Shown: one piece after another, positions 1 to 64,000 of the stretch
How the letters are laid out: the number at the start of each line of letters is the position of its first letter
How positions within the stretch are numbered: the first letter of the stretch is position 1
Assembly (NCBI RefSeq): GCF_024713945.1
Contig: NC_134682.1
Coordinates: forward strand, 4,131,001-4,195,000
Direction: 5' to 3'
Origin: Dermatophagoides farinae
Taxonomy: Eukaryota > Arthropoda > Arachnida > Sarcoptiformes > Pyroglyphidae
Length of the DNA stretch: 64,000 nucleotides
The notes under the pieces: generated by a model
What the model saw: the letters and a program-made list of their open reading frames with translations, nothing else
Databases searched by the model: none
What the model was told of the DNA's origin: nothing
Program-made: the position numbers and the translations under genes

Positions 1-1
1 T

Positions 2-853
2 GGATTTGCAGCTGGTAGTGCTGGACCAATCACCGGTGGTAGTGTACCAAGTTATGGTAATGGTGGTGTTACTCAATCCCCGAAACAATCTATGTATCAG
101 CAACAACAAATGGCTGATGATTTTACTGTTGAAATGGGTCCAATGACAACAACATCTCCAATGTATTATTCTGGTAATGGTCAACGATCAAAACCATCAG
201 CTATTCAAAACTATGGATATAGCAATGGCAAAAATGGTAACGGAAATGGCCAACGACCAAAACTAACCTCAAGATATGAACCATCATATGGTAGTGGTGG
301 TAGCTCACCAATGTCTGTGACACCTAGTCCAATCGGTCAAGAAACCTATGAAACAACGCCTTACAATTTGGATGCTGCATTAGGCGAAGAAATTCATTCG
401 GAAACACCATTAATCGAATCATTACCATTGACAACTATATTACCACATGTGGAAAAAGTCGTAGATATGGCCATTGCTAGCCGAAAAACAGCTTCAACTA
501 AATCAGCATATTATGGTTCAAATAATGGTTTCGGAGGTAAAAAGTAAGTAGTCGACTATTTCGAATGACAATTTAACATCCAATTTAATTTGATTTGATT
601 TTTTTCATCTAGATTAAATGGTGGTTCGAGACCATCATATGGTAGTATAAAAGGTGGTAGCAATAATGGTAAATCGAATAATGGCGGCGGTAGTGTACCA
701 TCAACATATGGAATGGCAAATGGAAGTTCATCACCATCGACATCATCATCACCATCACCACCATTATCACCAGCATCAACGGTAGCAGCACGAAAGAATG
801 GTGGATTTAAACCACAACAACAATATCAACCATCATATGGAACAAAAATTTAA
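2..853 (+). CDS. Gly/Ser/Tyr/Asn-rich protein, 3' part (5' end outside window)
   Basis: The reading frame is open from base 2. I read exons <2..543 and 613..853, joined by a 69-nt GT..AG intron (gtaagt donor) whose splice restores a Lys codon; stop is at 851-853. The product is about 260 residues as visible. It is rich in Gly, Ser, Asn, Tyr and Pro, with repeated short Ser-Tyr-Gly and Pro-Ser-Tyr-Gly units. One denser segment near residues 115-160 (contains PLTTILPHVEKVVDMAIASR) may be the only folded part. The composition resembles secreted cuticle-type or structural proteins of arthropods, but no signal peptide can be seen because the start is missing. Function is unknown. It could be a distant member of the secreted family at 25-34 kb, but the shared motif of that family is not present in the visible part. 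Confidence 0.6.
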
Positions 854-1031
854 AATCAAAAAAAAAATGAAATATTTTATTTGATTTGATTAAATGGTAA
901 TGGGTGGATGGATTACAATGTTTTTGTTGTGTTTTTTTTTCAATTATCAAATTTTCTCATTATTTTTTCTGTTTTGTTTTCTTTAAATCGTATTCACTTT
1001 TATATTTCGCCCACCCCACAATGTATGTATT

Positions 1032-1043
1032 GGGGGGGGGGGG
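1032..1043. repeat. G run of 12 nt
   Basis: The only long G homopolymer in this AT-rich window, downstream of the first gene. Length may be polymorphic or an assembly artefact. Confidence 0.9.
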
Positions 1044-1769
1044 TAGCCACCATCAATTATTGAATATCATGTGTATAAATTATGATTGATGAATGAATAA
1101 TGAACTTGTTATTGACATTCAATGTTTTTTGTTTTGTTTTGTTTCGTTTCATTCATTTTTTTACTCTTCAATCCCAGTTTTTTCTATTTCTCTCAATTTT
1201 TTTTTTTCATTCAAATAATAACATTGATAATGAACGTAAGCTTATCTTTTATTTTATTTTATTTTTTTTTGATCCACAAGTTTCATCGATTTGGTATATA
1301 TTCATCAAGTGGGTTGATGGGTGTGTGCGTTTGAATGTAATGAAATTGGCTTTATTGACATTATTTTTTTTATATAATGATGAAAAAATGATGCTGAATA
1401 ATAAATTTGAAATTGATATCGATCGATCGATCAATCAATCAATCAATATATTGATCAAGATTTGGTTCGTTGAATGAATTTTTTTTTATTGCTGTTGCTG
1501 CTGCTGCTGCTGCACCTTCATGTTGTTCTTCTAATCATCATGTTGATATAGCCGCAATTTTTTCATCATATTCGATGCATAAAAAGGATTAATGTGGATG
1601 GATAAAAAACCAAGAAATCGAGAAAATTGGAGAACTTTTTTTCATTTTTTTTTCATATATGCAAATTGATTGGCATCAAACCTCAAATCAAATCATTAAC
1701 ACCTTGTAAAAGTGATGAGTGATGATGGTTTAGTGTTTTGTTTTCATTTTTGTGTTGTTTTTTCTTTTC

Positions 1770-1792
1770 AAAAAAAAAAAAAAAAAAAAAAA
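1770..1792. repeat. A run of 23 nt in the 854-2264 gap
   Basis: Uninterrupted A tract in the AT-rich 1.4 kb between the first gene and the end of tyrosine hydroxylase. No gene is supported in that gap; (ATCG)n and (ATCA)n tracts near 1418-1446 and (CTG)n near 1491-1514 are also visible. Confidence 0.9.
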
Positions 1793-2264
1793 TTTTCGCC
1801 CACATGTCTTTCATTTTTATCGTAATTCACACTCGCACACACAATATTTCCAGAAAATATTATTTCCGGTTGTCATTTTCATGGTAATCATTTTGATTAT
1901 CACGATAATATAGGCTGCATCTGAATAGTCATTCATTTTATAAACAAGACTAAAATTGAACTCGTGAAACCTTGAGTGAACTGAACATTTATTTTTATGA
2001 TCATCATTTAAATGAAAATTAAAAACCAGTAAGTTGTTAATTCAATGATGTAGATGATATTAATCATCTATAGTCACTATCTAATGTCTAATAACATTCG
2101 ATTATTATATATCATTCTTCTAATGGCTACATATCGAATTTCAATATTTTTTTTTTCTTTGTTCAAACAAAACAAACAATAAATATATAGATGCTCTTTC
2201 AACAAGATGAAAATTCAATTCAATTCAATTTGAGTATTTTGATTATAATCATGTGATTATAATT

Positions 2265-5013
2265 TCAATTGAAAATTTTACGCAATTTCGATGAACAACT
2301 ATGCAAACGTTCAATTTGATTGGAAATTTTTCCAACCAATCGATCCATTTTTTCAACCGAATCAATAACATGTACCCGATCTGTATATGGATCATATGAT
2401 ACTTCAAAACGACGTGGTAATTTATCGGCTACATATTTTCGAAATTTTTCTTTTGCATCATCAAAACTTTCGGCTACAAAATAGATTTCCTGATAGTCCA
2501 GATCCTGATATGATTGTATGGCCGTTTTTTCTGGATCAAATTCTCGTAATTCCGGTTTATTTGACAATGAATGTTTTAGTTCACCAAATGATGATAATAA
2601 TCCGGCTCCGTATGCACGTATCTGGCCATTCTCACGACAAAGACCAAATTCAACGGTAAACCAGTATAGCTAAATTGAAAAAATTAAAATTAAAAACAAT
2701 TTCAAATTTAAACTATTTATATATGAAAAAAATACAGTGGCCAATTTTTCCAGATCTTCATCGCTTGCACCAAGTGAAGCTAATCCTATTTCTTGTGAAA
2801 AATCGGCAAAACTTTCATCAGCCAATATTGGTATATGGCCCAACAATTCATGAACACAATCTGGTTCAGGTGAATGATCAGGTTCACTTGGATGGCGCAT
2901 ATATTGTGTTGTTTGAAATACACGATAAGCAAGACTGGCAAGAAAATCACGTGCAGTCAATAGGCCAGCCGCTGGTCTTATTGTAAATCCAGTTCGTTCT
3001 ATATTGATAATCAAAAATTATATCAAACAACAACAACGACAATGATCGAATATATTAATCAAGAAAGACATACTTTTAAGAAAACGTGAAACATCTTCCA
3101 ATTGTGGTATATTATCCGGTGCATAGCCACATTCTTGTTCCAATAGTTTAAACACTTCAATGTGTTTACTACATGCATGTGTAGGAAATAATCGTAGCAA
3201 TTCTTTGTATACAATTCCCCAGGTCTTAATTTCTTCTTCTGTATATTTAACTCTAGGTATTGGATTACCACTTGAAATGGAGAAAAAAGAAATTTCATTA
3301 GAAAAAATCATCACAAACCGACATTTGAATTTCAATTTACTATCGATAATCAAATGCAATGTTTGCAATCTCTAAACGACGTGCACGATAAATTGCATCG
3401 GAAAATCCTGGATGATCACTATCTAATTCTGGTTCATATTTGGTCATAATATGTGTACAGAAATCCAGATCGCTTATATGACGTGGAAACCATGGATCTT
3501 TTACTGATATAAGTTTTTCACGCAACAATGATACTTCACCAAGTCCAGCTTGACGTGCTGATTTCATAAATGTCAACAGATTGGCCGGTGTAATCATGAC
3601 CGACATGAATATATCGAAACATTTTCGATCTTTTTCATTCTGTCGACTTTCCAAATGTTCAATTGTGGCCTGTGTTGCCTGCATCAATCGTAATATTCTT
3701 GGCAAATTATCCAGACCATTATTGGCCGGCAATGCAATCATTAGATTTTTTCTTTTCAACATATCATCCGTTTTCTGTTGGCCATCTTTTTGTCGTGTTT
3801 CTTCCGCTACAATAACCTCCTCTTCGGAAAGATCAAAATCTTGTGATGCACTACGACTTTCTTCGATCCATGAACGTACGGCTTCACGATTTTTTTGTGT
3901 CTCAAATTTAGCATCATCAACTAATGATCTTCGACGTGATGGATAGCCATGCTATTTTTGTTTGAATGGATAACAAAGAACAAAAGAAAAGGTCAGCGAA
4001 ACAACGACAAAAAAAATCATATAATCATTTACATTCAATCAATCCATTGATTAATTAATTAATTGGCAATTATAACTGTCACCAACAGAGAAAAAATGAA
4101 CAACGGAAGTAATTTATTGTTGTTTGTTTTGTTCAAAAAAAAAATTGAATCAAATGATGTGTGTGTGTGTGTGCTGTCCAATTATCATCATTGTGTAATT
4201 ATAATCAGAAAATCAGATTCAGAACTTTCGAATAATTACAGCAACTCACACACACACACACACACACACACCCATATCCACTTTTTATATCCATTCATTC
4301 TTTTTTTTTTTTTTTTTTTTTTTTGTTGAAATGTGTATAACAATCAACACACACACAATGTGGATGACAATGAAAAAAAAAGATTTTCATTCAGATTATG
4401 TGTGTTCGTCGTCGTCGTCGTCGTTAGTTAGTTAGCCATATTTTTTCCGATGATTGATATATTCATTACAATGAAAAGATTCATGAATAGAATTTTGTGT
4501 GGATGAAAAAAAAAAAATTGAATAGAATGGAAAAAAATGATAATGGCGGATTTCCGTTGCCACCATTTTGGATGCCAACAGTAAGTCATTTTTCCATTAT
4601 ATGTTGTTTAATAACTTTTGACTTTTTTTTTTCTCTCTCTCTCTCTTTAGTTGGACAATAAAGTGATGGAATTTGTGTGTCAAAATTAATCCTATTATTA
4701 TTATTCATTATCATTTTGATATTCACTATAATCACATGTGATTGAGATTGATTCAAATCAATTTAAATATATTGTCAATATTGATAATCATGGATGAATG
4801 AATGAATGAAAAAATTTTTATTGAAAATTATTTCTCAATCAATTTTTCTCTTCGGCTTTGGCAATGATCGGATGGGTATTATTATTCATAATAATCATCA
4901 TCAATAATCATAATAAATAGAGAGAATAGAAAGAAAGTGAGACTTACCTCAACACTATAGCTACGTATGGCAAATTTTTTCTCCAATCGATTTGCCGATG
5001 CTAATGATGCCAT
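2265..5013 (-). CDS. TH: Tyrosine 3-monooxygenase (tyrosine hydroxylase)
   Basis: Pterin- and iron-dependent enzyme that converts tyrosine to L-DOPA, the first step to dopamine and to cuticle-tanning catechols; cytosolic. Exons (minus strand): 4948..5013, 3341..3951, 3074..3270, 2736..2998, 2265..2669, all with GT..AG introns and matching phase, giving 513 residues. The N-terminus [10 protein letters not shown].. runs into [17 protein letters not shown], nearly the same as the insect enzyme, and includes the RRxS protein-kinase A site. An ACT-like regulatory segment follows ([10 protein letters not shown], residues about 85-150). The catalytic domain has [11 protein letters not shown], the iron ligands HELLGH (near residue 340), the Glu in [10 protein letters not shown], and a C-terminal leucine-rich tetramer helix. 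[11 protein letters not shown] and [17 protein letters not shown] favour TH over phenylalanine hydroxylase. The first intron is long (996 nt) and carries microsatellites. Confidence 0.95.
4158..4271. repeat. (TG)n at 4158-4173 and (CA)n at 4247-4271, inverted pair in TH intron 1
   Basis: A 16-nt TG run and a 25-nt CA run lie 73 nt apart inside the first intron of the tyrosine hydroxylase gene. Being complementary in orientation, they could fold back on each other in the pre-mRNA. A 24-nt T run (4301-4324) and a (TCG)n tract near 4408-4424 follow in the same intron. Confidence 0.9.
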
Positions 5014-5398
5014 TATTTTGAAACCGGTAGCTGACATACGCAAAATATCAAAACTTTAACTATGAATCAATCAATGAATGAATGGTGGCAACACTTTTTC
5101 AAATTTCCAGAACTGATCTGATCTGATGTCTAAACATTGAATGAATCGGTATCCGGAATTGGATGGACCATTTTATTATCGAAAATTTTTTCTGTGTTCA
5201 ATGGCGCAAAATCCAAATGAATTCTTTTTCATTTTTATTTTCTGAACAAAGTGGGTGTTTTATTTTGTTGTTCGAAATAAGGAACAATTGTCAACAATTG
5301 AATTACAATCAATATAATGTACAGTGGATAGGCCATGGTATGGGAAAAAAATCAATTCAATTTCAATCAAAATCAAAATTTTTCATATACTGTGTATG

Positions 5399-5761
5399 AT
5401 GGCTTCAAATCGATTCGGTATCGGTTATCAAATTATTCGTGTTTCATTACTCATATTTTTAATATTGATGATCATATTGAATATTGTAGGACTATTTCGA
5501 TCATCAGATATTTCACATATTATTTGGACAATAATATCATTTATATCGATAATTTTTGGCCTAATTGGTGCTATTAAACAACATTTTCTTTATTCATTAA
5601 TATTTACAATTATAACCATAATATTGTCTTCAATGTCTGTATGGATAAGTTTATTCTATGGTTCTGCCGGTGCTGCCATTTTATTGGTAGTGATTTCATT
5701 AATCTATACATTTATGTTATATGATTCTGGTAATCGTCAAATGACAATGGCATTCAAATGA
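5399..5761 (+). CDS. Small four-helix membrane protein, tandem copy 1
   Basis: Single-exon gene of 120 residues starting MASNRFGIGYQIIRV; an ATG one codon earlier (5396) is equally possible. Four hydrophobic helices are visible at about residues 12-31, 40-58, 62-80 and 85-105, with short polar loops. The loop between helices 2 and 3 reads GAIKQHFLYS, the counterpart of GVWKEHFLF and GTWREHFF in the next copies, and the tail reads LYDSGNRQMTMAFK. AATAAA lies at 5796-5801. The same overall plan in three downstream genes on the same strand shows a tandem family. The topology is tetraspan or MARVEL-like, but I recognise no named family, so no function is assigned. Unlike copy 2 it has no intron. 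Confidence 0.75.
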   Translation: MASNRFGIGYQIIRVSLLIFLILMIILNIVGLFRSSDISHIIWTIISFISIIFGLIGAIKQHFLYSLIFTIITIILSSMSVWISLFYGSAGAAILLVVISLIYTFMLYDSGNRQMTMAFK

Positions 5762-5968
5762 TTATTGATTATTACCGATTTTTCTATAGAACAAAAATAA
5801 AATCAAATTAACAAAAAAAAAACAAAACATTTTTAAAAATTTTTTCATATATTAAATTAAAATTCTCAACACTTATGTGTTTGCAAAAACTGTATAAATT
5901 TTAGCTCAAATCATCATTTTATATATTTGAAATACTTTTACGAATTCTATAATAAATATTAAACACTG

Positions 5969-6572
5969 ATGGGTTTATTCGGTGGTGGTGGCAATAAATA
6001 CGGAATATTCTATACAATTGTTCGTGTTGTATTAGGCATATTGATTGGTGTTATATTGATTATGGTCACATTATCGGTCATCAATCATGGTCTTGGTTCA
6101 TATAGTCTATCCGGTTATGTGTGGTTGGCCATTTCATTTGTTTCGCTTATAATTGGTTTACTTGGTAATGGATGATAATTAATCATATTTTTTTTACATA
6201 ATAAAAATTATTTATTTATCCAGGTACATGGCGTGAACATTTTTTTGCCGTATTCCTATTATGTGTCGGTTCGATTACATTGGTTTGTCTTTCATATTAT
6301 GAACGTATTAATATGGGTATGTGTGACAAAATTTTTTTGAAAAAATTCCAATCATAACCGACAATTTGATTGATTAATAAAAACACAAACAAAACAATTA
6401 TGATTATCTTTTGATGTGATGTTTCTTTTCTTTTTTTTTAAAAATAGGTATATGGTCAGGCAATTTTGCAACTGGTCAAGGTATGATAATGGCTATGATT
6501 GCATTGTCGGCCCTGTATTCATTTATGCTTTACAATACTGGCCATCAAGAAATGGGTTTACCAGAATTTTGA
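5969..6572 (+). CDS. Small four-helix membrane protein, tandem copy 2 (three exons)
   Basis: Exons 5969..6164, 6224..6316 and 6448..6572, with GT..AG introns of 59 and 131 nt, encode 137 residues. The start MGLFGGGGNKYGIFYTIVRV is the first in-frame ATG. Four hydrophobic helices are visible. The loop between helices 2 and 3 is LLGTWREHFFAVF, split by intron 1, and the tail is LYNTGHQEMGLPEF. This matches copies 1, 3 and 4 in spacing, in the W-[KR]-E-H-F loop and in the LPxF-type end. It is the only member of the array in which introns are visible, so either the others lost them or they arose by an RNA-mediated copy. Function unknown; expected to be an integral membrane protein. Confidence 0.75.
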
Positions 6573-6900
6573 TTCAAATATTGAGAAAAAAAAATTTTTT
6601 TCGCTGATCCAAAGACAATAATAATTGTATTTTTTTTTTTTTTTAAAGAAATGATGAATTTTATCTATTAAATTTTAATTTTTTATTTTAAATCATCATA
6701 TATTTGTGAGTTTACACTCTGCAAAAGTAGTACTTGTATTGTATAAACAAATTACAAGAACGTCCGCGCCAATTCTTGTAATTAATTTATTTTCTTTTTT
6801 TTTGTTTTGTTTTGTTTTGTTTCGAATAAAAAGTAAGCCAGAAAAAAAATTTTATTATTTTGAATCTATAGAAACTTTCAAAGACAACAACAACAAAAAA

Positions 6901-7281
6901 ATGGCCGATAATAAATTCGGTCTTCTTTATCCATTCGTTCGTTTGACTATTGCAATACTAATCATTTTGATGATAATCTTACAGCTAAAGATGGTAATCG
7001 ATTATTATGATATGTTCACAGCATCACATTTTTTATGGATCATATTTTCATTCATTTCCTTATTGATCGGTATAATTGGTGTTTGGAAAGAACATTTTCT
7101 ATTCACATTGTTATTCCTAATTATTGGCATCATATTGGTGATGATTGGCCGTTTTACAGCCACTTGGATTGATTATTCATATAATGATGGTTTGGTCATG
7201 GCTACATTGATATTGTCAGCAGTATATCTATACATGTTACATGAGAATGGTCATCGTGAAATGAATATGCCAAGATTCTGA
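6901..7281 (+). CDS. Small four-helix membrane protein, tandem copy 3
   Basis: Single-exon reading frame of 126 residues from MADNKFGLLYPFVRLTIAIL to a TGA. The upstream frame stays open for 195 nt, but the family pattern puts the start at 6901. It has four predicted helices, the loop GVWKEHFLFTLLF between helices 2 and 3, and the tail LHENGHREMNMPRF. The [NG]-x-[HR]-x-[EQ]-M-x-[ML]-P end is shared with copy 2. It lies about 330 nt after copy 2 and 340 nt before copy 4. A (CAA)n tract follows the stop. Function unknown; probably the product of local duplication. Confidence 0.75.
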   Translation: MADNKFGLLYPFVRLTIAILIILMIILQLKMVIDYYDMFTASHFLWIIFSFISLLIGIIGVWKEHFLFTLLFLIIGIILVMIGRFTATWIDYSYNDGLVMATLILSAVYLYMLHENGHREMNMPRF

Positions 7282-7619
7282 ATTATGTAAAACATGAAAA
7301 ACCTACACAACAACAACAACAACAACAACAATCGTCGAACAAAATAAACAATCGGAAAAAAATCGAACATTCGCCCATTCGAATTATGGATTGTTTGTGT
7401 GTGTGATTGTTGATAATAAAAAAAAATATAAAATAAAATCTACATTTCATTCGATTGGTTCGCATTTTAAATTTTCCCTGTGTATTTTTGCTTGTTTGTT
7501 TGTTTGTTTGTTTGATTTCTCAATTTTTCATTTTACTACTACTTTATCACACATCCGTTTATCGTTCTATTACACATTTTGGAAATTTTATTTCAAAAAA
7601 AAGGGGAAAATAAATCATC

Positions 7620-7991
7620 ATGACACTCAATATGATGCAGATTTGTCGATATGCATTCGGCATTGGTGTTGCCATTGTATTCATATTGAATATATTGACC
7701 ATTTTCAATTATAGTTTTGGCCAAAATGGTATTATCTGGATGATAACGGCAATGTTTGGATGTATTTGTGGTGGCATTGGTGCTTGGAAAGAACATTTCC
7801 TTATGACAATGTTATGTTCAGTATCATGGGCAATATTATTAGCACTTACATATTTTAAACATATTTATGCTGGCTATTATTATAGTGAATATGGTTATCA
7901 TGTTGAAATTGGAATGGCAGCCGGTGGTGGTATTTATGGTGCTGTATTATATTCAAATGGTAAACGTGATACTGGTTTACCACATTTTTGA
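7620..7991 (+). CDS. Small four-helix membrane protein, tandem copy 4 (most divergent)
   Basis: Single-exon gene of 123 residues, MTLNMMQICRYAFGIGVAIV to TGA; a second start at Met5 is possible. It keeps the family loop GAWKEHFLMTML between helices 2 and 3 and the tail YSNGKRDTGLPHF. The segment between helices 3 and 4 is longer and rich in Tyr and His (HIYAGYYYSEYGYHVE), so this copy has diverged most. A polyadenylation signal AATAAA lies at 8043-8048. It is the last gene of the array and converges with the acyl-CoA synthetase gene on the other strand, which ends 357 nt away. Function unknown. Confidence 0.75.
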   Translation: MTLNMMQICRYAFGIGVAIVFILNILTIFNYSFGQNGIIWMITAMFGCICGGIGAWKEHFLMTMLCSVSWAILLALTYFKHIYAGYYYSEYGYHVEIGMAAGGGIYGAVLYSNGKRDTGLPHF

Positions 7992-8348
7992 ATCAAAAAA
8001 CAACAAGACAAACAAACGATAGATTGAATTGAATTCAATCATAATAAAATAAATATCGATCGTTCATAATTGAAAAAAATTGTCTGATTCTTTTTTTTGT
8101 TGTTTGAAAAATTTTTGAAAAAATAAATAAATAAATAAAAAGTTATGTATGTATCATTTTATTCAATGATTATTGTGTGTGTGTGTGAATTAAGAAATTT
8201 TTTTTTCAAATTCAAACACACGAATATTATAAAAAAAATGGGAATGAATATATAAAAAGAATAAAACCACACACGATAATAATAAACAGATAGAATATTG
8301 TTTGTGTGTTTAAATGGTGATGAAATCAATTTTTCTGTTTTGTTTGAA

Positions 8349-10690
8349 TCATCTGCCATGTGAATCACCATTATTTGAATTAATTGTAAACATATCGGCA
8401 ATAACATTATGATAACGTTTTTTGATTGCATTACGTTTTAATTTCATTGCTGCCGTTAACATTTCATTATCTGGTGTCCATTCATCCAATACAATTTCAA
8501 TCTGTAATGGTATTTCCACTAGTTTAAGGCCACATTTTAATCCAGTTTCTTGCATCAATTTCCAGATCATTTCTTTTAATCGATTCATCGATTTTGTTCC
8601 ATTCACAGCAAGAGAATTTAATTTTTCCTTATTAGGTACAATTAAACCGACCAGATGATTGGCAAATCCATTGCCAAAAACACAGATATGATCAATGTAG
8701 TTGCAATTCTTCAATGTTGATTCAATCTTTCCCAATGATACATATTCACCGTTGGCTAATTTGACTAAATCTTTTTTACGATCAATTATTTCTAATGTTC
8801 CATCTGGATGTATTTGTACAATATCACCGGTACGTACATAATGTATACCATTTTTTTCATCTTTCAAATATCCTTCATCGGTATTTTTCGGTAGATTTAG
8901 GTAACCATTCCAATGAGTTTTGCTTCCTATTAATAATTCTCCACGTGGACATGGGGAATCCGTTCGTCGATATCCACCTTCGGTCCAATCAGCTAATCTT
9001 GCATAAACATTAAGCAATGGTGGTCCACTACGGCCATATGATAGATCATGACGATCCATACACAATACTGGACCACATGTTTCTGTCATACCAAAACCTT
9101 GTACTAGGTTCGTATTCATGGCCATTCGACAAAATGCCTGTAATCGTGGTGATAATGGTGCACCACCTGCAATCACTTTGGCCAAATTTCCGCCGAATAG
9201 TCCACTTATTTTGGAACACACTAGTCGATTTAGTAACGGTGTATTATAACCTATAGAGATTAATATAATAATTTTTTTTTGATTATGAAATAAATGATTG
9301 ATTAGAAAAACGTAAAGTTTTAACAATGATATGGTTTACCTTTATGAGTCCAACGTAATTTATAATTGATCAGATAATCGAATAATGGGACATGAATTGA
9401 TGATCGTGCTTCCAATTTTTTGTAGATTTGTGCCTGAACTCGTTTCAATACTAACGGTGCAACCATCATTATTGTTGGACGTAAAATGGACAGATCAGAT
9501 TGAGTATCGGGTGCGAGCCCGGGTGCACCATCGACCAATGTTAATGGACTGGCAAAACCAATACGGCCACCAAATGCCAAAAAAGCTAATTCAACTATAG
9601 CTTCGAATATATGTGCTTGTGGTAAGAAACCGGCCAACACTTGATTGGTGCCATCAGCCACTAATTCCGGTACAGCTGACCATGCCGTTGGAATACTATG
9701 GATTACTTGTTTGGATGTTAATTGAACACCTTTTGGTAATCCAGTACTACCGGATGTAAATACTTTGATTTGAAACAAGAGATCAATTTGCGTTCAATAT
9801 AATTAATTAGGCTTCATTCTAAACTTACCGATTAATGACAATTCATCTTTATCAAGTGGTTGACATAATTCTTCATTTGGTTCATTCGAATGATTTCGAT
9901 CAGCATAACATTGTCCAATCAATTCGATTCGATCGAATGGAATCAAATCACAGTGGCCAATTGGTTCAGTAAAACATTTTTCATTATCAAGAATTTCCTG
10001 TGAAACTTTTTGTGCTCGACGCCGGAGATAGATAATTTTTTCAATATTTAAATCATAATTAACAATTGTCGAACGAACTTTAGGCAATAGATCCCATGAT
10101 GTGAACATGTATCGTGCTTTAGTCTCACGAATAGCATGAGCAATACCAGATTCACCTAATGTTGCATAAACATTCACCTGAATAAGACCGGCACGTGCCA
10201 ATGCAAATTGCATCATAAGAAATTCAGCACAAGTTTCACATAGAATAACCACTGGTTCACGACGATCAATACCGGAAAGACGAAGACCATGGGCAATACG
10301 TGTGACACGTTCCCACATTTGTCCATAACTAATCCATTGATAATGATCAGATAATTTACGTTTCTTTATCCTACGTCCATCTTGATCATTTTCAAAATAT
10401 TCATAAAGAACATGACGATAACCAATTGCCGGATTTTCATTGGGAAAATATTGGCTATGTTCACGTATAAAATCCACCAATGTATCACAATTATCGATTA
10501 TTGTATTTTTTAATACCGGGTCATCATGAATACCAATCCATGGTGAATCAATATCGGTTGGATCGATTTTTTTAGCACGAATTTTTTTCGATTCATCAAT
10601 AATTTTTCGTGGATTCTGTATCCACATATAAATCGGTAACGTTATATATGTATACAATGTGACGATAATATCGATGAAAATGATGAACAT
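8349..10690 (-). CDS. Long-chain-fatty-acid--CoA ligase, ACSL3/4-like
   Basis: Activates long-chain fatty acids to acyl-CoA (fatty acid + ATP + CoA), probably at the ER or lipid-droplet membrane. Exons (minus) 9829..10690, 9340..9762 and 8349..9250 give 728 residues, close to the usual length of about 700-720. An N-terminal hydrophobic anchor (FIIFIDIIVTLYTYITLPIY) is visible. The adenylate-forming motifs are intact: the P-loop TSGSTGLPKG (about residues 290-299), GFLPQAHIFE, the A5-type motif QGFGMTETCG, the hinge TGDIVQIHPDGTLEIIDRKK and the ACSL signature DLVKLANGEYVSLGKIE. DLVKL.GEYVSLGK and the N-terminal anchor point to the ACSL3/4 group rather than ACSL1/5/6, but this is from memory. 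Both introns are short (66 and 89 nt). Confidence 0.93.
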
Positions 10691-12575
10691 TTTACTTGCC
10701 AGAGAATTTATTATTCGAATCGATTGTCATTGTTGATCACAAACATAGAAAAAACAAAAAATAAATAAATTCTAGTGGTCTAAATTCTTCTATGTATGAT
10801 GAATGAATGAATGAATGTGAATGAATATAACCATAGATACCGAGGAAATCTGCAACAACAAAAAAAAATTGAACAAAATTAAAATTAAATTTTTTTTCTT
10901 GTTCATGAATATCATTAATAAATTGCCATTTCATGATTTGATGGCAGAATTCAATTACATTTTTATAAATGAAGCCACACACGACAACGAACGAACGAAC
11001 GAAAAATGTACTGGTTATGAACTGATTAGATTTAAATATAATATATATACTTGATATACTTGATGACTTCCCGTCAATTTTAACGTTTTTTTTTTAGATT
11101 AAAACACAATTTGTAAAATTAGTTGATTATAATACATCAGGCTGATATATATATTCTGTTTATATGAGAAAAAAAAATCGAATGATTTGAACAGCATCAT
11201 CATCAGCAACAATTAAAAAAAAAATAACAAATGGCGTGATTAATTATATGGTAGTGGTGATTAAATACCATGTCATCATCATCGACAACATCATCATTAC
11301 ACACACAAAAAACAGGATAGTATTGAATGGCTATTTGATCGATCATGATCGGATGATGATGATGATGATGATGAGAACCTGTCAAAAAGAAACAACAAAA
11401 CAAAATATCAATTTTCGTTCGAAGAAGTAAAAAAAAATTTTATTTTTTTTTACACTTCATCATCATTATCTTTGTCATAATTATTGACGACATTGTAATG
11501 TGTATGTGTACTATATATTGGAAAAATCTGCTAGCGTCAATAAAGATTTTTTTCTCTCTCTCTCAAAAAAAAAATTGATGACTTTTGTTAATTCGAATTT
11601 GAATTAATGGTCAGTGTGTATGTATTAAATTTTTCTCCGATTTTTTTTTCATTTTGTTTTGGAAAAAAATGCAACCACATTCTTATATGGTTGATGATGA
11701 TGATGATGATTAAGAGTGCATTGAAAAAAAAACGATGGTTACTATATTGGTTATTCATATCACTGTTTTTTTTCAAGTTCACTATCGATATATTCATTTT
11801 TTTACACTTCTTTTTTTCCTGTTTGTATTTCTGTAACAATTTTATTATTTTTGTTCTTCTTGTTGTTGTTGTTTGGATAATATTTTCTACAGTAAAAAAA
11901 AACTTGGAGAAAAAAAGAGTTGAAATGATGATTTTGAATAAATTACAAAAATATAGAATATTCACTAGCAATTCGATGGAAATTTTTCCATCACAGAATG
12001 GGCATAATATTTTTTTTTTTTGTTTCGAATCATTTTCCAATATGATGAACGAATTAATCGATATTTATTTTTGATTTTATTATTATTATTATTGCGATGT
12101 TTTGTTTTTGGTTTCAATCTCATCAGATTATTTTTTGTTTAAATTTTATTTTTCCTGATGATTCGACAATTATGATTTTAGATTCAGATTAAAAATTCAA
12201 AATTGGACAATTGATTTGAAAATTTAAATTTTTTCTACAAGTTTTTTTTTCATTTGAATGAATCAGCGGTATGTAAACTTTCTGTTACGAAAAATTAAAA
12301 TCTGATCATTAGTGGACATTATTAATTAATGAATTCAATTCTAAATTTTCAAGGTTTTTTTTCATAGCAACCGGATTATATACATGTACTTGATTTGTCT
12401 GTGATTTGTATTGATCTCTTGGTCACCATCAATCGTCATCAAAAGAAAAAAAAACAAAAAAAAACGAATGAATTTTCTCCATCCATTTTAAACCAGTGCT
12501 TGTTGTTTTCTAAGAAATTGTAAATCTATATATCGATCAATTGCTGACGAACATTTTCAAAAAAAACAAAAAAAA
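10691..12575. other. Intergenic gap between divergent ACSL and PNGase genes
   Basis: No supported gene in these 1.9 kb. There are (GAATGAAT)-type repeats near 10800, an (ATG)n run at 11351-11371, long A/T runs, and only hydrophobic low-complexity open frames such as 11607-12074. The two flanking genes point away from each other, so both promoters should lie here. Confidence 0.7.
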
Positions 12576-14084
12576 ATGCCACCAATCGATTACAATCGAT
12601 ATTATTCCCTTATAACTGATCATAGTTTCCTACGTCTATTTGGTCAATATGATAATCGATTTGTACGATTGGCCCATCAATTAATACCTTGGGATCGTTT
12701 CAATGAAGATTTTGAACATTTACATAATGATGATAATTGTGACAAGATTGATCGTCGTGATTATTGTATAATACGATTATTGGAACATTTTAAACAGGAA
12801 TTATTCACCTGGGTAAATGAATTGAAATGTGATCATTGTAATGGTAAAGAATGTGATCTATTGGAATGTCGCCACACAAATGATATTGAATATCATTGTC
12901 GAATGATTGAAGTATATAAATGTCCTAAATGTAATGCACTAATTGAATTTCCACGTTATAATCATGCTGGACGATTATTGGAAACACGTCGTGGACGTTG
13001 TGGTGAATGGGCACTTTGTTTTTCATACATTTGTTTTGTTTTTGATTACGATGTTCGTATGGTACATCATGTTGATGATCATGTATGGGTAGAAATATTT
13101 AGTGAACATCAAAAACGATGGATACATTGTGATCCATGTGAAAATGCTTTCGATAATGCATTACTATATGAATGTGGTTGGAAAAAACCTGCTACATTGA
13201 TCATCGCATCAGGAATGAATGAAATTCGTGATGTAACATGGAGATATTCATCTGAATGGCAAAAAACTGTTATGCTTCGTATCCAATTATTCGATGAAAA
13301 TCGTTTACAATCAATGATTGATCAAAATAATCGTCGACTACAATCTAATCTTTCAGCCACTGAACGTGATCGAATCCTACATCGTTGGATAGGTGAAATG
13401 GTTGAATTTTTACGTACACCTGATCAAAATATACGACAACCATCCGATCCAAAAGCCCTTCAAGGTCGTATCAGTGGTTCAATTCAATGGCGACAATCAC
13501 GTGGTGAATCTAAACATTCATATCATGAATTTCATTTGAATCGACGTTATTGTCAAATCGTATACAATTGTCAACGTGATGAATATTCAATCAGTAATCT
13601 GGATTCGAAAGAAGAATCTTCATCGATCAAAGGATGGCAATCTGGTTGTTATGAATCGGCCTATATTTTTCGTATGATTGAACATGATTGGCAAATGTGT
13701 TATCTAAGCCGACAACAATATTGTGGCCAACAAGTTATTGGTTCCATACGTTGGAGATTTCGATTACCCAACGCCAATGTTGAATGGAATCATATCAACA
13801 TTCTAGTCAAAGGTCGAACTTATGAATCCGGTGTTATCGAACTTCATGTTATATTACCATCAGCGAATGATCATTTATCATTCGAACTGAATGAAATGTT
13901 TCAATTGAATCGAAATGATTTCGATCATAAAATCGAATGGTTCGATATTGAAGCCAAATTAATGTTTGGTGAAGGCAATATAGCCTGGCAACATGCACAA
14001 CTTTTTCGACAAAAATTATTACCTCAAAACAACAATGAATCAGATATAGATGATGAGGATTTGTTTAAAATTTGTATTAATTAA
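12576..14084 (+). CDS. NGLY1: Peptide-N(4)-(N-acetyl-beta-glucosaminyl)asparagine amidase (PNGase)
   Basis: Cytosolic de-N-glycosylating enzyme acting on misfolded glycoproteins exported from the ER. The gene is a single exon of 502 residues. The transglutaminase-like core is complete: a zinc site with Cys85/Cys88 (CDHC) and Cys116/Cys119 (CPKC), and the catalytic triad Cys142 (GRCGEWA), His169 (DDHVW) and Asp186 (HCDPC). A C-terminal PAW-type mannose-binding region follows (about residues 290-490, with GRISGSIQWRQSRGE). The PUB domain found at the N-terminus of mammalian NGLY1 is not visible; the protein starts directly with the helices ahead of the core. The coding end is 78 nt from the end of the facing GTF3C2-like gene, so the transcripts probably overlap in antisense. 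Confidence 0.93.
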   Translation: MPPIDYNRYYSLITDHSFLRLFGQYDNRFVRLAHQLIPWDRFNEDFEHLHNDDNCDKIDRRDYCIIRLLEHFKQELFTWVNELKCDHCNGKECDLLECRHTNDIEYHCRMIEVYKCPKCNALIEFPRYNHAGRLLETRRGRCGEWALCFSYICFVFDYDVRMVHHVDDHVWVEIFSEHQKRWIHCDPCENAFDNALLYECGWKKPATLIIASGMNEIRDVTWRYSSEWQKTVMLRIQLFDENRLQSMIDQNNRRLQSNLSATERDRILHRWIGEMVEFLRTPDQNIRQPSDPKALQGRISGSIQWRQSRGESKHSYHEFHLNRRYCQIVYNCQRDEYSISNLDSKEESSSIKGWQSGCYESAYIFRMIEHDWQMCYLSRQQYCGQQVIGSIRWRFRLPNANVEWNHINILVKGRTYESGVIELHVILPSANDHLSFELNEMFQLNRNDFDHKIEWFDIEAKLMFGEGNIAWQHAQLFRQKLLPQNNNESDIDDEDLFKICIN

Positions 14085-14162
14085 ATGATTCAAAAAAAAA
14101 ATATAAAAAAAATACAAAATTTCATGCCATTATATTTGCAAAATATGACAGTCATTTAAAAT

Positions 14163-17100
14163 TCAATACATTTGTTTTGGATTGATCAATGGATAATTAT
14201 TCAAACGACAAAGGCCAGATTTGTTGCATGAAAAAATCCATGTATATGTTGCTAGATTCGGATTCCAGGAACACTTTTATACAAAAAAAATTTAAAAAAA
14301 TAAATAAAATAAAAAAAACCAATTTTAAAATTCAATGTAAATGATTAAAAAAAATATTACCTTATTGATTGCATAATATCGATATAAATCATTTTTAGTC
14401 AATAATCGAATCGTTGTCGATGCAGTACGTCCTTTTAGAATAGTATCAGGTTTTCGACTATCTTCATAGATGAAAAAATATTTATCAAAAAAATCATCAA
14501 TATGATAATCAAGATCAAGCGGTTCGTTTATGGTTATTGATTTTTTAATCGATTCCAAATTATTCTTTAGATCTTGATCGATGCTTGCCAATTTCGTTGA
14601 ATATAAAATCTAAAATGAAATGAATTTCAAATTAATAATTGTGAGATTACGATACATTTTGTCCAATAATAAACACATACATAATTGATTGATTTTGATT
14701 TTTCCGAATAGCCTGGTTTTTTCATCATTTTTGTCGTACATAATCTACCACATTCAGATCCAAATGCAATCGTATACATCCATGGTGATAATGACATGTC
14801 CTAATTAGATCAAATGAAAATTATTCAATAAAAATAATTATAAAACATTTATCAGACAGTAATTCACCGTATAATCATCGGTTGCATTTGATATGATCGT
14901 ATGACGAATATCAGCACCACTATCAATAGGTCGATCTAGAAGAATGAATCCAATGAGGCTACCTTTACGTACCATAGCCATTTGTATCATAGCATTAGTC
15001 CATAATGGTGAATAGGTCATAATTTTCTGACATGGACGACATTCAAGCTGCCGAAATAATCCATCCCAATGTATATGATAGATGAATGAATGATTCAATG
15101 AAACACAAACATACATGTATTTATTGATCCAACGAATCGATAATAATGGTTGACATTTAAGATTACCATTCTGATCACATGGTAATAGGTGTTTATCTTT
15201 GGTTAATAATTTTTCATCATCATTATCAATTGGTAATCGCCAAAGACATGCAAATCCCGTGTTGAATGCACCAACTATCATAGTGAATGGAGCATATGGA
15301 TACCAATCAATGCTATTACAATTTAGATATCGTGGAAATCGATCCTGTAATACAAGTACAGGTTTGACTTGGAACAGGTATGTTGTTTTATAGCTACCAT
15401 TTAATTGATGGGGATGTGGTAAAGATATAATTCGAACATGACCATCTTCACTGGCAATTGCTAATAATCCTAATCGTTGTAGTCGTTCATTCGATGGTTT
15501 TAGTTCTTCATACGAAACACCCCATGGACACCAACACATTTCTAGAACATCACCATACGATGTCCAATCGATATTCAATGCTAAACGAGCTATGTTTTCT
15601 TCCGATTCGCCTTTTTTCATTTGATTCAATGGTCCAAGATTCCATAATTGCAAACAAATTTGATCGGAACGTTCATTTTTAAGTATCTGATCAAAATCAC
15701 TGGTAGCCAATACAAGATATTGATCACGTTTAGCATTCACTTCGGACATTAGTATTCGATCAAATTGTGATTTACAATCAAAACGAGTCGATTCGGTGGT
15801 AAATGGTAATGGACACCAAGAAATAGCTGAAACACATTTACCGACATTGAACATTAGATTGTCGTTATCCAAACGTATTGATTCAAATGCTGATAATTTT
15901 TTCATTTCATTATCACCAGAATCCATTGTACGTGTTGTTTTGAAATAAGGGGATTGACAATTTTGTATCTGAAAATTTTCATCGATTATACGGTAATCAT
16001 CATGACTTGGTAACATGTTCGAAAACATTGGATTGCCATTATCAACAGTGTTAGCTTTCAATGATAATGATATTTGTTTATGCCATTCAAGAAGTGGTTT
16101 AAGATAACGAGGTTTTCGTGAACTACTTGGACCAGAACGAACAACATCATTCAGTTGTTTTTTCTTTATAAAAATATCAAATTCTGCTTTCACTGCATTA
16201 TTGAATAATTCCTATATGAATAACAAATAAGAACAAATTGAAAACTATGAGTAAAATCGATTAAAAACATACATTGTGTTTATGAAAAAAATGTTCCACA
16301 ACATTTACATCGAGCCAATTGAAACGATTTCGATCATTTTGTTGACATTCGTTAAGGAAACAACGAAACCAAAATTTTTTCCAACGACATCGACGATAAT
16401 GATTTTCCAATTCGAATCGATATTTAAATTGAGTAGGACATAAAGAATTGTAACAGGTAAATAGACCGTTTCGATTAACAGGAACCGATTCGATGATTGT
16501 TCGTTCAAATCCATCGCTATTATCATTACCATCTTCTCGGATTAAATGATGAACAATTATGGAAATGATTCGATCCAAATCACGATCATTCAATGTTTTT
16601 GTCGTTTCCTGTTGAATCTTATTATCTTGATTACCCTTATCATTGAGATCATTTGTTTCATTCGAAATTGACGCTTCAAGCTCTTCATCTGATGATGATG
16701 ATGATGATGAGGAGGAGGAGGAGGATTTAGCTGAAAAATCATTATCATCGTTTTTCAGTCGTGCTTTCTTAGATTTTTTATTTTTATCATCATCTTCACC
16801 ATCACTACCAGCTAGTTTGAGAGATCGAAATTTATTGATTGCTCTTTATGATTTTTAAAAAATTATATTAATAGTAAATTGAATGAATAAAAAAAAATAA
16901 ACTTACTTAAGAGCAGAATTTCGTTTTTTGCCTCTTTTACCTTCCACAACTTCTTCTTGTTGACTTATCATTTCAATATCATTATCAACAATTTGAATCG
17001 ATGGATCAACATTTGAATGAATTGAACGTAAATGAAGGGCCAACGAATGAATTCTTAAACGTTTACCACAAATTTCACAATCACGAAATAATTCATCTTC

Positions 17101-17560
17101 CTATGAATGGGTGATTTACAACAAAAAAAAATGTTACATCATTAGGTTCATCCATATTGTAAACAATTGATGTGTGTGTTAAAACATACCGATTTACCAC
17201 ATACTTCAGCATGTAATACCATACCCAAAAAACTTCGAAACGTTTTCGAACATATTGTACAATTGAGCATTTTAAGAACACTTAAAGCACGACGATAGCC
17301 TTGTTTAATTTCCGCTTGGGTCATCGGTCTATCATCATTGATTAATGCCTATTAACATACAATTGTGTGAAAAATATATGAAGAAAAATAAATTTTTAAA
17401 TTACAAATTCCTATTGCATGCATCAAACCTGGCCTTGATGTTCAACAAGAATATGATGATCACATTCATTCAATTTGATTGAGACGAATCCACATAATGA
17501 ACAACAATATTTATCGGCTTTTGCTATGCCAAATGGTTCATCTTTTGTCGTTCGACCCAT
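14163..17560 (-). CDS. GTF3C2: General transcription factor 3C subunit 2-like protein (TFIIIC110 type) with zinc fingers
   Basis: Likely subunit of TFIIIC, which binds the internal promoters of tRNA genes for RNA polymerase III. Exons (minus): 17429..17560, 17190..17348, 16907..17100, 16273..16843, 14868..16211, 14681..14800, 14361..14609, 14163..14273, all in phase, give 959 residues. The N-terminal third holds Cys/His fingers: CSLCGF..H..H, CTICSKTF..H..C, CEICGKRL..H..H and two more irregular ones near residues 270-320. It also holds a Ser/acidic low-complexity stretch. The C-terminal 600 residues look like the WD40 fold of GTF3C2: LNIDWTSYGDVLEMCWCPWG, LGLLAIASEDGHVRIISLPH and the terminal WNPN..W.FSCNKSGLCR. 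Assignment rests on these remembered similarities. All introns are 61-87 nt. Confidence 0.82.
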
Positions 17561-18662
17561 TAATGGTGGTGAATATAAAAATCAGAGATAATAAACGGAG
17601 AATATGAATTAATAAAATCAACAAAAATAAAAATATTTGGCCACATTAACCACGTTTTTTTTCCTTCTGATGATGATGAATTTCGAATCGCCGTTCATAT
17701 ACAACGTTATATGTAATGTATTCAAATTTTGAAACAAACATCATTTATCATTATAAATATTGGATCGAATTTAAAATTGAAAAATTTTCATGATGTGTAT
17801 AATAATTCATTTTTTTTTATTTTTCATTCATGATTCAATCATCATTGGTACATAAATGATGATTTGAAAAAAATCACTTGTTGAACAAAATGTTTTATGC
17901 ATTGGTCACAATGACCAATATTAGTTATAAAAAATGATAATGATGAATAGTAAATACATGGTGGTAAATGCAGTTACAGGTTCAATTATGGCCATTACCA
18001 CAAATGGAAAAAGTTGACCAAAGTTGTTGCAGTGGTGGTGGCAATGATAACGAATGGCCACATTCCATACACACACACATTGACGAATAGAAGAAGCACT
18101 TGTTGAATATAAGGAGCTAGACAACAACAACACACACACACTTGTTTGAATCAACTATAATCGAAATGGACTCGATTTATGTCTCTGCTGTTGTTGTTGT
18201 TGCTTATGGAGCAAACAAACAAAAATCCACACACACACACACACACCTTGACCCATTCACTATAGAAATATAATTGACTGACTGATTGTTTGTGTCCAAC
18301 GACATATTTTTGATGATCCAAAAAAAAAATAAAATAAATAAAAATCGATTCACCAACAACAAAAATGTCAATCTTATCAATCAAATGATCAATCGATTAT
18401 CTATACTACTATATAGTAAACGTGTCATGATTAAAACGCCCGAAATCCATTTATGGGATTAAAAAAAAATAAATAAAACTCGATCAAATGTCGAAATGTG
18501 GTGATGATTTTCAGTAACAAAATTATGTGACTTTTTTGTTGTTGTTGTTGGTTCATTGAAATAAAAATTCACTGCCTCATCCACACACCACCACCTTGTT
18601 CAATTTTTGAAATCAAAAAAAATTCTGAACTTTTTTTTTCATCTCAATTTTTATAATTGAAT
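17561..18662. other. Divergent promoter region between GTF3C2-like and Vav genes
   Basis: About 1.1 kb separates the two start codons, which point away from each other. It contains (CA)n at about 18228-18245 and small (CAA)n and (TG)n tracts. No gene was recognised and no clear TATA box. Confidence 0.6.
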
Positions 18663-21600
18663 ATGACCACCACCACTGAACAACTTACTATTCTACAATC
18701 GACGAATCGTAAGTTTTTTTTTGTTTAATATTAACAGAAGACTAGATTAACAGTTATTAGGTTATTTTTTTTGTTGTTTAATCCAAATAACAATCAACAA
18801 GTAAAATTTTGTTGTGTCATCTCTTAATCTATGAATATGACCGCTGGTCAAATTGATCAAAAAAAACACACAACATAAAAAATTATATTTATCTTGTGCG
18901 TCTGTGTGTGTGTGTGACTTTGAATTTGCTAAATATAATAATGTGAATAGTATATATTAGCAATGTCTAAATAGTTTAGCAAAACATGAGCAGCTTTATA
19001 GAGAACTCCCCGTTTTTTTTTGTCGAGGTCATGGGTCAAAGGTCTTTCTCATCAACAATATGATGATGATCCAGTCCTATCGTTATTTCTACCCGGGACC
19101 GTATACATTCTCACCAATCAACCAAAATATTATCCACCACCATCATCATTCATTCATTCAATATTATATTCCTCCCCTTAGGACTGGTTTTTTTTCTCAC
19201 ACTACCATCATCATCATCATCCATACACCGACCGACCGAACGAACGAATGATTGGTATTTTCGCTCGATCAATCGTTCGGTGTATATTGTGTGGATGAAT
19301 GTCCTTGCTGTTCTGTTGTTGATGGCGGTATTGATGATTGTGTTATTGGTGCTTACTACAACCCCAATTATTTTATACACAGTGTTAAAAGAGAGAGAGA
19401 GAGAGAGAAAGAAAGACATTGGTCAAAATGTCGCCAATGGTGGACTTGAATATAAATGTTTTTTGTGCACTTGGCACACAGATAACTAACCAGCACCTAG
19501 ACAAAAGGTCAACCGAATTGAATATATTGGATATATATAATGCAAAGAAAATCCCTGTATACAACAAATAAAAAAAAGAGAGACCTGGATAAAGTGGCTG
19601 ATTCAAGGCCTTGATTTTTTTTTATGAAAGATTGACTCTTTGGATCTTTATTGTGTGGACATTTAAATTTTGAATTTTTCGTTTTTTGTTCATTTAGTTG
19701 TTGATCTCAACCAATCATCATCATCATCGACGACGACGACAAATGACATAATGGTAGCTGAACATTTATCAAATTTGGACGATATTCGATCATCACCAAG
19801 TATGGCAATTATTTCTACTGCTTTGGCTACAAAATCTCCTTCCACAACGCCTACAAGTCCATTTTTTCGTACAAATTTAATTTCAATTTCTAATCAAAAT
19901 TCATTGAATCAAATGGAAGATCAATACCACCATCACCACCACCAACAACAACAGCAGCAACAACAAGGTTGGTTTCTTCGACGTAGGCAATCGGAACAAT
20001 TAATGGAATCATCATCATCATCAAAACGATCACATGAAGAAGATGTTTATGAAGATCTTTGCTATGTAACGCTTAGGTAAGATTTAATGATGATGATGAT
20101 GATCATTTTTGTAATTTAATTTCATTTCATATTTTTTTTTAGATCAAATTGTAATCGTGATTCAAATAATTTGACCATTAATTTAAATTCAACAAATAGT
20201 AATTCATTAATTACATCTAAACGTGATTATTGTTTAAAAGAATTGATTGAAACGGAAAAAAATTATTGTGAAGCATTACAGATGATAATTGATCATTTTT
20301 GTCAACCATTAATACGTGTTATACCGGTAAAACATAGAAATGTTATATTCTCAAATTTACAATCATTATCTGAATTACATTGGAAATTATATCAAGATTT
20401 ATATCGTACTAATCAAAATGGTCAACAACAACATCGATCCAATAATAATCATAATAATAATAATGGCCAATTGATACCGGGATATCCATCAAATTGTAGT
20501 TCACCAAGTGTATCCACCTGTTCAACATCATCAACATCATCTGGTCATCCAATACAACAGCTAATTAAAAATGGAACAATATCAGCCTGTTTTCTTTCTA
20601 TGCGTGATCGATTTCTTAATTATGGCCAATATTGTGCTAATCTTCCAAAAGCACAACAATTATTGGATGAATTATGTGTACAAGATCCAGTTATTGAACA
20701 TTGGGTTAGCAGATGTCAAGAGGATGCTAATCAAGGAAGATTTAAACTTAGAGATCTTCTTAGTTTACCAATGCAACGAATACTCAAATATCATTTATTA
20801 TTAGGTGAATTAATACGTAATACCAATGATCAACATGATGATTTTGAAGGCCTACGTCATTCATATGATATGATGCTCGATATTGGTGCCTATATTAATG
20901 AAATGAAACGTGATACGGAAACATTAGAAATTATTAATGATCTACAACGATCGATTATTGATCTATCGATGCCCGATGATTATGAATTAAAAGATTATGG
21001 CCGTTTAATTAAAGATGGTGAAGTTCGAATGCGTGGCCCTTGTACACAAGATGGCGATAATGTTGTTGGTGGTATTATTAATGGTCATCATGTTGGAAAT
21101 TGTGGTAGTTATGGTAGTCGTATGACAACACGATTGAAGAATAGATATATATTCATTTTCGATAAAGTTATGCTTATGTGTAAAACAATACGTAACCTTC
21201 AAAGAATTCAATATTCATATAAAGATTGTATCGTATTGGAAGAATACAAGGTGAGCGCATACATCATGATGATGATGATTTAGTTCATAGTTTAGTTTTA
21301 TACATATGGCATTGCATTCCATTTTGCCATATTGTTCCATTTTTATATATATCACAATTAACCTTCATGTTGTTGTTTTTTATGACTTAATCCACTATCA
21401 ATAATGTTATTGAGATATACTAATTTTAAATTTCAAATTTTTTTTTTGTTTTTGTTTTTTATTATGGAAAATTTCCACCCCTCTTGTTTGTTTCGTGTGT
21501 GTGTGTAGCTGGAAGATATGTCCACTTGTAGTCCGATTTCGAAATTAACAAAAAATTGGTCATCAGGTTGGTCATTGATACATTGTCGTACAAAACAGCC

Positions 21601-23626
21601 GTATACATTTTTTGTTAAAAATGAAGAAATCAAAAGAAAATGGATGGAAGCCATAGAACGTGCACAGGATAATGTACGACCAAGACAATTGAATCAAACT
21701 GATCATCATTTAGCATTGGCTACAGTTTTACCGGCAACCTGTTGTGTTAGTTGTCATAAACTTTTGAAAGGAACCTGGTTTCAAGGATATCAATGTTATG
21801 TTTGTAATGTTGCTGTCCATAAGTCATGTATCACAACAGTACGTTCATGTGCACAGATGATGCATGAAAGACAATCATCGATTGATATGAATCAATCATC
21901 ATCATCAAATGATATTCATGACCACCAACATCATAATGTAACAATGTTGAATTCGAATTGTCCAGAACCACCTACACCATCTAGAAATAAACAACGGATT
22001 CTTGCCAAAGCTATATCAACACATTTTGTTCATGGTCAATTACCAATGGAACCTAATGATACAATAGTTGTATATTCAACAAATGGACCGCTTAGTTTTG
22101 GTCTTAATCTACGACTTGGTGAAGAAGGTTCTTTTCCAACTGCCTGTATAACTGAATTGATGGCTGATTCACCATCGAATGCATCATCATCGAACATTGA
22201 TTCACCAACATGTTCATCAGTATTTCGATTCTGTTATGATGATCAAACTGTTCATCATCAAACGAATGATTCATCAACAACAACATCGACAATGACACAA
22301 ACATTGCCAAGAAAATTACATCAATCCAATTGGATAATGCCAACATCACCGTTAGCTGTATCGACACCTGCATTGAATAAAGAGGATATTTTCTTTCCTA
22401 ATAACGACAATAAAACCACCATCACTACCAACAAATCGAATCAATCAATGAATCCAGCATTGGTACAAGATGGCAATTTAAGGCTATTCTTTGGTAATGG
22501 TTACAATCTTGAAGAATATGCTTGGTTCGCAGGTTCCATGGATCGTGATACAGCACAGACTACATTGAATCCATTGCCGAATGGATCATTTTTGGTACGA
22601 ATTTCACCAAAACAACGTAATAGCTATGCTATTAGTATCAATTATAAAGGTCTTGTGAAACATATGCGTGTACAGGTGACATATATGAATGGAATTCAAC
22701 CAACAACAATATTCGATTCGAATGTTCAAACTAATCAACAACAGCAACAACAACGACAACAGCAGCATAATCTTGAACGGCCGGATAAACCAACTCATTT
22801 TTATTTATCGGAACGACGATATTTTCGTACTATTGTTGATCTAGTTCGATGGTATGAATTGAATTCATTGGCTGAATCATTCAATATGGTTAATACACAG
22901 CTATTGTTGCCATATAAAAAAGCCTATTGCCACGAAATACTTGGCGATGCTGTTGCATTATATGCATTCACTGGAACATCATCAGCTGCTTCATCATTTC
23001 TATCATTACGTAAAGGTGATCGTATCACTGTTCTATCACGTGCAGCTGAAGATAAAGGCTGGTGGAAAGGACAGATTGGTGATCGTTTAGGTTATTTTCC
23101 ATTCAAATATGTGAAACCGACTACATATTCATTGAAACGATGGTTTGAATTGAAAACAACAACAAATCAAGATCAACAACAACAACAACAATATCAACAG
23201 CCACAATCATCACAACGATTATTGGATTCATCAATGATACAACATCATCGTCAAGATGATTCTTTTGGTGCCATGACAATATCGACACAAATGACTGATG
23301 TATCATCACCTACTACTACTACTACTACCACTACTAATAATACGGTGAATGAAAATAAACAAATGCCATCAACATCATCGTCATCATCTGCATCATCATC
23401 GGAAACAAGTTCACCTATAACATTATCATCACCGGTAAATTCAGATCGTGATTCACCACCATCATCATCATCGAATTTATTACATTCAAGACAAGCATCT
23501 AGTGATGCAGGTATCGGTGATATTGGTGGTGATCTAGGTCAATTAACAATCAATAATAATCAAACAGAAAATGGTGATAATGATGATGATGATGATGATA
23601 ATGGTAAAAATCTATTGGCCAACTAA
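18663..23626 (+). CDS. Vav: Vav-type Rho-family guanine nucleotide exchange factor (no CH domain seen)
   Basis: Couples tyrosine-kinase signalling to Rac/Rho activation. I read exons 19698..20076, 20143..21250 and 21509..23626, plus a candidate first coding exon 18663..18708 (MTTTTEQLTILQSTN, excellent gtaagt donor, phase matching). Total 1216 residues. If that exon is wrong, Met at 19751 is the start. Domains: acidic tyrosine motif EDVYEDLCYVTLR (about 128-140), DH (about 170-395, with RDLLSLPMQRILKYHLLLGE), PH (to about 565), C1 zinc finger (577-625), SH2 (about 846-983, GSFLVRIS), C-terminal SH3 (about 987-1050, ALYAF..GWWKG..GYFPFKYV) and a long Ser/Thr/Gln-rich tail. The calponin-homology domain that begins other Vav proteins is not encoded upstream in this window. 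A short GEEGSFPTACITE segment before SH2 may be a degenerate first SH3. Confidence 0.88.
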
Positions 23627-25827
23627 ACTACTGGTTGGATAATAAACACCATCTAGTCATACACACACACATGGACACTCCCAAAAAATTTAATTTTTAT
23701 ATATAATACGACTCAACATTCAAATTTAAATGAGCAACTCAACACTCAAATGTCGAATTTTTTTTCATAATTTCTCTGCCAACAAAGCCACTAATTGTAT
23801 ATTTTAAACAACTTGATGCCGATTCTCGATCTCAATCATCAAATTTTTTTTTTTTTTATTATTCAATTTTCGATTTTTTTTCGTTTCTTGTTCTTGTATT
23901 ACACTAACGCCCATCAATATTGCCTTTCTCTCTCTCTCTTTATTTTATCTCTCTGTCTTTGAATTCGAAATGAAACAAACACACCACCAATAATCATCAT
24001 CAATCATTATATGAATAACTTGTTCTTTCTTTTCTTTTTTTTTGCCGTCATAATATTATATATACATTATAATTATGAGATTCGAATCAAACAAACCTTT
24101 AAATTAATAATAATAAAAAAAATTGTTTTCATTTTTCTTTTGATTTTCGTTTGATTTGAAAACTGTGCAACATGATGATGATGATGATGATGAACATGAC
24201 AATCGATGACAATCGATTTACCTGTGTGCGTGTGTGTGTCATTTGATCAATAGACATTTTTTGGTCAAGTGTTATTATATTTGATAATGATGATGATGAT
24301 GATGATAATGATTATCCACCTTGTTTTTTTTCAATGATTAAATTTGCCTACAAGCTACCATGATATTTTATTTGATTTCCGATTCAATTTCCGAATAAAT
24401 ATATCAATTTTATTATATTGGAACGTAGTGAGTAAAAAAGATTTGCTCCAATTTTCTACAAAAAAAAATGGGGAAAAAGAAAAAAAAAGAAAATGAAAGG
24501 TCCATTTTCATTGCATCATAAAATAATCATCATTGAAAGTTATCTAAGAGTTACCTTTTCTTGAGGAAATGAAAGTCATTTCTTTGAATTTTTTTTTTCT
24601 TTTTTTTGTAATGACTTAGCTTGCTTACAGGCAACCCTGTTTTGTTGTTGTTGTTGTTGTTCAAATATGTAAAAAGACTGATTTGTTATCGTTTCCTATT
24701 TGCAAGCATCACTTTTTTTTCTTTCTTTTCATTTTATTAATTACAATTTGATTGAAAATATTTGTCACATGTGAAACAGGTTGAAATTTAATGAAATATA
24801 TAAAAAAAACAACAACATTATTATTATTATATGACAAAGTAATGGTGATTTATCGATCACAATCATCATCATTATGATGATGAACAATCACTTCCGATCC
24901 GATTACATTGAATCGAATTCAATAAAATGGACAAACACACATACACACACATTATCAATCAATCAATCAATAATAAATGAACAAATCAAACATTTAATTG
25001 CTCCATTTCATCTCACAATCGACTGCAAAATTTGATTTGTGTTCATTTTATAAATATAAAAATTGGAAAGAACGAGTATTTTGTACTATCGATACTATCG
25101 AACAGGAAAAAGAGTGTCGTGTTTATTTATTTCATTCAACTTTTTTTTCAAGAAAAAAAAACAAAAAAAAATAAAGTCTTTCTTAACATCTGTAAATGAC
25201 GGTCGGATAATAAAATAAAGAAAGAAAAGAAAAGAAAAAATGCATGTAATAATCAAAAGAAAGTTTAAAGAAAATGCACTGACCACCACCACCACCACCA
25301 CCAGTGAAATGGATCACATATAAACACACATGGTTAAATGTTTTTTTTCCCATTTATTTACTACTCTTTGGAACGGATCTGTTTGTTCCGCCGTTACTTT
25401 TTGTTGTTGTTGTTGTTGCTGTTATTCGCCCATCGCCCAAATACAAATCAGTCTGTCCATTGATTGTTTATGAATATTATTATTATTATTGTATTTTGGA
25501 TGGATCGATTTTGCTCCAATTTTTTTTGTTTTTTCATCTAATAGACAAGAAATAGGGAAAATTGAGATCTACTACTTGAACATTCGATATTTGACCATTA
25601 CCACCACCACCACCACCATCACCTTCACCATCATATAAAAACCAATGTTCATAAGGGATTGTTGAGAAATTTGTATGAAAAAAAAATTTTTTTTGTTTGT
25701 TCCACTAATTTTACAACACTGAATACTTTTTTCGATCATCATCATGTTATTTATGTTTTGATTATTGAATAATAATCATCATCATTTGTTGTAAAATCCA
25801 AATCCAAAACATTTGTACTGTCCAAAA
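23627..25827. other. Intergenic gap, Vav 3' region
   Basis: 2.2 kb with no supported gene. It has (GAT)n at about 24175-24193 and 24288-24304, (GTT)n at about 24642-24661, (CCA)n near 25286-25303 and 25600-25616, and many A/T runs. The Vav 3' UTR should occupy the left part. The promoter of the next gene lies at the right. Confidence 0.6.
25634..25641 (+). promoter_or_regulatory. TATA-box candidate for secreted protein gene at 25828
   Basis: TATAAAAA lies 187 nt before the start codon, at a spacing compatible with a 5' UTR of about 150 nt. Position and sequence only; no transcript start is known. Confidence 0.4.
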
Positions 25828-27081
25828 ATGTCGTGTCAACCAATCATCACAAGGTTATCTTGTTTATCATTATCATCATTATTAATAATAATGATGATAA
25901 TGGTACCATATATTGGAACTGCTCCAACCACAAATACCGACACAATAGTTGAATCAAATCAAAATGTTAAAAATCATCGACCATCATTAATATCACCAGC
26001 AAGAGCAATCAAAATGAATCGTTATAGGCAATCATCATCAATGAAATTTCAGGTACCAATCAATTCAACTAGACATCGTATAAAATTTGGTTTTGATGAA
26101 CTTAATTTAACGGCCAATGATCAACAACCACAAATTGAAGTACCAACAAATTCACGTGATCGTACACCATTATCATTAGTATTCCGTTCTAGTTCATCAC
26201 CATTAGCTATACGACATAGCCAGGATCATTCATTTGGTTCAACCAGTTTACATGTTGAAAATGAACAACAAAAATCATCATCATCATCATCACAATCAAC
26301 AACAAATGAACAACAACAACAACAATTCACTGGTTATCAATTAATTGAACCATTATCAATGGTTGAAAAACCAAAACCTATACAGGAAATAGTTCCAGTA
26401 TTGATTATACCGGAAGTGTTCCCAATTGCAATTACTCAACATCCAAATTATTATCATCATCATCATCAGCAGCACCAACAACCAAAATTAATTAATGATA
26501 ATAATGTTATAAATCAACAACAACAGCCTAATAGTGAAACACTTAAAGCAATCGAACATATGATTTTAGCTCAAGATTTATCTAGCTATCTATATGAACC
26601 ATTATTATTGGCTAGTTTGACCGATCAGGTCATTATAGAACCACCAACACCAGCAGCACCAGCAGCATCTATTAATAATAATGGTTATGTACCGGTATTA
26701 CAACCACCAACATCACCATCATTACCAGTAGCTGGTAATACACAGATTTGGACAACAGAACATACATATTCACCACCACCACCACCACCACCATCACCAT
26801 TATTATCATCATCATCATCATCATCATCTGGATATCAAACATTATCATTAGAAAATTATCTAAAAATGTCACAATTAAATCCTGAAGAGTTAATCATACC
26901 TACATGGGCAACAGCAACGGCAATTGCAATGCAAAATCATCCACAATCACAACAACAGCATCAGCAACAACAGGAACAAGTACAACATGATAATTATGAT
27001 AATCAATTACAACAATCACAATCACAACAACAACAAGTCAAAATAGCCATCTTTGATATGCGCCAACATTCTTCTTTGTAA
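25828..27081 (+). CDS. Secreted Gln/Ser/Pro-rich protein, RS-motif family member B
   Basis: Single-exon gene of 417 residues. The start is the ATG at 25828 because it opens directly into a signal peptide (about residues 1-32, with LSSLLIIMMIMVPYIGTA). The mature chain is rich in Gln, Ser, Pro and His. The segment TPLSLVFRSSSSPLAIRHSQ at about residues 112-131 matches IPINIIFRSASSSLNVLQRH and IPLTLILRSSSSNLNVIPQH of the two following genes. A downstream EKPKPIQEIVPVLIIPE resembles their K-x-P-I-x-Q-E element. Upstream, STRHRIKF echoes their KH.I.Y. The rest is low-complexity linker, including poly-Pro and poly-Ser runs. Probably an extracellular structural or cuticle-associated protein. I cannot name the family. 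Confidence 0.7.
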   Translation: MSCQPIITRLSCLSLSSLLIIMMIMVPYIGTAPTTNTDTIVESNQNVKNHRPSLISPARAIKMNRYRQSSSMKFQVPINSTRHRIKFGFDELNLTANDQQPQIEVPTNSRDRTPLSLVFRSSSSPLAIRHSQDHSFGSTSLHVENEQQKSSSSSSQSTTNEQQQQQFTGYQLIEPLSMVEKPKPIQEIVPVLIIPEVFPIAITQHPNYYHHHHQQHQQPKLINDNNVINQQQQPNSETLKAIEHMILAQDLSSYLYEPLLLASLTDQVIIEPPTPAAPAASINNNGYVPVLQPPTSPSLPVAGNTQIWTTEHTYSPPPPPPPSPLLSSSSSSSSGYQTLSLENYLKMSQLNPEELIIPTWATATAIAMQNHPQSQQQHQQQQEQVQHDNYDNQLQQSQSQQQQVKIAIFDMRQHSSL

Positions 27082-28911
27082 CGGTGTGTGTTTGGTTTAT
27101 CTATATATAATAATACAGATGATTATGATGATGATTCGAATGTTGTACGTGGCTTGTTATACAACGAAGGTACATCGATCATTTATTTACCACAATTTGA
27201 ATTTTGAATTTTGATTTTTTTTTTTTTGGAACAAAATCATTGATGTTTGTAGTAACTATGGAACTATCATTGATATATAAAAATAGAACAAATATATAAT
27301 ACTCGTATATGTGTAAAAATTATGAAAAAAAAAATTTTAAAATAAAAAAAAACTAAAATTAAAAGCAAAAAAAAAAAATTCAAAACTCGAGCGCATCATC
27401 GTAATGATCCATTTGACCAAGGCCAATCATTACACAAATCTGCACAAATCAAATCACCATCATCATTATCATGACATATCTGAACTGAGAAATTTGGTTC
27501 ACTTTCACCAATCAATTTTATCAATTTTTATCAATTTTTTTTTCTCTTTTTTCTCACATCTCGTGACCAATAACAAAAAAAAAACGGTGACGAGAAAAAA
27601 TTTCATTTTCATTCATTCATTCATTCATTTAAAATTCACATTCAAATTGATGATTATTTAACCGTTATCAGACAAAAAAAAATGTATGCCCAATCGCGGT
27701 TCACGCAAACACGCAAAAAAATACTGCTCTATTTATACACCAGATAGACACACACACACGCGAAATCGGCATCGATCTTCATCATCATCATCAGATATTA
27801 TATGAGAAAATACACAGCACCTGATTTGTATAAACCAGAAAATTTTACCTTTTTTTCATTATAATCAATTAATCTCCTGTTGTTATTTCAATTTATCACC
27901 TGTTTTTTTCTAGTGTGTGTGTGTGTGTGTATAGAACATTTTGAAAATCTTCAGATGTGATCAGGTGATGATGATGATGATGATGATCCCCTTTTTTTCG
28001 ATGTTTCAAAGAGAGGACATTGCCATTTTAATTCATTCGATCAATGACATTTGAAAATTTTTTTTGATTTTTTTTTCTTATTTTTCATTTTAAAGATTTA
28101 TATCGTCGATAATAAAAAATGGGTAAGAAAAATAAATTTATTTGGATGGATACTAAATCGGGTATATAATCATCCATATCTAGGTCGGTGGTGTGGGAAA
28201 AAAAAAGAAATTAATACTGAACATCATCATGATGGGTGTGTATGTTGTGAACAACAACAACGACAACACAACAATATTGACTGACCTTTTCGAGGTGATT
28301 TTTTTTCTGTTTGTAAAAATTGAATTTTGTCACCCATTTTCTTGTTTTTTTTTTCGCCTGTATACATCACCTACCAACGAAAATCGAGATCGAGAGTGAT
28401 TGAGAAAAAAAAAAGAACCAAAATCATCACATATTCAATGAACAGGACACTCTTTTGATGATGAACAACATTAATATGATGATGATGACATCTCACTTTT
28501 ATTTTATGGTGTTTTTTTTACATTATCATTACAAATCAAATGTGTTCAATAATATATGAACAGAATATCGGTCGGTTATTTTATATTATGAACTAAATAA
28601 TTAAAAACTTACCACTTGTGTGTGTGTGTCTCTTTTAGTTATCTTTGGATTTTCTGGAAAAAATAATCACTCTCACTGGTTTTCATTAGAATGATGATGA
28701 TGATGATTCGATAGTGAGAGTTATTTTCGGACAAAAAATACCGTTTGAATTATATATTTTTTTTTCTTTTCTTGTCCAATTCGAAATGTATAAATATTGC
28801 CCGATTCGAATATGATCTGTTCATTCTGTTTCTAATCATCGTGATAGTTTAAATAAACCAAATAACAATAACCAATTATCATCATCATCATTCAATTATA
28901 ATTGATATATA
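27082..28911. other. Intergenic gap between secreted family members B and C
   Basis: No gene supported. It has (TG)n at about 27913-27931, (GAT)n near 27967-27987, and (TG)n at about 28618-28629, with several T runs. A TATA-like element for the next gene is listed separately. Confidence 0.6.
28789..28796 (+). promoter_or_regulatory. TATA-box candidate for secreted protein gene at 28912
   Basis: TATAAATA lies 116 nt upstream of the start codon. This is a good match in sequence and a plausible distance. Not confirmed by any transcript evidence. Confidence 0.45.
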
Positions 28912-30102
28912 ATGATGATGTTCCATGTAAGTGGTGTTTTTTTTTTTGTTGTTGTGTCGAATGAAATTGTGATTGTGTATCAACGTTTTTTTTTTGTTTT
29001 GTTTTTGTTTTGTTATTAGTTTATATTAACCATCATTATGATGATGATGATGGTAACAATATCAAAATCGGCTCCATATTCTGGTGTTAAATCCGGTAAT
29101 ATTATTCGTGGTGGTCAATCACAGATTATGGCTGCACCTATTATGATTCGTACAACTAATTCAAATTCTGGTTATGGTTCATTATATGGTCGTTTAGCAT
29201 CATCATCCAATGGTGGTGGTGGTGGTGGTGGTGGTGGTATTATTCCAATAGCCATTCAAACCAAACATAATATCGAATATAAAGATGTTCCATCAAGTGG
29301 TTCAATTCAAACGGCTACTGTTGAAGGTAAACATACATTTCTTGTTAATATTCGATAATTAATTTTCTTTTTCTGTATTGATTTTATAGTCGGTGCTCGA
29401 TCCATACCTATAAATATTATTTTCCGTTCAGCATCATCATCATTGAATGTATTACAACGTCATCAAGGTGCCGGTGGTGATACACAAGAATCACATTCAG
29501 AAGATGAACCACATGTATTACGTCATACGGTGAAAAAACCGATTTATCAAATAGTCAATGAAATCATAACACCATATAGAAAAATTTCACAAGAAGTACA
29601 TCCAGTACAAGAGGAAATTAAAACCGTTGTAGCAAAAAATAGTAACCATCATCAACCTGTTGGTCAAAATCGACCAACAACAACAACAATCAATAATCAT
29701 TATGCTGCTGCAGCATCTACAAATAGAAATCATCATCATGTACAACCATCATCATCATCATCATCATCATCAATTATTCTTGGTTCACATTCCATGGAAG
29801 ATGATGATGATATTGATAATAATAATAATAATGATAATAATGATTATCAAAAATTATTACAAAGTGGCAGTGCTATTGTAACGACATCTTCCGTATTGAA
29901 AGGTACTGATGTTGATGGAAAATCTATTGCAAAATCGATGGATCAAAATTTAACAAAATCTGTTGCTGCTTTATTGAAAACACCAACATCACAGATAGCT
30001 AAAACTAAACCATCAACATCCATATCGGTCTCATCATCATCATCATCATCATCATCATCGTCTTCATCATCGTCATCAGGTGCAAAATCATATCAGGTTT
30101 AA
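28912..30102 (+). CDS. Secreted Ser/Asn/Gly-rich protein, RS-motif family member C
   Basis: Exons 28912..28926, 29020..29326 and 29390..30102 give 344 residues. The tiny first exon (MMMFH, gtaagt donor) joins FILTIIMMMMMVTISKS to make a signal peptide, and the second intron is 63 nt. The conserved core spans both later exons: TKHNIEYKDVPSSG, then IPINIIFRSASSSLNVLQRH, an acidic HSEDEPHVLRHTVKKPIYQ, and ITPYRKISQEVHPVQEEIKT. This core aligns closely with the minus-strand gene at 32854. It is followed by poly-Asn, poly-Ser and His-rich linkers. I recall similar K-P-I-x-Q-E / P-Y-R / P-V-x-E proteins from other arthropods, but give no name. Likely secreted structural protein. Confidence 0.78.
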
Positions 30103-31629
30103 AAAAAGCGACAACAACAACAACAACAACAAAAAATTCGAGTCAACAAAAAAAAAATCAATTTTTTTCAAATTTTAAAATTAATATAATAATGTAATGT
30201 AATAACTAATTATAAATCTTTTATTATTATTAATCTAAATATATATAAATAAAAAATAAATGGAAAAAAATCAATTAAAAATGTGGTGCAATCACACACA
30301 CGCACACACACAGACACAGAATCACAACAGCAACAAATGTGTCTATGCTTGCGTGTGATTGAATCAATCAATCATTCATTGATGATGATGATGATGATGA
30401 TGTCATTGCTAAATAACAAATTTGTAACTAACAACAACATCAACAATGAAAACATTTTGATGATAATCAACAATTTTCTGTTTAAATTTAAATTTCAAGC
30501 ATGTGAAAAAAAAAGAAAAAAAAATGAAACATGAAACATGAAACTTTGTAATTAAGACGCGTACACGTATTGGATATTTACATACACACACACGAATGAC
30601 AAATGACAACAAGTGAATGATGATGATGGAAATCTATCTATCTGTATATAATGTATGGATCTATATATTCAACAGGTTGTTTTTTTTCTCTCTGTGTGTG
30701 TGTGTGTGATGTAAATTTTTGTTTTTTTTTTAAATAAAAATAAAAAAAAACATAACAACTTTATCACTTGTTGTATATAAATTTGGATTGGTTTTTTCTC
30801 TCTGTGTATGTTTGTTACGATTTGGATGATGATGATAATGATAATGATGATGCGAAGAAAGCAACATATTCGAATTTGAGAAAAGAAAAACATTCGAATT
30901 TTTTTTTCTCCATTTTTCCATCCAAGCTAGACGTAGAAGTCGTTTCAAACGTTAAATTTTTTTATTTTTTGTTTGATTATTGATAATTAATCGCTTTTGC
31001 TTAAACACATGTGTGTTGTACATACACACATACCGAGGTTTGTTTTAATAATATCATTGCAGCAAGAACTTTTTTTTCCAGCTAAAAACTGGACATTTTT
31101 TTTTTAATTAGTAAATCTGCTACTGCTACTGCTACTGCTGCCGAAATAATCACTAAGAATTATGATGATCATCCATAATGATTATTAGATATAGAGAGAT
31201 AAATGATTTTTATTTTTCGGAAACAGTTTCATGAATGATCATGGATCGATTTATAGATTCGATTGATTATTATCTTGATTAATCAATCAAACGACAAATT
31301 AAAAAAAAAATTGCATGAAATGTGTAAATGTGTGTGTGTGTGTGCACATGTTTCTGGAACCCATCATCATCATCATGAACATAATTTTCGATTTGCAATT
31401 CGTTCCAAGATTATCATTTTTTCAACAACAACAACAAAAAAACGATTGAAAAAATGATTTATTACCATGGATTTTTTTTTCCATCCATTCCACTCCCAAT
31501 TATATATTATTTGTTGAAGATTGGATCCAATTTGATCATGATCATGATGATGATGATGATGATGATCACATGAAAAACATGATTATATTCCAATGGCGTC
31601 AGATCACATTATATGCGTGTTTTGGGTGC

Positions 31630-31633
<4 letters not shown>

Positions 31634-31667
<34 letters not shown>
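31634..31667. repeat. (CA)n microsatellite, 34 nt
   Basis: Seventeen uninterrupted CA units in intergenic DNA. Seen directly in the sequence; likely polymorphic between mites. Confidence 0.97.
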
Positions 31668-31668
<1 letters not shown>

Positions 31669-32106
31669 TTCATAAAATGGAAGTAAAAAAAAAATCCATT
31701 TTCTTTTTTTTTTCTCAATAAAATAAACGAATCGATCGATCAGATTAATTTGTTAATTTCAATCCTAAGACAGACAGAGAGAGAATGAGAGAGATAATTG
31801 AAAAAAAAATTTGAGAAACCTTCATTCGAATATAATGTGAACGAGTTATGTATGTAATAATCATTTAGTCAGCAGCAAGTCATTCAAAAAAACAAACAAA
31901 CAAACAAATTCCATGACATTAATGATTGATTGCGCGATATATTCAAAGGATATTCAATATTTATATGAATAAAATGGAAGATGAAATTGTCCCATACCAA
32001 TTGAATTCATTACATGATCATGATGATGATGATGATCATTTTGTAGCATTTTTATTCGATAAAAATGAAAATCTATAAATCAATCGAAAATAATTTCACT
32101 TCTTCT

Positions 32107-32110
<4 letters not shown>

Positions 32111-32138
<28 letters not shown>
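32111..32138. repeat. (CTG)n microsatellite, 28 nt
   Basis: Nine CTG units follow a short TTC run. Not inside a supported gene. Confidence 0.95.
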
Positions 32139-32853
32139 GATAGTTTGAAGCTTGAATCAAGTTTGAATCACGTTTTTTTTTCTTTCTTTCTTGATTGTTT
32201 TTTTTTCTTGCCTTGAAATTGAAAATTTTACAGAAAAAAAAACATCAACAACAACAAACGTATTTACATATATAGAAACATAGAAAAACAACAACAGCAA
32301 AATTATCATATTTGGTTTTTTTTTCTTCAATTTCATTCAAATCGCTAATCATTGGTTCGAATTAAACATGCGTTTTCACATATATGCGTCTTGAACATAT
32401 ACAACGGTGATATATATGCAATATATGTTCATCTTCGAGGTAATCTAAAAATTCATACTGGTCATAAGCCCAATGATTTTTGTCCAGTTTTTTTTTGCTT
32501 GCTTGCTTGTTTGTTTGTTTGTTTTTTTCCTTGAATTTTTTTGGAAATTGGAATTTTTTTTTTTTTTTGAAAAACAACAACAACAACAAACGGTGATAAT
32601 CATCATGAGACTTTATTATTATTATCATCATCATCATCAAAAACAACAAAATCATCATCTTTGGTTTTTTTTTCTCATTTTATTTATCAATTTCAATTTC
32701 ATTCGCGAATCGAATCATTGATGATGTATGTACATATTTTGTGTGTGTGTGAATAATTCATCAATCAATTGATGATAAATAATATATAAATGGATGATGA
32801 TGAGGACAGATTTTTTTTTTATTTATAAAAAAAAATTATTATTATTATTATCA

Positions 32854-33735
32854 TCATAGTACAGGTATACCATATAGATTGATCAATAGGCCATTATTAA
32901 TTGCTTTCCAATATTGTTGACCTAATTCATTACGCATTTGAATCTGCCATAATGTTGATTGTTGTTGTTGTTGTTGTTTTGATTCTTGTTGTTCATATGG
33001 TTCCATTGTTATTGTTCTTTGTTGTTGTTGTTGATGATGATGATGATCATCATGATTATGATGGCTGCTGCTGCTGTATAATAACATTTGATTATTTTGA
33101 TTTTCTCGTTGTTGTTGTTGTTGTTGATCATCATCATTATTATTATTATTATTCAATGGTTGTCTAGATATAATTGTACTAATTGTTTCTTGAACAGGTA
33201 GAATTTGTTGTTTAACATATCGATATGGTTTAATATATTCATATATTTCCTGATATATTGGTTTCCGTATTGTGTGTATTAAACGAATTGGTTCATCAGT
33301 GGAAACCGTTTCTTCATATATGCCACCATTCGATCCATCATGTTGTGGTATAACATTTAAATTACTTGAACTTGATCGTAATATTAATGTTAATGGTATA
33401 GCTTGTGCTGGTACCTGTATTGTAACCGATTTACTATTATCAATTGATGATGATGGTGAATCAACATAAACAATACGATGTTTACGTATGATTGATGCTT
33501 GTACAAGGTTGTTGTTATTGTTATTGTTGTTGTTGTTGTGGTTTCCATTAGATGATGATCCATAGAATTGATTTGATTGCCGATGTTGCTGCTGCTGTAG
33601 TTGTCGTTGTTGTTGTTGTTGTTGTTGTTGTGGTTTCGGATATTGATAATTGTGGCTATTATGATTGAAAATCGAATCACACACCGTACTGGAAATAATC
33701 ACCAGAATAATGGTGATTAAAACTTTCACTTTCAT
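32854..33735 (-). CDS. Secreted Gln/Asn-rich protein, RS-motif family member D
   Basis: Single-exon gene of 293 residues with a clear signal peptide (MKVKVLITIILVIISSTVCD). The core, residues about 80-190, reads RKHRIVYVDSPSSS, IPLTLILRSSSSNLNVIPQH, a short acidic spacer, IRLIHTIRKPIYQEIYEYIK and PYRYVKQQILPVQETISTI. It therefore aligns along its full core with member C. Gln runs (up to 8) precede it and Gln/His/Asn runs follow it. The CDS faces member C across about 2.7 kb, so the cluster includes an inversion. It has no intron where C has two. Probably an extracellular structural protein. Function unknown. Confidence 0.78.
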   Translation of the reverse strand: MKVKVLITIILVIISSTVCDSIFNHNSHNYQYPKPQQQQQQQQRQLQQQQHRQSNQFYGSSSNGNHNNNNNNNNNNLVQASIIRKHRIVYVDSPSSSIDNSKSVTIQVPAQAIPLTLILRSSSSNLNVIPQHDGSNGGIYEETVSTDEPIRLIHTIRKPIYQEIYEYIKPYRYVKQQILPVQETISTIISRQPLNNNNNNDDDQQQQQQRENQNNQMLLYSSSSHHNHDDHHHHQQQQQRTITMEPYEQQESKQQQQQQSTLWQIQMRNELGQQYWKAINNGLLINLYGIPVL

Positions 33736-34742
33736 TGTTGATGAAAACTATCGACGATAATATGTTGATGATGATGGAACGAACAAGTGAGTGACTGAAT
33801 GAACGGATTTTGAAAATTCAATCATCATCTTATCCGGACACAAATCAGTTTGGGGCTCGATTTTTTTGAATGCAACAATCACAAAAAACGAACGAACTAA
33901 CGAACGAATGAACACAACAAACACAAACACAAACAAAACTAACTAGCTACTGTCAAATGTTCGATGTAACTTGATAATCCATTCATATTGTTGTTGTTGT
34001 TGTTGTTGTTGTTGTTCCATTTATTGAATTAAATGATCTTAGAAAACGATCAGATCACATCATCATCGTCTTCGGGATCGTATGTCACTGTGTAAACGAT
34101 AATGAGAAAAAAAAATACTGTTATATGTAAACGATCAGTATCATTATGATGATCCTGATCGTTTTCATGTTGACGATGATAGTGGAGGTGGTGGTGGTGG
34201 TGGTGACCGAATTTATCATACACACACATCACAGGTATCATCATTATCATCAAATCATCAACAACAATGGAAAATAAATAATGATGATGATGATGATCGA
34301 TATGAAAATACACCTGTTTGGTCCATGGATCATAAAAGTTCATTTCGATACACAAATATATCGATTATATATTGTTGTTGTTGACATAGATTCTCAATGA
34401 AAATAGTCAAATCGAAATGGTTGGCTATTTCGAATTATTATTATTTTTTTTTTTTGAATATTGTTATACGTCATATATGTAGGTGCGTGCTTTAGAATGG
34501 AAAAAACTCAAATTAACACTTGTTAGATCCAAGCATTTACTCCCTTTTTCTTTTTTTCCTTCACTGCCATAATTATATTTCTTTTCTTTATTTTTTTTTA
34601 ATGATAATCAAATAAAAAACATCAACAACGACAACAATGATTAGTGGCTAGTGGCTTAGGTCAATTTTACAATCAAAATTAAACTTGGCTGCTAATAATG
34701 GATGATAATTTTGTGATGAATCGAAAAAAATTAACATCGATC
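33736..34742. other. Intergenic gap, includes (TTG)n 33988-34016
   Basis: About 1 kb with no gene supported. A 29-nt TTG repeat, a (GGT)n tract near 34184-34204 and an (ATG)n tract near 34280-34296 are visible. The promoter of member D should lie at the left end. Confidence 0.6.
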
Positions 34743-35181
34743 TTATGGTGCTGTTGAAATTATTTCCACATTTGCTGGATTCGATGTTTTTGTACCCGGT
34801 TCATTGGTTTCAACACGTGCATTAAAACCATTTTCATCCGATGTATATGATACGATACGATAGATACCAGTTTGTGGATTTTGAAATGAATATTGTCCAG
34901 TTATTCGTCCTTGTTCATCACCTTGTTCTTGTCGTTGTGATATGGTTCCATTTTCATCAACAGATTCAATATTAAATGAATACGGTTGTGGTGTTTCATG
35001 TTCATCAGGCGATGATGCTTGACGAACATTACGAATGGCTGACAGAAGATTACGGCATAAAATTTGTTCGTTAAATATGAGCACCGATATGGCCAACAAA
35101 AGAATGATTCGCTATTCAAATGAATGAAAAAATTAATTCAGAAATCAAAGGTATTTACCAATCGAAACATACTTTGATCAT
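34743..35181 (-). CDS. Cuticle protein with Rebers-Riddiford chitin-binding domain (short)
   Basis: Exons 35173..35181 and 34743..35111 (61-nt intron) encode 125 residues. The first coding exon holds only MIK, and the signal peptide is completed after the intron (RIILLLAISVLIFNEQILC). This split is the usual layout of arthropod CPR genes. The mature protein carries PQPYSFNIESVDENGT.., then the chitin_bind_4 core GQYSFQNPQTGIYRIVSYTS with DENGF, closest to the RR-1 or RR-2 consensus G-x-Y-x-x-x-x-P-D-G-x-x-x-x-V-x-Y-x-A-D-x-x-G-F. Pro-Asp-Gly is changed to Pro-Gln-Thr-Gly. It is secreted into the cuticle and binds chitin. A TATAAA element lies about 170 nt upstream, and a second CPR gene follows upstream on the same strand. 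Confidence 0.88.
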
Positions 35182-36842
35182 GATTTTTTTCACAATCGTT
35201 AAATTTCAGAAAAAAAAAGAAAATTCAAATGTAAAACTTCAATAATGAACGATTTCAATAAATCGGAAATCAATCAATGATGACAATAATGACGATGTTA
35301 TCGTTATTCGATATATATTTGAATTCGATTTCCACGAAATCTAACACCTTTATATACCACATCATGTTGTTGGATGCATCAATATGAAATGTTTGTGAAT
35401 TTGAATTTTTTTTTTGATTTCTGTGTCTGTGTGTTATTGAAGAAAATACAACAACAGTGCAGAAAAAATAGCGTCATAAACAATCATCATAAATTGAATT
35501 TTATAACGGAATATAAACAGTGAATCATCAGATGAAACATCTTCATTTATTTTTTTTTCCAAAGAAAATGGAAGAAAAAAAAATTCATATTCATTCATGG
35601 CGCTTTTATTATTGAATTGATTGATTTTCAGACCTGTTGCTACTACTGCTTTACTGAATATTTTTCAATTCACAAAACACGAATAATCAATATATATATA
35701 TCAACAATGGCAGAAAACGAAAAATGATGAGAAAAAATTTAAATTTCAAATGATTCATATACATCTGGTTGCATACACTTGTGCATAAGTGTTTGGTATG
35801 TATGTGTGTGTGTGTGTTATTTTAATTTATAAAAAAAAAATTAAAATTCATTAATTTAATCCATACATACTGTAGTATTATTATCAGACCTCGAACACCA
35901 TTTTGATGTTTTTTAATTGCCGAAAGCCATATTACACACATACAGGAACCATTTACGTGTATTTTTCAATGACAAATGTTTGTTTTTTGTTGTTGTTGTT
36001 GTTTTGTTGTTCCAATTATGTTGAATAAAATTCCAAGTTCAAGAATCGTAAATCATTATGGATTGATTGCGCGTGATCCATGGTCGTCATATCGCCCATT
36101 ATCATCATCATCATCTTCATACAAATCATCATTGACCACCACCACCACCGCCAACAATTGTACATTAATCATTCACATTTAATTCATCAGAAGAATGTAT
36201 TATTTTCTCTCTTTTGTAAGAGATACACACTTTCAATTAACATTCCCACATACCATGAAAAGAGAAAGAGTGGTAGTGATTAGAATCAATCATTTTGAAT
36301 GATGATAAATTGATCATTTCCGATTTCAATTATTGTGGAAAAAATTTTTTTTTTTCCATTTTTCACACCATCAGATGGTCATACAAAAAATTAATGACTT
36401 TAAAATTTTTTTTTTTTTAATTTTCAATTTTTAACATTTATTTTCTCAACATTTAAAAATTGAAAAATTCATCAAGGAAGGTGTTGTTCAAATATGTAGG
36501 ATGGTGTTTAGTGTGTTTATATAAATGAATGAATTTTTAAACAAGGAACTTGATCATCATTATAATGCCTTCCCCCTTATCATAATTATTCAACCTTGTA
36601 ACCATTGTTGTTGTTGTTGTTGATGACGACGGTAATTTGTTATTCAGATTCACAAATATGAATGGCTAATTAATTTTGACGATGATCATTATGGAGATTA
36701 TATGATGATGATGATTTGTTTGAAATGAATAAAAAAATTTTGTAGATTTTTTTTTATCACTTTATCAAGTATTGTGATCTTCTTCAATTTGTTGAATATC
36801 CAGATATTCATCTATACGATCCAGTTGATGGGCTTGAAATAT
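35182..36842. other. Gap between the two cuticle protein genes
   Basis: About 1.65 kb. It has a (TG)n tract at 35803-35818, (GTT)n near 35984-36009, and T runs. A 36019-36182 frame is rich in Ser/Thr repeats and is not supported as a gene. No other feature seen. Confidence 0.6.
35347..35356 (-). promoter_or_regulatory. TATA box candidate of the short cuticle protein gene
   Basis: On the minus strand the sequence reads TATATAAAGG, about 166 nt upstream of the start codon at 35181. A strong match to the TATA consensus in an otherwise AT-rich region. Confidence 0.5.
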
Positions 36843-37816
36843 CTATGCTTGTGGTCGACCGCGAGCAGCAGCTTGTGCAGAAGCAGCAACAGAATTCTGA
36901 CGTTCTTCTGGTACTTCTTCGACACTGAAAGCAGCATCAGCAGAATCACGGTTAATAAGACCTTCTTCATTCGAACTGATTGTTGCCTGGTTTTTTATAT
37001 TTTATGAAGATTTTAGCTAAGCAAGATAAAAAGGAAATGGAATCGTAAAATGGTTGCCTACCTTGAAACCGTCCGGTCCGGCCGTATAATCCACTCGTCG
37101 TCTGCGGCCTTCAGCGTCCATTATATGATAGAAACCAACAATGTTACCGCCAGCATCTTGTCGTTCTTCTCGGGTCAATTGGGCACCACTTTCTTCATCA
37201 TTCACTGCATAGGAAAAAGAATATGGTTCAGGTGCTGGGTGCTGATTATCATCATCACGATCACGGACTGGTGCAGCAACGGCAGCGGATGTTGAAGGCC
37301 GTACTGGAATTTTAATAGCTGGTGCAGGTGCAGGTGCTTGAACTATTGGTCGTGAAGGAATTGGTCGTCTTGGAGCTGGTGCAGCAACTGCAGCATTTGG
37401 TCGTGGTAATTTAGTGCCACCAATAGCTTTTACTGGTGCTGGAACAGGTGCTGGTGCCGCTGGTCGTAGTTGAGCAGTTGAAAGAAGAGAATTGGAATCG
37501 ATTGGCTAATCACAAATATTTGGAAACAATTTCATTAGGACAAAAAAAATGAAACAAATATCATTACCGTTTGACTTATTCTGGGTGGTGGAACCAATGG
37601 TCGAGTAGGACTTTTTGCAAAAGCTTTACGGCCAGGACTTAAAGCTGGATTGACATATGATCGACCTTTCTGAGCGGAAACATTAATGACCATTACAGCA
37701 ATGGTCACTGCTATTATAATGAACTAAAATGATGGCCATTTGGATTAATTGTAAACAAAAATTTCATTCAAACTTGAAAAAAAAATTCAAATCAAATATA
37801 AAATCACCTTTTGCAT
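36843..37816 (-). CDS. Cuticle protein with Ala/Pro-rich linker and Rebers-Riddiford domain
   Basis: Exons 37808..37816, 37568..37723, 37062..37505 and 36843..36986 give 250 residues. As in the neighbour, the first coding exon holds three codons (MQK), and the signal peptide continues after the intron (FIIIAVTIAVMVINVSA). A basic Pro/Ala-rich stretch follows, with repeats of A-P-A-P-V-P and R-P-I-P-S-R-P. The chitin-binding domain is EPYSFSYAVNDEESGAQLTR, GNIVGFYHIMDAEGRRRRVD and YTAGPDGFKATI. The GFYHIMDAEGRRRRVDYTA core is RR-2-like, the type common in stiff cuticle. The C-terminal tail is Ala/Gln-rich. It is secreted and binds chitin. A CTATAAG element at 37909-37915 could be the TATA box. 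Confidence 0.9.
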
Positions 37817-40284
37817 GATGATAAAAATCGATTGATTTTTAATTGATGAAATATAAGATCAAATAAAGTGGTGATAGCTGATGAGCAAATAAGAAAGATA
37901 TATATCGGCTTATAGATGATCACTGATCACTGGCTATCAAATGAATGAATGAACAAATGAACACTGTGTTTCAATATTCACACTTAATATGCAATGGATA
38001 GATTGATTGGCTATAATGAACAACATACAACATAAAAATATTTCGACAGTGGTCAACAACAGTTGTGCGTATGTTTATCTTCTGGACGATAATTGAGAGG
38101 GCAGCCAAAACATGATTTGTTCATCATGACTTTAAATATGTGTGGCGTTCCGCAAAAAAAAAAAAATTTTTTTTCTTCTTGTTCAATCATTCATGATGAT
38201 GATGACGATAATGATGATGATGATGATGATGTATTCGAATTGCTGACAATGAACAACAAGACAAGAATTGTCTGTGTTTGTGTATGTCTGTGTTTGTGTA
38301 TGTTCTCTTTATAATTGATTTGTTTCTTCTTTCACTTATTCATCAATAATAATATATATGGATGCTTTTGGAGAATGAAGAGCCTAGCCCTGTTCCAGGA
38401 TCATGATTATTGTTACTGATGTCGTTATGATAATGCCAATAATGTAGCAAGGATCGACCACCTTTTTTTTCTATATTTGTTGTAATTCATAATCATTCAT
38501 TAAAATTAAAATATAAATAAATAGAAAGAAAAAAAAATAATAATTTCAATGCTCACCACTATGATCCATCAATCCATTGATATGATGGAAAAGAGTATGA
38601 ATTATTATTATTATTATTAGAACGAATTGTCATGTGTATGAACCACCATATGAACGCGCATGTACATTTTCATAATTTGATTGGGCTTATCTTCAGATCT
38701 TTTAGATTGGAATTTATGATTAGTCAATATATTCAATTCAGTTGATTTTGATTCTTTTGAATTGTGAATTTTGGTTAAAATTGAGACATTTATTGCCATT
38801 GTCGGATATATCAAAATGGACATGATGAATGATCCTTGAATCCTTCCTGATATTTATGCGTAGCTACCAATCATCGATTGACAAGTTGAATATATGTTTC
38901 TGTTTGTGTGTGTGTGTGTGTGTGTTCGATTGTGGAGGAAATTATTATCCATCGATCATCGATTGGAAGATGATTTGAAATGTTTTCGATGAGAAAAAAA
39001 GCCATCACAAATTATCATTGAATAAATATATGATTTTGGATTGTTTTCATTTTTTTTGTTGCAAAAAAAATATTTGGCCAATTCGTAGAATAAAAATGAT
39101 GATTATAATCCTAAAAGAAAGTGGAGAAAAAAATTAAACCTCGACATCGACATTAACATTCATATTCATATATATAACCAATGACAAGATGATTGTTGTT
39201 GTGTTGAGAATCATCATTTTGTTTCAAAATGAAAAAGAAAAAGTAAAAAAAAAAAAAATTTCAAGGTAGCCCCGAACGGGTCAAATATACGTTGAAATTA
39301 TTATTAGGATTGGCAACCACCAATAATAATAATAATAATTCATATATTCACTAGACAAATTGCCCTCAATGATAATGATTCCCTTATTAGGAGAGAATCT
39401 ATTAGAGGCTGAAAAAAAGAAAAATAAAAACAAAAAAATTTTCATTACCATTATTAAATTAGAAAATTTTTTCCAAGAAAAAGAAGAAACATTTCCAATT
39501 TGTATCGTTGTTTTTTTGTTTTGTTTTTGAAAGTGATTTATCGCCATCATCAATGATGAATAGATTGATTCGAATGTTTGTGTGTGTGTGTGTGTGTGGC
39601 GGTAAAACATTGTATATCGATTGTATCGATTTGATTCATTCGAAAAAATTGATTCATTTTGTTCGTGATGAGAAAAAAAAACAAACAAAAAAGATTTGGC
39701 CCATAATTTTCTAAAACGAAAAAAATGATGATTAGACTTGCTAAAATGTACAAAAAACAAAAAAAAAAACAAAAATGATGATCATCATCATCAATTAACG
39801 TTCGTTCTTCCTTTTGGGCTACAATTCTGAAATTAGTACGTATCTAATTGAAAAATTTAAAATTAAGATTTTATTTCGTTTTATTTTATTTCATTTTTGT
39901 CCATATATTAAAATTAAATCAACATTTATATATTTGATGGACATAATCATCATTATCATTTATTGTTGTTGTGAATAGATTGTTGTCCTTGACTGTTTTG
40001 GTTTGTGCGTAAATTTTTTTTTTTTTTTTTTTGAAGAAAAAAAACGATCTCACAATGAATTATTGGTCAAAGAAAAAAAAGATGTTTTTTTGGTTATTTT
40101 TTCGGTTTTTGGTTATTAGACAACATTTGTGATTTGTGATTGATCAAAAAAATCAATCAATTTTCGAATCATCAGAAAATGAAATGTGAAATGTGAAGTT
40201 GTTTTTTGTGTGTTTGTGTGTGTGTATATAATGAAGGGTAATGAATGAACGCACCATCTAGTGGCGATCGATTTAATTTCATTT
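37817..40284. other. Intergenic gap between cuticle and small heat-shock genes
   Basis: 2.5 kb with no supported gene. (GAT)n at 38193-38231, (TG)n at 38907-38924 and 39580-39599, and T or A runs up to 16 nt are visible. A candidate 68-residue frame on the minus strand (38617-38823) has no recognisable features. Confidence 0.6.
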
Positions 40285-41020
40285 TTAAACTTGACGAAGA
40301 ATTTCCACATCAATTGCCTGGTCTTCATAATCATCAAATTGGTCATCATCTTCATCATCACTTGGTGAATGATCTTCACCACTTTCATTGTTAACATCAA
40401 CATCATCATCATCATCATCGTCATGAATTTTTTTCGGCGCTTCAATAAACAACAGATTTTCTGTTGTTATCCATGATGTAACTTCTTCAGGACGAATTGC
40501 TTTTGGTAAAATGTATTCACGATAAAAATGATTGGTCACATATTCTTTACCATTGTCAAGTTTTTCACGATGTGCAGCCGACACAAGAAAACCTTTACGA
40601 AATGCACGTACTTTTAAATCGTCTGGCGATAATTCAATGACATCCAAAATCAATTGAAATTTACTTGGTCGTATGAGAATTTCACCCAATTGTTTTAGTT
40701 GATTTTCACCAGATTCCAAATGATGATCACCATCTTTAGCCAACAATGTGGACAGACATTCTTCTGTTTCCATCGATGCTGATGATTGTCTTCGAAAACT
40801 ATGTATATATGTAAGAAAACAAAAATCATCATAAAAAATGATTAATTTAATAATAATCAATCAATCTCAATCTCAGTTTTTTTTTCTCCTGTTTCAGAAA
40901 TCAAAATCAAGTGAAAATGACAAACTTTTTATTAATGAATGGATTATTATAGAAATTTGCTGCAAATGTCAATTGTGGTAATGAAACACGACGTGCCGAT
41001 GAATGTAAACGATGTGCCAT
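40285..41020 (-). CDS. Small heat-shock protein (alpha-crystallin domain) with acidic tail
   Basis: Exons 40926..41020 and 40285..40798 (127-nt intron; a gtttgt donor is the only GT that keeps phase) give 202 residues. The alpha-crystallin domain lies at about residues 78-155: KFQLILDVIELSPDDLKVRA, GFLVSAAHREKL, and the beta8-9 region ENLLFIEAPKK. It is an ATP-independent chaperone that should form oligomers. Unusually, the C-terminal extension is about 45 residues, strongly acidic (an Asp run at 158-164 and further Asp/Glu blocks), and ends AIDVEILRQV, where I-D-V could serve as the I-x-I/V anchor that links dimers. No heat-shock element was recognised upstream. The tail is far more acidic than the usual short flexible tail of this family. 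Confidence 0.85.
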
Positions 41021-42804
41021 TATTATTGTTAGAAACGAAATGATAATAATAATAATTTTTTAAAATGATGACAAATTATCATTCACCACCAATTACAACG
41101 ACAATGACAATGACAACAAAAACAAAAACAAAAACAAAAACAAAAACAAATTTAAAATCATAAATTTATTTATCGAAAATGAAACGAAGAAAAAAAAATG
41201 AATCATTTCATATCATTACAACCGAATGTTTATATACAAACATACACACACACACACGAACGATCACAGAGACAAATCATTTGATGTTTTTCTGTATTGA
41301 AAACAGAATTTTTTTTTATTTTTTTTTGATAGATATGTGTCACTTTGTACAGTTTGTTACGTTATTATTATATTGATATAAGACAAGAATTTCACATTTT
41401 AATTCATTCATTCATTCATATTGTCAACAAGTTTTCATGTTCTGTAGTTATTCATTTTACATATATATCAAGATTATTCCATAATATTTTGGGTAAATGT
41501 TTGTAAAGAACATACAAACTTTACAAAATACCAAAAAAAAAAAAAATGATGTATACGAAAAACATACACACACACACACAAATGATTGATGACAAAAGTG
41601 TTGAAAAATTTTCCTTTATTTTTTGTTCGTTGTTCCCACTGATTCAGATCCATCATTATCATCATCATCATCATCGTCATCATCAACGTTTTGTTGAACA
41701 AATTCAAATGGCATTTATTAAATTTTTATTCGCCCGCCAAAACCAAAAAAAAAAAAAAAAAAACAAAAATATTCTATTCACACACCGTACGCACACACAC
41801 ACACTATATGAACAAAAATTCTATATTCGAATCATCATCATCATCATTATTATGTTATTTTTGCAATTCGGCGTGACAATTAATGAATAAGTGATGCATT
41901 GAATTCAAACAAAAAAAAAAATTTTCCGTCATTATCATCCATCGTCTTCATCATCATATGGTTTGGAATGTTTATTTTTAGTGTTTTTATAAATATAAAA
42001 ATTGAAAATATGAATGAATGAATGAATGAATGTGCCGATATCAACACACACACACACACACACACACACTATTTCAGTGTGTAATTATGATGATGATTTT
42101 TGTTTTTTTGGGTTTTTTTTCGTCTCTTCCTCTGGGGTTCATTCGTGTTTGTTCGTCTCGGGTGGTTGTTGATTTGATTCGCATGTTTTGTAACATTTTT
42201 TTTTTTGATTTGTTTTGTTTTGTTTGTTTTCACTCTTGAAATCCAAAAAAAAAAACTTATTCGAAAATGGCATTAGACCGCAACGAAACAAAAAAAACAG
42301 AAAGTTATTTTCTGAATTTATATGCAAATTATGTTCGAATTAAACCATAATAATAATAATAATAATGGCAAACGAGAAAAGTAGAGAGAGAGAGAGGGCA
42401 CGTGTTTTTGTTTTTTTGCCCAATCTTCCAACCAAAAATGATCAGAATCAGCAATTTTAATTAATTTATAAATTCCCAACACCATCATCATCATCATCAT
42501 CATCATCAACATTTTTTAGTGGTGAATTTATAATGATCATCATCATCATCTTGATGAACAAAAAAAAAATAACATACACCATCGTTTTTTTTCATTATTT
42601 TATTTCATTATTAAAAATAACGAAACCAAAAAAAAAAAAAATTCTCAATTTATTTTTAGCTCATCATGATGATCATCAGAAAAAAAAATAAATGGCGACT
42701 TGAGAACATGAGATACAATCTTTTTTTTTTTTTTTTTGCTCATGAAATTTCTATAGAATATATTTTTTGCTATTTCGCCATGTTTTTTTTTAATTTATTC
42801 ATCA
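41021..42804. other. Intergenic gap, includes (AC)n 42044-42069
   Basis: 1.8 kb with no supported gene. It contains (CAAAAA)n near 41115-41149, (CAT)n at about 41656-41675, a 19-nt A run at 41744-41762, (AC)n 42044-42069 and (CAT)n at 42484-42507. The promoter of the small heat-shock gene should lie at the left end. Confidence 0.65.
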
Positions 42805-45800
42805 TTAAAATTGTGGACTCATATTCTTCGAAATTCGTATCAAAAATGTACGAATCTCCATTGGTCCAATTTCAACGTCCATAGTATTCGAATCGAATGG
42901 TTTACCAACATTATGGTCATTTTTATTATTATTAAATGATGATTGATAATTAAATCTTAAACGATCATCCAATGCATTGATTGGTTGATTGGCAGCTAAA
43001 GTCATCTCTTCAGCATCAATTATATTGAATGTAGTGAATAATTTTCGTAGATTTACAGTCACTTTTTTACTATTATATTCGTTATGTTGATAAATATTTT
43101 CTAAACGAATCAATAAATTACCATATGACCATTGTTCTAATGTTAATAAATGTATTTGTGGTGGTAATTCTGTTTCCAGTAATGAATAATTATTTAACGA
43201 TATTGATTGTCGATAATGATGATGATGATGTTGTTGACGTTTGTTTAGTTTACTGAAAGCCATTATAGGTTCCATATAAAATTGTTGTGATAATGGTCGA
43301 TGATAATCAGAATCAGAGTGGCCAAAATTAAACAATAATAATCGATGTCGGCCACGAATAACTAGACCATGACCATCGATACCAGTTTCATTCAATGCTT
43401 CATCCACACCAAAACCATCATCATGTAATAATCGTCGATGTACCATTAATTCAATTGTTCCATCACTAGGACTAGTACCACCTTGTGATCGATCAGTTAA
43501 CACTGCCATAGATCTACCATGATCTCCTAAAATGATACGAGAATTGACCGGATAATAATTACCGGCAATAGGTTCTTCAATTTCAAATGGCCATGTACGA
43601 CGATAATTCCATTTTCTATATATTAATTGTCGTCCATTAGCATCCGTATAGAATTGACCATTATTTCCATAATTTTTTATTTGATATTGAACAACAATTT
43701 CTTTACCAATATTATCCAATATGGATATAGGTTCAATAACGTAATCAAATTCAACAAATTTACTATCCTTTGTCAATCGTATAATTTGTCCAACATTTGA
43801 ATCAAATCGTTGATGTACTTCTTGTACAATACCATAATTATTATCCACATAAAGAATAGCTTCAACAACATGACCATATGGATAGGTACGTTGTGCATTC
43901 GGTCGAAAAATGTAAGCACCACTTGAACGATTTATTTGAAGTTTATTATCACCAACAGCACCTTCATAATAACGGAATCGATTCTGAAATGAAAAAGGAA
44001 AACTTTGACCGACTGCTATCTGTATTGGTTGTCCATTTTGATCAAAATATAAATCAAAATTATTGCCAGATAATTTAATATTATTCGAATCAATACGTTT
44101 TCCTTGTATTAATCGAGCTGTTTTTTCCGTCGCAATCAATGATGATCTTATTGTATAGGTTTCAATACCTAATGCTGTTACATTCACTTTGAATACAATT
44201 TCAACATTTGAATCGTAACGATGTGATCGTCCAGGTATATCACGTATCCATTCAGGTATCGGTATTAATATTGCCGGTATTGTATGACCTTTAGCATCGA
44301 AAACTTGATAAAAAAATTTTTCATTTACAGGCAAACGAATCCTATGATCTGATAATGGATGCGATAATGGATTATACAAGGTAACAGTAAAACTATGACC
44401 ACTTTCTGTTATTGGACAAGAACTAATATTTAATTCATTACAATATTGTAATTGTTCAGGTTGTGAATGAAATTCTAGGCCCAAATTTTTGGCAATATTT
44501 CCGAAACTTTGACTAATAACTTGTTGACATTCAACAATGGCTTTATGAAGTAATCGTGCATAATCATTGGCAACATGTTGTTTTTCTGTTCCTATTGAAC
44601 GACAAAAATTGAAAATTGAAAATTCAAAATAATAATGATGATGATGATGATTACAGCATACCTGATACAGCATCATGATGTTGTAAAATGCCCATTGCTT
44701 CACGAAGATTTGTTATATTATCATCGAATCGGCCATTATTTATGGCCAATGCATCCAATTGTTTACATGCTTGTAACCAATTATTTGCAACACGTTCCAT
44801 ACGTTTCAATGATGGTCTTGATGTATAATATCCAGTCCAATATGCATGTGGATCGGATGCATATGGAAAATAATCATCATTTTTACTAGTCCATGTATGA
44901 TTACTATTCCAAAGTGCTTTTGTATAACATGTTGGTGTTGAATAAAATGTACGTACATTGGATTTGTGATCAACATTTATGGCATCTATTAATTTATCCA
45001 TATTTTTATACCATTGATGAGCGGATTGATAATTGAAATCAGTACCCATTGGAAACATTATATGATTTGTTGCATAATAATAGGAATATTTTCTTGCTAA
45101 TTTTTGAAATTTTTCCACAATTTCTGGTACATTATATTCTTCGGAATTTTTATTATCAACAATAGGATCATTTTCACCACCAACAAGATCCCAATCTAAT
45201 CCATTTGGTGGACCATAACCCATTTGCATCATACCAGTGAAAATATCACTACGATTACCAAGATCATCTGAACCTTGCCATACATGTTCCAATGTATGAT
45301 GATATTGACGATAACGACGATCCTGATAATCTTCACGTGCAAAATACATTGCATCATAACCCATTTGAGCATAAAGGCTAGCCATTTCACGTGAATGTCC
45401 AAATGGATCAATTTGCCATGTAACACGTGGTCGGCCACATTTACCAAATGTATCATTTAAACGTCGTAAACCCCATGTAGATTGATCGATTAATGATTGA
45501 TAATGTGTGGTCGCTTCATCCGGCATTGACCAACCACCATTGATAAATTCAAATTGACCTTTTTTTTGAAATCATATCAAATATAGGTAAAATTAATCAG
45601 CCAATCAATTAATCAAAATCTAAATCAAAACTTACCAGTACGAACCAATTCTCTTACAATTGAACGCATTTTTTCATCCTGTTCAAGCCACCATTTCCAA
45701 AAATATGCTGTCTCAACATAAATAAATTTACGTTGTTTATTACGTATCAATTCATCGATCACCGTATCCAGGATATATTGTACACCAGCATTTTGGATCC

Positions 45801-46053
45801 ATTGTTTTGTACCATAATAATATTGATCAACTGTTTTTAGCCAGCCAACATCATCATGTGTATGCGGAACCAGGTGGACATATAATTTTGTTGGATCCGA
45901 TATTTCCACAATGGTGGGACATTTACGAAAATCACATTTTTCAGGAAGATCATCTTCTAATTCAATTCGAACAGCATGAATGATTCGAACAACGGGAATA
46001 ATAATTAGCAATGAAAATGCAAATAACTTCAGTGGCAATAATTTCAATTTCAT
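42805..46053 (-). CDS. MAN2B1: Lysosomal alpha-mannosidase (glycoside hydrolase family 38)
   Basis: Removes alpha-linked mannose during lysosomal breakdown of N-glycans. Exons 45636..46053, 44662..45558 and 42805..44591 (introns 77 and 70 nt) give 1033 residues, against about 1010 in mammals. A signal peptide is visible ([20 protein letters not shown]). The start is the ATG at 46053, because the longer frame begins with a non-ATG codon. Zinc ligands His66 and Asp68 lie in [18 protein letters not shown]. The nucleophile Asp190 lies in [12 protein letters not shown], and the third zinc region is HHDAVSGT, split by intron 2. The C-terminal part contains the beta-sheet domains of the family ([39 protein letters not shown]). 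Group I mites also carry glycosidases in the gut, so a digestive role is possible. Confidence 0.95.
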
Positions 46054-46324
46054 TGTTGTCACTATGAATTTCTAATGCAAAAAAAAAAATACGAAGAAAA
46101 TAAATGAACAACAACAAAAAAAATACGCATCAATATTTACAAAATAATCAGTTGAAGAAGATTTTCTTTATTCAACATTTTTTTTTTTTAATATCAAAAC
46201 AAAGACAAGATAAGAAAAAAAATAATAATCAAGTTGACATTTGTATATGATATCAACAGAAAAAAAATAAACATTAAAAATAGAAATAGAATAGAATAGA
46301 ATGATGATGATGATTATACACAAA

Positions 46325-46957
46325 TCAATCGATGGTAATGACTTCAATCACAGTGGTGGTGGCAGTAGAAGCAGTAGAGGGTAATTTTGATTTTAAAATC
46401 GAACATTTTGATTTTGATGATACTGATGTTGTTGTCGCTGCTGCTGCTGCTGTTGATGGTGATGGTGATGATGATGATAATGATGGTCGCCATTCCAAAT
46501 GAAGAATATTTCGATGATAATCATGTTGATGATGATCATATCGAAAATTTGGACTAAAACGTTTTTTCAATGGTAATTTTCTTGGATCAATTGAACGTTT
46601 TATTAAGGATTTTTCCATGGATTTATTTTTTTTGTTTTTCAACATTGATTTGGATGATGATGATGATGAACAATTATTTTCAATAATAGTCGTTGGTTGA
46701 TGGGCAACAATATAAAGATGTCTTTTAAGTAATTCAGTTGTTGTTCGCCGCCTAATATGATGATAAATATTCATTAATGCTTTACAATGTTTACAGATAA
46801 TGATCCATGGTTTTGGTCCTTGTCGATAATTGGGAAAATAATTAAAAAGTGATCTTGGTAATGGCCATGATTTTGATATGTATGATGATGATGATGATGA
46901 TGATGATTTTTTTAATCTGGCAACGCTAAAACTTGATTTAGACATATTTTTGGTCAT
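46325..46957 (-). CDS. Small BED-type zinc-finger protein
   Basis: Single-exon frame of 210 residues; I take the ATG at 46957 (a second Met is 5 codons in). Residues about 46-85 read PKPWIIICKHCKALMN, RRRTTTELLKRHL and YIVAHQ. This is the BED finger pattern: Trp/aromatic, C-x2-C, a Thr-x-x-Leu turn, then H-x5-H. The flanks are Ser-rich and basic (KNKKNKSMEKSLIKRS, LPLKKRF), as in DNA-binding proteins, and the end is Ala/Thr/Ser-rich low complexity. BED fingers are common in transposase-derived host proteins and chromatin factors. No transposase domain is seen here. It lies 271 nt upstream of the mannosidase gene start, on the same strand. Could be a spurious frame, but the finger argues for a real gene. 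Confidence 0.6.
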   Translation of the reverse strand: MTKNMSKSSFSVARLKKSSSSSSSSYISKSWPLPRSLFNYFPNYRQGPKPWIIICKHCKALMNIYHHIRRRTTTELLKRHLYIVAHQPTTIIENNCSSSSSSKSMLKNKKNKSMEKSLIKRSIDPRKLPLKKRFSPNFRYDHHQHDYHRNILHLEWRPSLSSSSPSPSTAAAAATTTSVSSKSKCSILKSKLPSTASTATTTVIEVITID

Positions 46958-47368
46958 CAATTTAAATTCAATATAAGCGTGTTACACATGTGTTACATGT
47001 GCGTGTATTCGATTTGAGTGAATTTGAACCATGCCGATTTTTCCAAAAAAAAAAAAAAAAAAGAAAACATTCGATATTCATATATCAAACAAAAACACTC
47101 ACACATACATAGATTCAATGACGACGGTTCAAAGAGTAAACTGAAGTCCTAGATGGTTATTTGACTTTTATAGGAAAAAAAATCCACTGTAACAGATAAC
47201 ATTGTGTTTTTTGTTTTGATTATGTTTATCATACCTCCATAAAAAAATCGACCCTAGGGACATTTTTTTGTTTTTGTTGTTACGTTTGGTGGTAGAAAAA
47301 AAAATGTGTTTCTGTGCTTTGCTGTGTGTGCGTGTGTGTGTTTGTTTTATTTTCTAATTGTTTTTTGT

Positions 47369-47402
<34 letters not shown>

Positions 47403-48844
47403 GTTTTTGTTTAAATAATGCTAAATAGCAGTAGTAGACTATGTTTTTTTATGCCATAACGTTGATGATGATTCGAATGATAAAAAATTTTTTTTTGTTT
47501 GTGTTTGTAAATGACAGATAAATAATACACACACACATTATAAACAAAACAAAAAAAATGGTCAGCAAAATCAAGGTCATCTTCATCTTATTTTGACCTT
47601 CAGTAGTAACAGTTGTAGTAGGCAGTAGAATATGGATGGAATAATAAAATAATCAATTCGTTTCGAATTTTAAAAAACAAAAAAAAAATTATTAGTAAAA
47701 TCGAACGATTGCTGCTGTAAATCCAAACATTTTTTTTTTCGAAAATTATCCATTTTCTTTGAACATCAAAAGATGGCGACCAAATCTATAGTAGAGATTA
47801 TATAATAATAATATACTGCTATCATTTTTTGATTTATTATTATTTCAATACAAACCAATTGTAGTAGTAGAAGTAGTAGTAGTAGTAGTAGCGTGATAAA
47901 ATATTCTGCATGTGAAAGATATGAAAATTTTTTTTTTTTTTTAGTAGTGGTCAGTGAAAGAGTTGAGATGACATGAAAACATACACACATTTTTTTATTA
48001 AAACCAGAGGGGGCCATACTCGAATACACCATCCACATTGCCCGTGGTGTGAGTGTGTGGGGGGAAGGAAGAAAGAAAAAAAAGAATGAAATTTTCAAGG
48101 CGTTGGCATGTTGCCTGAATGATGATGTTTAGCCGACAATGATTATAATGTTCGGAAAAATGATTGTTGTTATTTTGTTAGGGCGATGAATTGTCAAACA
48201 AAATACAAACATTGTGGTCAGTCATTTTTACGATAATAACAATAACAATAATAAACAACAACAACAACAACAAATCAAACGCATTGAAAATTTAAACGAA
48301 AAAAAAAAATTCAATTTTCAAAACCGCAAAACGCACGCACATCATCATCATCCTCTTTTATCCGAGATTGCATAATTTTTTTCCCGGTTCTTCAGCGCAA
48401 GATCAATCAATATATATATTTAATATATCCGCCAAAACAAAAAAATTATTCCATGTTGAAATGCATTGAAATTTCATTAATTATTTTTTTTTCTTGAATC
48501 ATCATTACCATCATCATCATTGTTGTTTGATGTTGAATCGGCAAAATAAAAATAAAAATAAAAATTTCCATTTTATTTGGAACAAAATTTTTTCGAGTAA
48601 GTCAATAATCTGTATGTGATGATGATGGGAGTTTCTTCTTTTTTGGTCTTTTCCTTATTACTTTATATATTATTATTATATTATTAAACATAAAAATTGA
48701 TTGATGATTGAAGAAATCAGTTATAGTTTGTTATTAACAATGTGTTTATTATTATCTTTTTTGGAAATGTAATGTAATCATCATCAAAAATTATTATATT
48801 GTAGTATATGTTTTTTAATGTCTATTTTTTTATGACATCTTAAT

Positions 48845-48887
<43 letters not shown>

Positions 48888-50362
48888 TATTATATTTCTT
48901 ACGACAAATAATTGTAACGGGTTTCCATTTGTTCGTTCGTTCGTTCGTTTGTTTTTTTCTTGTTGTCATTTTCATTTGAATTTTGTGAGATAATAAATAT
49001 GTTTTGTGTTGTTGTTGTTGTTGTTGTGTTTATTGATTGATGTTCAGATGTGGCAAACTTCCCTATTCCCTGTGTGTGTGTGTGTGTCTATTTGATTGAT
49101 CTGATCAATCAAAAAAGTTGTATTTTTTTTTTAATTTTGATTGACAATAATCATGTTCGACGTGTTTATAATCGATCAATCGTTCGAACGAACGAACAAA
49201 CTGACTGAACGTGACTGACAATCCTAAATTTATTTTCATTTTGTTTTGTTTTTTTTTTCATTGTTGCTAAACAATTAGTGATGATTGGTTTTTAATCATC
49301 ATTAAAACACACACATAAACATCGAAATTGAAGAATATCGTATTCAATGAACCATTCCAATCAATTTTGATTAATTTTGAGTTTTTTTTTAAATTATTAC
49401 TCCTCTGAAAAGTGTGTGTGTGTGTGTTTGCATTATTTGTAAATTCAAGGTCTGTTTTTTTCTTCATTGAATTGTTTGCAAACACAAGTGCTATTTTGAA
49501 TAAAATTGATGTGAATGGAAATATAACCCTTTTGTCTGTGTGTTCCTGTGTATGTGTGTTGCTGTGTTGGCATGAAACCTGAGAGATCTGCATCTTTAAT
49601 TTGTATGGATGGATGTTAGTTTGCATGTGTGTGTGTGTGTGTGTGCAACCTGTGATTCTGTTTTTATTTTTAAATGTTTTCTTTTTTCTTTGGCATACAC
49701 TAGGAACAAGAATCGTATGGATGACTCATATAGTTTTTCATTTCTGTTTTTATTTTTTTTTAATTTTTTTTAAGAAAATAAAAAATCCTCCTACGCCTAA
49801 AATCATCGGCTGTTTTATTCAAAATCTTGAACCTTGTACTTTTTGATTTTCAAAATCTTGAATTTTATTCTCTGTTTACTAATTATCATCATCATCGATA
49901 TGCATCCGAAATCTTCCCACATGTGCATATATATGTATTGAAAACAAATTTTTTTCCTTTCTACAGATAGTTTGTTGATTAATTTATCATATCACATTTC
50001 TATAGTCTTCATCATCATCATCATCATCATCATACGAACTAAAGTGGGTTAATTAATATATTGATGATGATGATGTTGTTTATGATGGATTTACATTTCA
50101 ATCTGATTTGTCACTTTATTTATTAAAACATTTTTCTTGTTTTTCTTTTCTTTTTTTTGAACAGATTCTATCAATGTAAATGGTGGAATGAAATATGTGA
50201 TGGATGATGATGATCATTATTCATTTTGACATTTAAATGTCAATCATAATTTTTTTTTACGTTGAAAGAATTCATTCATTCATTTATTTTTAGAGAAATC
50301 ATTTTCCATTTTAATTACAAATAAATACACATTAATCAAACATACACACACACACACTCACG
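46958..50362. other. Large gap upstream of the formin gene
   Basis: 3.4 kb without a supported coding gene. (GTT)n occupies 47365-47405, a (TAG)n tract lies near 47863-47891, (GT)n at 48847-48884, and (TG)n at about 49411-49426 and 49625-49643. The gap should hold the formin promoter and possibly non-coding first exons. I could not place them. Confidence 0.6.
48847..48884. repeat. (GT)n microsatellite, 38 nt
   Basis: Nineteen uninterrupted GT units, the longest dinucleotide array in the window, in the gap upstream of the formin gene. Confidence 0.97.
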
Positions 50363-53300
50363 ATGGGTGGACGTATGTCGTCCTCGTTGAATGATATACA
50401 TAATTCTTGTGATGATGATATGAATCCATCGATAATGAAAAGTGAATCAGCTGCATCAACACCAACAGCAACAACAATGATGATGCATAATAATGGTTTA
50501 TCACCATCGATATCACTTCAACAGCATCAATTATCATCATCATCATATAAATCTAAATCAATGAAATCATCGATTGGTTCACCAACGAATAAAAAACAAC
50601 AACAACAACGAAATAAATTTAGTAAAGGAATTAGTTTGGATCATACAAATTATCAACCAACAGCCAATATGTCAATGTTATTATCAACAAGTGATATTGA
50701 AAGACCGGAAAAAAATGAATTGGAACGTAGATTTCAAAAAGGTTTGCCAATATATATTTGATTAAAACTTTCAAGTTGTTAAATAAAAAAAAACTTTTTT
50801 TCTAGTTCTCACATCAATGGATTTACCACCGGATAAAGCAAAATTATTACGTAGCTATGATGATGAACGTAAATGGGAATTGATACGTGATCAAGGAAAA
50901 ATTACCGCAAGACAATCACCACAGGATTATCTAGATAAATTGCAAACTTATCTGGATCCAAAAGCATCGAAAAATTCGAAAAAAATTCGTCAACTTGGTG
51001 GCGTTACATCTACACAAGTACTTCGTGATCTTGAAATTTCCTTACGAACAAATTCAATTGAATGGGTTCGAGATTTTCTTTCCGAGAATCATCGTGGTCT
51101 AGATATTCTTATTGAATATCTAAAATTTCGTCTTCAAACACAAAAACAAGAACAATGGCGTGAATATCATCAAGATGCCACCAATAGTAATCAACATTAT
51201 TCCAATAATAATGGAACAATTAAAACAACATATAGTTCTACATCGACAGCCAATCTTAATTCAAGTCAGGAAAGTTTTCCATCTTCAATTGCTGCAAATC
51301 AATCGAATGGCTCGATCAGTAGCCATACGCTACAACGTAGACCATCATTCCTATTCTCACGACAACATTCAACCAAAGTCAAATTGGGACAAGTTGGTGA
51401 TGATGTACATGTCTGTATAATGTGTATGCGTGCCATTATGAATAACAAATTTGGTTTCAATTTGGTTATGGAACATAAATCAGCAATCAATTGTATTGCC
51501 CTATCGATGACACATAAATCATTACGTACAAAATCGCTAGTTTTAGAATTACTAGCTGCCATTTGTCTGGTTAAAGGTGGTCATCAAATGATACTCGCTG
51601 CATTCGATAATTTTAAAGAAGAAATTGGCGAAAAACGTCGATTCCAAACATTGATGCATTATTTTATGAATTACGAACAATTCAATATTGATTTTATGGT
51701 CGCCTGTATGCAATTCATCAATATTATTGTCCATTCGGTTGAAGATATGAATTTTCGTGTTCATTTGCAATATGAATTCACACAGCTTGGTCTTGATAAT
51801 TATCTAGAGAATAAATTGCGCAATATGGAATCCGATGATTTACTTGTACAGATTCAAGCCTATTTGGACAATGTATTCGATGTGGCTGCATTAATGGAAG
51901 ATGCTGAACAGAAAAATGTAGCCCTGGAACAATGTCAACAATTGATACAACAAGTGGCCAATGCACATGAAGCCGAACGTGATTGGGAATCAAAATTTCA
52001 TGAACTTAAACATGCATATGATTCATTGGAAAAAGATCGTTTAGATTTGGCCGAATTGAATCAACATATGAATGATGAGCTAACAAGGCTAAAACAATCC
52101 GTATGTGAATTGGAAGAATCACGACGTCGTGAATCATTGCTTGAATCTCGAATCAATGAATTAAAACGAATGTCAACCAGTGGTGGTGGTGATATCGATT
52201 CCAACCTAGTCAATAGTGATACTACAACCGGTTCCAAAATTTCATCCACACTCATCATCATCATCATCAACAACAACAGCAGCAACAGTGCCTCAAAGTC
52301 CACAACCATCATTAACAGTTCCTCCGCCACCACCACCACCACCACCTCCGCCTCCGCCACCATCAATCAGTATGGTGCCACCACCACCACCTCCCCCGCC
52401 TCCAATGGCTTCCGGTGCATTCGGATCATCAACAAACGATTCATCGAATATGTTGATGACTTTAAAGCGAACTTACCAGACAAAATATAAATTACCTACA
52501 TTCAATTGGGTACCGTTAAAACCAAATCAAGTAAAAGGAACGATATTCAATGATTTTCATGATGAGGAAACCATACTTAAAACGATTAATTTTGATGATT
52601 TTGAAGAACAATTCAAGTTGGGTATTAAATCGTTTGGTGGTAAAAAAGGTGGTCTTATCGGTCAAGATCAACGAGATTCTTCGGGCATGGCTAATGGTAT
52701 TGGCAACAACAACACCGGTGGTGATGTATCGAAACGTTTTAAAGTACCGGAAAAAGTTTCGCTTTTGCAACATAATCGTCTTAGGAATATGGCCATTTCG
52801 ATGCGTAAAATTGATCTCGATACCGAAACGGTAGTGAAAGCAATACATTCATTTGATACAAACATATTATCTATGGATTATACCGAAGTTTTGTTGCGAA
52901 TGATACCACAACCAGAAGAAACCAAATCTTATCGTGAATATGAACGACAAGGCAGATTAATTGATGAGATGAATGATGTGGATAAATTCCTATTGCAAAT
53001 ATCCAAAGTTGAACGTTTGGAACCTAAATTAAGAATAATGTTCTATATGAACAATATTAATTTGCCCGTCGATTCACCAGCTTTCAATCATAAACCTGGA
53101 TCAGGTGGTGGTGATGGTGATGCTACAATGGTCATAACAATTATAACGCAATATATGCAACGAATAAAAACGATTCGTGAAGCAGCCATAGCTATACGAA
53201 CATCACCCGGTGTAAGAGAAATACTTGAATACATTCTTGTTTTCGGTAATTATCTGAATTGTTCAACACGTACATTGGCTACAGCACCAGCATATGGTTT

Positions 53301-54315
53301 TAAATTACAAACACTTGATCTGATTACTGAAACAAAATCATCTGTTGATCGATCACGTTCATTGTTACATTATCTTGTTGATGTTATATTGGTCAAAGAA
53401 AAACCAGGCGGTAATCATTCTGGTCCTAGTAAATCTGAAGTTTTAGCCACTGCTTTAGCTATACGTCCATTATTGATTAGTAATCGTTCACAACATCAAT
53501 TGACTGGTGGTAATTCTGATGCCAGTGTTTTGGAGAACATTAAAATGCCTTATGATTTTGATCACCTGTTGCAGATAATCGAACGTGCAACATCAGTTTC
53601 CCTTGAAACTTGTGTAGCCGAAGTACTTGAAATAGAAAAAGGAATGGAATTATGTAGAAATGAATTACAGCTTCGAAATCAAGGTGGTCTTGCATCAAGT
53701 CCAGCAACTAAAATTCTACAACAATTCATACAGCAAAAAGGACCCGAAGTTTCTGGACTCAAAGATGAATTACGAAAAACTCAACAACAATACAATGAAT
53801 GTGTGGAATATTTTGGTGAAAATCCTAAAATGTTGGAATCATCCAATCAATTATTCGGTACTTTTGTTCGTTTCCTAAAGAATTTCAAACAATGTCAATT
53901 AGATAATCTGATGGCACAACGTAAACGTATCGAAGAAGAATTGCGTCGACAAATTCTAGCCAAACAACAACAACGTATGATGCAACAACAACAGAATAAT
54001 AGTAATGGTGGCAGCCAATCAGATCAATCCGGTAACCATAATCAACAAGGACAAGCAACTAGTGATAATCAAAAAGTTAAGGAAAAACGTCTACTCAAAC
54101 AGGATGAAGTTTATAATGGTGCTTTAGAAGACATACTTTCAGGTAAGGAAGATGATGATTATTTTAATTTTTTTTATCACAATTGTACTCAAAACATTTG
54201 TTTTTGTTTAGGCCTAAAAAATGAACCATTTAGACGTGCAGATGCTGTACGACGAAGTCAACGTAGACGCCAAGCTAATATGACTACGAATGAAATGCAA
54301 GATAATAATGTATGA
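50363..54315 (+). CDS. Frl: Formin-like protein, FMNL/Frl class
   Basis: Nucleates and elongates unbranched actin filaments under Rho-GTPase control. Exons 50363..50741, 50806..about 52179, about 52280..54142 and 54212..54315. The start MGGRMSSS leaves Gly2 for N-myristoylation, as in FMNL2/3. Then come the GTPase-binding/FH3 region ([40 protein letters not shown]), a coiled coil, the proline-rich FH1 (52320-52412), FH2 ([20 protein letters not shown] onward, to about 53960) and the C-terminal DAD (GALEDILSG + [19 protein letters not shown]). FH1-FH2 is in a different frame from the N-terminal half. The exact junction between 52100 and 52300 is uncertain: a 100-nt intron 52180..52279 keeps phase, but an error in the sequence cannot be excluded. 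The last intron (69 nt) has no in-frame stop. Confidence 0.9.
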
Positions 54316-54706
54316 TATTTGTTTCTTTGAAAAAAAAATACTCGTCATATATGCCGATCAATTATCAAGATGTATTAGTTTTTGATGATTAAAAAAAAAT
54401 CATTGTTGAAACGAATTGCTCAATTATCATCACCGAAAATGACTGAATTCCATGAATTTTGATTGATCTAATGATTTTAAAATCGTCATGCCGAAAAATT
54501 GAATGTGAAACAAAATTCCTATTATTTAAAACCGAAAATTATTTTTATAATTATTCCGCCGTCATCTTCACAAGGCGTTGCCATACTGTTTTTCTCTAAT
54601 TTTTTTTTTTGATTGATTTTTATGTTATTTGATTTTTTTTTTTTGCTTTACGATGTAACATATATACTTGAAATTAATTCATGGCCAAAGCAGTTTTTTT
54701 ATGAGA

Positions 54707-54712
54707 AATAAA
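54707..54712 (+). promoter_or_regulatory. Polyadenylation signal candidate, formin gene
   Basis: AATAAA about 390 nt after the formin stop codon. It lies only 66 nt from the stop of the facing Der f 7 gene, so the two transcripts probably meet or overlap here. Confidence 0.5.
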
Positions 54713-54721
54713 AATAAAAAT

Positions 54722-54732
54722 TTTATTTTATT
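54722..54732 (-). promoter_or_regulatory. Polyadenylation signals of Der f 7 gene
   Basis: On the minus strand two overlapping AATAAA hexamers are read at 54727-54732 and 54722-54727, about 47 nt past the Der f 7 stop codon. Sequence and distance are typical for a cleavage signal. Confidence 0.65.
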
Positions 54733-54778
54733 GTCAGTGAAATAGAGATTGTACAGTTGGAAAAATGATGTCTATTGG

Positions 54779-55482
54779 TTAATTTTTTTCCAATTCACGT
54801 TTAAATGCTGGTGCCAATACTTTGGTCATTTCCTTACGTACGGTGTCTTGGAAAATAGCGGTCAATACATCAGATAAAACGCCAAAAATTGGATCCAAGA
54901 TTGAAAGACCACCAATATGGTTGACAACATTAGCGAATTGTCGTACTTCAAAAGATGTCATTGTTATGTTACCTTCATCAGAAATTTCAAGGGACAAGGC
55001 AACAACAAAATCTTGAATATCCGAAATGACATGAGTGGTTGGATGAAGATCACCCAATTTGTATGCTAAATCATATTCCATCGAGACGATATCATCGTGA
55101 ACACCGATCAACAAATGAGCTTTAACAATACCCTCTTCACCTTTGACATTAGCATCACCTTGACGTTTCATTTGTTTCAATCCTCGAGCCTCAATGTTTC
55201 GCATGGCTAATTCACCTTTGAAATCCAAAATACCAACATGACGTTCGAATTTATCGGCATGATCAGGTACTTTCATTGGATCTATTGTTTCGGATTGTTC
55301 AATAGCAGCAATGGCATCATCAATAGCTTTGTTGATTTCTTCGGTGATTTTATCATAGTGAACTATATAAGCAAAAATATTTGAATTTAGTAATTGATTT
55401 TTTCATTTAATCTGCGAAACTTACTTGGATCAGCCGAAACGGCGACAAATGCCACGGCAGCAATCAACAAAAATTTCATCAT
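54779..55482 (-). CDS. Der f 7: Mite group 7 allergen (Der f 7)
   Basis: Secreted lipid-binding-type protein of the dust-mite gut, a known human allergen. Its fold resembles the bactericidal/permeability-increasing protein superfamily, from published structural work on Der p 7. Exons 55425..55482 and 54779..55362 (62-nt intron) give 213 residues, the length I recall for Der f 7. The signal peptide MMKFLLIAAVAFVAVSA is followed by mature DPIHYDKITEEINKAIDD. The body includes GDANVKGEEGIVKAHLLIGV and ends FKRELEKN, matching D. farinae rather than D. pteronyssinus. One difference from the sequence I remember is Leu in HVGILDFKGEL, where I recall Val. N-glycosylation site at NITMT. This gene fixes the genus and most likely the species of the window. 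Confidence 0.97.
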
Positions 55483-56201
55483 TTTGTAAGATATGTTTTT
55501 TTGGATTGTTATTGATATAAGATGTAGACCAGAGAATATGAAATTCAATACAATTTCTAATGTGGCTTTTATTTCTTTTCCATTGATGATTGTATCAATT
55601 ATTGCATGTACTCGAGTTTAATTGATTTATCAACAGGAACAGTATTCATTCATTTAGATTGATTATCAATGATAATACATCATCGACATTGTGATTACAT
55701 TTTACATTCGCCCAGTCACATGGAACAGGAATAATAAATGTATTTGATTTGATGATGGCCACTTGAAATTGAATAACAAGGTCGTAAATCCAACAATTGA
55801 TTGATTTAAAAATGGATCATTTTTATCATGATTATCAATCTAAAATCGATTGTCAATCAATAATTATTAGCTACAAATACTTAAAAAAAAATAATTTATT
55901 TCTTTTTTTCTACAATACATTTCTTTCACAAATTACCAGTCGCAAATAAAAAAAAATAATTTAAAGTTGATATAAATTAAGAACCAAGGTCAATTCTAAT
56001 GAATTCTATCGGGAAAGAAAACGATTCGAATCGTTTTTAAAGAGATCATACAATGCCATCTTTTGGCAATCGGTCCAATTAGCCCCAGATATATTTTTTT
56101 TTTACCATAATTAGGTCTTTCAAGCATGTTTGTTTGTTTACATTCGATTATTGATTTAGAAACTGATTTTATTTGCTGAATTTTTTTCCCATGATATCAT
56201 A
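55483..56201. other. Divergent promoter region between Der f 7 and NCBP3-like genes
   Basis: About 720 nt between two start codons that point apart. No gene seen, and no clear TATAAA box on either strand. Confidence 0.6.
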
Positions 56202-57242
56202 ATGGATGTCGATTATCAACGAGAATTATGTTTAGCATTAAACATTTCAATGAATGAATTGAATAAATCATTTTCAAATTGGCGTTTCAATGTTCTAAAT
56301 GTTCGTGGTCTAGATGCATTGACATCTGAAGATGTTTATGAATATTTTCAACGTAAACCACATTCAATCGAATGGTTATCAAACATTTCATGTAATGTTA
56401 CATTTGAAGGTATTAATGAAGCATTTGAATCATTAATATCGATAGCTAAAGCGATCATCATTCAAAAGAATGAAATTGATTGGCGTGAAAATTCTTATGG
56501 CGTCAAAGGAGTGGATAATTTGAATCTAAATGTTGATACAGCTGATAAACTAGAGATTCCTGTACCACCGAATTTTCGTTATGTAATGGGTGAGAAACAT
56601 CCAAAAGCTAAAACAATATTGATACGTTTTGCAACGATTAATGATCGTAAAGTTAATCAACAATTGCCTGATACGGCACCAAATGAACGACAGCAAATAA
56701 TTATCGCTCAACGATCATCATCCACCGATCCACCATCTAATGTTCCATTGCGAAGAGTTAAACGAACAAGCAATGAAATTATGATGGAAATTGATGAAGA
56801 TATTGTCAATGATTCACTTGCAAAAAGACGACGACAACGTCGATCTATGCCCCCGATTCGTATGCGAATGCGAGCTGACGAAGAAGAGGAAAGAATTCGA
56901 CAGCAACGTCAACGACAACAACGATCATCAAGTGATCTACGTTCACGATTATCTAATGTATCATTTTCATCATCAAGAATTGGCGATCGAATACAATTAC
57001 AATCCGTATCATCGAATCGTATTATGAAAGCCAAACGATCAGATTCAATTTGGCGTCGAACCACTGATGATGATGCTTTAAAAAGTCGAATGCGATCAAT
57101 CGCATTGGATGCAAAGACGGGTAAAAAATATACAACAACAATTGGTGGAAATACCAGAACTGTAGGTGATCTTCGTAACAAATTAAACGAACCGATCATA
57201 CGAGTACAGGTTACCTATGATGATGAAGAAATCGATTTCTGA
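56202..57242 (+). CDS. NCBP3: Nuclear cap-binding protein subunit 3-like
   Basis: Probable mRNA-cap and export factor that works with the cap-binding and TREX complexes in the nucleus. The gene is a single exon of 346 residues. The RRM-like domain lies at about residues 28-85: NVLNVRGLDALTSEDVYEYF, SIEWLSNISCNVTFEG. This matches the NCBP3 pattern of RGVD..ST.DVF.YF and IEWLDD.SCNV. A second family motif, RFATINDRK near residues 146-154, is also present. The C-terminal half is Arg/Ser-rich with many RRxS sites, as in the vertebrate protein, but at 346 residues it is much shorter than the human form of about 620. The end (VRVQVTYDDEEIDF-like) is acidic. Its 3' end is 43 nt from the stop of the facing OXLD1-like gene. 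Confidence 0.82.
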   Translation: MDVDYQRELCLALNISMNELNKSFSNWRFNVLNVRGLDALTSEDVYEYFQRKPHSIEWLSNISCNVTFEGINEAFESLISIAKAIIIQKNEIDWRENSYGVKGVDNLNLNVDTADKLEIPVPPNFRYVMGEKHPKAKTILIRFATINDRKVNQQLPDTAPNERQQIIIAQRSSSTDPPSNVPLRRVKRTSNEIMMEIDEDIVNDSLAKRRRQRRSMPPIRMRMRADEEEERIRQQRQRQQRSSSDLRSRLSNVSFSSSRIGDRIQLQSVSSNRIMKAKRSDSIWRRTTDDDALKSRMRSIALDAKTGKKYTTTIGGNTRTVGDLRNKLNEPIIRVQVTYDDEEIDF

Positions 57243-57285
57243 ATTTATAAATTTATTCTTCATTTTATTTTACAATTAAAAATTT

Positions 57286-57528
57286 TCATTTATGCTTTAA
57301 TGTTTGTTTCAATTCCATTTTGATAAACATTCGTAATGATGGATCTTTCACGTGGTATTTCAATTCTTGTTCGGCTCTTTCTAAGCCATCATTTTTGTAG
57401 AATTCGACCAATTCATGACAATATTCCACCCATACACATTTGGTACAACCACTTTGGCAACAAAGATCAGCTGGTGGTGGTGATGGTGGCTGTCGTCGTC
57501 GACCTTCAAGCCGTTTGTTCATTTTCAT
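57286..57528 (-). CDS. Oxidoreductase-like domain protein (OXLD1-like)
   Basis: Single-exon frame of 80 residues. The domain is RRQPPSPPPADLCCQSGCTK followed by CVWVEYCHELVEFYKNDGLE. The P-P-x-P-x-x-C-C-x-S-G-C-x-x-C-V-W-x-x-Y pattern is the oxidoreductase-like (Oxidored-like) domain, with the four conserved cysteines present. The eukaryotic members are small and often mitochondrial. No strong mitochondrial presequence is evident here, because only 10 basic residues precede the domain (MKMNKRLEGR). Biochemical role poorly known; the name does not imply a proven reaction. The gene lies between two others at 43 nt (convergent with NCBP3) and 285 nt (divergent from GPN3), so it probably shares a promoter with GPN3. 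Confidence 0.85.
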   Translation of the reverse strand: MKMNKRLEGRRRQPPSPPPADLCCQSGCTKCVWVEYCHELVEFYKNDGLERAEQELKYHVKDPSLRMFIKMELKQTLKHK

Positions 57529-57813
57529 TATTTAAATAACTATTGGAAAAATGAATAGCTTTTTTGTCAGTTATCGGAAAAAATTTTCTGGTAATCGAAC
57601 CATAACGTGACCATGGTGAAAATTTCTTAATCATATCATTTGCTTATTTTGGAATAATTAAGGCGATCAGGACGATTGATGATGATTATTCAATATGTTT
57701 ATATATTGCAAGTATACCAAATGTTTTTATACCAGCCACGTGATTGATTGTTGTTGATTTTTGTTGTTGAATTCGTAATTTTTTTTTTTGAAATTAACAA
57801 TTTTCAGATTTTA

Positions 57814-58623
57814 ATGCCTCGATACGCCCAATTAGTTGTCGGACCAGCCGGCAGTGGCAAATCAACATTTATTGCCTCAATGCTTACTCATGCTGAAACA
57901 TCAAAACGATCCATGTACGCCGTAAATTTGGATCCAGCCGCCGAAGTTTTCAATTATAATGCCATTGCCGATATTCGTGAATTGATTCATGTTGAAGATG
58001 TAATGGAAGATACAGATTTGAATTTCGGTCCAAATGGTGCATTAGTCTATGCAATGGAATATCTGATGAACAATCTTGAATGGTTGACGGAAAAATTAGG
58101 CACCCAAGAAGATGATTACGTTCTATTCGATACACCTGGCCAAATTGAATTAGTATCACATTTTGGTTTGATGAAAACATTTGCCAAATATCTTGAATCG
58201 CTAAATTTTCGTGTCTGTGTCGTGTTTTTACTGGATTCACAATTCATATCGGATATGTCGAAATATTTTAGCTCATTGATTATTTCATTGATAACTTTAA
58301 TCAATCTCGAATTACCTATGGTAAATCTATTGACTAAAATTGATAAATTACCTGATGATCAAAAGAAAGCATTGGAAGATATATTAGAACCAAGTTCCGA
58401 TTTACTTAGTGAAGATTTACCCTGTTTTCAACGTAATCGTAATGAACGTTTCTATCGATTAAGTAGTGCATTTGCACAGATTATTGATAATTATTCACTG
58501 CATAAATTCTTACCAATTTCCGTTCTCGATGAAGATCTTATGAATGATGTTCTACTATCCATTGATAATTGTATTCAATGGGGTGAAGATATTGAAGTGA
58601 GCGGTATAGATATTGATTCCTAA
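57814..58623 (+). CDS. GPN3: GPN-loop GTPase 3
   Basis: Essential small GTPase required for assembly and nuclear import of RNA polymerase II, acting with GPN1. Start at the ATG at 57814, where MPRYAQLVVGPAGSGKST matches the family start; the frame is open upstream but ends in a ttttcag acceptor-like site, so an intron in the 5' UTR is possible. 269 residues; human GPN3 is 284. P-loop GPAGSGKST at 10-18, NLDPAAE at 38-44, the diagnostic GPN triplet at 72-74, DTPGQIE as the G3 motif and TKIDKL as the G4 motif. The usual DCPGQIE Cys is Thr here. The final acidic tail follows IQWGEDIE. AATAAA lies at 58685-58690, 62 nt after the stop. Confidence 0.95.
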   Translation: MPRYAQLVVGPAGSGKSTFIASMLTHAETSKRSMYAVNLDPAAEVFNYNAIADIRELIHVEDVMEDTDLNFGPNGALVYAMEYLMNNLEWLTEKLGTQEDDYVLFDTPGQIELVSHFGLMKTFAKYLESLNFRVCVVFLLDSQFISDMSKYFSSLIISLITLINLELPMVNLLTKIDKLPDDQKKALEDILEPSSDLLSEDLPCFQRNRNERFYRLSSAFAQIIDNYSLHKFLPISVLDEDLMNDVLLSIDNCIQWGEDIEVSGIDIDS

Positions 58624-59285
58624 TATATCATTTTTCTAATTCCATCCACATTTTTGTATTATAATTTTGTCAACATATATTATAAATAAATTGATTAATT
58701 AAAATGAAATTTTTATTTTTATTTCAAACATTATCTCATTGCCAAATTATTAAATGAAAATGAATTCATGTTGTGATCAGTATTTTCAATTTTTCATTCT
58801 CTCAATCAAATATTAACGACATTTGGTGTGTTCATGTCAATATTGCTGCTATTTTGTTGATGGTTAAAGAATTTCGGCTGCTACTTCAAATAATCGAATA
58901 TATTGTGAATGAATGAATTGGTGAATGAGAGATAGAAGAATAGGATATTTGTTGATCTACGATGTTATTACAATAGAATCATTTTCAAAATAAAATTGGA
59001 CAATTTAAATAATTGTAATTATAATAATAAATACGATAGAAATAACAATGGTGACACACTGTCTTGGTGGTTTGATTGATTATTCTTATCATTATTTTAT
59101 CAACGACAAATAACGTTTTTTTTTTGGATTTAATTTTAGTAGATAGATTGGTGATTTTGTGTCTATGTGTGGGTGTGTATGTAAGTGAATAAGGATAATT
59201 AATCAATTTCTGATTTTGAAGAACATAAATAAATGAATGGGTGTGTGTGTGTTCATGTGTTTTGGATAAATATGTGGAGATGCGT
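58624..59285. other. Gap between GPN3 and myosin gene 3' ends
   Basis: About 660 nt between the convergent stops of GPN3 and myosin heavy chain. It holds the GPN3 polyadenylation signal and AT-rich DNA. No gene seen. Confidence 0.6.
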
Positions 59286-62200
59286 TTATTCATCTTCAAC
59301 GCGTGTTTTTCTTGGTTTTGGTACAGCCTGCTATTTGGAAATATAATAGAATAAATGAATTAATAAATGGATTATGAAATTTCAAATCAAAAAAAAAAAC
59401 TTACTCCAGGACTAACACCACGTGTAGCTGATGCAGAGCTCCTGTTTCGTGCACGAAGTTTAGCCAATGCATTTTCGGACATATCGGCACGTTCTTCAGC
59501 ATCTTCCAATTCTTGTTGTACTTTACGATATTTAGCCAAATTAAGGGCAGCAATCTCTTCAGCTTCTTCAATTTGTCGTTTGTATGTTTTGATCTTTTGT
59601 TGTAATTTATCGATCAAATCTTGCATACGTTCATAGTTTTTACGATCTTCATCGGCTTGGAATTGCAATTCCTTGATACGACGTTCAGCTTTACGCAAGT
59701 TCTTCGATGCATCACCATGTCGTCGTTGTTCGCTTTCATATTCTTGTTCCAATTCGCGAAGTTTTTGTTCCAATTTTTGGATAGTCTTTTTGCCACCTTT
59801 CAATGCAGCTTGTTCGGCTTCTTCCAATCGTACTTGCAAATCTTTGATTTGTTGTTCCATTGCTTTTCGCATTTTTTCTTGTTGTTGAGCATGTTCTTGT
59901 TCGGCACGAAGTTCATCAGCCAATCGAGCAGCATCGACCATAGCTTTTTTGGCTTTCTCTTCGGATTGTTTGGCTTCGTTGAGCATTTCATCCAAATCGG
60001 CTTGTAAGGCTTGCATTTCACCTTCCAATTTACGTTTGGCCATCGATAATGATGCATTGTTGGCAGACAAATCATTGGCTTGATCATGTAATTCGGCCAA
60101 TTCACCTTCGGCTTGTCGTCGGCCACGATCAGCTTGTTCCAACAATTGTCGACTTTCTTCCAATTCTCCTTGCAATGCATTGCATCGTCTTTCAGCCATG
60201 GCATATTGTTCACGGGCTTCGTCCCGAGCACGTTGTTCGTCTTCGTATGCTGTTTGCAATTCTTTGATATTCTGTTGGTATTTTTTGATATTCTTCTGGG
60301 CTTCGGCATTGGCTTTGTTGGCATGATCCAATGCAATTTCCAATTCGTTGATATCTGATTCGAGTTTCTTTTTCATACGTAAAGCTTCGGCTTTCTGTCG
60401 TGATTCGGCTTCCAAGCTGGCTTGCATCGAATCCAAGGCACGTTGATGATTCTTTCGAGTATTTTCGAATTCTTCCTCTTTCTCTTGCAATCGTCGGTCG
60501 ATTTCTTGTCGAACCTGGGACAATTCCAATTGAGCACGCAATACTTTGTTCTCTTCTTGTTCCAATGCAGCTTCGGCTTCCTCTAGAGCTGCTTGCAATT
60601 CTTCTTTCTCCATTTCCAATCGTTTTCGTGATTTTTCCAATTCGTGTACCGATCGGCCACCTTCTCCCAATTGATCGAGCAAATCTTTGATCTCATCTTG
60701 GAGATTTTTGTTTTCTCGTTTAACAGCTTCGTATTGTTCTTGGCTTTCTTCGTATGCGGCACGAAGTTTGAACAATTCTGTTGAATAGTTTCGGCATTCT
60801 TTCTGCGAAGCATCCAATTCGGCAGCCAAATCGTCGGTTTTTTGTTTCCATTCGGCAATAACTTTGTCGAATGTTTTCTGTTTCTTTTCGAGTGTTGCAG
60901 CCAATGCATTGGCACGTTCCACTTCGATCGACATGTCTTCGATTTCGCCTTGCAAACGTTGTTTGGTCTTTTCCAATGAGCCCACTTTGGAATTAAGTTG
61001 TTCAATATGTTCATCGGCCTCTTGTAATTTGACGCCCAATTTCTTTTTAGCCTCTTCCAATTCTTCCAACCGTGCAAGACCTTCAGATTCGAATTTGGCT
61101 CGCCATTGTTGAATTTCGGCATTAGCTTTGCTAAGTTGTCGTTGCAAATCGGCTTTGGCTTCAGTTTCTTCTTCAAGAGATTCACGGACATTGTCGAGGT
61201 CGTGTTCCAAATTACGGAGTTTCGACATGACGGAAGCACGTTCCTAATGAGAAAAAATTTAAAGAATTTTCAATTAGTACAAGATTCAAACGAAATATTA
61301 ATATCCATACTCGGCTCTCTTCATCGGCCGTTCGTTTAGCTTCCTCCAATTGACTTTGCAATGAGCTCTTGAGTTTGGTCAACTGGTTGACCTGTGATTC
61401 AGCATCCTCCAATTGACGTTGCAATTCGCCATTCTCAGCGGCCAATTTCTTTTTGGAGGCATCGAAATCGCTCAAATTACGATTAGCTTCATCTAATTTG
61501 CCTGTAACTTCACCCAATTGCATTTCCAATTGTTTGTTTTGTTTTTCAATATTGGCCTAAAAGTTATAAATGAACAAAAAAACAAATTAGTATCAACAAT
61601 ACAATAGTTAATCATTCAAGAAGAGTCGTCTATCCGTCTATCCGTCTGGTCCAATATCGATTCCATTTGTTGTTATTACTGTTGTTTGTTTGTTACCTGA
61701 TTCTTGGTGGCATGATCAACAATTCCTTGTAAATCAACCAGTTCAGCTTGTAATGTGCCTCGATCTTTTTCAAGTCTTTGTCAATTGAAATTAAGTGAAA
61801 TTTAAATTTACGAAAATTGGCAACTCATAAAAAACAAAATTAAAGCATTGAAAAGCTAGCCTAGTACAAATAATAAACACATTATGATGAAAATCGATAT
61901 TCGGATAGTCAACCTGATGTATAAGGGGGTGTATGATGGGTCCATAATTATTGACTATCTAGATAACATTACCTTATCTTTGGCAAGATGATCGACGCTT
62001 CCTTTCAAATCATCGAATTCAGCTTTCACTTGTTGTTTTTCTTTTTCAACACTATTTTGTTTAAACAGGGATTTTTTTTAAAAAAAGGGGATCACAATTA
62101 TAATAACAATAATTATTGATTAAAGATAAAATTATTAATCTAAACAAATCTAATGAAAGGGTATCATCCTAAATAAGGGATCTAAAATGAAATTGAAATT

Positions 62201-64000
62201 GGCAAGCATATAGTTTAGCTATGGGAGGCAAATTCAATTGATACATACCGTTGTTTGGCTTTGGTCAATTGGTCCACTTGTTCACTCAATTCGGCAACAG
62301 AATCATTATGTTTTTTACGCAATGCTGACATGGCTTGTTCATGATTAAGGTTGGCCTCTTCAAGATCACGACGAAGTTTAGCCATTTCTGCTTCACGACG
62401 TTTATTCAATTCGATTTGTGATGAAGTGGCACCGCCAGCTTCCTCTAATCGTTCACTTAATTCTTCAATTTCACGTGCTAAATCGGCACGTTGTTTTTCA
62501 GCTTTAGCACGAGCTTGTCGTTCAGATTCCAATTCTTCTTCCAATTCTTCAATTCGTGATTGAAGTTCTTTGATTTGTTTCTGAAGTTTGGCAACCAATG
62601 CCTGTTCATCCTCAAGTTTTGAGGCCAAACTTTGCAACTCTTTTTCTTTACGTTGCAAATTGGTTTCCAATTCTTTTTTATTCTTTTCTAAATCAGCAAC
62701 AGCTTCCTGTGCCAATTTCAAATCGCCTTCAACTTTACGTTTGTTCTTTTCGATATCAGCACGTGCTTTCTTTTCACGTTCCAAGCTATCTTCCAATTCG
62801 TCCAAGGTTTGTTCCAATTTGGCTTTCACCTTGTTCAAATGGTTGACCTTATCTTCAGTGGCTTGCAAATCTTCGGCAGTTTTTTGGCCCATCTCTTGCA
62901 AGTTTTTCTTTTCTTTATTCAATTTATTGATCAATTCATCTTGATGGGCGATCTCATCGTTAAGGTTTCGGATCTGATGATCTTTGGATTGTTTGTCTTG
63001 TTCAGCTTTTTGTAAGGCAAGTTCCAAATCTTCAATTTCTTTCTTTTGATTTTGGATTTCATTTTCCAATTTCTTTTTCGATGAGCTAAGGCTAGCATGG
63101 GCATCCTCTTCATGTGATAATCGATCTTGCAAGTCCTATTACAAAACAACAAATAAATTAGATCATACACATATTAATTGATTAACGTACCGATAATTGG
63201 CTTTCTAAATCATTTTTCTGTGAAACGGCTTTCATCAAACGTTCCTCAACATCACCGGATGATGATCGTTCGGCTTCCAATTGCAAGTACAAATCGTTTT
63301 TCTCTTGCAACAATTTGACATTCTGTACTTCCAAATCTTTTCTTAATTTTTCTTCTTTTTCGCGTGCTTCGGTTTCTTTTTTAAGTTTCTCTTCCAAAGC
63401 TTTAAGTTCATCTTCAACACGAGCAACGTTGAGCAATGGCTTGACTTTCGAATACAATTTCCACCACAACCAATTTCGAAGGGTAAGGAATTTTCGCAAG
63501 TTTCGTTGGATGACCAACAAAGCGACACGTTGATCTTGAAGCTTTTTGAAATTCTTTTTAACGAAATACCAACGGATCCAGGCTTGTAACCATGTCATAA
63601 TCTTGCTCAATCGATCATCACGCATCTCTTCAAGACGACCGAGAACACCGGCACGGAAGAAAATCTAAATAATTTTTTTTCATATTTCATAATTGAATTG
63701 AATTGAAATTAATTTAAATTCAAAATTAATTTTTGGAGGACAGAAAAAAATGTTAGGAATTGAGAAAAGGAAAGGAAATGGGAGGGAAATAGTCGTTTAC
63801 GTAGTAGTAGTCGTCGTCGTCGTCATCGTAGTTGTGTCCATTATTTTCAAAAGATCGATGATTCCAAAGTTCCAAAATTCAATAATACCATAAGCAAAAC
63901 ACTCAAAAATAATACTTACTTTAGTGCTGCCAAGACAATATTCTTGTTCATCAACATGGATTGCTTTAACAAGCTTTTCAGTGATTTGTCTTGCATCAAC
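59286..64000 (-). CDS. Mhc: Muscle myosin heavy chain, C-terminal part (5' end outside window)
   Basis: Motor protein of thick filaments. Exons (minus) from the right edge: beyond 64000..63920, 63664..63191, 63135..62249, then one of 62051..61973 or 61775..61697, then 61556..61311, 61243..59405 and 59330..59286 (or 59327..59286). The edge exon ends the motor ([13 protein letters not shown]), followed by the converter/lever [20 protein letters not shown] and an IQ motif ([20 protein letters not shown]). The lever end is [14 protein letters not shown]. The rest is heptad coiled coil matching insect Mhc throughout, e.g. [17 protein letters not shown]-type and [20 protein letters not shown]. The tail reads [13 protein letters not shown] then [13 protein letters not shown]. 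It is a true muscle Mhc, not paramyosin, because the lever and the motor end are present. All introns in view are short. Confidence 0.95.
61697..61775 (-). other. Mhc alternative hinge exon, proximal copy (26 codons)
   Basis: 79 nt read [20 protein letters not shown] then HATKNQ. An acceptor ttgacaaag precedes it and gtaac follows. The phase (one nucleotide completing an Arg codon) is the same as that of the copy at 61973-62051, so each can join the same two flanking exons. Confidence 0.85.
61973..62051 (-). other. Mhc alternative hinge exon, distal copy (26 codons)
   Basis: 79 nt read [20 protein letters not shown] then HLAKDK, with an acceptor aaaatag and the donor gtaatg. It lies 197 nt from the proximal copy, with identical length and phase. 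Joining both would still keep frame but would put two hinge segments in tandem, so mutual exclusion is expected. Confidence 0.85.

Follow-up and report, generated by a model that had tools for sequence, protein, structure and literature searches.

A tandem pair of 26-residue hinge exons in the muscle myosin heavy chain gene of Dermatophagoides farinae, a probable mite copy of exon cluster-11

Two short exons of equal length lie in tandem in the muscle myosin heavy chain gene (Mhc) of the dust mite Dermatophagoides farinae. The locus raises the question of whether they are alternatives of which only one is spliced in, and how they relate to the hinge exons of insects. The hinge of Drosophila myosin occurs in two copies and is 26 residues long. 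The window, i.e., the whole stretch of 64,000 nucleotides that was analysed, is C6:4131001-4195000 of the 62.4-Mb assembly. In its last 5 kb, the minus strand carries the 3' part of a striated-muscle Mhc gene (Table 1). With a probability of about 0.92, the pair was assigned as the mite copy of the known arthropod, i.e., protostome, Mhc cluster-11, swapping 26 residues of the rod near the S2/LMM junction.

Table 1. Features of the Mhc gene in the window
Feature	Position in the window	Strand	Remarks
Third of three homologous converter exons, part (cluster-10 by position)	63920..64000	minus	
Lever-arm / S2-start exon	63191..63664	minus	
Constitutive rod exon upstream of the hinge pair	62249..63135	minus	last 2 bases start an Arg codon
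Intron ahead of the 5' hinge exon	62052..62248	minus	197 nt
5' hinge exon, first copy of cluster-11	61973..62051	minus	79 nt, 26 residues, 11b-like
Intron separating the two hinge exons	61776..61972	minus	197 nt
3' hinge exon, second copy of cluster-11	61697..61775	minus	79 nt, 26 residues
Intron behind the 3' hinge exon	61557..61696	minus	140 nt
Constitutive rod exon downstream of the hinge pair	61311..61556	minus	phase 0 start
Large light-meromyosin exon	59405..61243	minus	
Terminal coding exon	59286..59327	minus	13 residues, then stop

On the minus strand of the window, both hinge exons are bounded by AG and GT, have equal phase and share their flanking exons. They are identical in 11 of 26 residues, i.e., 12 of 27 when the Arg of the common split codon is counted, and in 51 of 79 bases. 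The original prediction had described two same-phase tandem exons of 79 nt between common flanks, and its coordinates, phase, length and flanking residues were all correct. The 26 residues of each exon and the identical heptad register, which it also claimed, were both confirmed. Different charge was a further claim, and here the difference proved to be only mild, i.e., net charges of -1 and -2 with 13 and 8 charged residues. For the length, frame and splice-site criteria by which mutually exclusive exons are described in PMC3912159, the pair gave 79 and 79 nt, the same phase and AG/GT sites.

When either hinge exon is used alone, the frame stays open through the end of the downstream exon. 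When both are joined, 13 stops appear in the downstream stretch. When neither is included, 3 stops appear, and a stop is reached within approximately 25 codons. Because the upstream exon leaves two codon bases and the downstream exon starts in phase 0, one 79-nt exon fits between them, whereas two or none do not. Given these splice sites, inclusion of exactly one hinge exon is predicted to be the only productive outcome. Judged by this frame test, mutual exclusion of the two exons in transcripts is likely.

All segments of 79 nt bounded by AG and GT were collected from both strands of the window. Of the 143 segments, 54 were open in the hinge phase, and these were compared with five hinge sequences by BLOSUM62 sums. 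The best sums were 84 for the 5' exon and 56 for the 3' exon, while the third-best segment reached 2. The two exons were the only hinge-like segments among the 54, and no third hinge copy was found there.

The placement of the 26-residue exons in a muscle Mhc, at the S2-hinge site of insects, was also borne out. The mite rod aligns with the muscle myosins of tarantula, Drosophila and Lethocerus, and the alignment is free of gaps in the hinge region. The hinge starts 379 residues past the proline that ends the lever arm and 23 residues past a register shift in the upstream constitutive exon, the first of the four that were inferred. These four register shifts of the mite rod are presumably the skip residues of myosin. 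In the aligned chains, all of them gap-free here, the hinge site corresponds to residues 1218-1243 of tarantula (PDB 3jbh), 1216-1241 of Drosophila (8u95), 1225-1250 of Lethocerus (7kog) and 1217-1242 of human MYH7.

The eight core positions read VKVFLVLK in the 5' hinge and LRLLLVAQ in the 3' hinge, the larger changes from 5' to 3' being Phe to Leu, Leu to Ala and Lys to Gln. The idea of the hinge as a weak coiled coil was rejected. With a heptad profile built from the mite's own rod, the percentile among 1003 rod windows was 37 for the 5' hinge and 54 for the 3' hinge, and neither stands out. Since neither hinge is an unusually poor coil, a simple switch between a stable and an unstable hinge is not visible.

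The acariform mites include both the dust mite and Tetranychus. This position of Mhc was named cluster-11 of mutually exclusive exons by Kollmar and Hatje in 2014 (PMC3912159), who reported it in Tetranychus urticae, Ixodes scapularis, Mhc4 and Mhc5 of Metaseiulus and Mhc1 of Parasteatoda. In the text of that paper, the cluster is given as absent in a centipede and is not listed for scorpion, so that it does not occur in all arthropods. Its origin was set at the onset of Protostomia, and a common origin of the pair was judged far more likely, with types A (5') and B highly conserved across protostomes. The mite pair resembles the protostome cluster-11 in having two tandem hinge exons with a conserved frame and splice pattern, in an Mhc gene that has other clusters. 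The novelty implied by the original prediction was not supported, since the common ancestry of the pair in mites and insects has been in print since 2014 with another acariform mite sampled (PMC3912159). Because the published origin lies at the base of Protostomia, a common ancestor of mites and insects was not only already printed but understated. The word "Dermatophagoides" does not occur in the main text of PMC3912159. No paper on Mhc splicing in Dermatophagoides was among the literature matches listed, and a description elsewhere is possible. The dust mite pair would add another acariform to the published list of cluster-11.

Insect hinge exons are divided into two types by the residues at positions 14-15. 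According to Fee et al. (PMC5660136), 11a has Asn or Gln followed by Ser or Thr, and 11b has Asp followed by an aliphatic residue; the hinges of tarantula, Limulus, scallop and human cardiac myosins are described there as more 11b-like. The hinge alignments are printed in Fig. 4 of that paper, according to its legend. Both mite hinge exons have Asp-Leu at 14-15, i.e., the 11b state, and no 11a-type hinge copy was found in the window. The 3' hinge exon is thus 11b-like at these positions, yet it has Asp-Arg at positions 4-5, the same as the Lethocerus hinge. One copy of type A (5') and one of type B were looked for in the pair, and Asp with Leu was found in both copies. As the residues at 14-15 were defined on insects (PMC5660136), this result argues against a match to exons 15a and 15b, and not against cluster-11.

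The parallel to Drosophila exons 15a and 15b was right in part. These exons, i.e., hinge A and hinge B, have the same rod position, the same 26 residues and the same two copies (PMC13322953), and the parallel stood for the site in the rod. A one-to-one match is not shown, since 14-15 are in the 11b state in both mite copies and 26 columns are too few for the AU test to reject any of five histories. Hinge A (11a) is the fast flight-muscle form of Drosophila, with Asn or Gln and Ser or Thr, and neither mite copy has that residue pair (PMC5660136). In Lethocerus indicus, exon 29 of Mhc (MXE 11) has the same rod position as the mite pair. The flight muscle of Lethocerus expresses 29a, as seen in clones X1, X2 and X4 (PMC5660136). 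As PDB 7kog is named isoform Mhc_X1, its hinge was taken as 29a, and it is the single 11a sequence in our comparison. It has Asn-Thr at 14-15 and shares only 4 and 6 of its 26 residues with the mite exons, while the tarantula and Drosophila 8u95 hinges share 9 to 15. The tarantula striated muscle myosin (PDB 3jbh), which gave the one tarantula hinge sequence found, was the closest to both mite exons among five non-mite hinges, with 15 of 26 identities to the 5' exon and 10 of 26 to the 3' exon.

The Drosophila structure PDB 8u95, named "isoform U", has Asp-Leu at 14-15 in residues 1216-1241 of chain A, i.e., the 11b form, although the flight muscle of the fly reportedly uses 11a (PMC5660136). 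Related loci were also searched in other sequence collections. In viral contigs, 179 pattern matches were obtained and no relative was among them. In genome contigs, no relative was found with a single-protein search, and an alignment search led to one arthropod-like contaminant. This 4.1-kb contig is filed as Agilicoccus flavus, and its positions 1-3738 encode an arthropod-like Mhc from the converter to the stop in one open frame. The product is 97% identical to Drosophila over 294 rod residues and has an 11b-like hinge, and the sequence is an apparent contaminant.

A separate rod-only, i.e., "headless", muscle myosin gene was found at C6:293803-289706 on the minus strand. It has a unique N-terminal exon (MSDSEQSV...), after which the rod starts in mid S2. 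No motor domain was found near it, the PF00063 matches listed on C6 lying at 27556-30370 and 4196387-4202966. In a tree of seven sequences and 294 light-meromyosin columns, the gene grouped with mite Mhc with a support of 87, and two other placements that were tried were rejected (p-AU 0.024 and 0.036). The gene looks like a duplicate made after the split of mites and spiders. This dating is weak, given its long branch and a tree in which tarantula falls with the insects (support 62) and not with the mite. The mite gene recalls molluscan catchin/myorod and the myosin rod protein of Drosophila, both of them products of Mhc itself, as well as Mhc8 of Lottia, a separate tail-only gene (PMC3912159). 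No mite example of a rod-only or headless myosin was seen in the titles and abstract starts of the literature matches listed.

A single hinge exon of 79 nt (292996-292918) is present in the rod-only gene, and its phase is that of the Mhc hinges. Of the 36 AG-79-GT segments counted in 20 kb, 8 were open, and no other one was hinge-like. The residues of this exon are identical to the mite 3' exon in 10 of 26 and to the 5' exon in 6 of 26. Of six trees for this hinge, the AU test rejected the two that join it to the 5' exon (p 0.013) or to tarantula (p 0.040), although the KH and SH tests do not reject the latter. Column resampling leaves a 7% chance that the preference for the 3' type is noise. 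If the preference holds, the 3' hinge type would be older than the rod-only duplication.

Readings in which the pair is not a working alternative can be weighed against these data. Coiled-coil rods are internally repetitive, and both exons might be included together as a longer hinge, or their likeness might be due to chance. This is extremely improbable. Joint inclusion shifts the frame, barring a further splice site that would restore it, and the second codon behind the first hinge is then a stop. The mutual BLOSUM62 score of the two exons is 59, which was reached by none of 20,000 shuffles of one exon. Nor did any of the 916 remaining 26-residue windows of this rod reach it against either exon, their maxima being 40 and 39. 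The repetitiveness of the coiled coil does not account for the pair. It is also very unlikely, if less extremely so, that one exon alone is used and its partner is a degenerate duplicate, i.e., a dying relic. The 5' exon is nearer than the 3' exon to the tarantula hinge, as such a relic would suggest, but the 3' exon retains the exact length, the phase, the AG and GT sites and an open frame. It also keeps the register: of the six core positions with a hydrophobic residue in the 5' exon, five are hydrophobic here as well, and the remaining one has Ala. Because a related hinge is present in the rod-only gene of the same genome, the 3' sequence type seems to be maintained.

For a functional pair, the origin can be read in more than one way. 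The mite pair could derive from a duplication of an 11b-like exon that took place in arachnids, separately from the origin of insect 11a and 11b, and we consider this rather doubtful. The Asp and Leu of both copies at 14-15, the 11b state of PMC5660136, would agree with such a duplication, as would VDH at positions 19-21, which the mite copies have like the tarantula and Drosophila 8u95 hinges. Among the hinges compared, the 3' copy matches its own neighbour best (59), then tarantula (56), and scores 23 against the 11a-type Lethocerus hinge, but only one 11a sequence enters this comparison. In a likelihood test, five candidate trees of seven hinge sequences and 26 columns were compared by the AU test with 2000 resamplings, for which the program warns of too few. 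The best of the five trees (T3) joins both mite copies, but the AU test rejects none of them (p 0.169 to 0.774). RELL bootstrap alone excludes T1, in which the 3' copy is paired with 11a. Separate duplication is further opposed by the Asp-Arg of the 3' copy, like that of Lethocerus 11a, and by the published preference for a common origin with types conserved across protostomes (PMC3912159).

Within the assignment to cluster-11, a tentative proposal, to which we give somewhat less than even odds, is that dust mites have no 11a-type hinge and carry two diverged 11b-type exons. The hinge pair would then have arisen twice, in the insect lineage and again within arachnids, or the polar "fast" residues of 11a would be a later insect or pancrustacean invention on an older pair. 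If true, either history would run against the published claim of high conservation of types A (5') and B among protostomes. The 3' type would in that case be ancient enough for the mite's rod-only gene to have inherited it. If chelicerate pairs have no 11a residues, the fast and slow hinge switch of Drosophila could not be read back to the arthropod ancestor. The proposed link of 11a to the perpendicular heads of flight muscle would then be a pancrustacean specialty.

As a mechanism, it is proposed that trans-acting splicing factors of muscle would pick one hinge exon, no intron-intron pairing above chance having been found. Transcripts with both exons or with neither would be lost to early stops. 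The 26 residues chosen could tune the packing of the rod or the geometry of the sarcomere near the S2/LMM junction, as in the exchange of hinge A and hinge B in Drosophila. There, the swap from hinge A to hinge B gave a longer rod and sarcomere and altered kinetics (PMC13322953). In the Lethocerus filament, the hinge site is buried, is unlikely to bend, and touches the S2 of a neighbour and two extra proteins (PMC5660136). The switch may act on a contact surface and not on bending.

Several other features of the introns were tried and rejected. For intron pairing of the Dscam type, a known means of enforcing exclusion, three intron pairs were compared with shuffled sequences, and 139, 138 and 47 of 300 shuffles were as good or better, which in a single genome is a weak test. 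A common origin of the introns around the hinge exons was not indicated by local alignment, the scores of 30, 23 and 21 lying within the range of 300 shuffles (maximum 36, 31 and 32). Weak 3' splice sites do not mark the pair, since the pyrimidine fractions of 0.56 and 0.62 overlap those of five other Mhc acceptors (0.31 to 0.75).

The hinge pair is one of six tandem homologous exon sets in Mhc. The other five were found in the same gene, at 63920-64000 of the window and in C6:4194920-4203020. Three of them are equal-length pairs with GT donors, i.e., of 141 nt (39 of 47 residues identical), 104 nt (25 of 34) and 88 nt (26 of 29). The fourth is the converter trio, with 121 nt each; a GC donor would be required for its middle copy. 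The third converter exon is cut by the window edge and continues in the genome to the equivalent of window position 64040. The fifth is a pair at the P-loop with a homologous stretch of 61 nt (18 of 20 residues), and its exon ends are provisional because in both copies the GT that follows does not resemble a donor site. From their positions and motifs, the sets of 141, 104 and 88 nt, the converter trio and the P-loop pair were read as clusters 1, 5, 9, 10 and 2. If all copies were used and freely combined, 2x2x2x2x3x2 = 96 isoforms would result. This makes a first list of candidate exon clusters for dust-mite Mhc.

Tetranychus is reported with clusters 5, 7, 9, 10 and 11 (PMC3912159), whereas the dust mite was read as having 1, 2, 5, 9, 10 and 11. 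No second relay exon (cluster-7) was found by the tandem-exon scan of the relay region, a scan that required equal length and GT and would miss copies differing in these. Its noise was one meaningless 15-residue pair on the same strand and three pairs of 16 or 17 residues on the opposite strand.

Some minor observations were made on Mhc and its surroundings. The middle converter exon (C6:4195545-4195425, minus) ends in AAG-GCATGT where its neighbours have GT, and is identical to the first copy in 30 of 40 residues. This GC-AG site could reflect splicing control or a sequence error. The terminal Mhc exon has a tandem acceptor, AATAG-CAG-GCT, at window 59325-59335 on the minus strand, and splicing at the first AG would insert one Gln ahead of the last 13 residues. 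Near one contig end, C6:27556-33962 (plus) encodes a class-II myosin, with motor and then tail matches in frames of 342 and 883 aa, which is possibly a non-muscle myosin. At window 54779-55402 on the minus strand, approximately 4 kb downstream of the 3' end of Mhc, an allergen gene was found that is closest to Der f 7 (PDB 3uv1, 9hae).
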